Origin: Herbiconiux sp. SALV-R1
GTDB lineage: Bacteria > Actinomycetota > Actinomycetes > Actinomycetales > Microbacteriaceae
DNA length: 64,000 nucleotides
NCBI RefSeq assembly: GCF_013113715.1
Contig: NZ_CP053344.1
Span: 2,480,001 to 2,544,000 of the forward strand
Direction of reading: 5' to 3'
Of the stretch, positions 1 through 64,000 are shown piece after piece. Position numbers and translations under genes: made by a program. Each line of letters begins with the position of its first letter. Positions within the stretch are counted from its first letter, which is position 1. The notes beneath the pieces are model-generated. The model had not been told where the DNA came from and did no database searches. It was given only the letters and a program-made list of their open reading frames with translations.

Positions 1-472
1 ACCCGAAGGCCTGATACGTCGTGACGATGGTGACCGGGTTGAGGATCGGCGCGGCGAGGAGGAACGTCATCGCCTCGGGAACGCTGAACCCCTTCATCAT
101 GAAGCCGCGGGCGAGCGGCACGTTGCCGCACTCGCACACCGGCAGCAGCACGCCGAGCAGCGAGATGGTGACCCGCCGGAGCGCGGGGTTGCGGGGCATG
201 ATGCGGTGGATGACGTGGTCGGGCACCCAGAACCGCACGACGATCGAGATGAGGATGCCGAGGAAGACGAACGGCAGCGACTCGATGACGACGCTCGTGG
301 AGAGCGTGACGAAGTCGCGCAGCCGGTCGGGCAGCGCGTCGGGGCCCCAGCCCGCCGTGACCGAGCGCAGCACCAGCAGGGCGAGCACGAGCGCGGCGCC
401 CACGACGAGACCGCGCACCGCGAGGCGGCGGGCGGGCGGGGCCTGTCGTGGCGTCAGCAGGTCGCTCGTCAC
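1..472 (-). CDS. Partial YraQ-family (DUF318) permease
   Basis: The gene starts at a GTG at 472 and runs off the left edge, leaving 157 residues. The frame reads as an integral membrane protein: a hydrophobic helix at about residues 19-37, a second near 55-80, then the family hallmark VCECGNVPLARGFMMKG followed by an AAPILNPVT segment. YraQ-type permeases carry this Cys-x-Cys-Gly motif and are often found with metal, arsenic or thioredoxin-like genes; the substrate cannot be told here. It is divergent from the hydrolase that begins 81 bp away. The C-terminal half lies outside the window, so completeness is unknown. Confidence 0.85.
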   Translation of the reverse strand, partial: MTSDLLTPRQAPPARRLAVRGLVVGAALVLALLVLRSVTAGWGPDALPDRLRDFVTLSTSVVIESLPFVFLGILISIVVRFWVPDHVIHRIMPRNPALRRVTISLLGVLLPVCECGNVPLARGFMMKGFSVPEAMTFLLAAPILNPVTIVTTYQAFG

Positions 473-553
473 TCGAGCAAGCGTAGACGGTCGATGCTGG
501 AGGTTCCGGGAGGGCGACGGTCGGTCGGCGGATGCGCGGAGCAGAATTGCACG

Positions 554-1369
554 GTGACCACCGCATCCGCCGCCCCCACCGCCACCCTCGACGGGTGGAC
601 CCGGTCGACCTTCAGCGCCGCCGGCCTCACGCACGACCGCTACGAGAAGGGGTCGGGCCCCGGCGTGGTGCTCATTCCCGAGCTGCCCGGCCTCACCCCG
701 CAGGTGCTGGGGCTCGCCGAGCATCTCGTCTCCGAGGGCTTCACCGTGGTCGTGCCCTCCCCGTTCGGCACCCCCGAGCGCGAGCAGACCGGCGGGTACC
801 TGCTGCGCACGGTGGGGCGCCTCTGCGTGAGCGCCGAGTTCAGGGCCTTCGCCGTCAACGCGAAGCGCCCGATCACGACCTACCTGCGGGCGGTCGCCGC
901 CGACCTCGCCGGGCGCGCACCGGGCGGGAAGGTGGGGGTGATCGGCATGTGCTTCACCGGGGGCTTCGCCCTCGCCGCGGCTGTCGACGCGTCTGTCGCC
1001 GCCTCGGTGGTGAGTCAGCCCGCGGCGCCCTTCCCGATCAGCCCGGCCCGCCGGGCCGACCCCGGGTTCTCGGAGGAGGAGATGGATGCGGTGGTCGCGC
1101 GCAGCCGCGACGACGGGTTCTGCGCGCTCGGGCTGCGATTCTCGGCCGACCGCAACTCGCCGCGCGAGCGCTTCGACACGATCGCGCGCCGGCTGGGCGA
1201 CGCGTTCGAGGTGATCGAGCTCGACTCCTCGCCGGGCAACCCCGGCGGTTTCTCGCGGTCGGCCCACTCCGTGCTCACGAGCGAGGTGCGGGAGACGCCC
1301 GGGCACCCCGCGCTCGAGGCGCGCGCCCGGGTCGTGAGGTTCTTGCGGGAGCGGCTCAGCGCATCCTGA
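554..1369 (+). CDS. Dienelactone hydrolase family protein
   Basis: A 271-residue alpha/beta hydrolase of the dienelactone hydrolase type. The nucleophile elbow is GMCFTGGF, with cysteine in place of serine as in true dienelactone hydrolases. The expected Asp (in FSADRNSP) and His (in RSAHSVL) lie downstream in the usual order. A GPGVVLIPELPGLTP strand near the N-terminus fits the oxyanion region. The GTG at 554 is chosen because homology-like sequence begins shortly after it; an in-frame TTG just upstream is the alternative. The longer open frame to the left is antisense to the permease. The substrate is unknown, since relatives hydrolyse various lactones and esters. Confidence 0.85.
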   Translation: MTTASAAPTATLDGWTRSTFSAAGLTHDRYEKGSGPGVVLIPELPGLTPQVLGLAEHLVSEGFTVVVPSPFGTPEREQTGGYLLRTVGRLCVSAEFRAFAVNAKRPITTYLRAVAADLAGRAPGGKVGVIGMCFTGGFALAAAVDASVAASVVSQPAAPFPISPARRADPGFSEEEMDAVVARSRDDGFCALGLRFSADRNSPRERFDTIARRLGDAFEVIELDSSPGNPGGFSRSAHSVLTSEVRETPGHPALEARARVVRFLRERLSAS

Positions 1370-1378
1370 ACCCTCGGC

Positions 1379-2950
1379 TCAGAGGCTCTGCCCGATGTCC
1401 CAGAGCCGGTCGGTGCGACCGTTCAGGGCCTCGGCGACGGCGATGGCCTGGCCGTCGGAGAGCGACGCGACGTAGTCGATCACGCCCCGGCCGCGGCCGA
1501 GCCTGCGGAGCGCGCTCGGTGCGGTGTCGTCGAGGAGGTACGGCCGCTCGGCGGCGAGCCGCTGGTAGCCGTGGGTGGCGAGATCGACCATCTCGACCAG
1601 CCGTCGCGGCACTCGCTTGCGGTCGTGGTCGTCGCCCAGCCACTCGGTGAACGCCTCGACGAGCGACACCAGCACCCGGCTCAGCCCGCGCTGGTACATG
1701 GCGATGTCGGGCCGGTTGAGGATGAAGTGCTTGTGCACGAACTTGAGCACCTTCACCTCGTGCCAGGCGCGGCGGTCGAGGGTGATGATGCCCGTGCGGG
1801 GCGTGTCGGGCGGGGCGGCGACGATGGAGCGCTCGAAGTGGGCGATCCACCGGCTGGTGAAGGTGGAGAGGCGGCGCTCGGCGGCGATCGACCCGTCGAA
1901 CACGGTGGAGAGCAGCCCCTCCACCAGGTCTTCCGACACCACCTGCACCGCGGCGGCGAAGGCGTCGTCGTCGGCGATCCACGGGTCGTCGCGGTGCATG
2001 CGCCGGCGCAGGGCCTCGAGCCCCTCCCCGGCGTGGTTGCGGATGCCCTCCACCTCGAGCTCCGGCGCGTCGAGGCGACGAAGAGCGGATGCGTTGGTCA
2101 CCCACCCGGTGAACTCCCGGGAGACCGCGACCTGGCTCAGGATGCCGGCCCGATAGAAGTCGTCGACGTCGTGGATGGAGTAGGCGATGTCGTCGGCGAT
2201 GTCCATCGCCGAGCACTCGAGCGACTGCTCGTACGGCGCGAGGTTCGGCGCGGCCGCCCTGGCCTCGAGCAGGTCGTCGTGCTCGAGGAAGTAGGCGGAG
2301 TACTTGCGTGCGACAGGCTTGCCGTCGACCAGCCTGATGCCGCGCGGGAGCTCGGTGGTGGCGTCGGCGCCCTCGAGGCCGAGACCCTCCATCGCGGGCG
2401 TCCACGGGTACTTCGCGGTGGCGTTGCGCACGGCGGCGGTGAGGTTGAGCCCCTCCTCGGCGCCGTCGCACACGTCGAGCACGGCGAGGATGCGGTAGGT
2501 CTGCGCGTTGCCCTCGAAGCCGTCCTTGAGGCCCAGGGTGTCGCGGGCGATGCGGTTGAGCACGTTCTCGCCGAGGTGGCCGAACGGCGGGTGCCCGAGG
2601 TCGTGCGCACTCGCCGCCGCCTGCACCACCACGGCGTCGCACCCGCCCGGCGAGGTCGCCGCCGAGAGGGCCGGGGTGGTGCCCACGAGCTTGTCGTCGA
2701 CGGCGACGGCGATCGCCCTCGCCACGGCGGTGACCTTGAGCGAGTGGGTGAGGCGGTTGTGGATGAGCGGGCTCGCGCCGGCCTGCGAGATGACCTGCGT
2801 GACGGCGGAGAGTCGCGAGAAGTACGGCGAGAACCGCACCCGTTCGAGGTCGATGCGGTAGTCGGGGTTGTGGTCGGCGAGCTGGATCTCGTCGAGGGCC
2901 TCGGGTTGCCGGCGCTGCAGGCGGGCGTCGTCGCTGGGGGTGGTGCTCAT
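1379..2950 (-). CDS. dgt: Deoxyguanosinetriphosphate triphosphohydrolase-like protein (HD domain)
   Basis: A 523-residue cytoplasmic HD-superfamily enzyme that cleaves dNTPs to deoxynucleoside and triphosphate. Metal-binding residues are visible in order: His in NRLTHSLKV, the HD pair in SAHDLGHPPFGHLGENV, and a distal Asp in DIADDIAYSIHDVDDF. The YFSRLSAVTQV segment is also typical of Dgt proteins. Length fits the long Dgt class. The ATG at 2950 is preferred because upstream codons are arginine- and proline-rich and antisense to the next gene. Likely role is control of dNTP pools; substrate preference cannot be read from sequence. Confidence 0.92.
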   Translation of the reverse strand: MSTTPSDDARLQRRQPEALDEIQLADHNPDYRIDLERVRFSPYFSRLSAVTQVISQAGASPLIHNRLTHSLKVTAVARAIAVAVDDKLVGTTPALSAATSPGGCDAVVVQAAASAHDLGHPPFGHLGENVLNRIARDTLGLKDGFEGNAQTYRILAVLDVCDGAEEGLNLTAAVRNATAKYPWTPAMEGLGLEGADATTELPRGIRLVDGKPVARKYSAYFLEHDDLLEARAAAPNLAPYEQSLECSAMDIADDIAYSIHDVDDFYRAGILSQVAVSREFTGWVTNASALRRLDAPELEVEGIRNHAGEGLEALRRRMHRDDPWIADDDAFAAAVQVVSEDLVEGLLSTVFDGSIAAERRLSTFTSRWIAHFERSIVAAPPDTPRTGIITLDRRAWHEVKVLKFVHKHFILNRPDIAMYQRGLSRVLVSLVEAFTEWLGDDHDRKRVPRRLVEMVDLATHGYQRLAAERPYLLDDTAPSALRRLGRGRGVIDYVASLSDGQAIAVAEALNGRTDRLWDIGQSL

Positions 2951-3015
2951 CGTTCGAGCCTTGCACTCCTCGGCCGAGCGGCCCACTCCCCCACGTCGCG
3001 GAACGCCCGGGCTGC

Positions 3016-3351
3016 TCAGTGGCTCGCGATGTGGTCGGCCGACTTCTGGGCCAGGAAGTCGCACAGCGCCACTGCCTTGTCGAGCTCGCGGGCGAGCTCG
3101 GAGACGCCGGCGGGGTCGAGCACGAGGTGCTCCTCGCGCGCGTTGAAGTGCACCTCCCAGCACGCCTCACCCGCCCGCACCGGCTGGAGGTAGACGTCGG
3201 TGGTGGCGCGCCCAAGGCGCACCACGATGAGGCCCGTGTCGGAGCCGGGGCCGTCGTCGTGCCGCAGCACGTCGATGGCGATCGTGCCACCGGTCTGGGG
3301 CTCGAACTCGGCGACCCACTCCTCGAGCAGCTCCTTCGTGCGGAACGGCAT
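3016..3351 (-). CDS. Conserved hypothetical protein, 111 aa
   Basis: A small acidic soluble protein with no signal peptide or membrane segment. It reads as an alpha/beta fold: an N-terminal helix (TKELLEEWVAEF), several beta strands including VYLQPV and WEVHFN, and a C-terminal helix ending in DFLAQKSADHIASH. I do not recognise a family. It lies 65 bp upstream of the dNTPase gene on the same strand, so the two may be co-transcribed. Codon use matches its neighbours, and the complementary open frame shows no protein-like features. Confidence 0.7.
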   Translation of the reverse strand: MPFRTKELLEEWVAEFEPQTGGTIAIDVLRHDDGPGSDTGLIVVRLGRATTDVYLQPVRAGEACWEVHFNAREEHLVLDPAGVSELARELDKAVALCDFLAQKSADHIASH

Positions 3352-3448
3352 GCTTCTCCCCCCTTGTGAACGCGCGCCTCCAGCATCTCACAGGGAGATG
3401 CCGCTCCCGTCCATCCGGGCTCGCCGGGCTGCCCGGTAGCCTCGGGGC

Positions 3449-3793
3449 ATGGACATCACCGACCTCCGCCACTTCCTCGCGGTCGCCGACGAGACGCACT
3501 ACTCCCGCGCCGCGAACGCGCAGCATGTGTCGAAGGCGACGGTGCACGCATCCGTCGCCCGGTTGCAGGAGGAGCTCGGCGAGGTGCTGGTCGACGTCGA
3601 CGAGGAGGGCGAGATCACGCTCACCGAGGCCGGGGTCGCGCTGCGCAACCGCGCCAGGACGATCGTGGCGAAAGCCCCAGACCCCGTCGCCGCGAAGAAG
3701 GCCGGGGGCAAGGCGAAGGCCTCGAAGGGCAAGGGGCGCGCCCCGGTGGTGAAGGGCGAGCCGAAGCCCTACAAGAAGCGGCAGGGGCGCTGA
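3449..3793 (+). CDS. LysR-type DNA-binding domain with lysine-rich tail, no effector domain
   Basis: A 114-residue protein. Residues 1-65 are a recognisable LysR winged helix-turn-helix (MDITDLRHFLAVADETHYSR, then SKATVHASVARLQEELG and ITLTEAGVALRNRA). The usual coiled linker and periplasmic-binding-like effector domain of about 200 residues are absent. Instead, residues 75-114 form a basic tail rich in Lys, Gly, Ala and Pro (AKKAGGKAKASKGKGRAP). A full-length LysR would be about 300 residues. It could be a decayed regulator, but the ordered basic tail suggests a purpose-built DNA-binding protein. It ends 6 bp before the convergent stop of the next gene. Confidence 0.8.
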   Translation: MDITDLRHFLAVADETHYSRAANAQHVSKATVHASVARLQEELGEVLVDVDEEGEITLTEAGVALRNRARTIVAKAPDPVAAKKAGGKAKASKGKGRAPVVKGEPKPYKKRQGR

Positions 3794-3799
3794 ACGCGC

Positions 3800-4525
3800 T
3801 CAGCGAGCGGCTCGCGAGGCCCCGGGGGCGTCGCCGGCCTCACGCGCTTCACGGGCCTCACGCGCTTCGCGCCGCCTGACCCCGACCCGCGACGAGAGCA
3901 CGGCGAGCGCGCCCAGCCCCACGAGCACCAGCGTGAGCGCGATGATGTACGCGAAGACGCTCGGCCACCCGTCGGTGGCGGGGTCGAGGAAGGGGTACGG
4001 GTAGATCTCCCCGCCGCTGGCCGCGGCCCGCACGAAGGTGTAGCCCGCCCAGGCCACCGGGTAGACCGGCACCAGCCAGAGCGACCGCCACGGCAGGGCC
4101 GGCCGCCCGGGGGCGAGGAACCAGTCGACGAGGAGCAGCAGCGGCACCCAGACGTGCACCACCTCGTTCGGCCACGACAGGGCGACGAACGAGTCGGTCG
4201 ACGGGATCGATCGCAGCAGCAGGTTGTAGACGCCGCCGGTGACGACGGCGTAGCTCAGCACCGCCATCCGTACCGCGGTGAACCCGACCGGGTCGCGGGC
4301 CAGCCGCAGTGCGAGCACACCGCCGACGAGCAGCACGACCACCTCGAACAGGCTGGTCTGGATGGTGAAGTAGCTGAAGTACTCCCACGGGTCGAAGGCC
4401 CGGTTCGCGACCCGGTCGCCGATCTGCACGCCGAGGGTCACGGCGAGGCCGAGGCCGGCGAGAACGCGGGCGATGCCCGTGATGCGACGGGGAACGGATG
4501 CGCGGGCGGGCGGAGAGGGGATCAT
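3800..4525 (-). CDS. Pr6Pr-family integral membrane protein
   Basis: A 241-residue membrane protein with about six hydrophobic helices. Family features include YFSYFTIQTSLFEVVVLLVG, an LLLRSI-type loop, a conserved NEVVHVWVPLLLLVDWF helix, and the YPFLDP motif near residue 190. These match Pr6Pr (FAR-17a/AIG1-like) bacterial membrane proteins, whose function is unsettled. The tail has a repeated REAREAREAREAG segment. It is the last gene of a minus-strand group with the TatA-like protein 32 bp upstream and the dioxygenase lipoprotein before that. The ATG at 4525 follows a purine-rich AAAGGAA stretch. Confidence 0.85.
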   Translation of the reverse strand: MIPSPPARASVPRRITGIARVLAGLGLAVTLGVQIGDRVANRAFDPWEYFSYFTIQTSLFEVVVLLVGGVLALRLARDPVGFTAVRMAVLSYAVVTGGVYNLLLRSIPSTDSFVALSWPNEVVHVWVPLLLLVDWFLAPGRPALPWRSLWLVPVYPVAWAGYTFVRAAASGGEIYPYPFLDPATDGWPSVFAYIIALTLVLVGLGALAVLSSRVGVRRREAREAREAREAGDAPGASRAAR

Positions 4526-4557
4526 CGGGTTCCTTTCACAGCCTGCCCAGTATGCGG

Positions 4558-4734
4558 CTACCGCTCCGATTCCGCTCGCTGCTCCTCGGGTTCGTGGAGC
4601 TCCTTGCGGAACAGGTGGAGCGAGCGCCCGGCACTCTTCGCCAGGGCCGGCAGCCGGGTGGCGCCGAAGAACAGCGCGACCACGGCCAGCAGGATGAGGG
4701 CGTGCCAGCCCGTGAGGTTCTGCAGCACTCCCAC
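4558..4734 (-). CDS. TatA/E-like twin-arginine translocase subunit, 58 aa
   Basis: A very short gene easily missed by length filters. It has a GTG start, a transmembrane helix at about residues 10-24 (WHALILLAVVALFFG), the TatA hinge FFGATRLPALAKSAG, an amphipathic helix (RSLHLFRKELHE) and a charged tail, matching the TatA/TatE layout in order. TatA oligomerises in the membrane to pass folded twin-arginine substrates. It starts 3 bp after the stop of a gene whose product has a twin-arginine lipoprotein signal, which suggests a dedicated translocase subunit. No tatC or tatB is nearby, so it would need the housekeeping TatC. Confidence 0.85.
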   Translation of the reverse strand: MGVLQNLTGWHALILLAVVALFFGATRLPALAKSAGRSLHLFRKELHEPEEQRAESER

Positions 4735-4737
4735 GGC

Positions 4738-5799
4738 TCAGCCCTGCCCTGGCGCGCCGGGGCCGCCGCCGCTCGGCGGGGTGCCGCCGCCCGTGCCCGC
4801 TCCGCCCGCGCCGCCGCCGGTGCCCGCTCCGCCCGCGCCGCCACCGGAGGGCGCGGAGCCCGCCGTCGGGGTCGTGCCCGTGTCGACGCGCACCGTCAGC
4901 GCCACCTGGTACCCCGAGCTCGCGTCGCCCGTCACCGTGGCCAGCTGAAGGGCACCGCCGTCGTCGCCGAACACGTTGTCGCTGTCGAGGCTCACCTGCG
5001 CGAGGTTCGCGCTCGAGCCCTCGTAGCCGCTCAGCGCGTAGACCGTCTCGCAGACATTCTGCGGGAGGGCCACCTGCGAGGTCGCGATGGCGTTCGCGGA
5101 GTCGGTGATCGAGCCCACGTCGGGGTAGACCTCGAAGTGGATGTGCGGCCAGCGCCCGGAGTAGCAGGCCGGGAAGATGGAACTGTAGCTCACCCGGCCG
5201 TCCGCATCCGCCACCTGGACGCCACGCAGGTAGGTCTCGTTCTCGATGCCGTCGGAGTACATCGAGTAGCCGCCCGCGGCGTCGCAGTGCCAGACGTAGA
5301 CGGCGACGTTCTCGAACGGCACGTCGCCGTTCGCCTGGTCGAGCACGGTGAGCGTGAGCGCCATCGGCACACCGCTCGCCGTGGTGCCGCCGTCGAGACT
5401 CGAGCGGATGTCGCTGCGCACGATGCCCGACTGCTCGAGCACGTCGACGCCGTTCGAGCCGTCGCCCGGGTAGGGACCCGCCGTCTCGTCGGGGATCTCG
5501 CCCGCGGGCAGGCTCGAGGACCCGGTCGCCGACCCCGTCGACGAGCCCGCGCCGCCGGCCGAGGAGGTGGCGGTGCCGGCCGCGCTCGACACGGGCGTGC
5601 CCGAGTCGGTGGTGCACGCGGCGAGCGCGACCGCGCCGAGACCCAGGCCGAACAGGCTGAGCACGTTGCGGCGGGTGAGCAGGGTGCGGATGTCGAAGGG
5701 GGCGCCCTGGTCGACCACCTCCTCGTCGGCGCGGTCGAGCAGGCGCCCCTCGTAGGCGGGCCCCTCGGGTGTGGAGTCGGGTTCGGGGATGCGGCTCAT
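4738..5799 (-). CDS. Tat-exported intradiol dioxygenase-like lipoprotein
   Basis: A 353-residue protein with a charged N-region of about 40 residues, a twin-arginine motif (TRRNVLSLF, Arg43-Arg44), a hydrophobic core and a lipobox ending at Cys62, indicating an exported lipid-anchored protein. Residues 100-280 resemble the catalytic domain of protocatechuate/catechol intradiol dioxygenases: CDAAGGYSMY and FPACYSGRWPHIHFEV supply the expected two Tyr and two His iron ligands (about Tyr178, Tyr213, His219, His221). The last 45 residues are a Gly/Ala/Pro low-complexity tail. Extracellular members of this family are widespread in actinobacteria and their substrates are mostly unknown. The ATG follows a good AAGGAGA site. 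Confidence 0.88.
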   Translation of the reverse strand: MSRIPEPDSTPEGPAYEGRLLDRADEEVVDQGAPFDIRTLLTRRNVLSLFGLGLGAVALAACTTDSGTPVSSAAGTATSSAGGAGSSTGSATGSSSLPAGEIPDETAGPYPGDGSNGVDVLEQSGIVRSDIRSSLDGGTTASGVPMALTLTVLDQANGDVPFENVAVYVWHCDAAGGYSMYSDGIENETYLRGVQVADADGRVSYSSIFPACYSGRWPHIHFEVYPDVGSITDSANAIATSQVALPQNVCETVYALSGYEGSSANLAQVSLDSDNVFGDDGGALQLATVTGDASSGYQVALTVRVDTGTTPTAGSAPSGGGAGGAGTGGGAGGAGTGGGTPPSGGGPGAPGQG

Positions 5800-5877
5800 G
5801 ATGGTGTTCTCCTTGATCGGGAGACTTCATCATGCGTGACCGCCCTTTCGCGACCCTATGGCGCTCCTATGACGTCT

Positions 5878-7713
5878 CTATGAGGGCAGCTCCAGGCTCT
5901 CGCCGGTGTGCCCCGCGCCCTCGTCGGCCCTCACCAGGCGACCGTCGCGGGTGAGCTCGAGGGTGGTGTCGGGGGCGAGCCGGCGCAGGAAGGCGTCGTC
6001 GTGGCTCACCACGAGCAGCGCACCCCGGTAGGCGGCGAGCGCCTCGACGAGCTGATCGACGCTCGACAGGTCGAGGTTGTTCGTCGGCTCGTCGAGCACG
6101 AGCAGCTGCAGCGGCGGGTCGGCGAGCAGCAGGCGGGCGAGCGCCACCCTGAACCGCTCGCCGCCCGAGAGCGAGGCGAGGGGTCGGTCGACGGCGGCTC
6201 CGCGCAGCAACAGGCGGGCGAGCTGGTCGCGGATGCGCGCCGGCGGCACGCCCGGAGCCGCCCGCTGCACCTCCTCGAGCGCGCTGGCGGCGGGGTCGAG
6301 GTCGTCGAGCCGCTGCGACAGGTAGCCGACCCGGTCGGTCGCGAGCACGCCGGATGCGCGGGGCGGGCTCGGCGGGGCGCCTTCGGCCGGGTCGGCGGGG
6401 CGGCTGCCTGGAGCGCCGGCGGCTGGATCGGCTGGGCGGCCGCCTAGGGTGGGCGCCGCGGGGTCGGCGGGGCGGCTGCCTGAGGTGGGCGCCGCGGGGT
6501 CGGCGGGGCGGCTGCTGAGCAGGTCGAGCAGGAGGGTGGTCTTGCCGACGCCGTTCGCGCCGACGAGGGCGATGCGCTCCGGGCCCTGTAGGTGCACGAC
6601 GATGCCGTCGGAGCCGCGCAGTTCGGCGATGCGGCGGCCGCGCGGCACGGCAGGGTCGGGAAGATCGAGGCGGATGTGCTGCACCTCGCGCACCCGCGCA
6701 TCCGCTCTGTCGACGGCGGCCTGGGCGGTGTCGATCCGGCTGTCGTGGCCCGAGCGGAGCGCCCCCGCCGAGGCCTGCGCCCGGTTCGCGAGGCCGCCCG
6801 CCAGAATGCGCGGGATGCCGCCACCGAGCTGCGCCTGCCGCGCGGTGCGGGCGCGGCGGGCCAGCTTCGTCTCGGCCTCGACGCGCTGACGCTTCTCGGC
6901 CCTGAGTGTCTGCTCGGCCGCACGGGCCGCCTGGGCCGCGGCGCTCTGCTCGCGGTCGAGGTTCTCGCGCCAGGCGCTGTAGGCGCCGCCGAAGGTGGTA
7001 AGGTGGCCGCCGTGCAGCTCGGCCGTGGCGTCGACGCGCTCGAGCAGCTCGAGGTCGTGACTCACCACGACGAGGGCGCCCGGCCAGTCGTCGACCAGGG
7101 CGCCCACGCGGGCCCTCCCCTCGCGGTCGAGGTTGTTGGTGGGCTCGTCGAGGAGCGTGATCGGCAGCTCCCGCAGCCGGAGGCCGGCTATCGCGACGAG
7201 CATCGCCTCGCCCCCGGAGAGGGCGCCGACGGTGCGGTCGAGCACGGCGGACGAGGGTGCGACCCCGGCTGGGGTGCCGTCGCGCATCCAGGCGAGATCG
7301 AGGCGGGCCAGGGCTTCGACGGCCCTGGCCTCGACGTCCCAGTCGTCGCCGACGGCGTCGAAGTGGTGTTGGGCGACGTCGCCGGCCTCGATGGCCCTGA
7401 GGGCGGTGACGACGGGGGCGATGCCGAGCAGGCGCGCGATGGTCGCGTCGCCGTCGAGGGTGAGGGTCTGGGGCAGATAGCCCACCTCGCCGGTGGTGAC
7501 GATCGAGCCCGAGCTCGGCTGCAGGAGGCCCGCGACGAGCTTCAGCAGGGTCGACTTGCCCGTGCCGTTGTCGCCGATGAGGGCGGTGCGACCGTGGCCG
7601 AAGGTGCCCGAGAGCCCGTCGAGCGCGACGGAGCCGTCGGGCCACTCGAAGGTGAGTTCGCGGAGGGTGATGGCGGCCGCGGCCGACGGGGAGGACTGGT
7701 GTGGCGATGACAT
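5878..7713 (-). CDS. ABC-F family ATP-binding protein
   Basis: A 611-residue protein with two ABC ATPase domains and no membrane segment, the ABC-F arrangement (ribosome-associated, translation or antibiotic-protection roles). Domain 1 has GDNGTGKST, LSGGEAM and LLDEPTNNLD; domain 2 has GANGVGKTT, LSGGERFRVALARL and VLDEPTNNLD. The linker between them is Arg/Ala-rich (EKRQRVEAETKLARRARTAR). A Pro/Ala repeat insertion follows the second Walker A. The ATG at 7713 has a GGAG site 7 nt upstream; an in-frame ATG about 100 nt further up is less likely. Resistance versus housekeeping role cannot be told from sequence. Confidence 0.9.
   Translation of the reverse strand: MSSPHQSSPSAAAAITLRELTFEWPDGSVALDGLSGTFGHGRTALIGDNGTGKSTLLKLVAGLLQPSSGSIVTTGEVGYLPQTLTLDGDATIARLLGIAPVVTALRAIEAGDVAQHHFDAVGDDWDVEARAVEALARLDLAWMRDGTPAGVAPSSAVLDRTVGALSGGEAMLVAIAGLRLRELPITLLDEPTNNLDREGRARVGALVDDWPGALVVVSHDLELLERVDATAELHGGHLTTFGGAYSAWRENLDREQSAAAQAARAAEQTLRAEKRQRVEAETKLARRARTARQAQLGGGIPRILAGGLANRAQASAGALRSGHDSRIDTAQAAVDRADARVREVQHIRLDLPDPAVPRGRRIAELRGSDGIVVHLQGPERIALVGANGVGKTTLLLDLLSSRPADPAAPTSGSRPADPAAPTLGGRPADPAAGAPGSRPADPAEGAPPSPPRASGVLATDRVGYLSQRLDDLDPAASALEEVQRAAPGVPPARIRDQLARLLLRGAAVDRPLASLSGGERFRVALARLLLADPPLQLLVLDEPTNNLDLSSVDQLVEALAAYRGALLVVSHDDAFLRRLAPDTTLELTRDGRLVRADEGAGHTGESLELPS
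6375..6516 (-). repeat. Four-copy 36-bp coding repeat in the ABC-F gene
   Basis: Four imperfect tandem copies encode the 12-residue unit SRPADPAAPTSG and variants (SRPADPAAPTLG, GRPADPAAGAPG, SRPADPAEGAPP). They sit just after Walker A of the second ATPase domain, where most family members have a short loop. All copies keep the frame, so the insert should be tolerated as a flexible surface loop. Confidence 0.85.
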
Positions 7714-7858
7714 GGAGATGCTCCGAAGACGGCGGCGAGGCGCGCAGAGGCACTCGCCGAGCGGATGGGGGTGGGACGGACACGGCGCGCGCAGTGCGCT
7801 GCCGGAGGGCGGCATGGCGCCCTAGTGTCTGTCGACCTCGATCTCCATGGCGACGATG

Positions 7859-8821
7859 CTACCAGGCGTCCGCCGCTGGCTGCCGCCTCGGCGACCGCTC
7901 GAGCGTTCCCGCGAGGAGGAAGGCGACACCCGCGAGCACCGTCACGGCTGCGGCCGGGGCGCCGCTGCCGACCGGCGTGTCGTGCGACTGCGAGAGGTCG
8001 ATGAGCAGCACGTAGTCGACGAGCGGGAAGGCCAGCACCGCGGCCAGCGCCACACCGCCCCACGCCACCACTGCCGCCCCTCGCGCGACCGGGGCCGCGG
8101 GCGTCGCGGATGCGGCAGGCGGCCGACGCAGCCCGGTGGACGCGGCCGGCGCGGTGGGCGCGGCCGGCACGGAGGAGGCGGCGGGCGCAGTGGACGCTGC
8201 CGGAGCGGTGGACGCAGCCGGCGCGGCCGACGCGGCCGACGCGGTTAGCTCGTCCGGCGCAGCCGGCACGGAGCGCGCTGCGGGCGCGGGCCGTGCCGCG
8301 GGGGCGGCGGGCGCGGCATGCCGCGCTACGCGCACCGCAGCGCGCAGGGCCGCGACGATCGGCACGACGAACGCGAGCACGCTGAGCGCGAGCAGCATCA
8401 GCGGGGGCGGGTCGAGCACTCCGAGGGCGCCGTCGCTCGCGGCTGCGAGGAGCTGCGGCACCCCGGCGGCGAGCCACCCGGTCGCCGAGAGCACCGCGAG
8501 GAGCGCCCCGACCGTGTCATCGCGCAGCCACATGGCCCACAGCAGCCATAACGCCACGAGGAGGAGCGAGGCCAGACCGGCCAGCAGCACGGCCCCGGGA
8601 ATCACCTCGAAGGGTGCGGAGACCCAGAGGTAGTCGCGGGAATGGTCCTCCGCCAGCGCGCAGGTGTCGGCGGTGAGCCCATCGCCGATCGCGACCGTCT
8701 CCACCGGGCCGAAGCACGGCGCCCAGCGGATCGCCGCCGCCACGAGCTGCAGCACCCCCGCCACCACGAGCAGGAGCCCACCGAGGAGGGTCGTCGATCG
8801 GAGCGTCAGCCGCCTGGCCAT
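7859..8821 (-). CDS. Multi-pass membrane protein with Ala/Pro repeat loop, unknown function
   Basis: A 320-residue protein with about five or six hydrophobic helices: one at the N-terminus (LGGLLLVVAGVLQLVAAA), two around residues 75-125, one near 140-160, and two after residue 240. Between helices 4 and 5 is a long Ala/Pro/Ser/Thr segment built from PAAS-TAPAAS-type repeats (DNA about 8110-8310). Two Cys in the first outer loop (APCFG and DTCAL) could form a disulphide. I do not recognise the family. It is separated by 12 bp from the MFS gene upstream and may share its transcript. Confidence 0.7.
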   Translation of the reverse strand: MARRLTLRSTTLLGGLLLVVAGVLQLVAAAIRWAPCFGPVETVAIGDGLTADTCALAEDHSRDYLWVSAPFEVIPGAVLLAGLASLLLVALWLLWAMWLRDDTVGALLAVLSATGWLAAGVPQLLAAASDGALGVLDPPPLMLLALSVLAFVVPIVAALRAAVRVARHAAPAAPAARPAPAARSVPAAPDELTASAASAAPAASTAPAASTAPAASSVPAAPTAPAASTGLRRPPAASATPAAPVARGAAVVAWGGVALAAVLAFPLVDYVLLIDLSQSHDTPVGSGAPAAAVTVLAGVAFLLAGTLERSPRRQPAADAW

Positions 8822-8833
8822 GCCCCGACCTTC

Positions 8834-10258
8834 TCACTCCCGGTCGTCGGCCATCTGAACGACCGGTGACGAGTGCGCATCGCTCTGCCCGCGCATCCGT
8901 CGTTCCCGCCCGAGGGCAGGGAGGTAGAGCGCGGCGCCGACCATGCTCACGAGGCCCGCGGCCACGAACACCGGCCCGGTGCCGACGGCGTCGGCGAGCG
9001 GGGCGAGCGCGAGCAGCCCGAGGCTGTAGGCGCCGCCCGCGACCATCGAGTTGATCGAGAGCACGACGGCGCGGTTCTGCGGTCCGGCCTCGCGGTGCAG
9101 GAGGGTGGCGTGCATGGGACCTGCGGCACCGTGGGTGAGGTAAGCGAGCCAGAACGCGGCGACGAGGCCCAGCGGGCCCGCGACCAGCCCCATCACCACG
9201 ACGAAGGCGCCGTTCAGGATGCGCGCGGCGATCGCCGTCCAAGCCACTCCGACGCGGCGGGCGGCGAGACCGGCGAGCGCGGAACCCGCCGCGAAGAGCG
9301 CCCAGGCGGCTGCCGCAGCCGGGCCGAAGACCGCGCCGGCGGAGGCCTCGCTGCCGAGCATCCCGGCGAGGCTCACGGGGGTGAGCGTCTCGAAGGCGAT
9401 CATCGCGATGCTCCAGAACACCTCCACCAGCACGAGGGCACGGAGCACGGGTGAGGTGGCCAGCAGGCGCCCGCCCGCCGCCACCGAGCGGGGCACCTCG
9501 CGCACCCCGCGGCCCAGGGAGCGGAGGGCCGAGCGCGCGGTCGCCCGGCGGGCACCGGTGATGGCGTCGGCATTGCCGCCGGCGCCGTCGCCACCGCGCG
9601 TCGGCTCGGAGACGAGCAGCGCGATGAGCACCGCGTGGGCGGCGGTGAGCGTCGTCGCCACGAGGTACGGCAGCACGAGTGCCGATACGGATGCACCCCA
9701 CGGCGCCCACGCCACCAACCCGCCGCCGGCCAGCGCTCCCCCGGCGATCGCGACGCCGAGCACCGTCGCCGCACGGCTGAGCCCGCGTTCGACCGGGGCG
9801 GAGGGGTCGGCCGCGTGCAAGGAGTCGACGTACCAGGCCTCGAGCGGTCCTGAGTCGAGGGCACGGAAGACGCCCTGGCCGGCGAGCGCCACCGCGAACA
9901 TCCAGAACGAGTCGGCGACCAGGAACAGCGCGCTCGACAGCACCGCCACCGCGCCGGAGGCGACCAGCAGGGGGCGGCGACCCAGCGCATCCGCCAGCCC
10001 GCCCGTGGGCAGCTCGAGGGCGAGCACGACGAAACCCTGCACCGAGAGCAGCACCCCCACCTCGGCGAGGGAGAGCCCGCGCTCGAGGGGCAGCAGCACG
10101 GTGAGACCGAACACGAGGCCGACAGGCAACCAGCGCGTGGTGGTGAGCAGGAGGAACCGGCGCTCGACGCTGCGGGCCGAGAGGACGGCGCGCGACCGCG
10201 ACGGGCGTCGGGTGGTGTGCGAGCGGAGGCGGGCCATGTCGGTGTCAGGCCGTCGCAT
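8834..10258 (-). CDS. MFS transporter
   Basis: A 474-residue, 12-helix major facilitator protein. Motif A is visible as GGLADALGRRPLLVASG in the loop between helices 2 and 3, and both halves carry the expected helix pattern. The sequence resembles drug-efflux-like MFS proteins often encoded beside ArsR-type regulators. The ATG at 10258 overlaps the regulator's 3' end by 14 bp; the ATG at 10237 is an alternative, and neither has a clear Shine-Dalgarno site, which fits translational coupling. The substrate is unknown. Confidence 0.88.
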   Translation of the reverse strand: MRRPDTDMARLRSHTTRRPSRSRAVLSARSVERRFLLLTTTRWLPVGLVFGLTVLLPLERGLSLAEVGVLLSVQGFVVLALELPTGGLADALGRRPLLVASGAVAVLSSALFLVADSFWMFAVALAGQGVFRALDSGPLEAWYVDSLHAADPSAPVERGLSRAATVLGVAIAGGALAGGGLVAWAPWGASVSALVLPYLVATTLTAAHAVLIALLVSEPTRGGDGAGGNADAITGARRATARSALRSLGRGVREVPRSVAAGGRLLATSPVLRALVLVEVFWSIAMIAFETLTPVSLAGMLGSEASAGAVFGPAAAAAWALFAAGSALAGLAARRVGVAWTAIAARILNGAFVVVMGLVAGPLGLVAAFWLAYLTHGAAGPMHATLLHREAGPQNRAVVLSINSMVAGGAYSLGLLALAPLADAVGTGPVFVAAGLVSMVGAALYLPALGRERRMRGQSDAHSSPVVQMADDRE

Positions 10259-10826
10259 CGGGCGGCGTGAGCTCGAGCGGGCTCGACTGCACCGTCACGT
10301 GGATGCGCCGCGCCTCGGGGTGATCGGCGCCGGCCTGCCTGAACCGGGCGAGCACCGCGTCGAGCTCGTCGCGCAGCTCGACCGCCTGCTCGGCGGTGAC
10401 CTCGACGAAGCTGTCGCTCATGCCGAGGGCGTCGACCCACTCGGCGGGCCAGGCCTCGCTCACGTTGAGCCAGCGCTCGGCACGGGCCGCGAACTGACGC
10501 ACGTAGTCGCGCTGCAGCCAGCCGAGTGCGGTGCGGGCGTTCTCATCGTCGGCGAAGCCGGAGTTCACCCAGGAGTGGAAGTCGCTCGCGGCCCGCCAGA
10601 GCCGCCGACGGCCCGCGCCCTCGCCCGTGTCGACGACGAGCCCGACCTCCTCCAGGGCGCGCAGGTGGTAGCTCGTGGCGCCGGTGTTGGTCTCGAGCTG
10701 GCCGGCCAGTTCGGTGGCCGTGGCGGGCCCCGCCACCCGCAGGCGACCCAGGATGCGCGAGCGCAACGGATGCGCGAGCACCTTCACAGCGCGGGCGTCG
10801 AGCTCGATTCCGGTGTAGTCGTCCAT
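10245..10826 (-). CDS. ArsR-type winged-helix regulator (HTH_20)
   Basis: A 193-residue regulator whose N-terminal half is a winged helix: VKVLAHPLRSRILGRLR, TATELAGQLETNTGATSYHLRALEEVGLV, and a wing (GAGRRRLWRAA). The C-terminal half is helical, with an EVTAEQAVELRDELDAVLARF segment like those in HTH_20 proteins. No metal-binding Cys motif is present, so it is probably not a metal sensor. It precedes and overlaps the MFS gene and likely controls it together with itself. Confidence 0.88.
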   Translation of the reverse strand: MDDYTGIELDARAVKVLAHPLRSRILGRLRVAGPATATELAGQLETNTGATSYHLRALEEVGLVVDTGEGAGRRRLWRAASDFHSWVNSGFADDENARTALGWLQRDYVRQFAARAERWLNVSEAWPAEWVDALGMSDSFVEVTAEQAVELRDELDAVLARFRQAGADHPEARRIHVTVQSSPLELTPPDATA

Positions 10827-10840
10827 GCCTCGATAGTGTC

Positions 10841-10872
10841 ATGCACAGAATCTATGCACAAGTTCTTTGCAT
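10841..10872. promoter_or_regulatory. Candidate operator upstream of ArsR-MFS genes
   Basis: Three ATGCA/TGCAT half-sites lie in 32 bp (10841-10845, 10854-10858, 10868-10872), two direct and one inverted, in a locally AT-rich patch immediately upstream of the regulator start at 10826. The placement suits autoregulation. No binding data are implied. Confidence 0.45.
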
Positions 10873-10944
10873 GAATCTGCCTGAGCCGGTGACGCGCGGA
10901 GGGCGGGGCGGGCGAGTGTCGGAGGCGCATCCTAGGATCGCCCC

Positions 10945-12348
10945 ATGCAGCCTGCACTCCCCGACCTCCGCATCGAGCGCGTGGGCACCGAGCATCCCGA
11001 CTTCGCCCGCCTCGTGGCCGAGCAGGAGCGGGAGGTGATGGCCCGCTACAGCGCGACGGAGCCCGGCCCGCCACTCGCCCCCGGCACGCCGGCCCTGCTG
11101 GCGACCGTCGACGGCGCGCCCGTCGGTTGCGTCGCCGTCGCTCGCCTCGACGACGACACCGGCGAGGTCAGGCGCCTCTACGTCGCCCCGCCCGCCCGCC
11201 GGGGTGGCCTCGCACGGCAGCTGATGGCCGCGGCCGAAGCCCTCGCGGTCGAGCTCGGCTACCGCAGGCTGCGCCTCGAGACGGGTTCGGCGCAACCCGA
11301 GTCGCTCGCGCTCTACCGCTCGAGCGGGTGGGCCGAGATCGCGAACTACGGGTACTACCGCGACGCCCCCGAAGTGGTGTCGATGGAGAAGACAGTGGCA
11401 GCGGCGCCCCCCGCCCGGCTCTTCACCTACGACCACGCGCTGCGCGCGGCCCCCGCCTGGTGGCGGGGCGCCCTGGCGATTGTCATGCTCGTCGCCGGGT
11501 ACTTCCTCACCTCGGTGGTGTTCGGTGCCGCGGCGGTGTTCGTCGACCTCGCGACCGGGGCGTCGACAGTCGACGACCTGGCCGACGGCATCCCGCGGCT
11601 CACGCCCGTGCTCATGCTGGCCAACAACCTGGCGCTGGCGTCGCTCTGGCCGATCGCCGTGCTCACCCAGTGGGCGGTGTTCGGCGTGAGGCCGCGCTGG
11701 ATGTCGTCGGTCGCCGGCCTGTGGAGGTGGCGCTGGATGCTGCGCCTCGCCCTCGTCATCGTGCCGGTGTGGGTGGTCTACGTCGGTGTCTCGCTGCTGC
11801 TGGGGCCGCTCGACCCGATCGAGCTCACCGGTTCGGTCGTGGCGATGCTGCTGATCGTCGTGCTCACCACACCGTTCCAGGCCGCGGGTGAGGAGTTCGC
11901 GGCGCGCGGGCTGGTGCAGCGCGCGGTGGGCTCGTGGTTCAGGCACCCCGGTGTGGCGTTCGCGGCGGGCACGATCGTGTCGGGTGCACTGTTCGCGAGC
12001 GCGCACGCCGCGGCAGACCCGTGGCTCATCGCCTACTACTTCGTGTTCGGCGCCTCCGCGTCGCTCGCCGCGCGCGCCACGGGCGGGCTCGAGGCACCCG
12101 TGCTCGTGCATGCCGTGAACAACGTGCTGCTGCTCGTGCCGACGGCGCTCATGGGGCAGACCGATCAGGTGTTCGAGCGGGGCGAGGGGGCGGGAAGCGC
12201 GTTCCTGCTGCTGCCCATGGCCCTGTGCCTGGGGGTGGCGGCGTTCAGCGGGTGGTGGGCGCGGCGCGCCGGGGTGGTCACGCGTGCGCCGCTGCCGCCG
12301 ACCCGGACGCGGGCCCCGGCGCGGGCTGCGCCGAGGTCGCCGGGGTAG
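10945..12348 (+). CDS. GNAT acetyltransferase-CPBP intramembrane protease fusion
   Basis: A 467-residue two-domain protein in one continuous frame. Residues about 9-150 are a GNAT fold, with VRRLYVAPPARRGGLARQLM as the acetyl-CoA motif and an LALYRSSGWAEI C-terminal strand. Residues about 170-440 are a polytopic CPBP (CAAX protease/bacteriocin-processing) domain with its three motifs: AGEEFAARG near residue 315, FASAHA near 350 and HAVNN near 389. Both domains look catalytically complete. Free-standing GNAT and CPBP proteins are common; this pairing is unusual to me. A frameshift artefact is unlikely because the linker (VAAAPPARLFTYDHALRAAP) reads cleanly. Confidence 0.85.
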   Translation: MQPALPDLRIERVGTEHPDFARLVAEQEREVMARYSATEPGPPLAPGTPALLATVDGAPVGCVAVARLDDDTGEVRRLYVAPPARRGGLARQLMAAAEALAVELGYRRLRLETGSAQPESLALYRSSGWAEIANYGYYRDAPEVVSMEKTVAAAPPARLFTYDHALRAAPAWWRGALAIVMLVAGYFLTSVVFGAAAVFVDLATGASTVDDLADGIPRLTPVLMLANNLALASLWPIAVLTQWAVFGVRPRWMSSVAGLWRWRWMLRLALVIVPVWVVYVGVSLLLGPLDPIELTGSVVAMLLIVVLTTPFQAAGEEFAARGLVQRAVGSWFRHPGVAFAAGTIVSGALFASAHAAADPWLIAYYFVFGASASLAARATGGLEAPVLVHAVNNVLLLVPTALMGQTDQVFERGEGAGSAFLLLPMALCLGVAAFSGWWARRAGVVTRAPLPPTRTRAPARAAPRSPG

Positions 12349-12404
12349 GGCCGGTCTCGGCGGTGGGCGGGGGCGACGTCGGGTCGGCCGGCGCGGGCGT
12401 CAGG

Positions 12405-12611
12405 TCAGCCGAGGCGCTTGGCGGCCTTCTTGGCCGCCTTCTCGGCGCTCTTGTAGGCGCGGGTGCGGGCCTTCTTCACGGCCGGGTCGTCCCAGAACTT
12501 CTTCGCGGTGTTGCTGATCTCGCGGTAGCGCGAACGTCCGGCTTTGGTGCCCGCGACATACGCGGCGGCGCCCACGGCGACGACGGTGAGCACGGTGAGC
12601 GGCTTCGACAT
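12405..12611 (-). CDS. Small YtxH-like membrane-anchored protein
   Basis: A 68-residue protein with one N-terminal membrane helix (about residues 5-22, LTVLTVVAVGAAAYVAG) followed by a basic, Lys/Ala-rich helix (YKSAEKAAKKAAKRLG). The layout resembles YtxH-like stress-associated proteins, with no catalytic features. The ATG at 12611 has a strong AAGGAG site 6-7 nt upstream, which decides the start against an in-frame upstream ATG. Confidence 0.8.
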   Translation of the reverse strand: MSKPLTVLTVVAVGAAAYVAGTKAGRSRYREISNTAKKFWDDPAVKKARTRAYKSAEKAAKKAAKRLG

Positions 12612-12761
12612 GAATACTCCTTCTCGGATCGCCCCCCGCGGTGCCGGGGGCCTCATTTGTGTCTACGCCCCTCGGCGCGCATCCGTAACCCCTCAGAGGC
12701 CGCTTCTCGGCGAACCCGGGGCACCGCGACACGCGATGTGGCACGGGCGTAGGGTGTCGGG

Positions 12762-13607
12762 ATGCGCAGCTCGGGCGGGTGGGAAGAGGTCGGCGGCGGC
12801 GTGCACCGGCGCCGCTACGATCCGCTCGACGTGTCGATCGGCGTGATCGTGGGTGCGGGAGGCGTCACCGTCGTCGACACGCGCAACAACCCGGCCGAGG
12901 CCCGCGAGCTCGCCGCCGACATCGACGCCCGGTTCGGCGCTCCCGTTGTCGCCGTCGTGAACACGCACGCGCACTACGACCACACCTTCGGCAACCAGTA
13001 CTTCGCCGCCGTCGACGGCCGCCCGCCCCTCTACGGCCACGCCGCGATCGCCCGGCACTTCGCCGACCACGAGCGCCCCCGGCTCCAGGCCGTGCAGCGC
13101 GACCCCCGGCGCGAACCCGACAAGTCGTGGGGCGAGGTGACGCTCACCCCGCCCACGATGCCGGTCGACACACGGGTGACGATCGAGCCCGGGGGTCGCC
13201 CGATCGAGCTCGTGCCGCTCCCCCGCGGTCACACCGACACCGACCTCGCCGTGCTCGTTCCCGACGCCCGCGTCTGGTTCGTGGGCGACGTCGTCGAGGA
13301 GTCGGGCCCGCCGATGTTCGGATCGGGCTCGTTCCCCCTGGAGTGGCCCGCGGCCCTCGACTCGCTCCTCGACCTGATCGAGCCGGGCGACGCGATCGTT
13401 CCCGGACACGGCGCGGTGGTCGACCGCGACTTCGTCGAGCGGCAACGCGACGCTTTCGCGGAGATGGCCGCGTTCATCCGCTCGTCCTCCTCCGCCGGCC
13501 TCGACATCGATGCCGCGATCGCCGCGGCTCCCTCGCCCGTCGCTGCGCTGTGGCCGCCCTCTTTCGTGGAGTCGGCGCTCCGCTCCGGCTACTCCGCCCT
13601 CGACTGA
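12762..13607 (+). CDS. MBL-fold metallohydrolase
   Basis: A 281-residue metallo-beta-lactamase-fold hydrolase. Zinc ligands are visible as NTHAHYDHTFGN (HxHxDH), then GHTDTDLA, then VGDVVEESG for the bridging Asp and VPGHG for the last His. It has no signal peptide, so it should be cytosolic. Relatives act on diverse esters, thioesters or phosphodiesters, and nothing here fixes the substrate. It stands alone, convergent with the TetR gene 195 bp downstream; that gap shows only two short GGATGGA-containing repeats. Confidence 0.88.
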   Translation: MRSSGGWEEVGGGVHRRRYDPLDVSIGVIVGAGGVTVVDTRNNPAEARELAADIDARFGAPVVAVVNTHAHYDHTFGNQYFAAVDGRPPLYGHAAIARHFADHERPRLQAVQRDPRREPDKSWGEVTLTPPTMPVDTRVTIEPGGRPIELVPLPRGHTDTDLAVLVPDARVWFVGDVVEESGPPMFGSGSFPLEWPAALDSLLDLIEPGDAIVPGHGAVVDRDFVERQRDAFAEMAAFIRSSSSAGLDIDAAIAAAPSPVAALWPPSFVESALRSGYSALD

Positions 13608-13802
13608 GCCGGCGGCACCCTCCGGCGCCCGCGGCCGTCGGCGCACACCCGAAACGGATGGATGTTCGGGCGTTCACCAGAAGTGGATGGAGGTTTGGCG
13701 GCGTGTTGGCGCGGGAGTCCATCGAGATCGGCACGCCGCCAGCCGGGAGGGCGGGGGTCATCGGCATCGGCGCGTCGTCGGCCGGGCGTTGGACCGGCGG
13801 GG

Positions 13803-14381
13803 TCAGGCGGTAAGGGTGCGGAGGTCGGCGAGGGCCTGGGCGATGCAGTCGGGGAGGTTCGGGGCCGAGGGGTCGCCGATCCAGCGCTCGAAGCCGAGTT
13901 TGAACACGGCGACGCCGGTCTCGCCGAGCAGCGCGGCCGCGGCCTCGGTGACACCGCGGGCGCGCAGGGCGTCGGCGACGGCCCCCGCGAGGGTCGACAT
14001 CTTCAGCAGCTCGCGCTCCTGCAGGCTCGGATGCGCCACGATCGCCGCGTAACGCAGTCGCGCGTAGTCGCGCCGGTCGTCGAGCACCTCCCCCGCGGCT
14101 CGCATGCCGGCACCGACGACCTCGATCAGGGGGGCGCCGGACGGGGCGGATCCGATGGCGGCGACCACCGCATCCTGAAGCTGGGCCGAACCCTGGAAGA
14201 GCACCTCGCGCTTGTCGGCGAAGTGACGGAAGAAGGTGCGCTCGGTGACCCCGGCGCGCTGGGCGATGTCGAGCACGGTCGTGTCGTCGAAGCCGCGCTC
14301 GGCGTAGAGCTCGAGTGCCGCGGTGGCGAGGCGGCCTGCCGCATCCGGTTCCCAACGTCCCACGGGTCTCAGTCTAGTCAT
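13803..14381 (-). CDS. TetR-family transcriptional regulator
   Basis: A 192-residue regulator with a clear TetR N-terminus: ATAALELYAERGFDDTTVLDIAQRAGVTERTFFRHFADKREV, read in overlapping parts, around residues 20-60. The rest is the helical ligand-binding domain. The ATG at 14381 is preferred; an ATG at 14396 lies inside the palindromic operator and a GTG at 14363 is also possible. No start has a good ribosome site. It is divergent from the SDR gene, with two identical palindromes between them, so it probably represses both. Confidence 0.88.
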   Translation of the reverse strand: MTRLRPVGRWEPDAAGRLATAALELYAERGFDDTTVLDIAQRAGVTERTFFRHFADKREVLFQGSAQLQDAVVAAIGSAPSGAPLIEVVGAGMRAAGEVLDDRRDYARLRYAAIVAHPSLQERELLKMSTLAGAVADALRARGVTEAAAALLGETGVAVFKLGFERWIGDPSAPNLPDCIAQALADLRTLTA

Positions 14382-14427
14382 GTCAGTGGCTGACATGAGG
14401 TGTTATGGTCATGTCAGTGGCTGACAT
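14380..14427. promoter_or_regulatory. Two identical 17-bp palindromic operators
   Basis: ATGTCAGTGGCTGACAT occurs at 14380-14396 and again at 14411-14427, each an inverted repeat with 7-bp arms and a 3-bp centre. The centres are 31 bp apart, about three helical turns, so two dimers would bind the same DNA face. The left copy overlaps the TetR start region and the right copy lies upstream of the SDR gene. Confidence 0.75.
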
Positions 14428-14464
14428 CGACCGGTGTCGTCCCGTTGTTCACAAGGAGAGAATC

Positions 14465-15391
14465 ATGCACGTCTTCGTCACCGGAGCATCCGGGTGGATC
14501 GGTTCCGCCGTCATCCCCGAACTCGTCGCCGCCGGCCACCGGGTGACCGGCCTCGCCCGCAGCGACGCCTCGGCCGGCGCCGTGCAGAGCTCGGGGGCCG
14601 ACGTGGTGCGCGGCGAGCTCGACGACCTCGGCGTGCTCCGCGCGGGAGCCGACGCCGCCGACGCGGTGGTGCACCTCGGCTTCAAGCACGACTTCACCCG
14701 CTTCGCCGAGTCGGGCCGCACCGAGCGCGCGGTGCTCGAGACCTTCATCGACGCGCTCGACGGCTCGGAGCGGCCCCTGCTGTTCGCCGCCGGGGTGGCC
14801 GGCATCACCTCGGGGCGCGCGGTGACCGAGAACGACGTCAACCCGATGGCAGGCCCCGACGCGCCGCGCGGCGGGGGCGAAGAGCTGGCGTTGTCGTCGG
14901 TGGCGCGCGGTGTGCGCCCGGTGGCGCTGCGGTTCGCGCCGAGCGTGCACGGCGACGGCGATCACGGGTTCGTCTGGGCTCTCACGCAGATCGCGCGGGA
15001 GAAGGGCACCGCGGCTTACGTCGGCGATGGCTCGAACCGTTGGGCGGCGGTGTACCGCTCCGACGCGGCACGGCTCGTGCGCCTCGCCCTCGAGGCGACC
15101 GCCGCGGCGACGCCCGATGCACCCGCCCCGCGCGTGGTGCACGCCGTGGCCGAGGAGGGCGTCGCCACGCGCGACATCGCCGCCGCGATCGGCCGCGGGC
15201 TGGGCCTGCCGGTCACCTCGATCGCACCCGACGACGCGGCCGACCACTTCGGCTGGATGGCCCGCTTCTTCGGAGCCGACCTCCCCGCCTCGAGCACCTT
15301 CACCCGCGAGCGCCTCGGCTGGGCGCCGACCGGCCCCACCCTCCTCGACGACCTCGCCACCGACTCCTACTTCGCCGCCAGCCCGCGGTAG
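14465..15391 (+). CDS. Atypical SDR / NAD-dependent epimerase family protein
   Basis: A 308-residue Rossmann-fold protein beginning MHVFVTGASGWIGSAVI, an extended/atypical SDR nucleotide-binding motif (TGxxGxxG). Further conserved elements include a VVHLGF strand and a DAARLVRLALE helix; the usual catalytic YxxxK is not obvious, as is common in atypical SDRs. The ATG at 14465 has AAGGAG 8 nt upstream. It is likely induced when the divergent TetR protein releases the paired operators. The substrate is unknown. Confidence 0.85.
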   Translation: MHVFVTGASGWIGSAVIPELVAAGHRVTGLARSDASAGAVQSSGADVVRGELDDLGVLRAGADAADAVVHLGFKHDFTRFAESGRTERAVLETFIDALDGSERPLLFAAGVAGITSGRAVTENDVNPMAGPDAPRGGGEELALSSVARGVRPVALRFAPSVHGDGDHGFVWALTQIAREKGTAAYVGDGSNRWAAVYRSDAARLVRLALEATAAATPDAPAPRVVHAVAEEGVATRDIAAAIGRGLGLPVTSIAPDDAADHFGWMARFFGADLPASSTFTRERLGWAPTGPTLLDDLATDSYFAASPR

Positions 15392-15431
15392 CCGTCGGCC
15401 CGCGGTAGGTGCCTGCCTGCTGCAGCCGCTG

Positions 15432-15870
15432 GTCCGCCGCCGCGAAGCGACGGAGTCTCAGCCCGAGCCGACCGAACGACGGAGCCTCAGCCCACGCCGC
15501 CCCCAAAACTCCGTCGATTCGCCAACCGCCAGCGACGAGTGCCGCTCGTCCGCCGCCGCGAAGCGACGGAGCCTGAGCCGACCGAACGACGGAGCCACAG
15601 CCCCCGCCGCCCCCGAAACTCCGTCGATCAGGCGGCGGCGGCCGCCGCGACGAGTGCCGCTCGTCCGGCGCCGCGAAGCGACGGAGTCTCAGCCCGATTC
15701 GACCGAACGACGGAGCCTCAGCGCACGCCACCCCCGAAACTCCGTCGATCCGCCAACCGCCAGCGACGAGAGCCGCTCGTCCGGCGCCGCGAAGCGACGG
15801 AGTCTCAGCCCGAGGCGACCGAACGACGGAGCCTCAGCGCGCGCCGGCCCCGAAACTCCGTCGATCGGGC
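15432..15870. repeat. Four tandem copies of a ~116-bp unit
   Basis: This intergenic stretch (15392-15946) holds no gene I can support. It carries four tandem units with landmarks at 15448, 15564, 15679 and 15795, spaced 116, 115 and 116 bp. Each unit has two CGACGGAG motifs and, about 60 bp after the first, the inverse CTCCGTCG, so every unit can fold on itself. Copies 1 and 3 differ mainly in GC-rich filler. A GCC/GGC low-complexity run follows to 15945. Confidence 0.9.
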
Positions 15871-15946
15871 GGCGGCGGCTGCCGCGTCGGGCGGCGGCGG
15901 CCGCCGCGACGCGCGGCGCGCGGCGCGCGGCGGGCGGCGCCGCGGG

Positions 15947-16825
15947 TCAGCGCGCGGTCGCGCGGATCTCCTCGATCAGCGCCCGGATCTGCGGCCGCCG
16001 CACCGCCCCGTGCCGCGCCGCGACCGAGAACACCCACGGGTCGACGGGCGCGGCGAGCGGGAGCTTCACGCATCCGGAGTCGTCGACCATGTCGGGCACC
16101 ACGGCGACGCCGAGCCCCGCGGCGACGCACGGTCCGACGCTCGGCAGGTCGGCGAGCTCGGCCGAGACGTGCCGGCGGATGCCGTGCTCGGCGAGGATGC
16201 GATCGAGCTGCACCCGGTTGCCGAACCCGGGCAGCACGTCGACCCAGTCGTCGCCCGCGAGCTCCTCCAGGGCGACGGAGCTCCGGCCCGAGACGGCGAA
16301 GCGGTGCGCGGGCGGCAGCAGCGCGACGAACTCGAAGCTCGCGAGCGCCCACGAGTCGAGGTCGGGCGGCACCGGCACACCCGAGAAGGCGAGGTCGAAC
16401 CGGCCGTGGGCGAGGTCGTCGATGAGGCCGGTCGAGCCGGTGGGCGAGCCGGCGATCTGCACGTCGACCAGCGGATGCTCGCGCCGGAACCGCCCGAGCG
16501 CCGCCGGCAGGTCGAGCACCTGCATGGCCGCGAAGGTGCCGATGCGCACCCGCCCGCGCAGGCCCGAACCCGACTCGGTCGCCGTCTGCCGCAGCGCCTC
16601 CACATCGTCGAGCAGCGCACGCGCCAGCGGCAGCAGCGTCTCGCCGGGCGGCAGCAGCCGCACCGCCTTCGTGCTGCGCTCGAACAGGGCGACGCCGAGC
16701 TCCCCCTCGAGGCTCTTCAGGCCGGCCGACACCGTCGACTGGGCCGCGAACAGGCGTTCGGATGCGCGGGTGACGCTGAGCTCGTCGGCCACCGTCACGA
16801 AATACTCCAGCAAGCGGGTCTCCAC
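15947..16825 (-). CDS. LysR-family transcriptional regulator
   Basis: A 292-residue LysR regulator: winged helix at residues 1-60 (LLEYFVTVADELSVTRASER, QSTVSAGLKSLEGELG), a coiled linker, and a full effector-binding domain starting near GRVRIGTFAAMQ. The GTG at 16825 starts the conserved N-terminus; the longer open frame is antisense to the divergent MFS gene. LysR proteins usually activate or repress the divergent neighbour, here an MFS transporter starting 81 bp away. Confidence 0.9.
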   Translation of the reverse strand: METRLLEYFVTVADELSVTRASERLFAAQSTVSAGLKSLEGELGVALFERSTKAVRLLPPGETLLPLARALLDDVEALRQTATESGSGLRGRVRIGTFAAMQVLDLPAALGRFRREHPLVDVQIAGSPTGSTGLIDDLAHGRFDLAFSGVPVPPDLDSWALASFEFVALLPPAHRFAVSGRSSVALEELAGDDWVDVLPGFGNRVQLDRILAEHGIRRHVSAELADLPSVGPCVAAGLGVAVVPDMVDDSGCVKLPLAAPVDPWVFSVAARHGAVRRPQIRALIEEIRATAR

Positions 16826-16830
16826 GTCTC

Positions 16831-16866
16831 GATCATAGATCAAAACGATCAGATTCAGAGATACAA
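16831..16866. promoter_or_regulatory. AT-rich divergent control region with GATC repeats
   Basis: Between the LysR and MFS starts is the most AT-rich patch in the area. It has three GATC tetramers (16831, 16838, 16847), two of them forming AGATC-AAAA-CGATC, a loose inverted arrangement compatible with a LysR dimer site. The promoters themselves cannot be assigned with confidence. Confidence 0.35.
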
Positions 16867-16906
16867 TTCGTTGGACTCGATGACGAGATCGGCGCATGAT
16901 CGAAGC

Positions 16907-18187
16907 ATGTCGACCCCTTCGCTGAGCCTGCCGCCCACCGCCTCCACCCCGGCCGTCTCCGTCACCGCCGAGGGGCGCCTGCTCACCCGCCGCCGCATCC
17001 GTCTGCCCCACCGGGCGGGCTTCTGGGTGACCGCCGTGGCCTTCCTCGTGATGATGGCGTTCAACACCGTGCCCACCCCGCTCTACGCGCTCTACCAGCA
17101 GCGCGACGGCTTCCCGACCGTCATGGTCACCGTGATCTTCGCCGCCTACTCGATCGGCGTGATGCTCTCGCTCTTCCTCGCCGGGCACCTCAGCGACCGC
17201 TTCGGGCGCCGCCGGGTGATCCTCACCGCGGTGGTGGTGGAGGTCGTGGCCGCCCTGACGTTCCTCGTCTGGTCGTCGGTGGAGGGACTCGTCGCGGCGC
17301 GGTTCGTGGCGGGGCTCGGCATCGGCATCCTCACCGCCACCGCGACGGCGCACCTCGCCGACCTGCGCCGCCTGTCGCATCCGACCGCCACCATCGGTTT
17401 CGCCGCCACCATCGCCGGAGTGGCGAACATGGGTGGGCTGGCGCTCGGTCCGTTGATCGGCGGGGTGTTCGCCGAGTGGATCCCGGCGCCGCTCGTCACC
17501 CCCTACCTCGTCTTCCTCGCCGCGCTCGTGGCCGTCGGCTTCGCCTACGCGTTCGTGCCCGAGACGGTGGTGCGGGCTCGCACCCGCGCGCCTTACCGCC
17601 CGCAGCGCGTGAGCGTGCCCCGCGACTCGCGCACCGCGTACTGGGCGGCCGGCATCGGCGGGTTCGCGGCCTTCGCCATCACGGGCCTGTTCGGATCGGT
17701 GGCTCCGACCTTCCTGGCGCAGCTGCTGCACCAGAGCGACCGCTTCGTCGCCGGCGTCGTGTCATTCTCGGTGTTCGGGGCCGCCGCCCTGGCTCAGGTG
17801 GTGTTCGCGAAGGTGAGCACGCGCCAGCAGATCGTGCTGGGCGTCGTGCTCATCGTCGCCGGACTGCTCTCGCTCGGCGCGGCGGCCCTCACCGTCGCTG
17901 CCGCGCCCTTCGTGCTCGGCGGGATCGTCGCGGGAGCCGGCGTCGGACTGGTGTTCCGCGGGGCTCTCGCCACCGCCGGTGCCCTGGCGATGGAGGGTAG
18001 CCGCAGCGAGACCACCGCCGGCATCTTCCTGCTCGGCTTCGCCGGCATGACCGTGCCGCCGCTGCTGGTGGGCGTCGCGCTGCTGTGGGTGCCGCTCGTT
18101 CCCGCGTTCCTCGGCTTCGTCGTGCTGGTGCTCGCCCTCATCCTGTGGGCCGGCCCGCGCATGGTGCGCGCGACCCGCGCCGCCTGA
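16907..18187 (+). CDS. MFS transporter
   Basis: A 426-residue, 12-helix transporter. Motif A appears as GHLSDRFGRRRVIL after helix 2. The first helix includes FNTVPTPLYALYQQ, common in sugar-efflux-like and drug-efflux MFS proteins. The ATG at 16907 is the first start after the intergenic AT-rich region. The frame is open far to the left, but that part covers the LysR gene and the tandem repeats and is not protein-like. It is probably controlled by the divergent LysR protein; the substrate is unknown. Confidence 0.88.
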   Translation: MSTPSLSLPPTASTPAVSVTAEGRLLTRRRIRLPHRAGFWVTAVAFLVMMAFNTVPTPLYALYQQRDGFPTVMVTVIFAAYSIGVMLSLFLAGHLSDRFGRRRVILTAVVVEVVAALTFLVWSSVEGLVAARFVAGLGIGILTATATAHLADLRRLSHPTATIGFAATIAGVANMGGLALGPLIGGVFAEWIPAPLVTPYLVFLAALVAVGFAYAFVPETVVRARTRAPYRPQRVSVPRDSRTAYWAAGIGGFAAFAITGLFGSVAPTFLAQLLHQSDRFVAGVVSFSVFGAAALAQVVFAKVSTRQQIVLGVVLIVAGLLSLGAAALTVAAAPFVLGGIVAGAGVGLVFRGALATAGALAMEGSRSETTAGIFLLGFAGMTVPPLLVGVALLWVPLVPAFLGFVVLVLALILWAGPRMVRATRAA

Positions 18188-18203
18188 CGGGCCGCGCGCG
18201 CCC

Positions 18204-18422
18204 TCACTCCACGCGGCGGAAGCGCGGGCCGCGGTAGCCGTCGCGCTCGACGGGCTCGACGAACATGGCGAGCGGGCGCACCCACAGCGAGTGGTCGCCG
18301 TAGAGGGTGCGGTAGAGCACCATCCGTTCCTCGGTCTCGCTGTGGGTGACCACGTCGATCACCTCGTAGCGCGACCCCTTGAAGTGCTCGTAGACGCCGG
18401 GCTGCGGCTCGTTCTCGGTCAC
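18204..18422 (-). CDS. DUF1653 domain protein
   Basis: A 72-residue protein almost entirely made of the DUF1653 fold: GVYEHFKGSRYEVIDVV, then MVLYRTLYGDHSLWVRP and the terminal MFVEPVERDGY. Family members are usually 65-80 residues, so the GTG at 18422 gives the expected size. A longer upstream extension would run antisense through the His-rich gene and has no conserved features. Function unknown. It is divergent from the His-rich gene, 25 bp away. Confidence 0.82.
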   Translation of the reverse strand: MTENEPQPGVYEHFKGSRYEVIDVVTHSETEERMVLYRTLYGDHSLWVRPLAMFVEPVERDGYRGPRFRRVE

Positions 18423-18447
18423 GAACAGCGAGTCTAGGCTGGAAGCG

Positions 18448-18759
18448 ATGCGAGACGACGAACGGATGCGCCAGGCCGACGAGCAGGAACGCCGCGCCCA
18501 CGAGACCCTCGCCTCCATCGGCCGCGGCGGCGACCTCGGCGCGGAGACCCTCGCCTTGTCGAACGAGTTCACCGACCGGCAGACGGCGCGGCTCGGCGCC
18601 TGGCTGCGCCGGTTCGCGCGCGTCCGCCGCGCCCCCGACGCGCACGCCCCGGCCGACGACGCCCACGCACACGACCACGCCGACGACGCCCACCCTCACG
18701 CCAACGATGCCCACCTCCACCCCCACGCCCCCGCCGACGACCACGAGGAGGCGCGATGA
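18448..18759 (+). CDS. Hypothetical protein with His/Asp-rich tail
   Basis: A 103-residue protein. Residues 1-63 are charged and helical (RMRQADEQERRAHETLASIG). From residue 64 it turns into a His/Asp/Ala tail (DAHAPADDAHAHDHADDAHP, followed by HANDAHLHPHAPADDHEEAR) with about a dozen His. Such tails often bind Zn, Ni, Co or Cu, though no structural metal motif is seen. It overlaps the aldo/keto reductase start by 4 bp (ATGA), so the two are translationally coupled. I know no matching family. Confidence 0.7.
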   Translation: MRDDERMRQADEQERRAHETLASIGRGGDLGAETLALSNEFTDRQTARLGAWLRRFARVRRAPDAHAPADDAHAHDHADDAHPHANDAHLHPHAPADDHEEAR

Positions 18760-19763
18760 CCGACAGCGCCCCGAAGCCCGGCCCCACCACCCCCGCCGAC
18801 GAGCCGGAGGGCATCGCCTCGCGACTCGGTCTCGGGCTCGCCGCGCTCGGCCGGCCGGCCTACATCACCTCGGGTCGCGACGCCGATCTGGGCGACCCGG
18901 CCCAGCGCTCGGTCGAGGCGATGCGCGAGAACGCCCACCGCATGCTCGACGCCGCCTGGTGGCTCGGGGTGCGCTACATCGACGCGGCGCGATCGTACGG
19001 CTACGCCGAGCAGTTCCTCGGGTCGTGGCTCGCCGCGCATCCGGGTCGTCGGGAGGAGCTCACGATCGGCTCGAAGTGGGGCTACGACTACGTCGGCGAG
19101 TGGCGCATCGACGCCCCGGAGCACGAACGCAAAGACCACGGGCTCGCCCACTTCGAGCGTCAGTGGCCCGAGACCCTCGAGGCGCTCGGCACCACTCCCG
19201 ACGTCTACCTCGTGCACTCGCTCACCCCCGAGAGCCCCGTGCTCGGCGACGCCGCCCTGCTCGACCGCCTGCGGGCGCTGGCCGCCGACGGTGTGCGAGT
19301 CGGCTTCTCCACCAGCGGACCCGCTCAGGGCGAGGTGATCGAGAGCGCCCTCGCCCTCCCCGATTCCCCGTTCACGGCGGTGCAGACCACGTGGAACCTG
19401 CTGGAGCAGTCGGCGGGCGACGCCCTCGCGCGCGCGAACGACGCGCGGTGGCTGATCGTGGTGAAGGAGGCGCTGGCCAACGGGAGGCTCGCCCCGTCGC
19501 CCGGAACCGACGACCCCGCCGCCGAGGCGGTCGCGGCACTCGCCGAGGCCGACGACCAGAGCGTCGACGGTTTCGCGCTGGGGGCCGCCGTCGCGCATCC
19601 GTGGGCCGACATCGTGCTGAGCGGCGCCGTCACCCGCGCGCAGCTGCGCGAGAACCTCGCCGCCCGGGTTCCCGGCCCCGCGTTCACGGAGGAGGCCCTC
19701 GGGGCGCTCGCCGAGCATCCGGAGACCTACTGGCGGGAGCGCTCGGCCCGCGCCTGGACCTGA
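18756..19763 (+). CDS. Aldo/keto reductase
   Basis: A 335-residue TIM-barrel NAD(P)H-dependent oxidoreductase. The catalytic tetrad can be placed: Asp in RYIDAARSYGYAE, Tyr in the same segment, Lys in GSKWGYDYV and His in VYLVHSLTPES. The C-terminal part (IVVKEALANGR, FALGAAVAHPWADIVLSGA) carries the cofactor-binding strands. An N-terminal Pro/Gly-rich stretch of about 20 residues precedes the barrel. It is coupled to the His-rich protein gene upstream. The substrate is unknown. Confidence 0.87.
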   Translation: MTDSAPKPGPTTPADEPEGIASRLGLGLAALGRPAYITSGRDADLGDPAQRSVEAMRENAHRMLDAAWWLGVRYIDAARSYGYAEQFLGSWLAAHPGRREELTIGSKWGYDYVGEWRIDAPEHERKDHGLAHFERQWPETLEALGTTPDVYLVHSLTPESPVLGDAALLDRLRALAADGVRVGFSTSGPAQGEVIESALALPDSPFTAVQTTWNLLEQSAGDALARANDARWLIVVKEALANGRLAPSPGTDDPAAEAVAALAEADDQSVDGFALGAAVAHPWADIVLSGAVTRAQLRENLAARVPGPAFTEEALGALAEHPETYWRERSARAWT

Positions 19764-19812
19764 ACGCGGCGGCAGCCCTCGCCGAGCGGCGTGAGGAGCG
19801 CTAGCCTCGATC

Positions 19813-20895
19813 ATGGCCATCCCGAGCTCGCCAGACGCCTACGGCAGGGCGCGGCGCGACAAGCGCTTCCGCGAGGCACTGGTGCGGGCCTACGACGGCC
19901 GGCACGACGCCCTCGACGCGCTCTGGTGGCTCGGGCGCCCCGATCGGCCCGCTCCCGACGGCACGCCGTCTCCGCACGCCCGACTCGCCGAGCTCGAGGC
20001 GGCCGTCTACGGTCCGGATGCGCGACACGGCGACCCCGCGGCACCGGCGGCTCTCGAGGCGCTGCTGGCCGAGCTGGCCGCCGACCGGGCCGCGATCGAG
20101 CGGGCCGTGCGGGCGGCGGAGCGGGAGGTGGACGACGCGGCACAGCCCCTTGGGGGCTCAGGCGGCGGTGACTCCTCCGACCTCGCACGCGTCGACGGCC
20201 CCCTCGGCACCGCCGACCCCCTCCGCACCGGCGACCCTCTCGGCACCGACCCCCTCGGCGTCGACGACCTCGAGCCTGGCCCCACCGTCCTCGACCCGCG
20301 CCGCCCCCGCTCCCCCTCCGCCCTCACCCTCGCCGCGGTCGCCGCAGTCGCCCTCCTCGCGGGCGTCGCCGGCGGGATCGCCCTGGGCAGCGGGGCGCTC
20401 GGCGGCCCCTCCGCCGAGGGCGTCTCGGCGGGGTGGACAGGCAACTCCGAAGGCGGCTTCAACGGCCTCGCCCCGGGCGCCCAGGCCTCCCCGGGCGCCA
20501 CGGTCGACACCCCCGCGGCCCTGCAGATCTTCGACCGCGAGCAGGTGCCGAGCGACCTCCCCCCGGTGCTGCACTCACTGCGGCTGCGCGAGACGACCCT
20601 GCGGCCGCTCGGCCCGACCGCCACCGGCGCGCTCTACGCCGCACGCGACGTCGACGACCGGGTGTGCCTCGTGCACGTCGACACCCAGGGGTCGTACGCC
20701 GCCTCGTGCGTGTGGCAGACGGCCTTCCCCGCCGACGGCCTGCTGCTGCGGGTGTCGTCGCCGGTGCCGGCACCCGGCCCCGACACCGGGAGCCTCCCCT
20801 CCGGCGCGCAGATCTCCGACCTCGAGGTGCGCTGGATGCCCGACGGCACGCTCACCGGCCAGGAGAACCCGATGCAGCTCGACCCCGCCTCCTGA
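19813..20895 (+). CDS. Single-pass membrane protein, first gene of the T7SS-like locus
   Basis: A 360-residue protein of unknown family. Residues 1-110 are soluble, helical and Ala/Glu/Arg-rich (ALLAELAADRAAIERAVRAA). A linker with the near-repeats GPLGTADPLRTGDPLGTDPL follows, then one membrane helix at about residues 178-198 (LTLAAVAAVALLAGVAGGIA). The outer domain of about 150 residues has two Cys (DRVCLVHV, ASCVWQT) flanking beta strands. The topology suggests a cytoplasmic N-terminus and an extracytoplasmic sensor or scaffold. It runs into the kinase/ATPase genes on the same strand and may be part of that locus; the link is positional only. Confidence 0.7.
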   Translation: MAIPSSPDAYGRARRDKRFREALVRAYDGRHDALDALWWLGRPDRPAPDGTPSPHARLAELEAAVYGPDARHGDPAAPAALEALLAELAADRAAIERAVRAAEREVDDAAQPLGGSGGGDSSDLARVDGPLGTADPLRTGDPLGTDPLGVDDLEPGPTVLDPRRPRSPSALTLAAVAAVALLAGVAGGIALGSGALGGPSAEGVSAGWTGNSEGGFNGLAPGAQASPGATVDTPAALQIFDREQVPSDLPPVLHSLRLRETTLRPLGPTATGALYAARDVDDRVCLVHVDTQGSYAASCVWQTAFPADGLLLRVSSPVPAPGPDTGSLPSGAQISDLEVRWMPDGTLTGQENPMQLDPAS

Positions 20896-21001
20896 CGGGC
20901 GGCGCGCATCTCACGATTTGCCCCTCGACCGGGAGGGTCGCGACGGCTACGGTGATGATGTTCGTGCCCGTGACGCCGCCGACCAGAAGAGGTTCCCGCC
21001 G

Positions 21002-21652
21002 ATGACCCCGGCTCCTCCCCCTCCCGCGAGGCGATCGCGCGCGGGTGCCGTGGTGCACACCGTGATCAGGGCGGTTCTGGGCGCGACGCTCCTGGTGCTC
21101 CTCGTGCTCATCGCCCTGCGCTACGTCAGCGCCCCGTCGAGCACGGTCGCCGACCCGGTCGCCACCGAGACGGCGACGTCAGGGCCGGCGACGCCGTCAG
21201 CGACGCCCACACCCACCCCGACGCCCACACCGACGCCGACTCCGACTCTCCCCTCGGCGGGCGACGGCGGGGGCACCGGCGACGGTGGCAGCGGTGGCGG
21301 CACCGACGGCGGGGGCACCGGCGGCACGGCCGCCCCGGTGATCGAGTCGTTCACCTCCTCGGGACCTGTCGCCTGCTCGCCGCCCTCCGAGGCCCCCGAC
21401 GGGAACGTCGGCATCGCCCCCGCACCGGTCGTGAGCTTCAGCTGGACCAGCAGCGGCGGCGAGGAGGCCTGGTTCGGCATCAGCACCTCCGACGCCCAGG
21501 CCGCGCCCTTCAGCCAGGTGGGGCTGAACGGCTCCATCTCGCTCGACTTCCAGTGTTCGAACGCCATGGAGACCTACGCGGTGACCGTCGTCGGCCCCGG
21601 CGGCAAGACCTCGAAGACCGTCGACGTCGTGAACACGGGGTACGTCGGATGA
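21002..21652 (+). CDS. Membrane-anchored protein with Pro/Thr stalk and Ig-like domain
   Basis: A 216-residue protein: short cytoplasmic N-terminus, one helix at about residues 19-43 (VIRAVLGATLLVLLVLIALR), a Pro-Thr repeat (seven PT units) with a Gly-rich stretch as a stalk, and a beta-rich domain of about 100 residues (VVSFSWTSSGGEEAWF, YAVTVVGPGGKTSKTVDVVN) with two Cys that could form a disulphide. The fold looks immunoglobulin- or Fn3-like. It overlaps the kinase start by 4 bp (ATGA), so the two are coupled; it could serve as the kinase's missing outer domain. Confidence 0.78.
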   Translation: MTPAPPPPARRSRAGAVVHTVIRAVLGATLLVLLVLIALRYVSAPSSTVADPVATETATSGPATPSATPTPTPTPTPTPTPTLPSAGDGGGTGDGGSGGGTDGGGTGGTAAPVIESFTSSGPVACSPPSEAPDGNVGIAPAPVVSFSWTSSGGEEAWFGISTSDAQAAPFSQVGLNGSISLDFQCSNAMETYAVTVVGPGGKTSKTVDVVNTGYVG

Positions 21653-23301
21653 CGGGCCTGCCACCGCTGCTCGACGGCTTCGACTACCTCGACACCCTGG
21701 GGTCGGGCGGTTTCGCCGACGTGTTCCTCTACGAGCAGCACCTGCCCCGGCGACGCGTCGCCGTGAAGGTGCTGCACGACGATGCGGTCGACGACGCCGC
21801 TGTGGCACGGTTCCGCGATGAGGCGAACCTCATGGCGCAGCTGTCGTCGCATCCGTCGATCGTCACCATCCACCAGGCGGGGGTCACGGGCGACGGCCGC
21901 GCCTATCTCGTCATGGAGTACTGCGCACTGCCCGACTACGGCCGGCGGTTCCGGCAGCAGAGCATCCCGGTCGAGGAGGCGCTGGCCGTGGGGGTGCAGC
22001 TCGCGGGTGCCGTCGAGACCGCCCACCGCGCGGGCGTGCTGCACCGCGACATCAAGCCCGCCAACGTGCTCGTCACCGACTACCGCCGCCCCGCCCTCGC
22101 CGACTTCGGCATCGCCGGAACGGTCGGCACCTCCCACGCGCCCGACGCCTACTCGGTGCCCTGGGCGGCCCCCGAGACCTTCGGCGACGGGGCCGTGCTG
22201 CGCCCCACCGCCGACGTCTACTCCCTCGCCGCCACCGTGTACACGCTACTGGCGGGCCGGGCGCCGTTCGAGGTCGTGGGCGGCGACAACACCCCCGACG
22301 CGCTTCTCGCCCGGGCCGCCGCGGGAGCTCTGCCCCCCATCGGTCGAGCGGATGTTCCCCCCGCCCTGGAAGCGCTGCTCGCCACCGCGCTCGCCACGTC
22401 GCCGACCGCCCGCCACACCTCGGCACTGTCGTTCGGCCGCGCCCTGCAGCAGGCGCAGCAGCAGTTCGGCCTCCCGGTGACCGGGCTTGACGTACTCGAC
22501 GACCCCTTCGCCCGCGGCACCGGCACCCCGACCGCGGCGTTCCCCGCCACGACCGCGCCGACCGGGGCGGGCGCCGTGGGCGCGGGTGGCGCCGCCGCCG
22601 CGGGTGCTGCCACCGCAGGGAGCGCAGCGGGCAGTGCCGGCGGCGCTGCCGCCGCGGGTGCTGCCACCGCCGGGGCCGCAGCCGGCGTAGCGGGCGGCGC
22701 CGAGGGCACAGCGGGCGCTTCCGGCGGCGCCACCGCAGCCACCACCGCGGCCGCGACCACGCCGCTCCCGCCTGAGGCCGAGGCCGAGGCCCCGCCTCCC
22801 ACCCAGCTCTACCCGACCGCGCCGGCTGCGCCGACCGCCCCCACCACCGTCCTCCCCGCGGGTGCCGCAGGGGCGGCGACCGCGCCCGCAGCACCGACCG
22901 CCCCGACCGTCGCGTTCCCTCCCGCATCCGCCCCCTCCGGTGCTCCGGGCGCACCGGCATCCGCGACCGCTCCACCCACCGCCCCGACCGTGGCGTTCCC
23001 ACCCGCGGCAGCGCCCCCGGGTGCCCAAGGCACCCCGGGCACGCCAAGCACCCCGGGCGCGCCGGCGAGCGCCGAGACCCTGATGCGCTCGCACCCCGCA
23101 CCCGCCGCCTCCGCCCCTGCTGCCCGCGGCGGCGCTCCCCTCGAGTCGACGGTGCGGCGCCCCGCCACCGCCCCGGCCCAGGCGGCCCCGGTGTACTCCG
23201 CGCCCGAGCGCCGCAGGCCGCGCTGGCCGGGCGTGGTGCTCGACGTCGTGCTCGTGCTGGCGGTGGCCGGAGCCGCCGCCGTGCTCCTGATCGGGGGCTG
23301 A
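21649..23301 (+). CDS. Membrane-anchored Ser/Thr protein kinase (PknB-like)
   Basis: A 550-residue kinase. The catalytic domain spans about residues 8-270, with a glycine loop (GSGGFADVF), Lys40 in VAVKVLHD, catalytic HRDIKPANV (Asp134), DFG (about 152-154) and a P+1 region (YSVPWAAPE). All essential residues are present. A 250-residue Ala/Pro/Gly/Thr-rich linker follows, then one membrane helix at the extreme C-terminus (VLDVVLVLAVAGAAAVLLIG), leaving no outer domain. PASTA repeats are absent. It lies directly before the FHA-bearing secretion ATPase, whose phosphothreonine-binding domain is a natural partner. Confidence 0.92.
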   Translation: MTGLPPLLDGFDYLDTLGSGGFADVFLYEQHLPRRRVAVKVLHDDAVDDAAVARFRDEANLMAQLSSHPSIVTIHQAGVTGDGRAYLVMEYCALPDYGRRFRQQSIPVEEALAVGVQLAGAVETAHRAGVLHRDIKPANVLVTDYRRPALADFGIAGTVGTSHAPDAYSVPWAAPETFGDGAVLRPTADVYSLAATVYTLLAGRAPFEVVGGDNTPDALLARAAAGALPPIGRADVPPALEALLATALATSPTARHTSALSFGRALQQAQQQFGLPVTGLDVLDDPFARGTGTPTAAFPATTAPTGAGAVGAGGAAAAGAATAGSAAGSAGGAAAAGAATAGAAAGVAGGAEGTAGASGGATAATTAAATTPLPPEAEAEAPPPTQLYPTAPAAPTAPTTVLPAGAAGAATAPAAPTAPTVAFPPASAPSGAPGAPASATAPPTAPTVAFPPAAAPPGAQGTPGTPSTPGAPASAETLMRSHPAPAASAPAARGGAPLESTVRRPATAPAQAAPVYSAPERRRPRWPGVVLDVVLVLAVAGAAAVLLIGG

Positions 23302-23305
23302 GCGG

Positions 23306-26300
23306 GTGCGCCTGAAGTTCACGCTGCTGCGACGGAACGCCGGGCCCGCCAACATCGTCGTCACCACCGACGCCACCGCCTCGGTGGGCGACATCGCCGC
23401 GGCGATCGCGGCCGCCGACCCGGTCGAACCGACCGCGCCCGGCCCGGTCACCCTGGTCGTGTCGCCGCCCGCCTTCTCGACGGAGACCGTGCTCGTGCCG
23501 GGCACTCCGATCGGCGAGGCCGAGATCGGCTCGGGCTTCACGGTGCGCATCACCCGCCCCGCCGATCCCTCCGAGCTCAGCCGCGCCACCCCCGGGGCGA
23601 TCGCGCGGGTGCTCGCCGGGCCCGACGCCGGCCGCGAGTTCCCGCTGCCGTTCGGCGAGAGCACCATCGGGCGCGACCCGTCGTGCACCGTGGTGCTCGC
23701 CGACCCGCTGGCGTCGAAGGTGCACGCGAAGGTGATCGTCACCGACACCCTCGAGGTCGCCGACCTCAACTCGGCCAACGGCCTGCTCATCGACGGCGGC
23801 GTGGTCACCCGGGTCACCGTCGACGAGCACCAGAGCGTGGTGATCGGCGACACCGAGCTCGGCTTCCGGCGCCTCGACCGCGCCAGCGCTCCCCGCGTCG
23901 CCGAGCGCGGCGGCGTGCTGCCCGTCAACCGGGCGCCGCGGGTGGAGCAGCGCTACCCGGGCCGTTCCTTCCCGTCGCCCGCGGCACCGGCGGCGCCCGA
24001 GAAGAGCCGCTTCCCATGGATCTCGCTGGTCGCCCCCTTGGTCACCGGCGCGGCGATGTTCGCCCTGTTCCAGAGCCCCTTCGCCCTGCTGTTCGTGGCG
24101 CTCGCCCCGGTGCTCGTGCTCGGCAGCTACCTCGACAACGGTCTCACCCGCAGGCGCCGCCTCGACCAGGAGACCGCCCGCTTCGACGCCGAACTGCACG
24201 ACCTCACCGTGCAGCTCGCCGAGGAGGTGCCGCGCGAACGCGCCGTGCGGTCGGCCGAGACCCCGGCGACGTCCGAGATCGCCGCCGACGCCCTGCAACT
24301 CGGCCCGCTGCTCTGGACCCGCCGCGCCGAGCACTGGTCGTTCCTCGCCCTCCGCCTCGGCACCGGCACCCTGACCAGCCGCAACACCGTCGAACCCGGC
24401 CCCGACGACCCGCGGGCCGTGCCCGAGCTCCGCACCAGGGCGCGCGACGCCGTCGCACCGTTCGCGACCATCGCCGACGTGCCCCTGGTCGAGAGCGCCT
24501 ACTCGGCCGGCGCGATCGGCGTCGCGGGCGAGCGGGCCGCGACCGCCGACTACGTGCGCGGTCTGCTCGTGCAGGCCGCCGGGCTGCACTCCCCCGCCGA
24601 GGTGGCGATCGCCGCCCTCACCAGCGCCTCGTGGTCGCCCGAGTTCGCCTGGCTCGGCTGGCTGCCGCACAGCTCCTCCCCCCAGTCGCCGCTCGGGGCG
24701 CAGCTGCACCTCGCCGACAGCGCCGCGACGGGCCAGGCCCTGCTCGCCTCGCTCGAAGACCTCGTCGCCGCCCGCGCCTCCACCGAGACCTCCCGCCGCG
24801 GGGCGATCGACGAAGCGGATGCGGTGGTCGCCGAGGGCGCCAAAGTCGGCCTCAAGGGCGCAACGGCGCCCCCCGCCGGTCGGCGCGGGCCCGCGCTGCT
24901 GCTCGTCGTCACCGACGACGCCCCCGTCGACCGGGCACGACTGGTACAGCTCGCCGAACGGGCGGCCGACGCCGACGTGCACATCCTCTGGCTGGCGTCG
25001 ACCATCCGCGACCTGCCGGCCGTCTGCCGCAGCTGGGTCGACCTGAGCGGCGGGAGCGACGCGGCGACGGTCGGGCTGGTGCGCCTCGGCGATGCCGTCT
25101 CCCCCGTGCGCACCGAGCGCGTCGACCTGCCGCAGGCGACGGCGCTCGCCCGACGGCTCGCACCCCTGGTCGACTCCGGCGCGCGCGTCGCCGACTCGAG
25201 CGATCTTCCGCCCTCGGTGTCGTTCCTGGCGCTCGTCGGCGGTGAGTTCGGCGAGACGGCTGCCTCGGTCGTCGACCGCTGGCAGCAGAACGACTCGCTG
25301 CACGTATCCGCGACGACCCACGCCCACGCCGCTGCCCCGCCCGGCGCACCTGCCGCACCTGGCGCACCGACCGCCGCACCGGCCCGCCCGGCTCGGCGAG
25401 CATCCGGACTCCGCGCCCTCGTCGGGGTGGCCGGCCCCGACTCGATGCACCTCGACCTGCGCGCCCAGGGCCCGCACGCCCTCGTCGGCGGCACCACGGG
25501 CTCGGGTAAGTCGGAGTTCCTGCAGGCCTGGGTGCTCGGCATGGCGCTGGAGTACAGCCCCGACCGGGTCACGTTCCTCTTCGTCGACTACAAGGGCGGC
25601 TCGGCGTTCGCCGAGTGCGTGGCGCTGCCGCACTCCGTCGGGCTCGTCACCGACCTCAGCCCGCACCTCGTGCGCCGGGCGCTCACGAGCCTCCGCGCCG
25701 AGCTGCAGCACCGCGAGCGGCTGCTCGGTCGCAAGAAGGCCAAAGACCTCCTCGAGCTCGAGAAGCGCGGCGACCCGGAGTGCCCTCCGGCGCTCGTCAT
25801 CGTGATCGACGAGTTCGCCGCGCTCGCGACCGACGTTCCCGACTTCGTCGACGGTGTCGTCGACGTGGCCCAGCGGGGCAGGTCGCTCGGCATCCACCTC
25901 ATCATGGCCACGCAGCGACCGGCCGGTGTCATCAAAGACAATCTGCGCGCGAACACGAATCTCAGGGTCGCGCTGCGCATGGCCGACGAGCACGACTCCA
26001 CAGACGTCATCGGCGAGAAGAGCGCCGCCGCGTTCGACCCCTCGCTGCCGGGCCGCGCGATCGCGAAGACAGGGCCGGGCAAGGTCACCCCGTTCCAGAC
26101 CGCGTACGTCGGCGGGCACACCCGCTCCGAGCCGGAGCGCGCCGCGGTGAAGGTCGCCGAGCTGCGCTTCGGCGCCGAGATCGTGTGGGAGGCGAGAACG
26201 GGCGCCGTCGCACCGGCCGTCGAGGAGACGGGCCCGAACGACGAGGCGCGCATCGTCGCGACCATCGGCACCGCGGCGCTGGCGGCCGAGGTGCGGCCAC

Positions 26301-28021
26301 CGCGCCGGCCCTGGCTCGACGAGCTCGCCCCGGTGTACGAGCTGCGCGACCTCGTCGTCGCCGACCGCCGCGACCTGGGCGACGAGGCCGCGACCGGCGC
26401 TGCCGGCTTCCCGCTCGGCGTCTCCGACCTGCCCGAGACCCAGGAGCAGCGCACCGCCCGCTTCCTTCCCGACGTCGACGGCCACCTCGCCGTGTACGGC
26501 ACGGGCGGCTCGGGCAAGACCGTGCTGCTGCGCACCCTCGCCGCTGCGGCCGGGCTCACCTCCGGCAGCGACCCCACCGACGTGTACGCGCTCGACTTCG
26601 CCGGCGGTGGGCTCCGGATGCTCGAACGGCTCCCCCACGTCGGCTCCGTCATCGCGGGCGACGACACCGAACGGGTCGCCCGGCTGCTGCGCACGCTGGG
26701 CGAGCTGCTCGACCGGCGCGGCCGCGACTTCGCCGCCGTCGACGCGGGTTCGCTCGACGACTACCGCCGCATCGCCGGCGCGCCCGGCACCCCGCGGCTC
26801 CTCCTCCTCGTCGACGGATTCCCGGCGTTCCGCAGCGAGTGGGAGGCCGGAAGCGGCAGGTCGGCGCGATACTCCGAGTTCCTTCGCCTGCTGTCGGAGG
26901 GCAGGCGGGTCGGCGTGCACGTCGCGTTCACGGCCGACCGCCCCGGCAGCGTGCCCACCTCGGTGAGCTCGTCGGTGCCGCGGCGGGTGGTGCTGCGGCT
27001 CTCCGACGACTCCTCCTATCTCATGCTCGACGTGCCCGACGACGTGCTCGGGCAGGGCTCCCCCGCCGGCCGGGCGCTGCTCGACGGGCACGAGACGCAG
27101 ATCGCCGTGCTCGGCGCCACCCGCAACGTGCTCGAGCAGGCGGCAGCCGTCGAGCGGCTCGCCGACGAGCTGCGTGCGGCGGCCCGGACGAGCGGGCGCG
27201 CGGAGGCGGCAGCGATCCGCGCGCTGCCCACCGAGGTGCCGCTCGGCGACTTCCCCGAGCACGTCGCCTCGCGGCCGGTGCTCGGCATCTCCGATGACAC
27301 GCTGCAGCCGATCGGCTTCGAGCCGTCGGGAGCGATGCTCGTCGCCGGGCCTCCCGGCAGCGGCCGCACCTCGGCCCTGCTCACCCTGGCCCAGTCGCTC
27401 CGGCGGGCCGACCCGGGCATCCGGCTGCACTACCTCGGTCACCGGCGGTCGCCGCTCGGCGCCGCGCTCGACTGGGAGGGGCAGGCCACGGAGCCCGAGC
27501 GGGTCGCCGAGCTGGCCAGGGCCCTCGCCGCCGAGGTGACGGCCGCGCCGACGCCGGCCGCAGCATCCGGGACCTCCACCGACGGCTCCCCCACCGACGG
27601 CTCCTCCAACCCCGGTTCCTCCAACGACGGCTCCCCCACCGACGGCACCGCCCCCGCCCGCCGCATCGCCGTGCTGGTCGAGGGCATCGGCGACTTCCTC
27701 TCGACGCCGGCCGACGCGCCGATCGTCGAGCTCATCCGTGCGATCAAGCGCAGCGACCACCTGCTGATCGCCGAGGCCGAGTCGAGCGCCTGGATCTCCT
27801 CCTGGCCCCTGCTCGCCGAGATCAAGAACACCCGTCGCGGAATCCTGCTGCAGCCGGAGCCCGCCGAAGGAGAGAGCATCCTGCGCACCGTGCTGCCGCG
27901 GGTGGCCCGCTCCGAGTTCCCGCCCGGCCGCGGCTACTACGTCGCCGGCAAGGCCGTGCGGGTGCATCTGCCGCTGCCGGCGGCCACCACCGCATCCCCC
28001 ACCGCTCCATCCACTGCTTAG
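23306..28021 (+). CDS. FHA-FtsK/SpoIIIE secretion ATPase, EssC/EccC type
   Basis: A 1571-residue motor of a type VII-like secretion system. An N-terminal beta-rich region (1-90) is followed by an FHA domain (about 100-192) with GR at 122-123, SKVH at 137-140 and NG at 158-159. Two membrane helices lie at about 238-275. Three FtsK-like ATPase domains follow: D1 with GGTTGSGKSE near 729, the FVDYKGGSAF motif and Walker B VIVIDEF near 831; D2 with GTGGSGKT near 1064; D3 with GPPGSGRT near 1348, where the Walker Lys is Arg. One chain of this layout resembles Firmicutes EssC more than the split actinobacterial EccCa/EccCb. GTG start at 23306, 4 bp after the kinase gene. Confidence 0.93.
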   Translation: MRLKFTLLRRNAGPANIVVTTDATASVGDIAAAIAAADPVEPTAPGPVTLVVSPPAFSTETVLVPGTPIGEAEIGSGFTVRITRPADPSELSRATPGAIARVLAGPDAGREFPLPFGESTIGRDPSCTVVLADPLASKVHAKVIVTDTLEVADLNSANGLLIDGGVVTRVTVDEHQSVVIGDTELGFRRLDRASAPRVAERGGVLPVNRAPRVEQRYPGRSFPSPAAPAAPEKSRFPWISLVAPLVTGAAMFALFQSPFALLFVALAPVLVLGSYLDNGLTRRRRLDQETARFDAELHDLTVQLAEEVPRERAVRSAETPATSEIAADALQLGPLLWTRRAEHWSFLALRLGTGTLTSRNTVEPGPDDPRAVPELRTRARDAVAPFATIADVPLVESAYSAGAIGVAGERAATADYVRGLLVQAAGLHSPAEVAIAALTSASWSPEFAWLGWLPHSSSPQSPLGAQLHLADSAATGQALLASLEDLVAARASTETSRRGAIDEADAVVAEGAKVGLKGATAPPAGRRGPALLLVVTDDAPVDRARLVQLAERAADADVHILWLASTIRDLPAVCRSWVDLSGGSDAATVGLVRLGDAVSPVRTERVDLPQATALARRLAPLVDSGARVADSSDLPPSVSFLALVGGEFGETAASVVDRWQQNDSLHVSATTHAHAAAPPGAPAAPGAPTAAPARPARRASGLRALVGVAGPDSMHLDLRAQGPHALVGGTTGSGKSEFLQAWVLGMALEYSPDRVTFLFVDYKGGSAFAECVALPHSVGLVTDLSPHLVRRALTSLRAELQHRERLLGRKKAKDLLELEKRGDPECPPALVIVIDEFAALATDVPDFVDGVVDVAQRGRSLGIHLIMATQRPAGVIKDNLRANTNLRVALRMADEHDSTDVIGEKSAAAFDPSLPGRAIAKTGPGKVTPFQTAYVGGHTRSEPERAAVKVAELRFGAEIVWEARTGAVAPAVEETGPNDEARIVATIGTAALAAEVRPPRRPWLDELAPVYELRDLVVADRRDLGDEAATGAAGFPLGVSDLPETQEQRTARFLPDVDGHLAVYGTGGSGKTVLLRTLAAAAGLTSGSDPTDVYALDFAGGGLRMLERLPHVGSVIAGDDTERVARLLRTLGELLDRRGRDFAAVDAGSLDDYRRIAGAPGTPRLLLLVDGFPAFRSEWEAGSGRSARYSEFLRLLSEGRRVGVHVAFTADRPGSVPTSVSSSVPRRVVLRLSDDSSYLMLDVPDDVLGQGSPAGRALLDGHETQIAVLGATRNVLEQAAAVERLADELRAAARTSGRAEAAAIRALPTEVPLGDFPEHVASRPVLGISDDTLQPIGFEPSGAMLVAGPPGSGRTSALLTLAQSLRRADPGIRLHYLGHRRSPLGAALDWEGQATEPERVAELARALAAEVTAAPTPAAASGTSTDGSPTDGSSNPGSSNDGSPTDGTAPARRIAVLVEGIGDFLSTPADAPIVELIRAIKRSDHLLIAEAESSAWISSWPLLAEIKNTRRGILLQPEPAEGESILRTVLPRVARSEFPPGRGYYVAGKAVRVHLPLPAATTASPTAPSTA

Positions 28022-28032
28022 GAGAAAACACC

Positions 28033-28332
28033 ATGGCCAACCTCAACGTCACCTACGAGGAGATGACCGAAGCCGCCGGGCGGCTCGACACCGGTCGCGA
28101 CCAGATGACCACGACTCTCACCGACCTGCGGCGGCTGATCGACCAGCTCGTCGCCGACGGGTTCCAGACCCAGATGGCCTCGGGCGCCTTCCACGAGACC
28201 TATCAGAAGTTCACCACGGGCACCACGCAGGCCATCGAGGGGCTGCAGGGCCTGTCGCAGTTCCTGCGGTCGGCGGCCGAGGCGATGCAGAAGACCGACG
28301 AAGAGCTCGCCAAAGCGATCAGGCAGGACTGA
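28033..28332 (+). CDS. WXG100-family secreted protein (EsxA/B-like)
   Basis: A 99-residue helical hairpin of WXG100 size. The turn reads ADGFQTQMASGAFHETY, with Phe in place of the Trp of the WXG motif, a known variant. Helix 1 (YEEMTEAAGRLDTGRDQM) and helix 2 (ALTDLRR-like and GLQGLSQFLRSAAEAM) carry the expected hydrophobic heptads. A C-terminal YxxxD/E signal is not evident. It starts 11 bp after the EssC-like ATPase gene, with an AGGAG site. It is probably exported as a dimer, with itself or with the next protein. Confidence 0.9.
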   Translation: MANLNVTYEEMTEAAGRLDTGRDQMTTTLTDLRRLIDQLVADGFQTQMASGAFHETYQKFTTGTTQAIEGLQGLSQFLRSAAEAMQKTDEELAKAIRQD

Positions 28333-28625
28333 TGGCCGATCTGCTCGTCGACACGGGCCTGCTGCAGGAGCTCGACAGCGCCCTGAAGCTCATCGTCGAC
28401 ACCCTCGACGCCGCGGGCGGCATGAGCCGCTCGACGGCGAGCGCGTGCGGCGACGGGGAGCTCGCGGGGGTGCTGATCGACTTCGCCGACGACTGGGAAG
28501 ACACCCGGGAAGACATGCTCGAGGCGGTGCGGTCGATCAGCGACGCCGTGCACCTCGTCTCCGACGGCTTCGACAAGCTCGACAGCGAGCTCGTGCGCAC
28601 CCTGGCGGGGTTGGCGAATGGCTGA
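28332..28625 (+). CDS. Small helical WXG100-size protein
   Basis: A 97-residue helical protein of the size and position of a second WXG100 partner. It lacks WXG; the central region reads IDFADDWEDTREDMLEAVRS, and a DxWxxxxxDM pattern takes the place of the turn. Helices on both sides are amphipathic. It overlaps the previous stop by 1 bp and the next start by 8 bp, so all three are coupled. Likely a heterodimer partner or chaperone for the large protein that follows. Confidence 0.8.
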   Translation: MADLLVDTGLLQELDSALKLIVDTLDAAGGMSRSTASACGDGELAGVLIDFADDWEDTREDMLEAVRSISDAVHLVSDGFDKLDSELVRTLAGLANG

Positions 28626-30219
28626 GCTCGGCCCGCTGCCGGGCGACCCCGACGTCGTGCTGCGCGACGCCACGCAGTACCTGCGCACCGCAGAGGCGAT
28701 CGCGCAGGCCGCCGAGCAGCTGCGGCAGCTCTCGGGCGACGGCTTCCGCAGCCACGCGGTGTCGGCGCTGGTCTCGTCGGCCGGAGACGCGGCCTCGTCG
28801 ATCACGCAGGCGCACGCACGCTACGACGAGGCCTCCCAGGCGCTGCTCGAGTACGTCAGGCCCATGCGCGACGCGCACGACAGGGCTCGGATGCTCACCG
28901 CAGCCAGCCACGACCTCACCTACCGCGCCGACGAGGTGCGGGCCCGCTTCGTCGAGGCCGACCAGCAGGCGCAGCTGCCCGGACCCGAGCAGCCCGCCGC
29001 CCTCGCCCGGGCGGAGCAGCTGCGCGCCGAGTGGGACCAGCTGCAGCGCGAGCTCTCGCAGGCCGAGACGGAGTGGAACGCGGCCCGCGACCAGCTGAGG
29101 CATGCGGCGTCGGTGGCGGCGGCGCGCATCCATCGCGGCAACGAGTTCGGCGACCTGAACGACAGCTTCTGGGACGACCTCGGCGACCTGTTCGACATCG
29201 TGCAACTGGTGGCGAACATCCTGTCGGTGGTGCTCAAGATCGTCTCGCTCGTGCTCACCGTGCTCGCCGTGGTGTTCGCCGTGCTCGCCGTGGTGATGCC
29301 GTTGTTCGCGGCGGTCGCTGCGGCGCTGTTCGGCTACGCGCAGCTGGTGAACATCGCCATCGCGGTGCTCGCGCTGCTGCAGTTCGCGCTGAACGGGTTC
29401 CACCTGCTCGACCTGGTGGTGGCCGGGCTCGCCGTGCTGGCGGCGTTCGGCGGGGCGGCCCTCGGCGGGGCGCTCGGGGCTGCGGCGAAGTCGGCGGCGG
29501 CCGGGGCGACCCGCATCGTGGGCGAGGCGGCGAGCTCGGCGATCGGCGAGATCGCGAAGCAGGCCGTGGCGAAGGGCATCGAGGCGGTCACCGACACGGT
29601 GGTCGACGGGGTGCTGTCGCTCGGCGGGAGCGAGGCGCGGTCGATCTACGACTCGCTGAACCCGCTCGCGGGAGACTTCCTCGATGCGACCTTCGGCTCG
29701 GGTGTCGACTCGTTCACCTCGACCATGGAGGGTCTCGGCGAGAAGGTCGGCGCCGACTTCGCCGAGGGCATCGACGCGAGCGGACTTGGCGCGGCCATCA
29801 CGGCGGCAGCCGATTTCGGTCGCCCCGCCGCTGCGGCGCTCGGCACCGCGTTCGACTCGGTCTACACCACGGGCTCGAGCATCGCCGACGCCGTCGGGCG
29901 GGCGGCGAGCAGCGTGCAGCAGACGCTCGACCAGGCTGCGCGCGACGCCCTCGCGCCCCTCGCGGGGAGCGGGTTCGAGCACGTCGCCGACCGGCTGCAG
30001 CACGATCTCGGCAGCGTGCTGGGCGGGCCCGACGTCAGCGACAAGGTGGGCAACCTGGTCAGCGGAGCGCTCGGCGACGTCATCGGCGGAGTGCCCGGCG
30101 GCGATCAGCTCGCCCAGGCGGCCGGCGACGGTTTCGGGGGCCTCGCGCAGCGTCTGCACGACGCGGCGGTCGACCCCAAGCTCGCCGCTGTCGCGACGGG
30201 GGGTGGTGGGCGTGGTTGA
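28618..30219 (+). CDS. Putative large T7SS substrate, helical and hydrophobic
   Basis: A 533-residue protein. Residues 1-180 are long helices in LXG/WXG style (AIAQAAEQLRQLSGDGFRSH, QLQRELSQAETEWNAARDQL). Residues about 195-290 are strongly hydrophobic (VLKIVSLVLTVLAVVFAVLA, then AVLAAFGGAALGGALGAAA), as in many type VII effectors and toxins. Residues 300-533 are Ala/Gly/Asp-rich and helical, with no toxin fold, nuclease or ADP-ribosyltransferase motif that I recognise. There is no Sec signal. It may be an export substrate, or a membrane component replacing missing Ecc subunits. Confidence 0.75.
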   Translation: MAELGPLPGDPDVVLRDATQYLRTAEAIAQAAEQLRQLSGDGFRSHAVSALVSSAGDAASSITQAHARYDEASQALLEYVRPMRDAHDRARMLTAASHDLTYRADEVRARFVEADQQAQLPGPEQPAALARAEQLRAEWDQLQRELSQAETEWNAARDQLRHAASVAAARIHRGNEFGDLNDSFWDDLGDLFDIVQLVANILSVVLKIVSLVLTVLAVVFAVLAVVMPLFAAVAAALFGYAQLVNIAIAVLALLQFALNGFHLLDLVVAGLAVLAAFGGAALGGALGAAAKSAAAGATRIVGEAASSAIGEIAKQAVAKGIEAVTDTVVDGVLSLGGSEARSIYDSLNPLAGDFLDATFGSGVDSFTSTMEGLGEKVGADFAEGIDASGLGAAITAAADFGRPAAAALGTAFDSVYTTGSSIADAVGRAASSVQQTLDQAARDALAPLAGSGFEHVADRLQHDLGSVLGGPDVSDKVGNLVSGALGDVIGGVPGGDQLAQAAGDGFGGLAQRLHDAAVDPKLAAVATGGGGRG

Positions 30220-30760
30220 GTTCCGCTACAGCCTCGGCCTCCCCACCGGTTGGCACGAGGTACCCGCGGGTGAGCTCGCAGACGACTCGGCGACGGATGC
30301 GCCGCTCGCGCGGGCGCGCCGGCTCGTCTCTGCGGAGGGTCGGCCGGGGCGGAGGTACTTCGTGTACCTCGGCGACGGCGAGCCGACCGGGGCGACGGTG
30401 AGGGCGTGGGCGTTCCTCGAGCTCCTGCCGCGCGGCGGCGTGACGATCGACGAGTTCGCGGCGGCGGCCTCGGCCCCGCGGGTCGTCTCGGACGAGGCGA
30501 CGGTGTTCCGGCGGCAGGCGGAGCGGGTCGAGCTGGCGGGCCTGCCGTGCGTGGTGGTGCACGACGTCGTGGAACCGGGGGGAGCATCCGGTGGCCGGGC
30601 GCTTCACCAGCGGCTCGTGGTGACGTACTTCCCCGGCGACCCCGCGGTCGTCGTGAGGTTCGAGGTGTCGAGCCCCGATCTGCTCGTGTTCGACGACTTC
30701 GTGCGCTCCGGCGTCGAGTTCGCGAACACGCTGCGTCTTCACGAGGAGGCCCCCGCATGA
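30212..30760 (+). CDS. T7SS-locus accessory protein A (182 aa)
   Basis: A soluble protein starting near FRYSLGLPTGWHEVP, with several beta strands and a C-terminal half reading LVVTYFPGDPAVVVRFEV then LLVFDDFVRSGVEFANTL. The layout (LPxGWxxVP opening, antiparallel sheet, final helix) recalls Mog1/PsbP-like folds such as mycobacterial LpqN, but by eye only. It shares this layout with the next gene. GTG codons at 30203, 30206 and 30212 are all possible starts; 30212 is used. It overlaps the preceding gene and is coupled to the next by ATGA. Confidence 0.7.
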   Translation: MVEFRYSLGLPTGWHEVPAGELADDSATDAPLARARRLVSAEGRPGRRYFVYLGDGEPTGATVRAWAFLELLPRGGVTIDEFAAAASAPRVVSDEATVFRRQAERVELAGLPCVVVHDVVEPGGASGGRALHQRLVVTYFPGDPAVVVRFEVSSPDLLVFDDFVRSGVEFANTLRLHEEAPA

Positions 30761-31452
30761 GCGACGAGTCGGCAGCGAGGGCGCGACGCCCCCGTGACGG
30801 CGGTTTCGACTTCGCACTCCCGGGTGACTGGTGGGCCGTGCCGGTCGCGCGCGCCGAGGAGACCGAGCGCGCGGTCACCCGACTGGTGCGCGAGACGGTC
30901 GGACGCCGCGACGAAGACGCCACGGCTCGCGCCGAGCTGCGCAGCCGCTTCCTCTTCGCCGCCGATCGCGCCCGGGCGGCCGGGGCCACCCAACTGCACC
31001 TGTGCCGCGAGGTGATGCCGGGGGTGCCGCTGCCGGCGACGCTCACGGTGTACCACCCGCGGCTGACACTGCGTCGACTGGGCCCGACGCCCGCCGAGGC
31101 GCTGCGGGCGGTGCTGGGCACCATCCGCGAGCCGGAGCCGGAGCCGGAGCCCGAGCCCGTCGTGGGGGCGTCGGCCGACGTCGCCCCCGACACCGACCTC
31201 GAGTTCCCCTGCGGCCCGGCAGTGCGCCGCGTGCGCGAGGTCGCCGCCCCCGCCGACTCCCCCGAGGCCGGCATCACCACCCTGGAGGTGGACTACTACC
31301 TCGCCACGCCGGGCGACCGCGTGCTCCTGCTCTCCTTCGCCTGCGGACTCCCCACCCTCGCCCCCCAGCTCACCGAACTCTTCGACCTCGTGGTCGCCAC
31401 CGTGTCCTGTGTACCGGCACCGGCAAGGCCGTCGGCCACGCCCGCATCCTGA
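30757..31452 (+). CDS. T7SS-locus accessory protein B (231 aa)
   Basis: Probably a distant paralogue of the protein before it: it opens with FDFALPGDWWAVPV and ends with VDYYLATPGDRVLLLSFACG then LTELFDLVVATV, matching the same strand-helix order. In the middle is an EPEPEPEPEP run. No signal peptide or membrane segment is seen. It is the last gene of the tightly coupled series beginning with the kinase. A chaperone or recognition role for secreted proteins is a guess from position. Confidence 0.68.
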   Translation: MSDESAARARRPRDGGFDFALPGDWWAVPVARAEETERAVTRLVRETVGRRDEDATARAELRSRFLFAADRARAAGATQLHLCREVMPGVPLPATLTVYHPRLTLRRLGPTPAEALRAVLGTIREPEPEPEPEPVVGASADVAPDTDLEFPCGPAVRRVREVAAPADSPEAGITTLEVDYYLATPGDRVLLLSFACGLPTLAPQLTELFDLVVATVSCVPAPARPSATPAS

Positions 31453-31516
31453 ATCACCGACCCGGCCCGCGGCCGGCCCTCCCCACTCCCCACTCCCGGC
31501 TTCCCGAAAGGACCGC

Positions 31517-31807
31517 ATGCCCGACCTCCCGCAGCCCCTCGACCACTCGTTCACCGCACCGATCGGCGTCGACGTGAAGGGCGAGCTCTGGCCGTGCGTC
31601 GAGATGCCTGGCGCGACCGAGTTCTTCGGCACCGGCAAGGCAGTGCGGGTCGACGGCGACGTCGACGGCATCCCCATCGAGAACGTCGGCCTCATGCCCA
31701 CCGGTACGGGCGGCCTCATGCTCTCCCTCAACGCGAAACTCCGCAAGCGCCTCGGTAAAGACCTCGGCGACCCCGTCACCGTCACCCTCACCCGCCGCCT
31801 GACCTGA
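31517..31807 (+). CDS. DUF1905 domain protein
   Basis: A 96-residue protein resembling the DUF1905 beta-barrel domain (ELWPCVEMPGATEFFGTGKA, then KLRKRLGKDLGDPVTVTL). DUF1905 is usually joined to a YdeI/OmpD-associated tail in larger proteins; here it stands alone. The ATG at 31517 follows GAAAGGA. It is 64 bp downstream of the T7SS-like genes and probably unrelated to them functionally. Role unknown. Confidence 0.82.
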   Translation: MPDLPQPLDHSFTAPIGVDVKGELWPCVEMPGATEFFGTGKAVRVDGDVDGIPIENVGLMPTGTGGLMLSLNAKLRKRLGKDLGDPVTVTLTRRLT

Positions 31808-31920
31808 CCCGCGCATCCGCTCGCCCGACCTCGCGACGTCGCCGCCACCGAGCCGCTCAGGGCCGAGGCCGGCGGCGGGCGCACGTCGCCCGGCAGCGGA
31901 GTGGGCGCGCCGCGCTCGGG

Positions 31921-33237
31921 TCAGCGCGGGGCGCCGGCGCGGGGCGCGTCGACGGGCGACCCCGAGCCCGTGCCGGCCTGCGCCGCAGGTCGCCCGCGCG
32001 CGATCGACACGCTCACCACCGCCGCCACCGCGCACAGCCCCGCCGCGCCGAACCAGGCGAGCGTGTACTCCCCCGTCGAGTCGCGCACCACGCCCGCCAC
32101 CGTCGCGGCGATCGCCGCACCCACCTGGTGCGCGGCGAACACCCACCCGAACACCACCGGACCGTCGGCCCCGAACACCTCGCGGCAGAGCGCGACGGTC
32201 GGCGGCACCGTCGCCACCCAGTCGAGTCCGTAGATGACGACGAACACGATGATCGGCGGATGCACGGCCTCCGACAACAGGAACGGCAGCACCAGCAACC
32301 CCAGCCCCCGCCCCGCGTAGTACACCGCGAGCAGGATGCGCGGGTTCACCCGGTCGGTGAGCCACCCCGAGGCGATCGTCCCGACGATGTCGAAGATGCC
32401 GACCACGGCGAGCAGCCCCGCCGCCGTGGTCTCGGGCATGCCATGGTCGTGGGCGCTCGGGATGAAGTGCGTGCCGACGAGCCCGTTCGTCGTCGCCCCG
32501 CAGATGGCGAAGCCCGCCACCAGCGCCCAGAAGGTGCGCCGGCGGGCCGCCCGCGCGAGCGTGCCGAGCGCGATGCGCGCGGGGTTGCCCGCGGCGCGGG
32601 GAGCCGGCGTCCAGTCGGCCGCAGCACCGAACGGCGTGATGCCGAGGTCGGAGGGCCGGTTGCGCAGGAACAGCAGCACGAGCGGCACCACCACGAACGC
32701 GCCCACCGCCACGAGCAGCGACGCCTGCTGCCACCCCTGCTCCTCGACGAGCAGCGCGATGAAGGGCAGGAAGGCGAGCTGCCCGGTGGCGCTGCCCGCG
32801 GTGAGCACCCCCACGACGAGCCCGCGCCGGCGCACGAACCACTGGTCGGCGACGGTCGCGGCGAACACGAGCGCCATCGATCCGGTGCCGAGCCCGATCA
32901 TCACGCCCCAGGTGAGTACGAGCACCCACGGCGCGGTGGCGTAGATGCTGAGCGCCGCCCCCGCTCCCACCAGCAGCAGTGCCGCCGTGGTGACGGCGCG
33001 CATCCCGAACCTGGCCATGAGCGCGGCGGCGAACGGTGCCATGAGCCCGTAGAGCAGCAGGTTCACGGTGACCGCGAGCGAGAGCTCGGTGCGCGACCAG
33101 CCGAACTGCTCCTCGAGCGGCAGCATGAGCACACTCGGCGCCGCCCGGAACCCTGCGGCGCCGACGAGGGCGAGGAAGGCGACGGCGGCGACGATCCAGG
33201 CCGGATGCACGCGGCGGGTTCGCAGCTCGGTCGACAC
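31921..33237 (-). CDS. MFS transporter (monocarboxylate/OFA-like)
   Basis: A 438-residue, 12-helix transporter. The early sequence (FRAAPSVLMLPLEEQFGWSRTELSLAVTVNLLLYG, read in parts) matches the monocarboxylate/oxalate-formate branch of the MFS, where helix 1 is followed by FGWSR. The loop after helix 2 is reduced. It is divergent from the iron-uptake operon across 285 bp containing an iron box, so iron control, for example of siderophore export, is possible but unproven. Confidence 0.85.
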   Translation of the reverse strand: MSTELRTRRVHPAWIVAAVAFLALVGAAGFRAAPSVLMLPLEEQFGWSRTELSLAVTVNLLLYGLMAPFAAALMARFGMRAVTTAALLLVGAGAALSIYATAPWVLVLTWGVMIGLGTGSMALVFAATVADQWFVRRRGLVVGVLTAGSATGQLAFLPFIALLVEEQGWQQASLLVAVGAFVVVPLVLLFLRNRPSDLGITPFGAAADWTPAPRAAGNPARIALGTLARAARRRTFWALVAGFAICGATTNGLVGTHFIPSAHDHGMPETTAAGLLAVVGIFDIVGTIASGWLTDRVNPRILLAVYYAGRGLGLLVLPFLLSEAVHPPIIVFVVIYGLDWVATVPPTVALCREVFGADGPVVFGWVFAAHQVGAAIAATVAGVVRDSTGEYTLAWFGAAGLCAVAAVVSVSIARGRPAAQAGTGSGSPVDAPRAGAPR

Positions 33238-33369
33238 TCCCCGAGTATCGCACCCGGGCGGATTCCGGGGGCCCGTGCCGGGCAGTCCACCTGCCGGTCG
33301 ACGGCCTTGCGTCTCCCGCCCCAGCCCGGCGGTCTCGGCGTTCGGCGGGCCACCACGACCCGTCCTGGC

Positions 33370-33388
33370 TTAGGCTAGCCTCACCTGC
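33370..33388. promoter_or_regulatory. DtxR/IdeR-type iron box upstream of FecCD operon
   Basis: TTAGGCTAGCCTCACCTGC matches 15 of 19 positions of the DtxR/IdeR consensus TTAGGTTAGSCTAACCTAA, counted by hand. It lies 135-153 bp upstream of the first permease and on the other side faces an MFS gene. Confidence 0.75.
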
Positions 33389-33414
33389 CCTTAACGACAC
33401 CTCGCGGGACAGCT

Positions 33415-33464
33415 GCGCGACACCCCGCGCGACACCCCTGTGCGACACCCCTGCGCGACACCCC
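33415..33464. repeat. Short direct repeats of CGACACCCC
   Basis: Four copies of CGACACCCC start at 33418, 33430, 33443 and 33456 (spacing 12-13 bp), mostly preceded by GCG or TG. They fill the leader between the iron box and the first permease gene. Purpose unknown; copy-number variation between strains would be expected. Confidence 0.8.
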
Positions 33465-33522
33465 ACCGACGCACCGCCCCGCCCGACCCCGCCAGCCCGC
33501 CACGCCCTGAGGAGGCCCGCTC

Positions 33523-34590
33523 ATGAGCGCCGACCTCGACAGCCTGCGTCTGCCGACCGCCGCGGAGCGCGCCGAGGCACGCGCCTCGACCGGCATCGCC
33601 CGCAGCACCGTGACGCGCCTGGCCATCCTCCTCGCCGCCCTGCTCCTGCTCGCCCTGGTCTCGGTGGCGAGCCTGTTCATCGGCTCGGGCGGCTTCTCGC
33701 CCGAGGTGGTGTGGCGCGCGCTCACCGAGGGCGGCACCGACACCACCTCCGTGCTCATCACCGACTTCCGGGTGCCGCGGCTGCTGCTCGGGCTCGTGGT
33801 GGGCTGCGCCCTCGGGCTCGCCGGGGCCGTGATACAGGCGGTCACGCGCAACCCGCTCGCCGACCCCGGCATCCTCGGCGTGAACTCGGGCGCCTACTTC
33901 GCGGTCGTGGTGGCCGTGGCGGTGATGGGCACCGCCGACCTGTCGAGCTACATCTGGTGGTCGTTCGCCGGCGCCGGGATCGCCGCCGTGGTCGTGTACC
34001 TCATCGGCTCCCGCAGCGGGGCCACCCCGGTGCGACTCGTGCTCGCGGGCGTCGCGCTCTCGGCGGCACTGCAGGGCGTCACCTTCTCCATCACCCTCCG
34101 CAACCCCGACATCTTCGACAAGATCCGGTTCTGGCAGGCGGGTTCGCTGCAGAACCGGCAGCTCGACACGGTGCTCGGCGTCCTCCCGTTCTTCGTCGTC
34201 GGCGTGCTGCTCGCCCTGCTCGTCGCCCGCTCGCTCAACGTCGTCGCGCTCGGCGACGACCTCGCCACCTCGCTCGGCGCGAAGATCGTGCGCACCCGCC
34301 TCATCTCGGTCGTGGCCATCACTCTGCTCTGCGGCGCCGCGACCGCCGCCGCCGGCCCCATCGCCTTCCTCGGCCTCATGGCGCCGTTCATCGCCCGCGC
34401 GATCGTGGGCCCCGACCAGCGCTGGGTGCTCCCTCTCACCATGGTCTTCGCGCCGCTCGTGTTCGTCTCCGCCGACGTCGTCGGCCGCGTCATCGTGCAG
34501 GGCGAGATGCCGGTGGGCATCGTCACGGCCTTCGTCGGGGCCCCCGTGCTGGTGCTGCTCATCCGCCGGTCGAAGACACAGGGCCTGTGA
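33523..34590 (+). CDS. FecCD-family iron-siderophore ABC permease
   Basis: A 355-residue inner-membrane permease with about ten helices. Typical FecCD features are FRVPRLLLGLVVGCALGLAG, AVIQAVTRNPLADPGILGVN, and the ATPase-coupling and pore region near AGPIAFLGLMAPFIARAIVG. It starts at an ATG with GAGGAGG 9 nt upstream and its stop overlaps the next GTG (GTGA). It forms a heterodimer with the next gene's product, coupled to the ATPase, importing ferric siderophore delivered by the binding lipoprotein. Confidence 0.93.
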   Translation: MSADLDSLRLPTAAERAEARASTGIARSTVTRLAILLAALLLLALVSVASLFIGSGGFSPEVVWRALTEGGTDTTSVLITDFRVPRLLLGLVVGCALGLAGAVIQAVTRNPLADPGILGVNSGAYFAVVVAVAVMGTADLSSYIWWSFAGAGIAAVVVYLIGSRSGATPVRLVLAGVALSAALQGVTFSITLRNPDIFDKIRFWQAGSLQNRQLDTVLGVLPFFVVGVLLALLVARSLNVVALGDDLATSLGAKIVRTRLISVVAITLLCGAATAAAGPIAFLGLMAPFIARAIVGPDQRWVLPLTMVFAPLVFVSADVVGRVIVQGEMPVGIVTAFVGAPVLVLLIRRSKTQGL

Positions 34591-35651
34591 CCGCCCGCCG
34601 CACCGCCCGTCGCACCGCGCGACGCGTCGCCCGCCGCAGCTACCGGGTGGGTCCCGTGAGCGGAGTGCTGCATCCGCGCACCCTCGTCGTGGTCGGAGCG
34701 CTCGCCGTCGTCACCGTCGTCGTGGGCGCGTTCTCCCTCACCCAGGGCGAGTACCCCATCCCGCTCGATCAGCTCGTCGCCGCCCTCGGCGGCACGGGTT
34801 CCGACGGGGTGCTCCGCATCGTGCTCGACTGGCGGCTCCCGCGAGTGCTGCTCGCCGTGCTCGCCGGCATCGCGCTCGGACTCTCGGGCGCGGTGTTCCA
34901 GTCGCTCACCCGCAACCCGCTCGGCAGCCCCGACATCATCGGCTTCAACTCGGGCGCGTTCTCCGGCGCCCTGCTCGTGGGGCTCGTGGCGGGCGGCAGT
35001 TACCTCGCCACCGTGACGGGCGCGCTGCTCGGCGGTCTCCTCACCGCGCTCGTGGTCTACCTCCTCGCCTTCCGCCGTGGCGTGCAGGGCTTCCGTCTCA
35101 TCGTCATCGGCATCGCGGTGGGCGCCGTGCTGAACGCCCTCAACGACTTCATCCAGCTGCGCGCCGACCTCAACGTCTCCATCGCCGCCGCCAGCTGGGG
35201 CATGGGCTCCCTGTCGAGCCTCGGCTGGAGCGAGGTCGTGCCGGTGACGATTGCCCTCGCCGTCATCGTGCCGCTGCTGGCGCTCACCGCGGCCAGGCTC
35301 CGGATGCTCGAACTCGGCGACGACACGGCACGCGCCCTCGGCGTTCCGCTCGAACGCACCAGGCTGGCGCTGCTCGTGCTCGGCGTCGCGCTGGTCGCGA
35401 CGATCACCGCCGTGACCGGCCCGATCGTCTTCATCGCCCTCGCCGCGCCGCAGATCGCCCGCAGACTCACCCGCGCCCCCGGCCTTCCGCTCGTGCCCGC
35501 GGCGGCGATGGGCGCCGCTCTGCTGCTCGCCAGCGACGTCATCGCCCAGCGCATCATCGCCCCCGCCCAGCTCCCCGTCGGCGCCGTCACCGTCACCCTC
35601 GGCGGCGTCTACCTCATCGCAGTGCTCATCTCCCCCCTAGGAAGGCGGTGA
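34587..35651 (+). CDS. Second FecCD-family iron-siderophore ABC permease
   Basis: A 354-residue paralogue of the preceding permease: WRLPRVLLAVLAGIALGLSG, AVFQSLTRNPLGSPDIIGFN and VTGPIVFIALAAPQIARRL are the matching landmarks. The N-terminus begins with a basic TARRTARRTARRVARR stretch, longer than usual. GTG start in a GTGA overlap with permease 1, and its stop overlaps the ATPase start in the same way, so the three proteins are made from coupled frames. Confidence 0.92.
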   Translation: MTARRTARRTARRVARRSYRVGPVSGVLHPRTLVVVGALAVVTVVVGAFSLTQGEYPIPLDQLVAALGGTGSDGVLRIVLDWRLPRVLLAVLAGIALGLSGAVFQSLTRNPLGSPDIIGFNSGAFSGALLVGLVAGGSYLATVTGALLGGLLTALVVYLLAFRRGVQGFRLIVIGIAVGAVLNALNDFIQLRADLNVSIAAASWGMGSLSSLGWSEVVPVTIALAVIVPLLALTAARLRMLELGDDTARALGVPLERTRLALLVLGVALVATITAVTGPIVFIALAAPQIARRLTRAPGLPLVPAAAMGAALLLASDVIAQRIIAPAQLPVGAVTVTLGGVYLIAVLISPLGRR

Positions 35652-36442
35652 CCGTGTCCTCTCGTCTCGAGGCGACCTCCCTCCGCGTCGGCTACGACCA
35701 GCGCACCATCATTTCCGAACTCGACGTCGCCGTGCCCGACGGCTCGTTCACCGTGATCGTCGGACCGAACGCCTGCGGCAAGTCGACCCTGCTGCGCTCG
35801 CTCGCCCGGTTGCTGAAGCCGAGCGGCGGCCAGGTGCTGCTCGACGGCGGTGACATCGCGCGGCTGCCCTCGAAGGAGGTCGCGAAGCGGGTGGGGCTTC
35901 TGCCGCAGACCTCGATCGCGCCGGAGGGCATCTCGGTGATCGACCTCGTCTCGCGCGGGCGATACCCGCACCAGACCATCCTCAAGAGGTGGTCGGAGAG
36001 CGACGAGGCCGCGGTGGCCAGGGCGATGGAGGCGACGAACGTCACCGAGCTCTCCGGCCGCACCGTCGACGAGCTCTCCGGCGGTCAGCGGCAGCGCGTG
36101 TGGGTGGCGATGGCGCTGGCCCAGGAGACCCCGCTGCTGCTGCTCGACGAGCCGACGACCTACCTCGACATCACCCACCAGGTCGAGCTGCTCGAGCTGT
36201 TCACCCGCCTCAACCGCTCGGGTGACCGCACCCTCGTGGCCGTGCTGCACGACCTCAACCAGGCCGCCCGCTACGCCACCCATCTCATCGCGATGCGCGA
36301 CGGGGCCATCGTCGCCGAGGGCGCGCCCGGCGAAATCGTGACCGCCGAGCTCGTCGAGGAGGTGTTCGGGTTGCGCTGCCGCATCATCGACGACCCGGAG
36401 TCGCACACGCCGCTCGTGGTCCCGCTGGTGGGAGCGCACTGA
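35648..36442 (+). CDS. Iron-siderophore ABC transporter ATPase (FecE-like)
   Basis: A 264-residue ABC ATPase with Walker A GPNACGKST, signature LSGGQRQRVWVAMALAQ and Walker B LLLLDEPTTYLD. The DITHQVELLELF and VLHDLNQAARYA segments are diagnostic of the FepC/FhuC class. GTG start overlapping the previous stop. It drives uptake through the two permeases encoded just upstream. Confidence 0.94.
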   Translation: MTVSSRLEATSLRVGYDQRTIISELDVAVPDGSFTVIVGPNACGKSTLLRSLARLLKPSGGQVLLDGGDIARLPSKEVAKRVGLLPQTSIAPEGISVIDLVSRGRYPHQTILKRWSESDEAAVARAMEATNVTELSGRTVDELSGGQRQRVWVAMALAQETPLLLLDEPTTYLDITHQVELLELFTRLNRSGDRTLVAVLHDLNQAARYATHLIAMRDGAIVAEGAPGEIVTAELVEEVFGLRCRIIDDPESHTPLVVPLVGAH

Positions 36443-36508
36443 GCGGCCCGCCATCGACCGTCGCGCGGTCGAGTCGGTGAGCCCGGTCGTTATCTCGCCG
36501 TGACCCAG

Positions 36509-36527
36509 TCAGGGTAGCCTTACCTAC
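36509..36527. promoter_or_regulatory. DtxR/IdeR-type iron box upstream of binding lipoprotein
   Basis: TCAGGGTAGCCTTACCTAC matches 15 of 19 positions of the DtxR/IdeR consensus by hand count and lies 29 bp before the ATG at 36557. It suggests the lipoprotein gene has its own iron-repressed promoter in addition to read-through from the permease-ATPase genes. Confidence 0.75.
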
Positions 36528-36556
36528 ATACCCGTTCGCCTCCTCGAAAGACTTCC

Positions 36557-37579
36557 ATGCGCATCCTTCGTCGTTCGCTCGCCGGCATCGCCCTCGTCGC
36601 GGCCTCGGGCCTCGTGCTCACCGCCTGCTCGGGCACCTCGTCGGCGACCTCCGAGTCGCCCGCCGCCGACGCGTCCTCCGCGACCGTCGACACGCTGTTC
36701 GGCGAGATCGCCGTTCCCGCCCCGAGCGACGACCTGAAGGTCGTGGCCCTCGGCTGGTCGGACGCCGAGATGGCGCTGGCGCTCGGCGTCACGCCCGTCG
36801 GCGTGTACTCGTGGCAGGGCTTCACGGCCGACGAGAAGGGGGTCGGCCCGTGGGCGACCGAGCTCTTCGGCGACGTCACCCCCGAGCTCATCGAGAGCAC
36901 GGGAGACAGCGTGAACTTCGAGCAGATCCAGGCGCTCGACCCCGACCTCATCCTCAACACCCGTTCGGCCGGCGACGAGAAGGAGTTCGAGCGGCTCTCC
37001 GAGATCGCACCCACCGTCTACGCCCCCGAAGGCACCGCGGCCTTCGCCACCGCGTGGGATGTCCAGCTCGAGCAGGTGGGCGCCGCCCTCGGCAAGAGCG
37101 ACGAGGCCGCAGCGCTCGTGGAGGAGACGAACGCCGCCATCGACGAGGCGGCGGCCGCGCATCCGGAGTTCGACGGGCTCACCACCGTGGCCGGCACGAA
37201 GTTCGGCGACGCCTACGGCGCCTACCTCGCCGGCGACGGCCGCTTCGACCTGCTCGCGCAGCTCGGCTTCGTGCAGAACCCGGCGGTGCTCGAGCTCGAG
37301 CCGGCCGGCTTCTTCGCCAACGTCTCGGCCGAGCAGATCTCGGCGCTCGACGCCCAGGTCGCCGTGCTGCTGCCGATCGGCTTCACCGCGGCCGAGACCA
37401 CGGCCGACCCGCTCATCCAGACGCTGCCTGTGGTGAAGGACGGTCGCGCCGTCGTGCTCGACCCGAGCGACGAGCTCACCATGGCCTACAGCGCGGCCTC
37501 GGTGCTGAGCATCCCCGTGGTGCTCGAGGGCCTGGTGCCCCAGCTCGCCGACGCCGCCGCCAAGGTCGCCGCGAACTAA
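36557..37579 (+). CDS. Iron-siderophore binding lipoprotein
   Basis: A 340-residue substrate-binding protein. The signal peptide begins MRILRRSLAGIALVAAS and ends in the lipobox LTAC, with lipidated Cys24. The mature part is a FepB/FhuD-like (helical-backbone) fold: KVVALGWSDAEMALALGVTP, then ALDPDLILNTRS and a C-terminal half with DAQVAVLLPIGF and VVKDGRAVVLDPSDELTMAYS. It sits 114 bp after the ATPase with its own iron box. It binds ferric siderophore outside the membrane and delivers it to the permeases. Confidence 0.92.
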   Translation: MRILRRSLAGIALVAASGLVLTACSGTSSATSESPAADASSATVDTLFGEIAVPAPSDDLKVVALGWSDAEMALALGVTPVGVYSWQGFTADEKGVGPWATELFGDVTPELIESTGDSVNFEQIQALDPDLILNTRSAGDEKEFERLSEIAPTVYAPEGTAAFATAWDVQLEQVGAALGKSDEAAALVEETNAAIDEAAAAHPEFDGLTTVAGTKFGDAYGAYLAGDGRFDLLAQLGFVQNPAVLELEPAGFFANVSAEQISALDAQVAVLLPIGFTAAETTADPLIQTLPVVKDGRAVVLDPSDELTMAYSAASVLSIPVVLEGLVPQLADAAAKVAAN

Positions 37580-37600
37580 CGTCGCGCCCGGCGCAGGGTC

Positions 37601-37683
37601 GGCCGGTTCAAAAACGCAAACGTGGCGCCTTCCGAGCCCTGGAGGGCGGCGGTCGGCGCCACGTTTGCGGTTTCGAACCGGCC
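37601..37683. repeat. Dispersed palindromic element, copy 1
   Basis: The arms GGCCGGTTC...GTGGCGCC (37601-37629) and GGCGCCAC...GAACCGGCC (37655-37683) are nearly perfect inverted repeats of 29 bp around a 25-bp loop. It lies between two convergent genes and could act as a bidirectional transcription stop. A second copy with the same core (GCAAACG...GCGGTTTCGAACCGG) is at 41916-41996. Confidence 0.85.
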
Positions 37684-37723
37684 CCAGAAGATCCCGAGGT
37701 CGAAGATCTCCGCCCTCCCGGCC

Positions 37724-38086
37724 TCACGGCCTCTGCGCGCGGGGCAACCCGGCCACGACCAGGTCGTAGGAGTTGATGACGAGGTCGATCACCAGCTGGT
37801 GGTCGACCTCGTCGCCGTTCAGCGCGACCGTCACCCAGTGCCGCTTGTTCATGTGGTAGCCGGGGCGAACCCACCCGTGGTCGCGCACGAGCGCCTCGCC
37901 GTGCGGCGGCGCGACCTTGAGCGTCACCGTCTCGGAGCCCGCCGGGGTGTCGAGCGGGACGATGGCGAACACCTTGCCCACGACCTTCGCCACGGCGGTC
38001 TCGGGCCCGAACGGGCGCTCGTCGGTGGTGGCGGGAAGGCCGGCGCACAGCTCGAGTACCTGCTCGCGCCCGAAGCTCTCGGTCAT
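37724..38086 (-). CDS. MmcQ/YjbR family protein
   Basis: A 120-residue cytoplasmic protein of the MmcQ/YjbR (double-wing) family. Landmarks are CAGLPATTDERPFGPETAVAKVV, KVFAIVPLD, LKVAPPHGEALV and the signature PGYHMNKRHWVTVAL. The ATG at 38086 gives the usual length; upstream codons are antisense to the siderophore-interacting gene. The fold resembles DNA-binding transposon proteins, but its role is unknown. It is convergent with the binding-lipoprotein gene. Confidence 0.88.
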   Translation of the reverse strand: MTESFGREQVLELCAGLPATTDERPFGPETAVAKVVGKVFAIVPLDTPAGSETVTLKVAPPHGEALVRDHGWVRPGYHMNKRHWVTVALNGDEVDHQLVIDLVINSYDLVVAGLPRAQRP

Positions 38087-38139
38087 GGCCCGAGCGTAGC
38101 GCGGGCATGCGACATCGCCTGTGCCTTCGTCGGCCCAGC

Positions 38140-38158
38140 TTAGGTTAGGTTGCCCTAA
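38140..38158. promoter_or_regulatory. DtxR/IdeR-type iron box upstream of siderophore-interacting protein
   Basis: TTAGGTTAGGTTGCCCTAA matches 16 of 19 consensus positions by hand count, the best of the three boxes in the window. It ends 9 bp before the ATG at 38168, so repressor binding would cover the start region directly. Confidence 0.8.
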
Positions 38159-38167
38159 ACTGGATAC

Positions 38168-39040
38168 ATGTCGACACAGCTCACCGTCACCGAGGCCGGG
38201 TGGTTCACACCCACCATCCGGCGCGTCAGATTCCACAGCGACGACCTCTCGGCGTTCGACGGGAGCAGCTTCACCGACCGCTACGTCAAGCTCCTGTTCC
38301 CGAAGCCGGGCGTCGACTACCCCGAGACGCTCGATCTGAGGGCGCTGCGCGGCACGATGCCGCCCGAGCAGCTGCCCGACGTGCGCACCTACACCGCACT
38401 GCACCCCGACACCGCCGCGGGCACCCTCACCATCGACTTCGTCGTGCACGGCGACACCGGGGTCGCAGGCCCATGGGCTGCAGCGGCGAAGCCCGGAGAC
38501 ACGCTCGCCGTGAACGGCCCGGGCGGCGCCTACCGGCCCGACCCCGGCGCCGACTGGCACCTGCTCGCGGGCGACGAGTCGGCGGTTCCCGCGATCGTCG
38601 CCGCGGTCGAGGCGCTCCCCCGCGACGCCGTGGCCCGGGTCGTCCTGCTGGTCGAGCGCGAGGGCACCGAGCCGCAGCTCGATCTGCCGTCGCGCGGCAC
38701 CGTCGAGCACCTCTACCGGCACGCCGCCGACGGAACGGATGCTCCTGCCGACGCCCTCGAGACGGCGGTGCGCGCGCTGGAGTGGCCCGAGGGCCGCGTT
38801 CACGCCTTCGTGCACGGCGAGGCGGAGGAGGTGATGCATGGCATCCGCCCCTACCTCCTCACGGAGCGCGGACTCAGCCGCAGCCAGGTCTCGATCTCGG
38901 GTTACTGGCGACGCGGCCGCACCGAAGAGGGCTTCCGGCAGTGGAAGGCCGAGCTCGCCCGAGCGGAGGCCGCAGCGGAGGCGGCACCGACCGAGACGGT
39001 GCAGGGGCAGCCCGGCCCGACGACCGGCGCAGCCGCCTGA
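38168..39040 (+). CDS. Siderophore-interacting protein (FAD-dependent ferric reductase)
   Basis: A 290-residue SIP-type flavoprotein that releases iron from internalised siderophores by reduction. The FAD-binding PDVRTYTALHPD motif (RxYT) lies near residue 75, the FAD-phosphate region at GVAGPWAAAAKPGD, and the NAD(P)H-binding C-terminal half has LLAGDESAVPAI and VHGEAEEV. The last motif (ISGYWRRGRTEEGF) is typical of SIP proteins. The C-terminus adds an Ala/Glu-rich tail. It is iron-boxed and adjacent to the uptake genes, completing the pathway. Confidence 0.93.
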   Translation: MSTQLTVTEAGWFTPTIRRVRFHSDDLSAFDGSSFTDRYVKLLFPKPGVDYPETLDLRALRGTMPPEQLPDVRTYTALHPDTAAGTLTIDFVVHGDTGVAGPWAAAAKPGDTLAVNGPGGAYRPDPGADWHLLAGDESAVPAIVAAVEALPRDAVARVVLLVEREGTEPQLDLPSRGTVEHLYRHAADGTDAPADALETAVRALEWPEGRVHAFVHGEAEEVMHGIRPYLLTERGLSRSQVSISGYWRRGRTEEGFRQWKAELARAEAAAEAAPTETVQGQPGPTTGAAA

Positions 39041-39041
39041 C

Positions 39042-39503
39042 ATGACCGTCGTGCTCGCCGCAGGCGCGGCCGACTTCGCCGCCGCAGCCCGCCTGCTCGT
39101 CGACTTCAACCGGGAGTACGACGACCCGGCACCCGAGCCGTCCTGGCTCGCCGACCGGCCCGCAGCCCTCTCCGCCGCGGGCGACACCAGCGTGCTCCTC
39201 TCCGGCGAACCCCCACTCGGCGTCGCGGTGCTCCGCTTCAGGGAGAGTCTCTGGCAGCCCGGCCTGGAGGCCTACCTCGCCGAGCTCTACATCGCACCCG
39301 AGCACCGCGGCCGGGGTCTCGGCACGGCGTTCCTCGACGAGGTGATCGAACACGCCCGCTCCCGCGGTGCCGACTACCTCGACCTCAATACCTCCGAAGA
39401 CGACCTCGCCGCCCGCCACCTCTACGAGAAGCGCGGCTTCGACTGCCACGAGGGGCGCGGCAGCGGACCCCTCGCCGTCTACTACGAGCTCGACCTGAGC
39501 TGA
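39042..39503 (+). CDS. GNAT-family acetyltransferase
   Basis: A 153-residue N-acetyltransferase. The acetyl-CoA motif is LYIAPEHRGRGLGTAFLDEV, followed by LDLNTSEDDLAARHLYEKRGF, the usual beta-helix pair. The ATG at 39042 lies 2 bp after the siderophore-interacting gene's stop, so it is likely co-transcribed under the same iron box. The acceptor is unknown; a role in siderophore chemistry is possible but unsupported. Confidence 0.88.
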   Translation: MTVVLAAGAADFAAAARLLVDFNREYDDPAPEPSWLADRPAALSAAGDTSVLLSGEPPLGVAVLRFRESLWQPGLEAYLAELYIAPEHRGRGLGTAFLDEVIEHARSRGADYLDLNTSEDDLAARHLYEKRGFDCHEGRGSGPLAVYYELDLS

Positions 39504-39536
39504 CCACCGGCCGTTCTCGCCGATCCCCCGGTTTCT

Positions 39537-39565
39537 CTGACACCCGTCAGAAAGAGGCGTAGACT
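39537..39565 (+). promoter_or_regulatory. Candidate sigma-70-type promoter with overlapping palindrome
   Basis: CTGACA (39537-39542) and TAGACT (39560-39565) are spaced exactly 17 bp and lie 85 bp before the dehydrogenase ATG. The -35 element overlaps a palindrome, TCTGACACCCGTCAGA (39536-39551), which could be an operator. Confidence 0.55.
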
Positions 39566-39649
39566 CCGATCAGGTCCCCGCGGTCCCACGCGGGTCGCGA
39601 TCGACTCGACGTGCCTCACGGGAACCGACCCGTTCGAGAAAGGCACACC

Positions 39650-40756
39650 ATGACCACCACCGCCCGCGCGGCAGTCCTCCGCGGCACCGACACCCCGTTC
39701 GCGTTCGAGCAGATCGAACTCGATGACATCCGCCCCACCGAGCTGCTGGTGAAGATCGTCGCCACGGGCCTCTGCCACACCGATCTCGCCGTCGTTCACG
39801 GCCACATCCCCGCAGCGCTCCCCATCGTGCTCGGCCACGAGGGTGCGGGCATCGTCGAACAGGTCGGCGCCGGCGTCGGCGACTTCGCCGTCGGCGATCA
39901 CGTCGCCCTCTCCTTCGCCTCCTGCGGCAGCTGCGTGAACTGCCTCGAGGGCCGCGAGGCCTACTGCACGAAGTTCATGCTGCTCAACATCGCGGGTGTG
40001 CGCGAAGACGGCTCAGGCACCCTCACCGCCGCCGACGGAGGAGAGCTGCACGGCGCCTTCTTCGGCCAGAGCTCCTTCGCCACCCATGCCATCGTCTCCT
40101 CCCGCAACGCGGTGAAGGTTCCCGACTCGGTGCCGCTCGAGATCGTGGGGCCGCTCGGCTGCGGCATCCAGACCGGCGCCGGCACGGTGCTCAACTCGCT
40201 CGACGTGCGCGCGGGCTCGAGCATCGTCGTCGCGGGCACGGGCGCGGTGGGCCTCTCGGCGATCATGGGCGCGAAGATCGCCGGCGCCACCACCATCATC
40301 GCCGTCGACGTGCTCGACGAGCGTCTCGCGTTCGCCGAGAAGCTCGGCGCCACCCACCTCGTGAACGGCAAGACGGATGACGTGGTCGCGACGATCATGG
40401 AGATCACGGGCGGTCTCGGCGCGGCCTACGCCGTCGACACCACGGCGGTGCCGCAGGTGATCGAGAACGTCGTGAACGCCACCCGATTCGGTGCCACGAT
40501 CGCGCTGCTGGGTGTCGGCAAGCCCGACGCGGTGCTCCCGCTCGGGCTGGTGTCGGGCGCGGGCAAGACCCTGGTCGGCGCCATCGAGGGCGACTCGGTG
40601 CCGCAGGTGTTCATCCCCGCGCTCATCGCGCTCTACGAGGCCGGAGTCTTCCCCTTCGACGAGCTCATCACGCGCTACCCGTTCGACGAGATCGAGAAGG
40701 CCATCGCCGACACGCAGTCGGGCGCCTCGGTGAAGGCCGTGCTCACCATGCCGTGA
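39650..40756 (+). CDS. Zinc-dependent aryl/benzyl-type alcohol dehydrogenase
   Basis: A 368-residue medium-chain dehydrogenase. Catalytic zinc ligands are seen in GLCHTDLAVVHG and GHEGAGIVEQVG. The structural-zinc loop reads SCGSCVNCLEGREAYC, and the Rossmann motif is VAGTGAVGLSA. The order and the SFASCGSC segment fit aryl-alcohol (benzyl alcohol) dehydrogenases. The ATG follows AGAAAGG. It may be regulated through the palindrome at its promoter. It is convergent with a second, unrelated-subfamily dehydrogenase. Confidence 0.88.
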   Translation: MTTTARAAVLRGTDTPFAFEQIELDDIRPTELLVKIVATGLCHTDLAVVHGHIPAALPIVLGHEGAGIVEQVGAGVGDFAVGDHVALSFASCGSCVNCLEGREAYCTKFMLLNIAGVREDGSGTLTAADGGELHGAFFGQSSFATHAIVSSRNAVKVPDSVPLEIVGPLGCGIQTGAGTVLNSLDVRAGSSIVVAGTGAVGLSAIMGAKIAGATTIIAVDVLDERLAFAEKLGATHLVNGKTDDVVATIMEITGGLGAAYAVDTTAVPQVIENVVNATRFGATIALLGVGKPDAVLPLGLVSGAGKTLVGAIEGDSVPQVFIPALIALYEAGVFPFDELITRYPFDEIEKAIADTQSGASVKAVLTMP

Positions 40757-40773
40757 GCCCGCCGGCCACCTCG

Positions 40774-40815
40774 ACTCGCGAGAGCCGCCCCGGAATCGGA
40801 GCGGCTCTCGCGAGT
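40774..40815. terminator. Bidirectional terminator between convergent dehydrogenases
   Basis: ACTCGCGAGAGCCGC (40774-40788) and its exact inverse GCGGCTCTCGCGAGT (40801-40815) flank a 12-bp loop. It lies 17 bp after one stop and 14 bp before the other. No U-tract is evident, as is common in GC-rich actinobacteria. Confidence 0.75.
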
Positions 40816-40829
40816 TCGCGGCCGGCGGC

Positions 40830-41879
40830 TCAGGCGCCGATGGTGGCGGTGTCGATGACGAAGCGGTAGCGCACGTCGCTCGCGACCACCCTGTCCCACG
40901 CCCCGTCGACCTCGGAGGCGGCGATGGTCTCGATCTCGGCGGCGATGCCGTGCTCGGCGCAGAAGTCGAGCATCTCCTGGGTCTCGCGGATGCCGCCGAT
41001 GTTCGAGCCCGCGATGATGCGCCGGGCGCTCGTGAGCGAGAACATGCTGAACTGCTGCGGGTTCTCGGGGAGCCCGACGAACACCAGCGCGCCGCCGGTG
41101 CCGAGGAGGCCGAGGAAGCGGTCGAGGTCGATGTCGGCCGAGACCGTCGAGATGATGAGGTCGAAGCTGCCGCGGAGCGGGCGCATGCTCTCGGCGTCGC
41201 TCGTGGCGACGTACTCGTCGGCACCGAAGCGCAGGCCGTCGTCCTTCTTCGACAGGCTCTGGCTGAGCACGGTGACGTGGGCGCCGAGCGCGTGGGCGAT
41301 CTTGACGCCCATGTGGCCGAGACCGCCCATGCCGACGATGCCGACGCGCACGCCGGGCCCGGCCTTCCAGCGCTTCAGCGGCGAGTAGAGGGTGATGCCC
41401 GCGCAGAGCAGGGGGGCGGCGACGTCGAGGTCGAGGGAATCGGGGATGCGCACCACGTAGTCTTCGTCGACGACGATCTGCTGGCTGTAGCCGCCCTGGG
41501 TGCGCACGCCGTCGTGGCCGACGGTGCCGTAGGTGTAGATGACGCCCTTCTGGCAGAACTGCTCCTCGCCGGCGAGACACTCGGGGCACTCGCGGCAGGA
41601 GTCGACGAAGCAGCCGACGCCGACGCGGTCGCCCACGGCGTAGCGGGTGACGCCCTCGCCGACCTCGGAGACGATGCCCGCGATCTCGTGGCCGGGGGTC
41701 AGCGGGTACTCGGTGGCGCCCCACTCCCCGCGCACGGTGTGGATGTCGGAATGGCAGACGCCGGCGTAGGCGATGTCGATGCGCACGTCGGCGGGTCGGA
41801 GGTCGCGTCGCTCGACGGTGCCGTGCTCGAACGGACCGGTGGTGGAGGTGGCGACGAGGGCGGGAACAGATGTAGGCAT
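40830..41879 (-). CDS. NAD(P)-dependent alcohol dehydrogenase (CAD/YahK-like)
   Basis: A 349-residue zinc dehydrogenase of the cinnamyl-alcohol/YahK subfamily. Landmarks: [31 protein letters not shown], the structural-zinc loop [16 protein letters not shown], the [15 protein letters not shown] signature and the Rossmann motif [11 protein letters not shown]. Such enzymes reduce broad aldehydes with NADPH. The ATG at 41879 has no strong ribosome site. Its upstream region holds the second palindromic element. Confidence 0.92.
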
Positions 41880-41915
41880 GGGTCAATTATCCCGTGGTCG
41901 GGAGACATTCGGGTT

Positions 41916-41996
41916 CCCGGTTCGAAACCGCAAACGTCGCGCCCTCCGCGGCCCTCCTGGGCTCGGGTGGCGCGAGGTTTGCGGTTTCGAACCGGG
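41916..41996. repeat. Dispersed palindromic element, copy 2
   Basis: CCCGGTTCGAAACCGCAAAC (41916-41935, continuing to 41943) pairs with GGCGCGAGGTTTGCGG and GTTTCGAACCGGG (41969-41996). Its arms share the core of the element at 37601-37683. Here it lies between two divergent genes, so it is not simply a terminator; it would fold in the leader of one or both transcripts. Confidence 0.85.
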
Positions 41997-42025
41997 ATGT
42001 CGGAGGGTGCTCGTAGCGTCGCAGC

Positions 42026-42694
42026 ATGACAGGCCCGGGATTCGCCACGATCGACTTCGAGACTACGGGCCTTCAGCCCGGGCGCCACCGGGCGGTCGAG
42101 GTAGCCGTCGTGCACTCCGATGCCGACGGCACGGTCACCGGCCGGTGGGACACGCTGATCGACCCGGGCGACGGGCTCGGGCCGGGCCCCACGCGCATCC
42201 ACCGCATCACCGCGGCGCAGTTGCGCGGGGCGCCGCGCTTCGCCGACATCGCCCGCGGCCTCATGGGCCTGCTCGCCGGACGGGTCATGGTGGCCCACAA
42301 CGCCTCGTTCGACCGGCGCTTCCTGCTGGCCGAGCTCGCTGCGGCCGGGTACCGCTCCTGGGCGCCGGCGGCGACACTCTGCACGCTGCAGCTCTCGCGG
42401 CAGTTCCTGCCGCACGGGCCGCGCTCGCTGGCTGCGTGCTGCGCGGCCTTCGCCATCGAGCTGAAGGGTGCGCACCGCGCCTCGGTCGACGCACTGGCGA
42501 CCGCCCAGCTGCTCGGCGCCTACCTCGACCACTCCCCCGCCCGCGACGGCTGGAACGAGCTGCTGGCCCGCGCTGCGGCGCAGCCCGTGCCGGGCGGTGG
42601 GGCCGAGACCGGGCAGTGGGTGCCGCGCGAAAGGGCCGGTGGCGGCGTCTTCGCCGCACCGGCCCTCCCCTCCTTCGGCTTCGCCCTCGGGTGA
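42026..42694 (+). CDS. DEDDh 3'-5' exonuclease (DnaQ-like)
   Basis: A 222-residue exonuclease domain protein. The acidic motifs are ExoI FATIDFETTG (Asp10, Glu12), ExoII VAHNASFDRRFL and ExoIII HRASVDALATA with the DEDDh His. It resembles the proofreading epsilon domain but lacks the polymerase-binding extension; the 60-residue tail is Pro/Gly/Ala-rich. Stand-alone DnaQ-like proteins usually act in repair or nucleotide turnover. The ATG start is preceded by the palindromic element. Confidence 0.88.
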   Translation: MTGPGFATIDFETTGLQPGRHRAVEVAVVHSDADGTVTGRWDTLIDPGDGLGPGPTRIHRITAAQLRGAPRFADIARGLMGLLAGRVMVAHNASFDRRFLLAELAAAGYRSWAPAATLCTLQLSRQFLPHGPRSLAACCAAFAIELKGAHRASVDALATAQLLGAYLDHSPARDGWNELLARAAAQPVPGGGAETGQWVPRERAGGGVFAAPALPSFGFALG

Positions 42695-42719
42695 GGCGCG
42701 GCCGAAGGCCGACCCCGGC

Positions 42720-44216
42720 TCAGCCGAGCCGCTTGGCCCCGGCGCCCGAACCGACCAGCTCGGGCTGGACCTCCTGCAGCTCCCGAGCGTCCCGAGCCTC
42801 CTGCGGCTCCAGCGCCGCCGTCGCCGCGGGCGCCGCGGGCGTCGCCGCCACCGGCTGCTGCTCCCGCTGCACCTCGGCCGCCTCGTCGGCGCCCAGGTGG
42901 TCGTCGACGCTCATGGTCGACTCGTCGAACGGCCGCTGTCCGGCCAGCACGGCGGTGAGCTGCTCACGGTCGAGCTCCTTCGTCCAGGTGCCGACGAGCA
43001 GGGTGGCGACGGCGTTGCCAGTGAAGTTCGTGAGCGCCCGAGCCTCCGACATGAAGCGGTCGATGCCCACGATCACGCCCACGCCGTCGACCAGGTCGGG
43101 CCGGTGCGCCTGGAGCCCGCCGGCCAGGGTGGCGAGGCCGGCCCCGGTGACACCCGCGGCACCCTTCGACGCGACCATCATAAACAGCAGCAGCGAGATC
43201 TGCTCGCCGATCGACAGCGGCGTGCCCATGGCGCTCGCGATGAACAGCGACGCCATGGTGAGGTAGATGGCCGTGCCGTCGAGGTTGAACGAGTAGCCGG
43301 TGGGGATCGTGATGCCCGCAACGGGCTTCGACACCCCGGCGTGCTCCATCTTCGCGATGAGACGCGGCAGCACCACCTCGCTCGACGAGGTCGACACGAT
43401 GAGCAGGTACTCGCGGCCGAGGTACTTCATCATGCGGAAGATGTTCACCCGGGCGACGAGCCAGAGCAGCGAGCCGAGCACGACGGTGATGAACACGGCG
43501 CAGGTGATGTAGAAGGCGATCATGAGGGTTCCGAGGGCGACGATGGCGCCGAAGCCGGTGTTGCCGACGACCGCCGCGATGGCCCCGAAGGCGCCGAGCG
43601 GCGCGACCCACATGATCATGGCGAGGATGCGGAACACCAGCGCCTGGATCTGCCGGATCGCCCCGAGGATGGGCGTGCCCTTCGACCCCATCTTCTGCAG
43701 CGCGAAGCCCACGAGCAGCGCCACGAACAGCACCTGCAGGATGTTGCCGGCCGTGAGCGACGACAGCATCGAGGTGGGGATGATGCCGAGCAGGAACTCG
43801 GTGGTGGTCGCCGCCTCCTTGGTGCCGCTGGCGTCGTAGCTGGCGCCCGCGATGTCGAGCCCCGCACCCGGGTGGATGAGGTTGCCGACCACGAGCCCGA
43901 TGCCGAGCGCGAAGGTCGACATGATGATGAAGTAGCCGAGCGCGAGCCCCCCGACCTTGCCCACCGTGGCGGCCTTGGCGATCGAGCCCACCCCGAGAAC
44001 GATCGTGCAGAAGATGATCGGGGCGATCATCATCTTGATCAGCGCCACGAACGCGTCGCCCACGGGCTTCAGCCCGACGGCGAACTGCGGGGCGGCGAGG
44101 CCGACGATCGCGCCGGCGATGACGGCGACGATCACGGCGATGTAGAGCAGGTGCGTCGCGCCCAGGTGCCGGCGACGGCGGGGGGCGGTGTCGGTGGTTC
44201 GTGATCGGAGCGCCAT
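42720..44216 (-). CDS. dctA: C4-dicarboxylate:cation symporter DctA
   Basis: A 498-residue carrier of the DctA/glutamate-aspartate symporter (DAACS) family. Landmarks are LIKMMIAPIIFCTIVLGVGS, the HP1-like serine-rich stretch SSSEVVLPRLI, TIPTGYSFNLDGTAIYLTMA and the HP2-like SKGAAGVTGAGLATLAGG. All are in the family's order, so it should import succinate, fumarate and malate. The C-terminus adds an Ala/Glu-rich tail of about 70 residues. The ATG at 44216 has a GAGGGA site. It is divergent from the two-component genes that probably regulate it. Confidence 0.92.
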   Translation of the reverse strand: MALRSRTTDTAPRRRRHLGATHLLYIAVIVAVIAGAIVGLAAPQFAVGLKPVGDAFVALIKMMIAPIIFCTIVLGVGSIAKAATVGKVGGLALGYFIIMSTFALGIGLVVGNLIHPGAGLDIAGASYDASGTKEAATTTEFLLGIIPTSMLSSLTAGNILQVLFVALLVGFALQKMGSKGTPILGAIRQIQALVFRILAMIMWVAPLGAFGAIAAVVGNTGFGAIVALGTLMIAFYITCAVFITVVLGSLLWLVARVNIFRMMKYLGREYLLIVSTSSSEVVLPRLIAKMEHAGVSKPVAGITIPTGYSFNLDGTAIYLTMASLFIASAMGTPLSIGEQISLLLFMMVASKGAAGVTGAGLATLAGGLQAHRPDLVDGVGVIVGIDRFMSEARALTNFTGNAVATLLVGTWTKELDREQLTAVLAGQRPFDESTMSVDDHLGADEAAEVQREQQPVAATPAAPAATAALEPQEARDARELQEVQPELVGSGAGAKRLG

Positions 44217-44411
44217 TGCTTCCCTCGTTCCTTGAGGCGGAATCGCCTGAGACGAATTCCTGTGATCGGATGCGTGACGATCAGCCTCGATGCCCGGCCG
44301 GCCCCCGGGCGCCTTCTGTTCATAGTGTTCGCGTCGCTTCGTCCCCGTGCGCCGCGTCGCACGCCTACAGTGAGGAATGCGGGCGAGGAGGCGGCAGGAG
44401 GTGACGCGGTG

Positions 44412-46010
44412 ATGCGACGATGGAGCATCGCGACCAGGCTCTTCGTGTCGCAGCTCGTCGTCATCCTGGTGCTCACCGGGGCGGCGGTGCTGGCGAGCTG
44501 GGCCGACGCCCGCGCCGACGTCGAGCGCGACGCCGCGGCCCGGTCGCTCGCGGTGGCCGAGACCATCGCCCACGACCCGTTCGTCGTCGAGGGCGTGACG
44601 TCGCCCGACCCGACGGCGACCCTGCAGCCCTACGCGGTCGAGATCATGGACTCGGCGGCCATCGACTTCATCACCATCATGTCGCCCGAGCGCATCCGCT
44701 ACACCCATCGCGATCCCGACGAGATCGGCAAGCAGTTCCTCGGCACCATCGACCGCGCGCTCGCGGGCGAGTCGTTCACCGAGACCTACACCGGCACCCT
44801 CGGCCCCTCGGTACGGGCGGTCGTGCCCATCGAGGATGCGGGCGGCAGCGTCGTCGCGCTCGTCTCGGCGGGCATCACGGTGTCGAACACGCAGGTCGCG
44901 CTGGGCGGCCGCATCGCCACGGTGCTGCTCGCGGCAGCCGCGGCGCTGGCGCTCGGCGCCCTCGCGTCCTGGGGCGTCAGCCGCTACCTGCGGCGGGTCA
45001 CCTGGGGCCGCGGCGCCGAGGAGATGAGCCGCATGTTCGCCTACTACGAGGGCGTGCTGCACTCCATCAGCGAGGGGCTGGTGCTGCAAGACGCCTCACG
45101 CCGGGTGGTGCTCTACAACGACCGGGCTGCCGAGCTGCTCGGCCTCCCCCGCTCGAGCGGCGGCGCGCCCGTGGCGGTCTCCCAGCTGCCGCTGGATGCT
45201 CCCGTCGCCGCCGCGCTCGACTCGGCCGAGGTGGCGGTCGACGAGATCGTGGTCACCGACACCCACGTGCTCGTGCTCGACCGCGACCGGGTGGTGTCGT
45301 CGCCCGAGTCCGGGCGCGCCCGCGGACGCGCCCACCTCATCGGCACCGTCACCACACTCCGCGACCACACCCGGCTGCAAGAGCTCGCCGGCGAACTCGA
45401 CACCATGACGACGCTCTCCGACGCCCTGCGCTCGCAGACCCACGAGTTCGCCAACCGCCTGCACACGATCACGGCGCTCATCGAGCTGGGTCGTGCGCGC
45501 GAGGCGGCCGAGCTCGCCTCCTCGCAGCTGGCCGTGAGCCAGCAGCTCGCCGACCGCATCCTCACCGCGCTCGACGAGCCCGTGCTGCTGGCGCTGCTCC
45601 TCGGCAAGGCCGCTCAGGCCGCCGAGCGCGGCGTCGCCCTCGAGCTCGCCATCCCCGACCGGGTCGACGTCGGCGGGCTGCCGCCGCACGAGCTCATCAC
45701 CATCGTCGGCAACCTCGTCGACAACGCTCTCGACGCGGTGGCCGGCACCGAGCATCCGGTGGTCGAGGTGGCAATCGGGGCGGATGCGCGGGGCGCGTTC
45801 CGCATCGAGGTCTCCGACAGCGGGCCGGGGCCTGGCGAGCGGCTGGCCGACAGTGTCTTCGGCCTCGGGGTCACCACGAAGACCGGTGAGGGCCACGGCA
45901 TCGGGCTGGCCCTGGTGCGGCAGGCGGCGAAGCGGCTGGGCGGCGACGTGACCGTCGAGGGGTCGCGCTTCACCGTCACGGTTCCGGTGCCGGCGGAGGC
46001 GGGACGATGA
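44412..46010 (+). CDS. Sensor histidine kinase of the CitA/DcuS family
   Basis: A 532-residue kinase: membrane helix at about residues 12-30, an extracytoplasmic sensor (31-165, with ERIRYTHRDPDEIGKQFLGT and TETYTGTLGPSVRAVVPI, typical of CitA/DcuS PAS-like sensors), a second helix near 175-195, a cytoplasmic PAS (EGVLHSISEGLVLQDASRRV), the dimerisation/phosphorylation helix SQTHEFANRLHTITALIELG (His near 344) and an ATPase with NLVDNALDAV and GHGIGLALV. It probably senses C4-dicarboxylates or citrate. AGGAGG lies upstream of the ATG, and the response-regulator start overlaps by 4 bp. Confidence 0.92.
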   Translation: MRRWSIATRLFVSQLVVILVLTGAAVLASWADARADVERDAAARSLAVAETIAHDPFVVEGVTSPDPTATLQPYAVEIMDSAAIDFITIMSPERIRYTHRDPDEIGKQFLGTIDRALAGESFTETYTGTLGPSVRAVVPIEDAGGSVVALVSAGITVSNTQVALGGRIATVLLAAAAALALGALASWGVSRYLRRVTWGRGAEEMSRMFAYYEGVLHSISEGLVLQDASRRVVLYNDRAAELLGLPRSSGGAPVAVSQLPLDAPVAAALDSAEVAVDEIVVTDTHVLVLDRDRVVSSPESGRARGRAHLIGTVTTLRDHTRLQELAGELDTMTTLSDALRSQTHEFANRLHTITALIELGRAREAAELASSQLAVSQQLADRILTALDEPVLLALLLGKAAQAAERGVALELAIPDRVDVGGLPPHELITIVGNLVDNALDAVAGTEHPVVEVAIGADARGAFRIEVSDSGPGPGERLADSVFGLGVTTKTGEGHGIGLALVRQAAKRLGGDVTVEGSRFTVTVPVPAEAGR

Positions 46011-46753
46011 GCGGCGGCGCGGCCGCGGCGGGCTCGGCGGCGCCCGCCCTGCGCGTGCTCGTCGTCGAAGACGAGCTGCTCACCGCCGAGGCGCACGCGG
46101 CCTACCTCGCCCGGTTGCCCGGCTTCGAGGTCGCCGCCACGGCCCGCTCGGGGGCCGAGGCGATGCGGGCGGTGCGGGCCGCCGTCTCGGGCGCCGCGCC
46201 GCCGATCGACCTCATCCTGCTCGACGTGAACCTGCCCGACACCACGGGCATCGAGTTCTGCCGGGCGCTGCGTGCCGCGGGCGTGGAGACCGACGTCATC
46301 GCGGTGACGGCGGTGCGCGACGCCTCGGTGGTGCGCTCGGCGGTCTCGCTCGGCATCGTGCAGTACCTCATCAAGCCCTTCGGCTTCGCCGTCTTCGCCG
46401 AGAAGCTCGAGTCGTACCGCGACTTCCACGCGCGCATCGCCGGCTCGACGGTGACCGACCAGCAGGAGGTCGACTCGACCTTCGCGGCGCTGCGCCGCGA
46501 CCATGGGGCGCCGCTACCGAAGGGGCTCACGCCCGAGACGCTCGAACGGGTGCGCGGGGCGCTCCGCGAGGCGGCGCCCCGGGGCGTCTCGGCGTCGGAG
46601 CTCGCGGCCTCGCAGCACGTGTCGCGCGTCACCGCGAGGCGCTATCTCGAGCACCTCGCCGACACCGGGGCCGCACACCGCGAGCAGCGCTACGGCACCC
46701 CGGGAAGGCCCGAGGTGGAGTACCGGGCGGCCGCTCCGGCCACGCGGGAGTGA
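46007..46753 (+). CDS. Response regulator of the CitB/DcuR family
   Basis: A 248-residue regulator. The receiver has VVEDELLTAEAHAAYL, phospho-acceptor Asp73 in LILLDVNLPDTTG and the conserved Lys in YLIKPFGF. After the CitB-type linker (KLESYRDFHARI) comes an HTH (GVSASELAASQHVSRVTARR). The pairing with the upstream kinase and the divergent dctA is the classical arrangement for dicarboxylate-induced uptake. ATGA overlap with the kinase gene. Confidence 0.93.
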   Translation: MSGGAAAAGSAAPALRVLVVEDELLTAEAHAAYLARLPGFEVAATARSGAEAMRAVRAAVSGAAPPIDLILLDVNLPDTTGIEFCRALRAAGVETDVIAVTAVRDASVVRSAVSLGIVQYLIKPFGFAVFAEKLESYRDFHARIAGSTVTDQQEVDSTFAALRRDHGAPLPKGLTPETLERVRGALREAAPRGVSASELAASQHVSRVTARRYLEHLADTGAAHREQRYGTPGRPEVEYRAAAPATRE

Positions 46754-46773
46754 GGTCCGACGCGCGCCGCGGC

Positions 46774-48303
46774 TCAGTGCCCGAAGGCGGCACCCTCCGC
46801 GGCGGCGTCGGCGTCGGCCTCCAGCAGGCCCTCGTCGCCGGGAGTGACGGCGGTGGGCTTCCGCACGAAGAACGACGCGACCACGCCACCCAGCGAGATG
46901 ACGGCGCCGCAGAGGAACGCGGCCTTCACTCCCGCAGCGCTCGCACCGACCTCGCTCGCACCCGCGGCGGCGGTCGAGGCCGTCACACCCGCCATGACGG
47001 CGATGAACAGCGCGGTGCCCGCGGCACCCGCCAGCTGCTGCACCGTGCCGATCGTGGCCGAGCCGTGCGAGTACAGCTTCGGGCTGAGCGACCCGAGCGC
47101 TGAGGTGAACAGCGGCGTGAACATGAGCGCGAGACCGGCGCTCAGCGTGACGTGCGCGGCGAGCACCCACCACATCGAGGTGTTCTCGTTCACCAGCGTG
47201 AGTCCCCAGAGCACCCCGCTCACGATGAAGGCGCCGGGCACGAGCAGCGGCGTCGGACCGAAACGGTCGTACAGACGACCGACGAAGGGGGCGAGCACAC
47301 CCATCACGAGACCACCGGGCAGGAGCAGCAGACCCGTGGTGAGCGCGTCGAGCTGCAGCACGTCTTGCATGAAGAACGGCAGCACGATGACCGTGCCGAA
47401 CAGCGCCATCATGCTGATCGCCATCATCACGATGGCCACCCCGAAGGTGCGCGAACGGAAGGTGCGCAGGTCGAGCAGGGCGCGGGAGCGGCGCTGCAGC
47501 ACGATCTGGCGCCACACGAAGGCGCCGAGACCGAGCACGCCGACGGCGAGCGGAACCCACGACGACATCGGGTCGCCCGCACCTTCGCCGAGGTTGCTCA
47601 GGCCGAACACCAGGCCGCCGAACCCGAACGCCGAGAGCACCACCGAGAACACGTCGATGGGGGTCGGCCGCGGCTCGGTGACGTTCTGCACGCGCAGGAA
47701 GCCGAGCACCAGCGCGCCGACCGCGATGGGCAGCACGAGGATGAACATCCAGCGCCAGGACAGCGTGCTCAGGATGATGCCCGAGATGGTCGGTCCGAGG
47801 GCGGGCGCCACGGAGATGACGATCGAGATGTTGCCCATCGTGCGGCCCCGGGTGGCCGGGGGCACCAGGGTCATCACCGTCGTCATGAGCAGCGGCATCA
47901 TGATCGCGGTGCCGCTTGCCTGCACCACACGGCCGACCAGCAGCATCTCGAAGCCGGGCGACGAGGCGGCGATGAGCGTGCCGATGCTGAACAGCGACAT
48001 CGCGGCGATGAAGATCGGCCGGGTGTTGAAGCGCTGCAGCAGGAACCCGGTGATGGGGATGACCACGGCCATGGTGAGCATGAAGGCGGTGGAGAGCCAC
48101 TGGGCCGCGACCTCGGTGATGCCGAGGTCGGTGACCAGGTGCGGGATGGCCACACCCATGATCGTCTCGTTGAGGATCACGACGAAGGCCGAGACCAGGA
48201 GGAGGTTGATGACGAGCTTGTTGCGGCGCGCCAGGCGCGTGGCGTCGTCGGGTGTCGCGGTGTCGGCGGCGAGCGCGGTGGAGCCGGTGATGCTGTCAGT
48301 CAC
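46774..48303 (-). CDS. DHA2-family MFS multidrug exporter
   Basis: A 509-residue transporter with about 14 helices. Landmarks of the EmrB/QacA class are ILNETIMGVAIPHLVTDLGI, WLSTAFMLTMAVVIPITGFL and VGRVVQASGTAIMMPLLMT, followed by APALGPTISGIIL (motif C, antiporter). GTG start. It is divergent from a MarR gene with paired motifs in between, the classical drug-responsive efflux arrangement. Confidence 0.9.
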   Translation of the reverse strand: MTDSITGSTALAADTATPDDATRLARRNKLVINLLLVSAFVVILNETIMGVAIPHLVTDLGITEVAAQWLSTAFMLTMAVVIPITGFLLQRFNTRPIFIAAMSLFSIGTLIAASSPGFEMLLVGRVVQASGTAIMMPLLMTTVMTLVPPATRGRTMGNISIVISVAPALGPTISGIILSTLSWRWMFILVLPIAVGALVLGFLRVQNVTEPRPTPIDVFSVVLSAFGFGGLVFGLSNLGEGAGDPMSSWVPLAVGVLGLGAFVWRQIVLQRRSRALLDLRTFRSRTFGVAIVMMAISMMALFGTVIVLPFFMQDVLQLDALTTGLLLLPGGLVMGVLAPFVGRLYDRFGPTPLLVPGAFIVSGVLWGLTLVNENTSMWWVLAAHVTLSAGLALMFTPLFTSALGSLSPKLYSHGSATIGTVQQLAGAAGTALFIAVMAGVTASTAAAGASEVGASAAGVKAAFLCGAVISLGGVVASFFVRKPTAVTPGDEGLLEADADAAAEGAAFGH

Positions 48304-48417
48304 GAAGAAGGTCCTGTCGAGGCGCGGAGGGGCAGGTGTGATGGCGTGGAGGAGACGAGGGGCTATCGGTGTGCAGCGCGCGAGGGGCGCCCGATATTCC
48401 GCGGATGCGGCATCCCG

Positions 48418-48504
48418 TCGATGTGAACAGCGTCCACATTAGCGGCGGGGCCGACGGATGCGCAATCCCGATCGACCCCCGGGCACGATGTTCATCGATG
48501 TGAA
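48418..48504. promoter_or_regulatory. Candidate MarR operators in divergent intergenic region
   Basis: The 10-mer TCGATGTGAA occurs twice, at 48418-48427 and 48495-48504. The first lies in an imperfect palindrome (ATGTGAACAGCGTCCACAT, 48421-48439) and the second in TTCATCGATGTGAA (48491-48504). Their placement between the exporter and the regulator fits MarR control of both. Confidence 0.55.
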
Positions 48505-48543
48505 AGACTCGAGCCATCCTGTCGACCTGCACGAAAGCGCACG

Positions 48544-48981
48544 ATGACCCACGAGACCCCCTCCGACCGCGCCGACCTCGCCGCCCGGCTGGCCTTCTCG
48601 ATCGGCCGGCTCAACCGGCGCATCCGGCCGGCCAGCGAGCTGACGCCGGGTCAGGTGTCGGCGCTCGCCACGATCGTGAGCAGCGCGCCCATCCGCCCCG
48701 GTGACATCGCCCGGCTCGAGCGGGTGGCGGCGCCCACCGTCACGCGCCTGCTGGCCGACCTCGAGTCACGGGGCCTGGTGCAGCGCTCGGCCGACCCGGG
48801 CGACGGCAGGTCGTTCTTCGTGAGCCCCACGACGGAGGGCGCGGAGGCCATCCGCATCGCGCGCGACGAGCGCGCCCACCGGGTGCTCGAGGTGTTCGAC
48901 GAGCTGAGCGAGGAACAGGTCGCGAGCATCGCCGCCGCGATCGGCGCCCTCGAGGCGGCCGCGGAGATCACACCGAACTGA
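48544..48981 (+). CDS. MarR-family transcriptional regulator
   Basis: A 145-residue winged-helix regulator. The recognition helix and wing are RPGDIARLERVAAPTVTRLL then RGLVQRSADPGDGRSFFVSP. Helices at both ends (LAARLAFSIGRLNRRI, ELSEEQVASIAAAIGALEAA) provide dimerisation. It probably represses the divergent DHA2 exporter in response to a toxic ligand. It is convergent with the FAH-family gene, 17 bp away. Confidence 0.92.
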   Translation: MTHETPSDRADLAARLAFSIGRLNRRIRPASELTPGQVSALATIVSSAPIRPGDIARLERVAAPTVTRLLADLESRGLVQRSADPGDGRSFFVSPTTEGAEAIRIARDERAHRVLEVFDELSEEQVASIAAAIGALEAAAEITPN

Positions 48982-48998
48982 GCGGCGCGCGCCGCGCC

Positions 48999-49760
48999 TC
49001 AGGAGACGGGGTTCGACAGCACGCCGATCCCCGACACCTCGATGTCGACGACGTCTCCCGACTCCACGAAACCCACGCCCGCGGGCGTGCCGGTCAGGAT
49101 GACGTCGCCCGGCAGCAGCGTGAACACGGCCGAGGCGTAGGCGATGATCTCGGGAACGGTGTGGACCATGTCGGTGAGCGGGGCGCTCTGCACCAGCGAG
49201 CCGTTCAGGCGGGTCTCCACGGTGGCGGCGCCGAGGTCGAACTCGGTCTCGATCACCGGACCCAGCGGGCAGAAGGTGTCGAAGCCCTTCGCCCTCGCCC
49301 ACTGGCCGTCGCTCTTCTGCAGGTCGCGCGCCGTCACGTCGTTGGCGACGGTGTAGCCGAAGATCACGCGCTCGGCGTCGGCAGCAGCGACGTTCTTGGC
49401 CACACTCCCGATCACGACCGCGAGCTCGCCCTCGTAGTCGACCCGGTTCGACTGCGGGGGCCGCACGATGGTGTCGCCCGGGCCGACCACCGAGGTGTTG
49501 GGCTTGAGGAACAGCAGCGGCTCGGCGGGCGCCTCGCCTCCGCCCATCTCGGCGACGTGGTCGCGGTAGTTCTTGCCCACGGCCACCACCTTCGACCGCG
49601 GGATGACGGGGGCGAGCAGGGTGGCGCTCTCGAGCGGTACCCGCTCCCCCGTGGTGTCGTAGCCGGCGAACATCGGGTCGCCGTTCAGCACGACGAGGTC
49701 GCCGTCGTCGACGATGCCGAAGTTGATGGCGCCCTGGTGGCTGAACCGTGCGATCTTCAT
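48999..49760 (-). CDS. Fumarylacetoacetate hydrolase family protein
   Basis: A 253-residue protein of the FAH (YcgM/FAHD1-like) fold. Metal-binding landmarks are VAVGKNYRDHVAEMGG, DYEGELAVVIG (acidic ligands), YTVANDVTARDLQ and TGTPAGVGF. Such enzymes act on oxaloacetate, acylpyruvates or 2-oxo acids. It begins 19 bp after ilvE and is the last gene of the serA-leuB-ilvE run, so it may clear 2-oxo-acid by-products there; that role is inferred. Confidence 0.92.
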   Translation of the reverse strand: MKIARFSHQGAINFGIVDDGDLVVLNGDPMFAGYDTTGERVPLESATLLAPVIPRSKVVAVGKNYRDHVAEMGGGEAPAEPLLFLKPNTSVVGPGDTIVRPPQSNRVDYEGELAVVIGSVAKNVAAADAERVIFGYTVANDVTARDLQKSDGQWARAKGFDTFCPLGPVIETEFDLGAATVETRLNGSLVQSAPLTDMVHTVPEIIAYASAVFTLLPGDVILTGTPAGVGFVESGDVVDIEVSGIGVLSNPVS

Positions 49761-49779
49761 GCCCTGGAGTCCTTCATGC

Positions 49780-50892
49780 TCAGGCGTCCAGCCGGGTGAG
49801 CCAGCCGTGGCGGTCGGGGATGCGCCCGTACTGGATGTCGGTGAGCTCCTGCCGGATCGACATGGTGAGCTCGCCCGCCGGCGCGTTCTCGTCGCCGATG
49901 GTGCCGTCGGGCGACTTCAGAGCCGAGATGGGAGTGATCACCGCGGCCGTGCCGCAGGCGAACACCTCGGTGATGGTGCCCGACTCGACGCCCTCGCGCC
50001 ACTCCTCGATGGTCACGTCGCGCTCCTCCACCGTGAGCCCGCGGTCGTGCGCGAGCTGGATGATGCTGTCGCGGGTGATGCCCTCGAGGATGGTGCCGGT
50101 CAGGCGCGGGGTGACGATCTTGCCGCCCTCGTGCACGAAGAACACGTTCATGCCGCCGAGCTCGTCGACGTGCTGGCCGGTCTCGCCGTCGAGGAAGAGC
50201 ACCTGCGCGCAGCCGTGCTCGTAGGCCTCCTGCTGCGGCAGCAGCGACGCGGCGTAGTTGCCGCCGCACTTGGCCGCACCGGTGCCGCCGCGGCCCGCGC
50301 GGGAGTACTCGGTCGAGAGCCAGATCGACACGGGGGCGACGCCGCCGGTGAAGTACGCGCCGGCGGGGCTCGCGATGACGTAGTAGCCCACCTTCTGCGA
50401 GGGGCGCACGCCGAGGAACGACTCGTTGGCGATCATGAAGGGGCGGATGTAGAGGCTCGTCTCCGGCGCATCCGGAACCCAGGCGCCGTCGACGGCGATG
50501 AGCTGCTTGAGCGACTCGATGAAGTCGTCGGTGGAGAGCTCGGGCAGCGCGAGGCGGCGGGCGGAGCGCTGCAGACGCTCGGCGTTCTTCTCCGGCCGGA
50601 AGGTGTGGATGGAGCCGTCGGCGTGACGGTAGGCCTTGAGGCCCTCGAAGATCTCCTGCGCGTAGTGCAGCACGGCGGCGGAGGGGTCGAGCATCAGGGG
50701 GCCGTAGGGGATGACGCTGGCGTCGTGCCACCCGGCGTCGATGGTCCAGTCGATCTTCACCATGTGGTCGGTGAAGTGCTTGCCGAAGCCGGGGTCGGAG
50801 AGGATGACCTCGCGCTCCGCCTCGTCGCGAGCCGCCTGGGAGGGCGTGAACTCGAAGCGGAGCGGGAAGGTGGAGGTCTCTGCGATGCTCAT
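49780..50892 (-). CDS. ilvE: Branched-chain amino acid aminotransferase
   Basis: A 370-residue class IV PLP aminotransferase that makes valine, leucine and isoleucine from their 2-oxo acids. The PLP-binding Lys lies in GAAKCGGNYAAS. Other landmarks are HYAQEIFEGLKAYRHADG, SLYIRPFMIANES and FACGTAAVITPI. Length and layout match actinobacterial IlvE. It lies 14 bp downstream of leuB on the same strand. Confidence 0.96.
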   Translation of the reverse strand: MSIAETSTFPLRFEFTPSQAARDEAEREVILSDPGFGKHFTDHMVKIDWTIDAGWHDASVIPYGPLMLDPSAAVLHYAQEIFEGLKAYRHADGSIHTFRPEKNAERLQRSARRLALPELSTDDFIESLKQLIAVDGAWVPDAPETSLYIRPFMIANESFLGVRPSQKVGYYVIASPAGAYFTGGVAPVSIWLSTEYSRAGRGGTGAAKCGGNYAASLLPQQEAYEHGCAQVLFLDGETGQHVDELGGMNVFFVHEGGKIVTPRLTGTILEGITRDSIIQLAHDRGLTVEERDVTIEEWREGVESGTITEVFACGTAAVITPISALKSPDGTIGDENAPAGELTMSIRQELTDIQYGRIPDRHGWLTRLDA

Positions 50893-50906
50893 GGGCTGTC
50901 TTTCGG

Positions 50907-51980
50907 TCAGTGTGTCGTGGCGGGTTCTGGGGTGGCCAGCGCGGCGACGATGGCGTCGCCGACCGCTGCGGTCGCGCGGGCGGAGCCGTCGCGGCCCGCG
51001 ATGTCGGCGACCACGGCGGTGCGCACCGCCTGGGCCTCCGCCTCGAGCCCGAGGTGCTCGAGCAGGAGGGCGGCCGAGAGGATCGCCGCCGTGGGGTCGG
51101 CCTTCTGCTGGCCTGCGATGTCGGGAGCGGAGCCGTGCACCGGTTCGAACATCGAGGGATACGTGCCGTCGGGGTTGATGTTGCCCGAGGCCGCCAAGCC
51201 GATCCCGCCGCTGATTGCGCCGGCCAGGTCGGTGAGGATGTCGCCGAAGAGGTTGTCCGTGACGATGACATCGAATCTAGCAGGGTCGGTGACCAGGAAG
51301 ATGGTCGCGGCGTCGACATGCAGGTAGTCCACGGCCACTTCTGGGAAGGTGGCCCCCACCTCGTCGACGACGCGCTTCCACAGCCCGCCCGAGAAGGTGA
51401 GCACGTTGGTCTTGTGCACGAGGGTGAGCTTCTTGCGACGCGCCTGGGCGCGGGCGAAGGCGTCGCGCACGACGCGCTCGACACCGTAGGCGGTGTTCAC
51501 CGAGACCTCGTTGGCGATCTCGTGCGGGGTGCCCTGACGGATGGCGCCGCCGTTGCCCACGTACGGCCCCTCGGTGCCCTCGCGCACCACCACGAAGTCG
51601 ACGTCGCCGTGCGAGGCGAGCGGGGAGGGCACGCCCGGGTAGATGACGGTGGGGCGCAGGTTCACATAGTGGTCGAGCGCGAAGCGCAGGCGTAGCAGCA
51701 GGCCGCGCTCGATGTTGGCGTCTTTGAGCCTCGGGTCTCCGGGCACGCCGCCCACCGCGCCGAGCAGGATGGCGTCGTGCGAGGCGATGGCCTCGAGGTC
51801 GTCGTCGGTGAGCACGTCGCCGGTCTCGAGGTAGCGTGCCGCACCGAGCGAGAAATGGGTCTTCTCGAAGGTGACGGAGCTGTCTGCGGTCACCGCATCC
51901 AGCACCTTCACCGCCTCGGCGACCACCTCCGGTCCGATGCCGTCGCCGGGAATGAGTGCGAGTTTCACGGTGCGTGCCAT
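50907..51980 (-). CDS. leuB: 3-isopropylmalate dehydrogenase
   Basis: A 357-residue decarboxylating dehydrogenase for leucine synthesis. Landmarks: [18 protein letters not shown], substrate-binding [32 protein letters not shown], and [20 protein letters not shown] with the metal-binding Asp residues. It is transcribed after serA (31-bp gap) and before ilvE. No leuA, leuC or leuD is in the window. Confidence 0.96.
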
Positions 51981-52011
51981 AGCTGAATTCTAGTGACCCG
52001 CACGGGCCGCC

Positions 52012-53601
52012 CTACTCGACGATGTCGATCTCGCGCAGCACGTCGGCGTCGATCGCCACGCGCACCGTCTCGAGCAGCCCGTCGGGCACCGGGGAGTCGA
52101 CGGTGAGCACGCTGAGCGCCTTGCCTCCGGCCTCGTGGCGGGCGATCTGCATGCCCGCGATGTTGACGGATGCCTCGCCGAACTCCTTGCCGTAAATGGC
52201 GACGATGCCGGGGCGGTCGGTGTACAGCATGACGATGAGGTGCTCAGCGAAGGGCACCTCGACGTCATAGCCGTTGATGCCGACGATCTTCTCGATCTGC
52301 TTGGTGCCGGTGAGGGTTCCCGACACCGAGATCTGCGAGCCGTCGCCCAGCGCGCCCTCGAGGGTGATGACGTTGCGGTACTCCTCCGACACGGCGTCGG
52401 TGATGAGGCGCACCGCGACACCGCGCTGCTCGGCGAGGAGCGGCGCGTTGACGTAGGAGACCGACTCGCTCACCTGGTTGGTGAACACGCCCTTGAGGGC
52501 CGCGAGCTTCAGCACGCTGACGTCGTAGTCGGCGAGCTCGCCGCGCACGATGACGTCGACCGAGGTGAGCGGGCTCGTGGCGAGACCCGCGAACACCTGG
52601 CCGAGCTTCTCGACCAGAGGGATGCCGGGGCGCACGTAGGGGTCGATGACCCCGCCGGCGACGTTGACGGCGTCGGGCACGAGCTCGCCCGAGAGCGCGA
52701 GCCGCACCGACTTCGCCACGGCGACACCGGCCTTCTCCTGCGCCTCGTCGGTGGAGGCGCCGAGGTGGGGGGTGACGACGATGTTGGGGAGGCCGAGCAG
52801 CGGCGAGTCCTTCGGGGGCTCGCTGACGAAGACGTCGAGGCCGGCGCCCGCGATGGTGCCGTTCGTGAGGGCGCGGTGCAGCGCATGCTCGTCGATGAGT
52901 CCGCCGCGGGCGACGTTCACGACGAAGGCGCTCGGCTTCATGAGCTTCAGCTGCTCGTCGCCGATCATGCCCGTTGTCTCGGGGGTCTTCGGCATGTGGA
53001 TGGTGATGAAGTCGCTCTGCGTGAGCAGTTCGTCGAGGGTCACCAGGGTGACGCCGAGCTGCTGCGCGCGGGCGCTCGTGACGTAGGGGTCGTAGGCGAT
53101 GACGTTGACGCCGAAGGCCTGCAGGCGCGCGGTGATGAGGGCGCCGATGCGGCCGAGGCCGATGATGCCGACGGTCTTCTCGTAGAGCTCGACGCCGGTG
53201 TAGGCGGAGCGCTTCCACTTGCCCTCGGCGAGCGCGGCGTGCGCGGCGGGGATGTGGCGGGCGAGGCTCAGGATGTGCCCCACGGTGAGCTCGGCCGCCG
53301 AGATGATGTTCGAGGTCGGCGCGTTCACCACCATGACGCCCGCGGTGGTGGCGGCGGGGATGTCGACGTTGTCGAGCCCGACGCCGGCGCGCGCGATGAC
53401 CTTGAGCTTCGGAGCCGCCGCGATGGCCTCCGCGTCGACCTTGGTGGCGGAGCGCACGAGCACCGCGTTCGCCTCGGCGAGCGCCGCGAGCAGAGCGGGC
53501 CGGTCGGTGCCGTCGACGTTGCGCACGTCGAAGTCGGGGCCGAGGGCCTCGACGGTGGCGGGGGACAGTTCTTCGGCGATGAGCACGACCGGCTTCGACA
53601 C
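52012..53601 (-). CDS. serA: D-3-phosphoglycerate dehydrogenase
   Basis: A 529-residue long-form SerA, first step of serine synthesis. Order: substrate domain with VRSATKVDAEAIAAAPKLKV, NAD-binding VGIIGLGRIGALI, catalytic NVARGGLIDEHAL (Arg) and VTPHLGASTDEAQEKAG (His), an intervening domain, and a C-terminal ACT-like domain (LIVMLYTDRPGIVAIYG) for serine feedback. It heads the serA-leuB-ilvE-FAH series and is divergent from the DoxX gene. Confidence 0.96.
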   Translation of the reverse strand: MSKPVVLIAEELSPATVEALGPDFDVRNVDGTDRPALLAALAEANAVLVRSATKVDAEAIAAAPKLKVIARAGVGLDNVDIPAATTAGVMVVNAPTSNIISAAELTVGHILSLARHIPAAHAALAEGKWKRSAYTGVELYEKTVGIIGLGRIGALITARLQAFGVNVIAYDPYVTSARAQQLGVTLVTLDELLTQSDFITIHMPKTPETTGMIGDEQLKLMKPSAFVVNVARGGLIDEHALHRALTNGTIAGAGLDVFVSEPPKDSPLLGLPNIVVTPHLGASTDEAQEKAGVAVAKSVRLALSGELVPDAVNVAGGVIDPYVRPGIPLVEKLGQVFAGLATSPLTSVDVIVRGELADYDVSVLKLAALKGVFTNQVSESVSYVNAPLLAEQRGVAVRLITDAVSEEYRNVITLEGALGDGSQISVSGTLTGTKQIEKIVGINGYDVEVPFAEHLIVMLYTDRPGIVAIYGKEFGEASVNIAGMQIARHEAGGKALSVLTVDSPVPDGLLETVRVAIDADVLREIDIVE

Positions 53602-53665
53602 GGAATCGGGTCCTTCGGTTCTATGGTGGGGAACCCGACAACTCTAGTGCAGGCAGAATGAGGGC

Positions 53666-54064
53666 ATGGACCCGATGACGCTCGATGTCGTGGCGACCGT
53701 GCTGCGCATCCTCGTCGCCCTCGTCTTCGTCGGCATGGGCGTCAACCACTTCGTGCCGCGCTCGGTGCGCACGATGGCCGCGATGATCCCCCCGGGACTC
53801 CGCCGCGAGGGAGCCCTCTCACCCCGGATGCTCGTCTACCTCACCGGGGTCTGCGAGATCGCGGGCGGGCTGGGTCTGCTGTTCCCGCCCACGCGTCTCG
53901 CCGCGGGCATCGCGCTCGTGGTGTTCCTGGCCTGCGTGTTCCCGGCAAACGCCTACGCCGCACGTCACCCCGACCGTTTCGGGGTGCTCGCCATCCCGCT
54001 CCTCCCCCGCCTCCTCGGCCAGATCGTGCTCGCCGCCCTCGTGCTCTTCGTCGCGATCGTGTGA
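53666..54064 (+). CDS. DoxX-like membrane protein
   Basis: A 132-residue protein with four hydrophobic helices. The first contains RILVALVFVGMGVNHFVPRS and the third follows YLTGVCEIAGGLGLLFP, the signature region of DoxX-like proteins. Functions in this family are poorly known, with links to thiosulfate oxidation and redox control. It lies divergent to serA and convergent with the truncated hydrolase. Confidence 0.85.
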   Translation: MDPMTLDVVATVLRILVALVFVGMGVNHFVPRSVRTMAAMIPPGLRREGALSPRMLVYLTGVCEIAGGLGLLFPPTRLAAGIALVVFLACVFPANAYAARHPDRFGVLAIPLLPRLLGQIVLAALVLFVAIV

Positions 54065-54091
54065 CGTCAGCCCGCCCGCGTGCTCCGCGGC

Positions 54092-54915
54092 TCAGCCCGC
54101 GAAGAAGTCGAGCAGCACCGGCGCGACGCGGTCGGCCGCCCCCGCTCGCCACGGTTCTGGGTGACACTGTGCCACTCCCCCGGCAGCACGACGTGCTGCG
54201 CGCCCGGTATGCGCTCGGCGACGGCCGTGGCCGCACGCTTCAGGTAGGGCCGGGTCGCCGACCCCGAGAGGACGAGAGTACGGGCCGTCACGCCGGCGAC
54301 GTCGTCGACGCGATCGGCGTTCTCCCGCACCACCCCGAAGTCGGCGACGAGCGCGCGCGCCCGCTCCGCCACCACGGGCGATCGCAGCATGCGGCGCGAC
54401 GCTGCGGCAAGCACGGGGAGGGGCAGCCCGAACATCCACGGCGGGCCCATCTGCGCGATCTTCATCGCCACGCCCATCGCGGTGGGCAGATCGTCGCGCT
54501 CGATCGCCGCGTCGAAAGCGGACAGGGCCCCGAGGTCGGCGCTGCCGTCGATCACGAGCGGCGGCTCGAACAGCGCGAGGGCGTCGATGGGCGCACCGAC
54601 CAGCGCGGCCCGGGCTGCAATGATCGCGCCCGAGCTCACGCCGAAGACCGACGTCGCGCCGGTCGCCTCGAGAACGGCCCGCAGGTCGTCGGCCTCCCGA
54701 ACCGTGTGGGGCGGGCCCGGATGCGGCAGCGCTCCACTGGCGCCGTGCCCCCTCCGGTCGACGAGGTGCACCGTGTGCCGCTCGGCCAGCAGCTCGGCGA
54801 GGTCGCGCTGGCTCGACGCTTCCTGCATCGCCCCGTGCACGACGACGACACCCGGCCCGCTGCCCGACGTCCGGTAGGCGATCGCCGTGCCATCGGAAGC
54901 TCTCGCGGTGGCGGA
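54092..54915 (-). pseudogene. 5'-truncated, frameshifted alpha/beta hydrolase
   Basis: The reading frame has a good alpha/beta hydrolase body: SDGTAIAYRTSGSGPGVVVV, then VDRRGHGASG, nucleophile FGVSSGAIIAA, and EWHSV for the catalytic His. It has two faults. First, no ATG, GTG or TTG lies near the expected N-terminus; the frame just continues antisense into a MarR fragment. Second, after the catalytic His the frame turns Arg/Ser/Cys-rich, while the next frame gives the expected end VAPVLLDFFAG and a stop at 54092. One missing G in a G-run (about 54137-54145) would explain that. Sequencing error could account for the second fault but not the first. Confidence 0.7.
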
Positions 54916-55233
54916 TGGGGTCTCGGCGACCTCATGGAGCGGCTCGCGGTCACCTCGGGTGCCGTCACCGGCGTCATCGAGCGGCTGAGCCGCGAGGGCA
55001 TCGCCCGACGCGAGGTCGACCCGCTCGACCGCCGCCGGGCCGTCGTCTCCGTCGACCTCGACGGGCTCGCCGGGCGCGAGAACGTCTACCTCTCGATCGG
55101 GCGCGCGTTCGAGGAGCTCTACTCCGGCTACACCCTCGACGAGCTGGCGTTCCTCGAGCGCCACCTGCGCGCATCCGTCGAGATCACGCGCGCCGAGACC
55201 CAGGCACTCGCCGCCCGCCTCAAGGCGCGCTGA
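54916..55233 (+). pseudogene. 5'-truncated MarR-family regulator
   Basis: The frame begins partway through a winged helix: LGDLMERLAVTSGAVTGVIE, then the wing RREVDPLDRRRAVVSV and a C-terminal dimerisation helix (LDELAFLERHLRASVEITRA). The first helices of a MarR protein, normally about 40-60 residues, are missing; upstream codons (SRGGGWG) are not protein-like for this family. An ATG at 54934 could start a 99-residue remnant. Its 5' end meets the 5' end of the truncated hydrolase. Confidence 0.7.
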
Positions 55234-55239
55234 ACCGGG

Positions 55240-55611
55240 TCAGTTGGCGAGGGCCAGGATGTCGAGCGAGATCACCGACACCACCGCGAAACCCACCGCG
55301 AACACCACGATGCGGCCGAGGTTCGTGAGGGTGCGGCCCACGAACAGCGCCGCGAGGTACACCACGATCGGCACCACCGCGTAGCCGATGACAAGCGCCC
55401 AGACACTGCCCGAGAGCTCGACGCCGTAGCTCGAGAAGGTGGAGACCACGCCGATGAGGTTCGCGACACCACCCCACAGGTGGTACGCGTAGAAGAACGC
55501 GGCGACGACCGCCACCGCCCAGCCGCGACGGCCGAAGGTGCGGAAACCGCGCTTGGTGGGCTTGGCGGCGGCGCCCGGGGCGCCGGCGTGCGGCACGGAT
55601 GCTGTGGTCAC
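55240..55611 (-). CDS. Small membrane protein, unknown function
   Basis: A 123-residue protein with a Pro/Ala-rich N-terminus, a basic turn (KRGFRTFGRRG) and about three hydrophobic helices (AVAVVAAFFYAYHLWGGVAN, then VWALVIGYAVVPIVVYLAAL, then VVFAVGFAVVSVISLDILAL). I know no family. Its stop lies 6 bp from the MarR remnant's stop, and it begins 1 bp after the gene before it, so the pair is co-transcribed. Confidence 0.78.
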   Translation of the reverse strand: MTTASVPHAGAPGAAAKPTKRGFRTFGRRGWAVAVVAAFFYAYHLWGGVANLIGVVSTFSSYGVELSGSVWALVIGYAVVPIVVYLAALFVGRTLTNLGRIVVFAVGFAVVSVISLDILALAN

Positions 55612-55612
55612 G

Positions 55613-56131
55613 TCACACTCCCATCAGGAACGGCCAGGGCACGAGCACGAGCACGCCGACCACGAGCCAGAGGAACGTCCAGCGCACGTCTTTGCGCTGC
55701 GTGAGCAGCAGGGTGGCGACGAACCACAGCGGCACGGCGGCCACGGCGAGCGCCTGCGCGATGCGGTGGCTGAGCACGGTGAAGTCGACGTCGATCGGCT
55801 GCTGGTACCGGGCGAAGCTCACGATCCAGCCGATCGTGAAGAGCAGGTAGACGCCGCCGATCACCCCGTAGCCGATGAGCGCCGCCGAGTTCAACTGCGC
55901 ACTCTCCGCCTCCGCCGCCGCGAGCTCGCTCTCGGCAGCGCGGTCTTCGGCCTCCTCGGCCTCGTCGAGAACGGTCTTGCGGGGCGCGGCGGCCTCGGCA
56001 CCCCCTGCCGTGGCGCCCGCTGCGGAACCCGCGGCGGGCCGCCGTGCCGGCACCCCCACCGGGGTCAGCGTGGGGTCGTCGTCACCGGCCCACCCCAGGC
56101 CCTCCTCGTCGTCATCCCGCGGGTCGCTCAT
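55613..56131 (-). CDS. Membrane protein with acidic N-terminal region, unknown function
   Basis: A 172-residue protein. Residues 1-85 are soluble and charged: an Asp/Glu cluster (DDDEEGLGWAGDDDP), an Ala/Gly-rich part, then a Glu/Ala helix (DEAEEAEDRAAESELAAAEA). Three hydrophobic helices follow (IGYGVIGGVYLLFTIGWIV, ALAVAAVPLWFVATLLL, FLWLVVGVLVLVPWPFL). ATG at 56131 overlaps the TetR gene's end by 20 bp. Paired with the next membrane protein; role unknown. Confidence 0.78.
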   Translation of the reverse strand: MSDPRDDDEEGLGWAGDDDPTLTPVGVPARRPAAGSAAGATAGGAEAAAPRKTVLDEAEEAEDRAAESELAAAEAESAQLNSAALIGYGVIGGVYLLFTIGWIVSFARYQQPIDVDFTVLSHRIAQALAVAAVPLWFVATLLLTQRKDVRWTFLWLVVGVLVLVPWPFLMGV

Positions 56132-56861
56132 GCCCCTCACTGTACCCGCCTCGCGCGCCACCGCCCGAGATGCGCACCGTGCCGGCCACCGCCTCGCCGA
56201 GCACGAGGGTCTCGAACATCCGCGACGTCCACGCGCGGAGGGCCGTCTCGGTCCACCCGAAATCGCGCACGTAGAGCTGATAGGGATCGAACCCCGTCAG
56301 GAGGGCGACGGTGTCGGCGTGCTCCTCGACGGGCACTCCCTGCCTCAGCACGCCTCGCTCGTGCAGGACTTCCACGGCCACGAGGTTGTCGGCGCGCCGG
56401 CGCCCCGCGAGAGCGGCATAGTGCGGCTCCAGCTCGGGCTCGTCGCGCACCGCAGCGACCAGCGTGCGCCACAGGCCGATACCGCGAGCCTGACCCGTCA
56501 CGATCACCTCGGCGAGCGCATCCGCTAGCCGTTCCCGGGGCGCGCGCAGTGCCGACGCCCACGGCTCGCGCGTCGACAGACTCCCCTCGGTCTCCTCACC
56601 GGCGAACGACAGGGAGAACGCGGCGATCATCAACTCTCGCTTCGGACCCGCCGCCGAGACCGACTCGACCGACACCCCCGCCCGCTCGGCGACGGCCACG
56701 AGCGTGGTTCGGCGGTAGCCCAGCTCGTCGAAGCACGCGGCAGCCGCCTCCACGATGCGGTGCCGCGTCGCAGCGGCAGCGGCGGCCCGCCGCGACCCGT
56801 CGTAGCGACGGCGGATTGCAGGTCGATTGCGGGGCTGCAATCCCGATCCACGGTTCTCCAT
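56112..56861 (-). CDS. TetR-family transcriptional regulator
   Basis: A 249-residue regulator. The DNA-binding part is ATRHRIVEAAAACFDELGYR then TTLVAVAERAGVSVESVSAA, where the usual YxHF of helix 4 is replaced by VSAAGPKRE. The effector domain is longer than average. ATG at 56861 (a GTG at 56867 is the alternative). It is divergent from a glycosyltransferase, with a perfect palindrome between them, so it probably represses both. Confidence 0.87.
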   Translation of the reverse strand: MENRGSGLQPRNRPAIRRRYDGSRRAAAAAATRHRIVEAAAACFDELGYRRTTLVAVAERAGVSVESVSAAGPKRELMIAAFSLSFAGEETEGSLSTREPWASALRAPRERLADALAEVIVTGQARGIGLWRTLVAAVRDEPELEPHYAALAGRRRADNLVAVEVLHERGVLRQGVPVEEHADTVALLTGFDPYQLYVRDFGWTETALRAWTSRMFETLVLGEAVAGTVRISGGGARGGYSEGHERPAG

Positions 56862-56867
56862 ATTCAC

Positions 56868-56882
56868 TACGGTAGCACCGTA
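56868..56882. promoter_or_regulatory. Palindromic operator, TetR-glycosyltransferase
   Basis: TACGGTAGCACCGTA is a perfect inverted repeat with 6-bp arms and a 3-bp centre. It touches the TetR start codon region and lies 40 bp before the glycosyltransferase start, beside an AT-rich TATCCAATATTT patch that may hold the promoter. Confidence 0.7.
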
Positions 56883-56921
56883 TCCAATATTTCCTCACCG
56901 ATCACCCCGAAAGGACCCGTC

Positions 56922-58238
56922 GTGGCCTCCCTCCTTCTCCCCAGCTCCCCCATCTACGGCCACCTCGCACCCATGGTGACCGTGGCACGAGGCCTTCAGG
57001 CCCGCGGCCACGAGGCGACGATCCTCTCCGGCCGGAAGTACCGCGAGCTCGTCGAATCGCACGGCATCCGCTTCGTCGCCCTCCCGGCCGAGGTCGACTA
57101 CGACGATGCAGACCTCGACGCGTGGCTTCCCGGGCGCGATCGCTTCTCCGGCCTGGCGGCCGTGCGCTACGACCTCATCGGCATGTTCGCGAAGCCCATC
57201 CCCGGCCAGCACCGCGCGCTGACCGCCGAGCTGGCCCGTCATCACTACGACGCCGTGGTCTCCGAGGGCGTGTTCATGGGCGCACTGCCGACGCTCCTCA
57301 CGGTTCCCGCCGCCGACCGCATCCCGTTCATCGGCGTCTCGGCCCTGCCCCTCACCCTCACGAGCGTCGACACCGCACCCTTCGGCCCCGCCCTCGCGCC
57401 GGGCGACTCGCCGCTCAGCAGGCTCCGCAACCGGATGCTCAACGCCGTCATCCACGCCGGCCCGCTGAAGCCCATTCAGATCGCGCTCGAGAAGGCTCTC
57501 GCGGAGGTGGGTGCGCCTGCGCCGAAGGGCAACTTCTTCGACCAGCCCGTGCGCTTCGACCAGACGCTGCAGCTGTCGCCGGCGGGCATCGAGTACACCC
57601 GCCGTGAGCTCCCCGGCACGGTGCACTTCGTGGGCCCGCTGCGGCCCGAGCGGCGAGCGGGCGCGCAGGTGCCCACCTGGTGGAGCGAGCTCGACGGTTC
57701 ACGGCCCGTGGTGCACGTCACCCAGGGCACGATCGACAACACCGACCTCGGAAAACTCGTCGCCCCCACCATCTCGGGGCTGGCCAGCGAGCATGTCCTC
57801 GTCGTGGCCGCCACCGGCGGGCGGCCGATCGCGGAGCTGGAGAGGCTCTTCCCCTCCGGATTGCCGGAGAACGCCAGGGTCGCCGAGTTCCTCCCCTATG
57901 ACCTGCTTCTGCCGAAGACCTCGGTCGTCGTGTGCAACGGGGGTTTCGGCGGGGTGCAGCAGGCCCTCTCGCACGGCATCCCCCTGGTGGTGGCCGGGGC
58001 GACGGAAGACAAGCCGGAGGTGGCGGCGCGCGTGGCGTGGTCGGGTGCCGGAGTGAATCTGCGCACGGGGCGGCCCGCCGCGGCCGACATCCGTTCCGCG
58101 GTGGGGCGCGCGTTGCGTGAGCCCTCCTTTCGAATCCACGCCGTCCGTCTGCAGAACGAGATCGCTGCGCTCGGCGACCCGCTCGACAGCATCGCCCGCA
58201 CCGTCGACGACGAGATCGCCGCACGGGCCCGGGCGTGA
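56922..58238 (+). CDS. Macrolide-type (MGT/UGT) glycosyltransferase
   Basis: A 438-residue GT1-family (GT-B fold) enzyme. The acceptor domain begins PSSPIYGHLAPMVTVARGLQ with the usual His. The donor domain has VVHVTQGTIDN, FLPYDLLLPKTSVVVCNGGF and GGVQQALSHGIPLVVAGATEDKPEVAARV (read in parts), the nucleotide-sugar signature of macrolide and sterol glycosyltransferases. GTG start with AAAGGA 6-7 nt upstream. Control by the divergent TetR suggests a xenobiotic-inducible detoxification enzyme; the acceptor is unknown. Confidence 0.9.
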   Translation: MASLLLPSSPIYGHLAPMVTVARGLQARGHEATILSGRKYRELVESHGIRFVALPAEVDYDDADLDAWLPGRDRFSGLAAVRYDLIGMFAKPIPGQHRALTAELARHHYDAVVSEGVFMGALPTLLTVPAADRIPFIGVSALPLTLTSVDTAPFGPALAPGDSPLSRLRNRMLNAVIHAGPLKPIQIALEKALAEVGAPAPKGNFFDQPVRFDQTLQLSPAGIEYTRRELPGTVHFVGPLRPERRAGAQVPTWWSELDGSRPVVHVTQGTIDNTDLGKLVAPTISGLASEHVLVVAATGGRPIAELERLFPSGLPENARVAEFLPYDLLLPKTSVVVCNGGFGGVQQALSHGIPLVVAGATEDKPEVAARVAWSGAGVNLRTGRPAAADIRSAVGRALREPSFRIHAVRLQNEIAALGDPLDSIARTVDDEIAARARA

Positions 58239-58254
58239 CCCACTCGCGCGCACG

Positions 58255-58292
58255 ACGAAGGGCCCCCGAACCGGAGTTCGAGGGCCCTTCGT
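58255..58292. terminator. Bidirectional terminator downstream of ilvC
   Basis: ACGAAGGGCCC (58255-58265) and its exact inverse GGGCCCTTCGT (58282-58292) flank a 16-bp loop between the convergent glycosyltransferase and ilvC genes. Confidence 0.85.
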
Positions 58293-58328
58293 GAGGCGAG
58301 TGCCGGCGGCTAGCGCTCAGCGCAGATG

Positions 58329-59399
<1,071 letters not shown>

Positions 59400-59909
59400 C
59401 TAGCTCTTGAAGACGCGTTCGGTGATGCTCTTGCCACCGCGGCCGATGGCGAGGAGGCCCGACTGGGCGATCTCCTTGATGCCGTAGGGCTCGAGCACCC
59501 GCAGGAAGGCCTGCGTCTTGCCCGAGTCGCCCGTGACCTCGATGACGAGGGCGTCGGTCGCCACGTCGACGACCCGGGCGCGGAACAGGTTCACCGCTTC
59601 GAGCACCTGCGAGCGCGTCGTGTTGTCGACCCGCACCTTGATGAGCAGGTGCTCCCGCTGGATGGCCTGGGCCGGGTCGAGCTCGACGATCTTGATGACG
59701 TTGATCAGCTTGTTCAGCTGCTTGGTCACCTGCTCGAGCGGGAGCTCCTCGACGTCGACCACCACGGTGATGCGCGACAGGCCCTCGATCTCGGTGGCGC
59801 CCACCGCGAGCGACTCGATGTTGAAGCCGCGCCGGGCGAACAGGCCCGCCACGCGGGTGAGCAGGCCGGGCTTGTCTTCGACGAGCAGGCTCAGAACGTG
59901 TGTGCTCAT
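59400..59909 (-). CDS. ilvN: Acetolactate synthase small regulatory subunit
   Basis: A 169-residue regulatory subunit. The N-terminal ACT domain begins HVLSLLVEDKPGLLTRVAGL, with RRGFNIESLAVGATE as the valine-binding region, and a C-terminal domain (VVDVATDALVIEVTGDSGKT) follows. It binds IlvB and gives valine feedback. The gene starts 4 bp after ilvB. Confidence 0.96.
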   Translation of the reverse strand: MSTHVLSLLVEDKPGLLTRVAGLFARRGFNIESLAVGATEIEGLSRITVVVDVEELPLEQVTKQLNKLINVIKIVELDPAQAIQREHLLIKVRVDNTTRSQVLEAVNLFRARVVDVATDALVIEVTGDSGKTQAFLRVLEPYGIKEIAQSGLLAIGRGGKSITERVFKS

Positions 59910-59913
59910 GGGT

Positions 59914-61731
59914 CTACTCCTCTTCCCACTCGGGGGCGTGCTCTTTGGCGTACTGGATCTGGCTGTTCGAGGTGCCCTGGGGAACCATCGGCCAGACCAT
60001 GGCGTCGGCCGAGACGATGAAGTCGATCACCACGGGGCGGTCGTTCGTCTCGAGGGCCAGCTTGATGGCGGCGTCGACGTCTTCGGCCTTCGTCACACGG
60101 ATGCCCAGCGCACCGTACGCATCCGCCATCTTCACGAAGTCGGGGACCATGCGGGTCTCGTGCCCCGTGTGCAGGTCGGTGAACGAGTGGCGCCCGTCGT
60201 AGAACAGGGTCTGCCACTGGCGCACCATGCCGAGCGAGGAGTTGTTGATGATCGCGACCTTGATCGGGATGTCGTTGATCGTGCAGGTGGCGAGCTCCTG
60301 ATTGGTCATCTGGAAGCATCCGTCACCGTCGATCGCCCACACCACGCGCTCGGGCTCGGCGACCTTCGCGCCCATGGCCGCCGGAACGGCGTAACCCATG
60401 GTGCCCGCACCGCCGGAGTTGAGCCAGGCGTTGGGCCGCTCGTACTGGATGAACTGGGCTGCCCACATCTGGTGCTGGCCGACGCCCGCGGCGTACACGC
60501 CCTGGGGGCCGGTGAGCTCGCCGATGCGCTTGATGACGTACTGCGGCGCCATCAGACCGTCGGTGGGCTCGGTGTAGCCGAGCGGGAACTTCTCCTGCAG
60601 CTCGGTGAGGTACGCCCACCACTCGGCGATGTCGAGCTTCTCGCGCGAGATCTCGGCGTAGGCCTTGATGAGGTCGGAGATGACCTCCTTGGCGTCACCC
60701 ACGATCGGCACGTCGGCGACCCTAATCTTCGAGATCTCGGCGGGGTCGATGTCGACGTGCACCACCTTGGCGTGCGGTGCGAACTCGCTCGCCTTGCCGG
60801 TCACGCGGTCGTCGAAGCGGGCGCCGAGCGACACCAGCAGGTCGGCCTCCTGCAGCGCGAGCACCGCGGGCACGGTGCCGTGCATGCCGGGCATGCCGAG
60901 GTTCTGCGGGTGCGAGTCGGGGAAGGCGCCGCGCGCCATCAGCGTGGTGACGACGGGTGCCCCGGTGACCTCGGCGAGCTGAGCGAGCTCGGGGGTCGCC
61001 TGCGCGCGGATGACACCGCCGCCGACGTAGAACACGGGCTTCTTCGACTCGGCGAGCAGCTGCGCCGCCGCCTGGATCTGCTTGCCGTGCGCCTTGGTGA
61101 CGGGACGGTAGCCGGGCAGTTCGACCTTCGGCGGCCAGATGAACGGGGCCGTGTTCTGCTGCGCGTCTTTGGTGATGTCGACGAGCACCGGGCCAGGGCG
61201 ACCGGTGGAGGCGATCTGATAGGCGGCAGCCAGCGTCGGTGCCACGTCTTCGGCGCGCTTGACCAGGAAGGAGTGCTTCGTGATGGGCATCGTGATGCCC
61301 TGGATGTCGGCCTCCTGGAACGCGTCGGTTCCCATGAGGTGCGAGAACACCTGGCCGGTGATGGCGAGCAGCGGCACCGAGTCCATGTAGGCGTCAGCGA
61401 TCGCGGTGACGAGGTTCGTGGCACCGGGGCCGCTGGTGGCGATGGCGACGCCGACCTTGTTCGTGGCTGACGCGTAGCCCTCGGCCGCGTGACCGGCACC
61501 CTGCTCGTGACGCACCAAGATGTGGCGGATCTTGTCTTGCGTCATCAGCTCGTCGTAGAACGGGATGATGGCACCGCCCGGGAGCCCGAAGACGTCTTTG
61601 ACGCCGAGGAGCTCGAGGGCGCGCAGCACGGCGCCGGAGCCCGTGAGCATCTCGGGCTCGGCGGTGGTCTCGGCGCCCGGGGCGGGTGGAACTGTCTTTC
61701 TGGTCGGCACGGGGAAGGCATCCGTGGTCAT
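59914..61731 (-). CDS. ilvB: Acetolactate synthase large subunit
   Basis: A 605-residue thiamine-diphosphate enzyme forming acetolactate or acetohydroxybutyrate. The catalytic Glu lies in [16 protein letters not shown]. The ThDP/Mg site is [19 protein letters not shown] with the NN of [14 protein letters not shown]. The FAD region ([15 protein letters not shown]) is also present. The first 30 residues are Pro/Thr-rich and non-conserved. It follows ilvD by 43 bp and precedes ilvN by 4 bp. Confidence 0.97.
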
Positions 61732-61774
61732 GTGGTGTCCTCAGATCGAACGCGGTAGATGGATGCGCGCAGTA

Positions 61775-63469
61775 CTACCCGGTGATGGCGCCGACAGCGG
61801 CGGAGTGCACCAGTTTGGAGTACTTCGCGAGAACGCCTCGGGTGTAGCGCGGAGGGAGGGGCGCCCAGCCTTCTCGGCGGGCTGCCAGCTCAGCGGGATC
61901 GACAAGTAGGTCGAGCGAGCGAGCGGCGATATCGACCCGTATCAGATCACCATCGCGCACGAAGGCGATCGGACCTGCGTCGACCGCTTCGGGTGCTATG
62001 TGGCCGATGCACAGGCCGGTTGTGCCGCCTGAGAATCTGCCGTCGGTCAATAGTAGTACATCCTTGCCGAGCCCGGCGCCCTTGATGGCGGCGGTGATGG
62101 CGAGCATCTCACGCATGCCGGGGCCGCCCTTCGGGCCCTCGTAGCGGATGACGACGACGTCGCCGGCGTTGATGCGGCCCTCGGTCAGCGCATCCATCGC
62201 CGCGCGCTCGCGCTCGAACACCCGCGCGGGGCCCTCGAACACGTCGGCGTCGAAGCCCGCCGACTTCACCACGGCGCCCTCGGGGGCGAACGAGCCCTGG
62301 AGGATCGTGAGACCACCCGACTTGTGGATGGGGTTGGTGAGGGGGCGCAGCACCTCGCCGTCGAGCGGGGCGATGCTCATCTCGGCGAGGTTCTCCTCCA
62401 CCGTCTTGCCGGTGACCGTCATGGCGTCGCCGTGCAGCAGGCCCTCGTCGAGCAGCGCCTTCATGACGGCGGGAACGCCGCCGTGGCGGTCGACGTCGTT
62501 CATGACGAAGCGGCCGAAGGGCTTGAGGTCGCCGATGTGCGGCACCTTGTCGCCGATCTTGTTGAAGTCGGCGAGCGTGAGCTCGACCTCGGCCTCGTTG
62601 GCGATGGCCAGCAGGTGCAGCACGAGGTTGGTGGAGCCGCCGAACGCCATGCCGACGGCGATGGCGTTCTCGAGCGACTTCTTCGTGATGATGTCGCGCG
62701 CGGTGAGACCGAGGCGCAGCATGTTGACCACGGCCTCGCCCGAGCGGTGCGCGAAGTAGTCGCGGCGGCGGTCGGCGGCGGCGGGGCTCGCCGAGCCCGG
62801 GAGGCTCATGCCCATCGCCTCGGCGGCGCTCGCCATCGTGTTGGCGGTGTACATGCCACCGCACGAGCCCTCGCCCGGGGCGAAGGCGCACTCGATGCGG
62901 TGCGCGTCTTCCATCGACATGCGGCCGGCGCGCACGGCGCCGACGGCCTCGAAGGAGTCGATGATGGTGATGTCTTTCTCGGTGCCGTCGGAGAGCTTCA
63001 CCCAGCCCGGGGCGATCGAGCCGGCGTAGAGGAAGACGGAGGCGAGGTCGAGTCGGGCGGCGGCCATGAGCATGCCGGGCAGCGACTTGTCGCAGCCGGC
63101 CAGGAGCACCGAGCCGTCGAGGCGCTCGGCCATCATGACGGTCTCGACGGAGTCGGCGATGACCTCGCGGGAGACCAGTGAGAAGTGCATGCCCTCGTGG
63201 CCCATGGAGATGCCGTCGGAGACGGAGATGGTGCCGAACTGCAGCGGGTAGCCGCCCCCGGAGTGCACACCCTCCTTGCTGGCGCGCGCGAGGCGCTCGA
63301 GCGAGAGGTTGCAGGGGGTGATCTCGTTCCACGAGCTGGCGATGCCGATCTGCGGCTTCTCCCAGTCGCCGTCCCCCATGCCGACCCCGCGGAGCATTCC
63401 GCGCGAGGTGAGGGCTTCGATTCCGTCGGTGACGGTACGGCTCCGCGGTTTCATGTCTGTTTCGGGCAT
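61775..63469 (-). CDS. ilvD: Dihydroxy-acid dehydratase
   Basis: A 564-residue Fe-S dehydratase giving the 2-oxo acids that IlvE aminates. Cluster ligands: Cys in [15 protein letters not shown], Cys in [14 protein letters not shown], and a further Cys, ITPCNLSL, near residue 50. The C-terminal part has [20 protein letters not shown]. It is the first gene of the ilv series on this strand; about 113 bp separates it from the trehalose-phosphatase gene with no obvious attenuator. Confidence 0.96.
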
Positions 63470-63582
63470 GTGACGAGTTTAGAGGCGCTGGCGCCCTGGT
63501 GATGCACGACGACGAATCTGTGGAGAGGCATCGCCCGCCGACGGGCTGTGCAGAACAGACGCGCTGCCCGCGGGTCCGGCAC

Positions 63583-64000
63583 TCAGCGCCCGGCGCGCAG
63601 CTCCGCGAGCCGCGCCAGCACCGCCGCCACCTCGGCGGGCCCGGCGACGCGATGCTCCGCGACGGTCTCCCCCGCCCCGCTCTTCAGCCCGAGGTCGCCG
63701 TCGCCGAGCGCCCGGAACCCGTCTTCGTCGGTGACGTCGTCTCCGGCGAACAGCACGGCGTCGGCGCCGACCAGCTCGCGCAGCCGTTCGACGGCGTCGC
63801 CCTTCGTGGTCGAGCGCACCGCGAACTCGATCACGTTCTTGCCGCGGCGCACCGTGAGTCCGTTCTTTTCGACGCCCGCGGCTTCGAGCGCGGCGCGTTC
63901 CGCCTCCGCGCTGTCGGCCTCGCCGGCAAGACGGGTGTGCAGCGCGAAGCCCGCGGGCTTCGTCTCGATCCAGGCGCCCTCGACCGGCTCGGCGACCGCG
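63583..64000 (-). CDS. otsB: Trehalose-phosphatase, 3' part (HAD family)
   Basis: The C-terminal 138 residues of a gene that starts beyond the right edge. The frame shows GAWIETKPAGFALHTRLAG, VRRGKNVIEFAV and the HAD acidic motif VLFAGDDVTDEDGFRALG, characteristic of OtsB. It removes phosphate from trehalose-6-phosphate. The nucleophile DxDGT motif lies outside the window. Whether it is fused to or next to otsA cannot be seen. Confidence 0.9.
   Translation of the reverse strand, partial: AVAEPVEGAWIETKPAGFALHTRLAGEADSAEAERAALEAAGVEKNGLTVRRGKNVIEFAVRSTTKGDAVERLRELVGADAVLFAGDDVTDEDGFRALGDGDLGLKSGAGETVAEHRVAGPAEVAAVLARLAELRAGR

Follow-up and report, generated by a model that had tools for sequence, protein, structure and literature searches.

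Beyond the classical T7SSa (ESX) and T7SSb (Ess/Yuk) type VII secretion systems, the variants T7SSc-j have already been described, several of them with kinases and FHA-ATPases; in the main text of that 2024 study they are defined by gene neighbourhood, and phosphorylation control figures just as a possibility (PMC11217815). As presented there, T7SSd is actinobacterial and combines an EssC-type ATPase, whose FHA domain has a conserved phosphothreonine (pThr) site, with a WXG100 protein, the membrane Ser/Thr kinase TsdD, TsdH (one TM segment and a short cytoplasmic region) and TsdI, a large Ig-repeat envelope protein; it has no YukD gene, and a ubiquitin-like part is reported missing (PMC11217815). 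T7SSe, reported in the same text in Bacillota only, has two WXG100-size small proteins, a kinase and a pThr-competent FHA domain on its ATPase (PMC11217815). In T7SSb, a single-chain EssC with an N-terminal FHA region is accompanied by a one-TM partner of kinase fold, the pseudokinase EssB. The EssC N-terminus comprises a pair of FHA domains, both lacking pThr residues, with FHA1 described as all-beta in the cited text (PMC4925161), and in B. subtilis the YukB FHA region is reported to be bound by the YukC/EssB pseudokinase (PMC9600267).

The locus analysed here lies at 19813-31452 of the window, i.e., the whole 64,000-nt stretch from Herbiconiux sp. SALV-R1. Its nine ORFs (g1-g9) are real genes on one strand (+), as a preliminary description had proposed, and the tight packing noted there holds for the eight genes g2-g9, between which there is either an overlap or a gap of no more than 11 nt; 106 nt separate g1 from g2. 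Judged by its sequences, an EccC/EssC-type FtsK ATPase (g4) with an adjoining WXG100 gene (g5), the locus belongs to type VII secretion in the broad sense and resembles T7SSd (Garrett 2024) minus TsdI. The T7SSd features named above recur, with g3 in the place of TsdD, but TsdI and a clear TsdH are lacking (g2 joins one TM-like segment to a conserved C-terminal domain), the kinase has no outer domain and follows a separate gene, g2, and the locus has the additional genes g6-g9 and a predicted ubiquitin-like fold inside the ATPase. The small-protein, kinase and FHA features of T7SSe are also found, but none of its parts TseB (a ubiquitin-like gene), TseF (a phosphatase), TseI, TseJ or TseK, as listed in the main text of PMC11217815, was seen at the locus. 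The EccC-related ATPase and WXG100 protein are shared with T7SSa, and the single-chain EssC, N-terminal FHA domain and one-TM kinase-fold partner with T7SSb.

Profile searches of g1-g9 returned an EssC-like g4 and, in agreement with the preliminary description, no match for EccB, EccD, EccE, MycP, EssA, EssB or EsaA, the results for EssA, EsaA, EccE and MycP applying to these nine proteins. Genome-wide, no YukD domain (PF08817) was found at E 0.1 with a positive B. subtilis control, EssB/YukC (PF10140) gave no match, and EccB gave a single match of 16.4 bits against a cut-off of 27 in a search for which none of 14 control genomes matched, leaving it with no positive control. EccD carries a YukD domain, and no such domain was found in the genome. 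Since YukD/EccD/EsaB and EssB were not found and EccB remained below its cut-off, the locus is neither T7SSa nor T7SSb. The earlier placement outside the classical ESX and Ess sets is therefore upheld, but is incomplete, T7SSc-j being already published; Micrococcales, Cellulomonas, Microbacter, Herbiconiux and Arthrobacter are absent from the main text of PMC11217815. From the computed gene content, domains, conservation, motif enrichment and g9 fold, we infer a type VII secretion system of a reduced, T7SSd-like kind with a kinase-gated motor and a g9-chaperoned g7, an overall reading that we hold to be somewhat probable; phosphorylation, docking, gating, g5/g7 secretion, chaperoning and a sharing of parts would be its steps.

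The order g4-g9 is kept in four related loci (L007-L010; Herbiconiux, Subtercola and isolate B27), with identities of 36-90%, and Cellulomonas has it in part, so the arrangement is more than chance; the same reduced gene set occurs in Herbiconiux, Subtercola and L051. A plasmid search for annotated relatives returned 64 records, one of which, unannotated, reached at least 80% query coverage. An ORF of 1964 aa antisense to g3/g4 (22073-27967) was judged a GC-rich reading-frame artefact. The two anchored outer proteins of the preliminary description, g1 (19813-20895, +, 360 aa; one TM-like segment at 167-197 by hydropathy) and g2 (21002-21652, +, 216 aa; TM-like segment at 15-50, Thr/Pro linker, conserved C-terminal domain), both have TM-like segments, but g1 is without relatives among the loci compared, and its membership is doubtful; it is probably not a part of the system. 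g2 is conserved in L008, L009, L010 and L051 and precedes the kinase in 5/5 readable window-clade loci. It looks Ig-like by eye, without a Pfam match. A derivation of g2 from the outer domain carried by the kinase of a second cluster in this genome was rejected (hhalign 0.7%) despite a resemblance by eye.

The ATPase g4 (23306-28021, +, 1571 aa) matches the EssC-type model TIGR03928 (5.9e-145; 484.7 bits, curated cut-off 778.4) as well as TIGR03924 (4.4e-96) and TIGR03925 (5e-94), all three below their curated equivalog cut-offs, and its PDB relatives include EccC5 and YukB. The single chain of EssC type with an FHA domain and three FtsK units, as first described, is borne out by an FHA domain, two stretches matching FtsK_SpoIIIE and one further P-loop; the ATPase domains D1-D3 span approximately 25403-28018 (+), with a Walker A motif placed in each and a clear Walker B in D1 only. 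In Foldseek, the FHA domain (aa 98-190; 23597-23875, +) matches GarA/OdhI (~1e-9 to 5e-9). The pThr-binding residues G122, R123, S137, H140 and N158 are kept in 40/40 relatives of a filtered set and in 8/13 further ATPases that were more distant or filtered out at first, i.e., in 48/53 relatives read, a count that leaves out the ATPases of L081 and L129. The site is lost in L017, L072, L083, L089 and L090, four of these being the most distant ATPases.

In the AF2 model, a ubiquitin-like (beta-grasp) fold with the topology b-b-a-b-b-3/10-b (~aa 1-85; 23306-23560, +) precedes the FHA domain within the g4 chain. The first PDB matches of the N-terminal profile were ubiquitin-fold proteins at E 0.06-0.08, which is not significant, and such matches were intermixed with unrelated ones. 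A second FHA domain at this position was rejected, as the segment has a helix in ubiquitin order, in contrast to the all-beta FHA1 of T7SSb. Open-licence PMC papers yielded no case of a ubiquitin-like domain fused to an ATPase of this class, and such a fold in the ATPase would explain the absence of an EsaB-like gene in T7SSd. We propose that g4 would act as the export motor, its N-terminus joining the predicted ubiquitin-like domain to a pThr-competent FHA domain.

Downstream, g5 (28033-28332, +, 99 aa) is an EsxA/TsxA-like WXG100 protein (PF06013, 8.3e-16; TIGR03930, 48.7 bits, above the cut-off of 44.85) and would be the core secreted WXG100 protein. The second WXG100-size protein of the preliminary description, g6 (28332-28625, +, 97 aa), deserves the name by size only, having no Pfam family (single match at E 0.21); size and position make it a candidate Lap-like partner. 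It constitutes its own family (A5) with matches in 36/150 family genomes, adjoins g7 also at sites away from the ATPase and may pair with g7 through the latter's helical N-terminal domain. The large helical and hydrophobic protein noted earlier, g7 (28618-30219, +, 533 aa), indeed has a helical N-terminal part, TM-like segments and a hydrophobic stretch at 191-290, and it would be the substrate of the locus itself. C-termini vary among its relatives, and PF21725 (T7SS_signal) scored above cut-off in 4/10 of those scanned; g7 belongs to a family with such signal domains and swappable ends. GxSxG C-termini were found in 5/45 g7 copies, with a lipoprotein-like gene next in 5/5; these hydrolase-like ends reached a best PDB E of 0.0085, with Pfam matches below cut-off. 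The C-termini of L052, L055 and L056, toxin-like by eye, gave no structure match (best E 0.15). Somewhat unlikely is a role for g7 as a membrane component of the machine, such as a channel or docking subunit, with g6, g8 and g9 helping in its assembly. The window g7 showed neither a T7SS_signal match nor a toxin-like end in Pfam, its window clade is conserved over the whole length (56-68%) with the long hydrophobic stretch kept, and 23/45 copies lie closely behind an ATPase, all of which would fit such a part, but the signal-domain matches, the 22/45 copies found elsewhere and the hydrolase-like ends followed by lipoprotein-like genes argue for g7 as a substrate.

The kinase g3 (21649-23301, +, 550 aa) is complete, as previously claimed (PF00069, 1.5e-35; P-loop, Lys, HRD and DFG motifs intact), and ends in a TM-like segment (aa 526-550 of 550). 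The claim that the locus is built around it did not hold; a kinase was seen in 13/44 fetched loci with a g4-type ATPase and not in the fetched DNA of the other 31/44, and it is therefore not the organising centre. Ahead of the TM-like segment lies a candidate phosphothreonine docking motif, ESTVRR (aa 499-504, Thr501; 23143-23160, +). The corresponding linker motif, [DE]xT[VILMR]xR, is present in 12/13 discovery kinases, in 3/3 new kinases of clusters with close relatives of the g4 ATPase, and in 20/25 unseen hold-out kinases (0.61 expected from shuffles), which come from the best-scoring 30 of 124 genomes and from related genera and are not independent. With Ser in place of Thr the pattern occurred 0 times among 261 Ser, and with Ala 0 times among 613; at the sequence level, the motif is threonine-only. 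FHA domains read pThr, not pSer. Found in one kinase set and confirmed in another, the motif names a residue, Thr501. The strict form is absent from 5/25 hold-out linkers, the L016 kinase and the distant L137 kinase; the pattern also occurs on PP2C-like tails in 7/9 clusters examined, and it was not found in print among open-licence PMC papers.

We propose that Thr501, in the juxtamembrane linker of the anchored kinase, is phosphorylated by that kinase itself and that the resulting tag docks on the g4 FHA domain, so that the motor would be recruited or switched on; from this docking it would follow that g3, as an active kinase, does the job of the EssB pseudokinase in T7SSb. If so, the order of events would be that of the T6SS PpkA/Fha pathway as described in the cited text (PMC3953482), i.e., kinase, phosphothreonine, FHA reader and secretion on, but the locus is no T6SS and its FHA domain is part of the motor itself. 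Kinase gating through FHA, put forward in the preliminary description, is supported by the conserved FHA residues and the threonine-only motif, but is not proven; a kinase was seen in the stated minority of ATPase loci. Furthermore, the tag may be read by another FHA protein rather than by the ATPase, because the hold-out kinase clusters also hold such proteins. Unlikely, in our estimate, is that the threonines read by the g4 FHA domain are phosphorylated by other kinases, either housekeeping ones or those of the genome's other clusters, with g3 redundant or acting elsewhere. Compatible with this are the retention of the FHA site by most ATPases whose loci show no kinase in the fetched DNA, the linker motif on the second cluster's kinase, and five further genomic kinases beyond those of the window and second cluster, one of which is T7SSd-type and lies in an ATPase-less third cluster. 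However, all five lack the strict motif that g3 carries (the T7SSd-type one has the pattern without the final Arg), and g3 ends 4 nt before g4, with a kinase gene immediately preceding that of the ATPase in 5/5 readable window-clade loci, which favours g3 as the kinase that gates g4.

The accessory proteins g8 (30215-30760, +, 181 aa; GTG start, although the gene caller favoured 30362) and g9 (30757-31452, +, 231 aa), earlier called related, show no detectable sequence relationship to each other (hhalign 8%), and profile comparison ruled out either as a relative of a 163-aa protein of the second cluster. g8 is conserved in L007-L010 and has no Pfam family. For g9, no useful PDB match was obtained by sequence and none of 36 family members matched Pfam LpqN/DUF1795. 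Its AF2 model (pLDDT 88) matched 12 Foldseek chains of Mog1/PsbP/LpqN fold at E 1e-5 to 8e-4 (3lyd 1e-5, LpqN 2e-4, DcrB 6e-4), which we take to represent one common Mog1/PsbP/LpqN/Eag fold. The modeled g9 thus has the Mog1/PsbP/LpqN fold, to which the Eag chaperones of T6SS are more distantly similar; open-licence PMC papers yielded no T7SS with a protein of Mog1/Eag fold. Like the Eag chaperone SciW (6xrr), g9 sits beside a TM-bearing candidate substrate, but the match is weak (E 0.017-0.05, TM-score 0.44-0.52 of target), 3lyd, MTC28, LpqN, PsbP and DcrB match better, and the role of g9 is a predicted one. As a candidate chaperone or adaptor, g9 (perhaps with g8) would keep the hydrophobic g7 segments covered until export, in the way that Eag chaperones protect the effectors of T6SS. 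That g8 and g9 are instead immunity proteins against g7 is distinctly improbable: the T6SS immunity protein Tsi3 (3wa5) does have the g9 fold and matches better than SciW (E 0.0067), but g9 stays within four genes of g7 in 16/23 ATPase-near copies and 15/22 others while the g7 C-terminus and the intervening gene change, as expected for a general helper.

The genome encodes two further clusters, of which the second is T7SSd-like, fuller than the locus and equipped with an ATPase of its own, whereas the third has no ATPase. TsdI-like Ig-repeat proteins of 2025 and 2001 aa, a phosphatase and a second FHA protein are present in these clusters and absent at the locus, where no TsdI was found among g1-g9 or neighbours called within 15-34 kb. 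The second cluster also encodes an LpqN-family protein, and its kinase has the extracytoplasmic C-terminal region that g3 lacks. Although these parts sit elsewhere, a decaying duplicate of the fuller cluster whose machine no longer works is very improbable, given that all reading frames are open, the motifs are intact, Herbiconiux, Subtercola and L051 retain this reduced set, and the genome also has those parts in a cluster that lacks an ATPase. Envelope parts may be supplied in trans from the other clusters. The full combination, a phosphothreonine-gated T7SS with a kinase in place of EssB, an in-chain ubiquitin-like part, Eag-convergent chaperones and an envelope part from the ATPase-less cluster, is put forward tentatively, as less likely than not. 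In the order searched, 124/297 genomes and 50/95 genera carry the fuller cluster's FHA2 marker, so that the answer would apply widely.

The nine same-strand genes of the preliminary description (19813-31452, + strand; g1 to g9 in order) are all present in the window. Neighbors from g2 to g9 either overlap or are separated by no more than 11 nt; g1 is 106 nt away. Because of this gap and the lack of a relative of g1 in the loci compared, g1 is excluded from the predicted system. The kinase (g3) is complete as claimed, with P-loop, lysine, HRD and DFG motifs all in place, and its C-terminal end is a transmembrane-like segment. The ATPase (g4) scored higher against EssC (484.7 bits) than against EccCa or EccCb, in line with the proposed EssC type, but remained under all curated cut-offs. 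Of the two WXG100-size proteins, g5 is a WXG100 protein and g6 gave no useful family match. Opposite the kinase and ATPase genes, on the - strand, a 1964-aa open frame (22073-27967) is most likely a high-GC artefact. Elsewhere in the window, positions 8001-10000 show an AT skew of 0.333, which is strong relative to the remainder.

Kinase linkers were freely variable apart from one short pattern, [DE]xT[VILMR]xR, which was defined after inspecting 13 kinases and occurs in 12 of them (L016 lacks it). In the window it reads ESTVRR (g3 residues 499-504) and immediately precedes the transmembrane-like segment. Among new loci, the motif was found in all three kinases of clusters with close relatives of the window ATPase, one of these kinases lying ~8 kb from its ATPase on the opposite strand. 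It was absent from the single kinase beside a distant ATPase (L137) and from all eight kinases in four loci that come from another family and in which the script detected no ATPase of this kind; no kinase was seen in seven further new loci having an ATPase. None of the five other kinases in the window's own genome carries the motif; four have no tie to such clusters as far as examined, and the fifth, from the third cluster described below, has DRTVLA, the motif minus its final Arg.

A second hold-out was drawn from the best 30 of 124 genomes matched by a search with FHA2, a marker of the fuller type of cluster; removing two kinases already seen and that of the window's own genome left 27, of which two had no readable kinase frame. 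The motif was present in 20 of the 25 remaining kinases versus 0.61 expected from shuffled linkers, with the kinases being mutually related and the counts thus not independent events; post hoc, the five misses were seen to carry looser forms. These linkers hold 45 copies in 3527 residues; genes outside the clusters hold 80 copies in 410,027 residues. When Thr was exchanged for Ser, no occurrences were found (261 serines), nor for Ala (0 among 613), and all 15 other letters tried gave seven together. A Thr-only pattern would be expected from an FHA reader, not from a Ser/Thr kinase alone. PP2C-like tails carry the motif in seven of nine clusters examined (not J129 and L016); the Pfam run covered the two own-genome proteins. 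The pattern's occurrence within g4's own FHA domain (ESTIGR, the usual IGR strand of the fold) and its single copy in g8 were not counted as sites.

FHA residues G122, R123, S137, H140 and N158 were identical in all 40 ATPases passing the script's filter and kept in eight of the 13 outside it (not in L017, L072, L083, L089 and L090), i.e., in 48 of 53 overall. The window ATPase thus has an intact phosphothreonine reader, unlike T7SSb (PMC4925161). From the observed anatomy, conservation and motif, we infer phosphorylation, docking, gating and export: in our best reading, the kinase would place a phosphothreonine tag on itself, the FHA domain of the g4 motor would bind that tag, and the motor would then export g5 together with g6-g7, with g9 as a putative helper.

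The N-terminus of the ATPase is tentatively ubiquitin-like. Residues 1-83 were modeled by AlphaFold as strand-strand-helix-strand-strand-3/10-strand, the ubiquitin order (model of residues 1-215, mean pLDDT 82, pTM 0.49). A profile of 35 ATPase N-termini placed ubiquitin-fold proteins at the top of its PDB matches, though at E 0.06-0.08, with unrelated proteins lower among the 15 rows. Single N-termini matched 11 families, several of them unrelated; UBXL (5/35, best E 0.0037) and YukD (2/35, best E 0.01) were among these, and the window N-terminus matched none of the 11. The call draws on topology and these weak sequence matches, since the first 50 among the Foldseek matches listed were FHA or FHA-like chains by title. 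No YukD domain was found in the genome itself, and Garrett et al. (PMC11217815) report finding no ubiquitin-like gene in T7SSd.

The closest named relatives of the ATPase come from Herbiconiux (69-70%), Corynebacterium-like bacterium B27 (67%) and Subtercola (65%), followed at 44-49% by Cellulomonas, two actinomycete MAGs and one Propionibacteriaceae MAG. The g6 family was matched in 36 of 150 genomes (23 of 85 genera) of the bacterial family; two further members of the window's genus among those 150 gave no match. Genes were called in 40 fetched loci of the family, L006 and 11 named loci, and the gene-order comparison proposed earlier recovered the order ATPase-g5-g6-g7-g8-g9 repeatedly. A kinase is present in at least 13 of 44 fetched loci having this ATPase, many stretches ending at 20 kb. 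Together with g2 it lies directly upstream of the ATPase in the window, L008, L009, L010 and L051, which form one clade of the ATPase tree with L007 (upstream end missing). L053, L054, L071, L082 and L084 have the kinase on the downstream side, grouped with PP2C-like and FHA genes, and all three joined stretches checked (J053, J054 and J084) encode a 1744-1765 aa protein after this group. In L053, L054, L071 and others of the family, g9 is often followed by a ~260-290 aa membrane protein and a second g5 WXG100 copy, neither of which was seen 3' of the window locus.

Relatives of the candidate substrate g7 with a g6 gene also occur away from the ATPase. Counting a copy as ATPase-near when it stands no more than three genes downstream of an ATPase frame on its own strand gives 23 of 45 copies; the 22 others include a few ATPase neighbors (e.g., L063, with a split ATPase frame, and L062, with an opposite-strand ATPase next door). 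PF21725, a T7SS secretion signal, scored above cut-off in four of ten g7 relatives scanned, below it in four and without a match in two; window g7 had no match. Five copies (L073, L074, L075, L079 and L086) carry a GxSxG motif in a hydrolase-like C-terminal region, and all five are followed by a lipoprotein-like gene, which the same rule finds after one of the 40 other copies, that one resembling a transmembrane protein. By layout, the GxSxG copies and lipoprotein-like genes are probably effector/immunity pairs. A g9 gene comes no more than four genes after g7 for 16 of the 23 ATPase-near copies and 15 of the 22 others. The g9 model (pLDDT 88, pTM 0.83) matched an unnamed Jonesia protein, MTC28, LpqN, PsbP, DcrB, Mog1 and Tsi3, with a weaker match to the T6SS chaperone SciW. 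Three g9 relatives (L052:6560-7708, L055:12332-13456 and L056:10656-11735) have an additional ~160 aa N-terminal domain and adjoin g7 copies with a different type of C-terminus; the one scanned, from L056, had no Pfam match.

As the window locus is a T7SS, neither T7SSa nor T7SSb, and has no TsdI, the large Ig-repeat envelope protein of T7SSd, we classify it as T7SSd-like. A second, fuller T7SSd-like cluster lies at C1:4,073,652-4,099,308 in the same genome (L006:5653-20000 plus L091:1-11309). It encodes an ATPase (46-51% identical), a kinase bearing an outer domain, PP2C (PF13672), FHA proteins, MoxR, DUF58 and a protein of 2025 aa containing ten bacterial Ig stretches and four fn3 stretches, which matches TsdI as described in PMC11217815. 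An LpqN-family protein, above cut-off, follows its WXG100 genes. The cluster also contains a 341-aa protein that combines a WXG100 part with a long glycine-rich end (L006:6737-7762). A third, T7SSd-type cluster at about C1:1,253,676-1,265,999 (L183:7677-19999) has FHA, PP2C, a T7SSd-type kinase (53% to that of the second cluster), MoxR, DUF58 and a protein of 2001 aa in which six bacterial Ig stretches were found, with no EssC-type ATPase in the surrounding 20 kb. The genome search found only two EssC-type ATPases; of its three other places, one is the tail of the second ATPase, one an FtsK-type frame and one an FHA frame. The third cluster may be a system of its own or may serve the window ATPase in trans. 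The window locus is without precisely the envelope and phosphatase parts of these two clusters and could borrow them in trans. Across the order searched, the FHA2 marker was found in 124 of 297 genomes and 50 of 95 genera.
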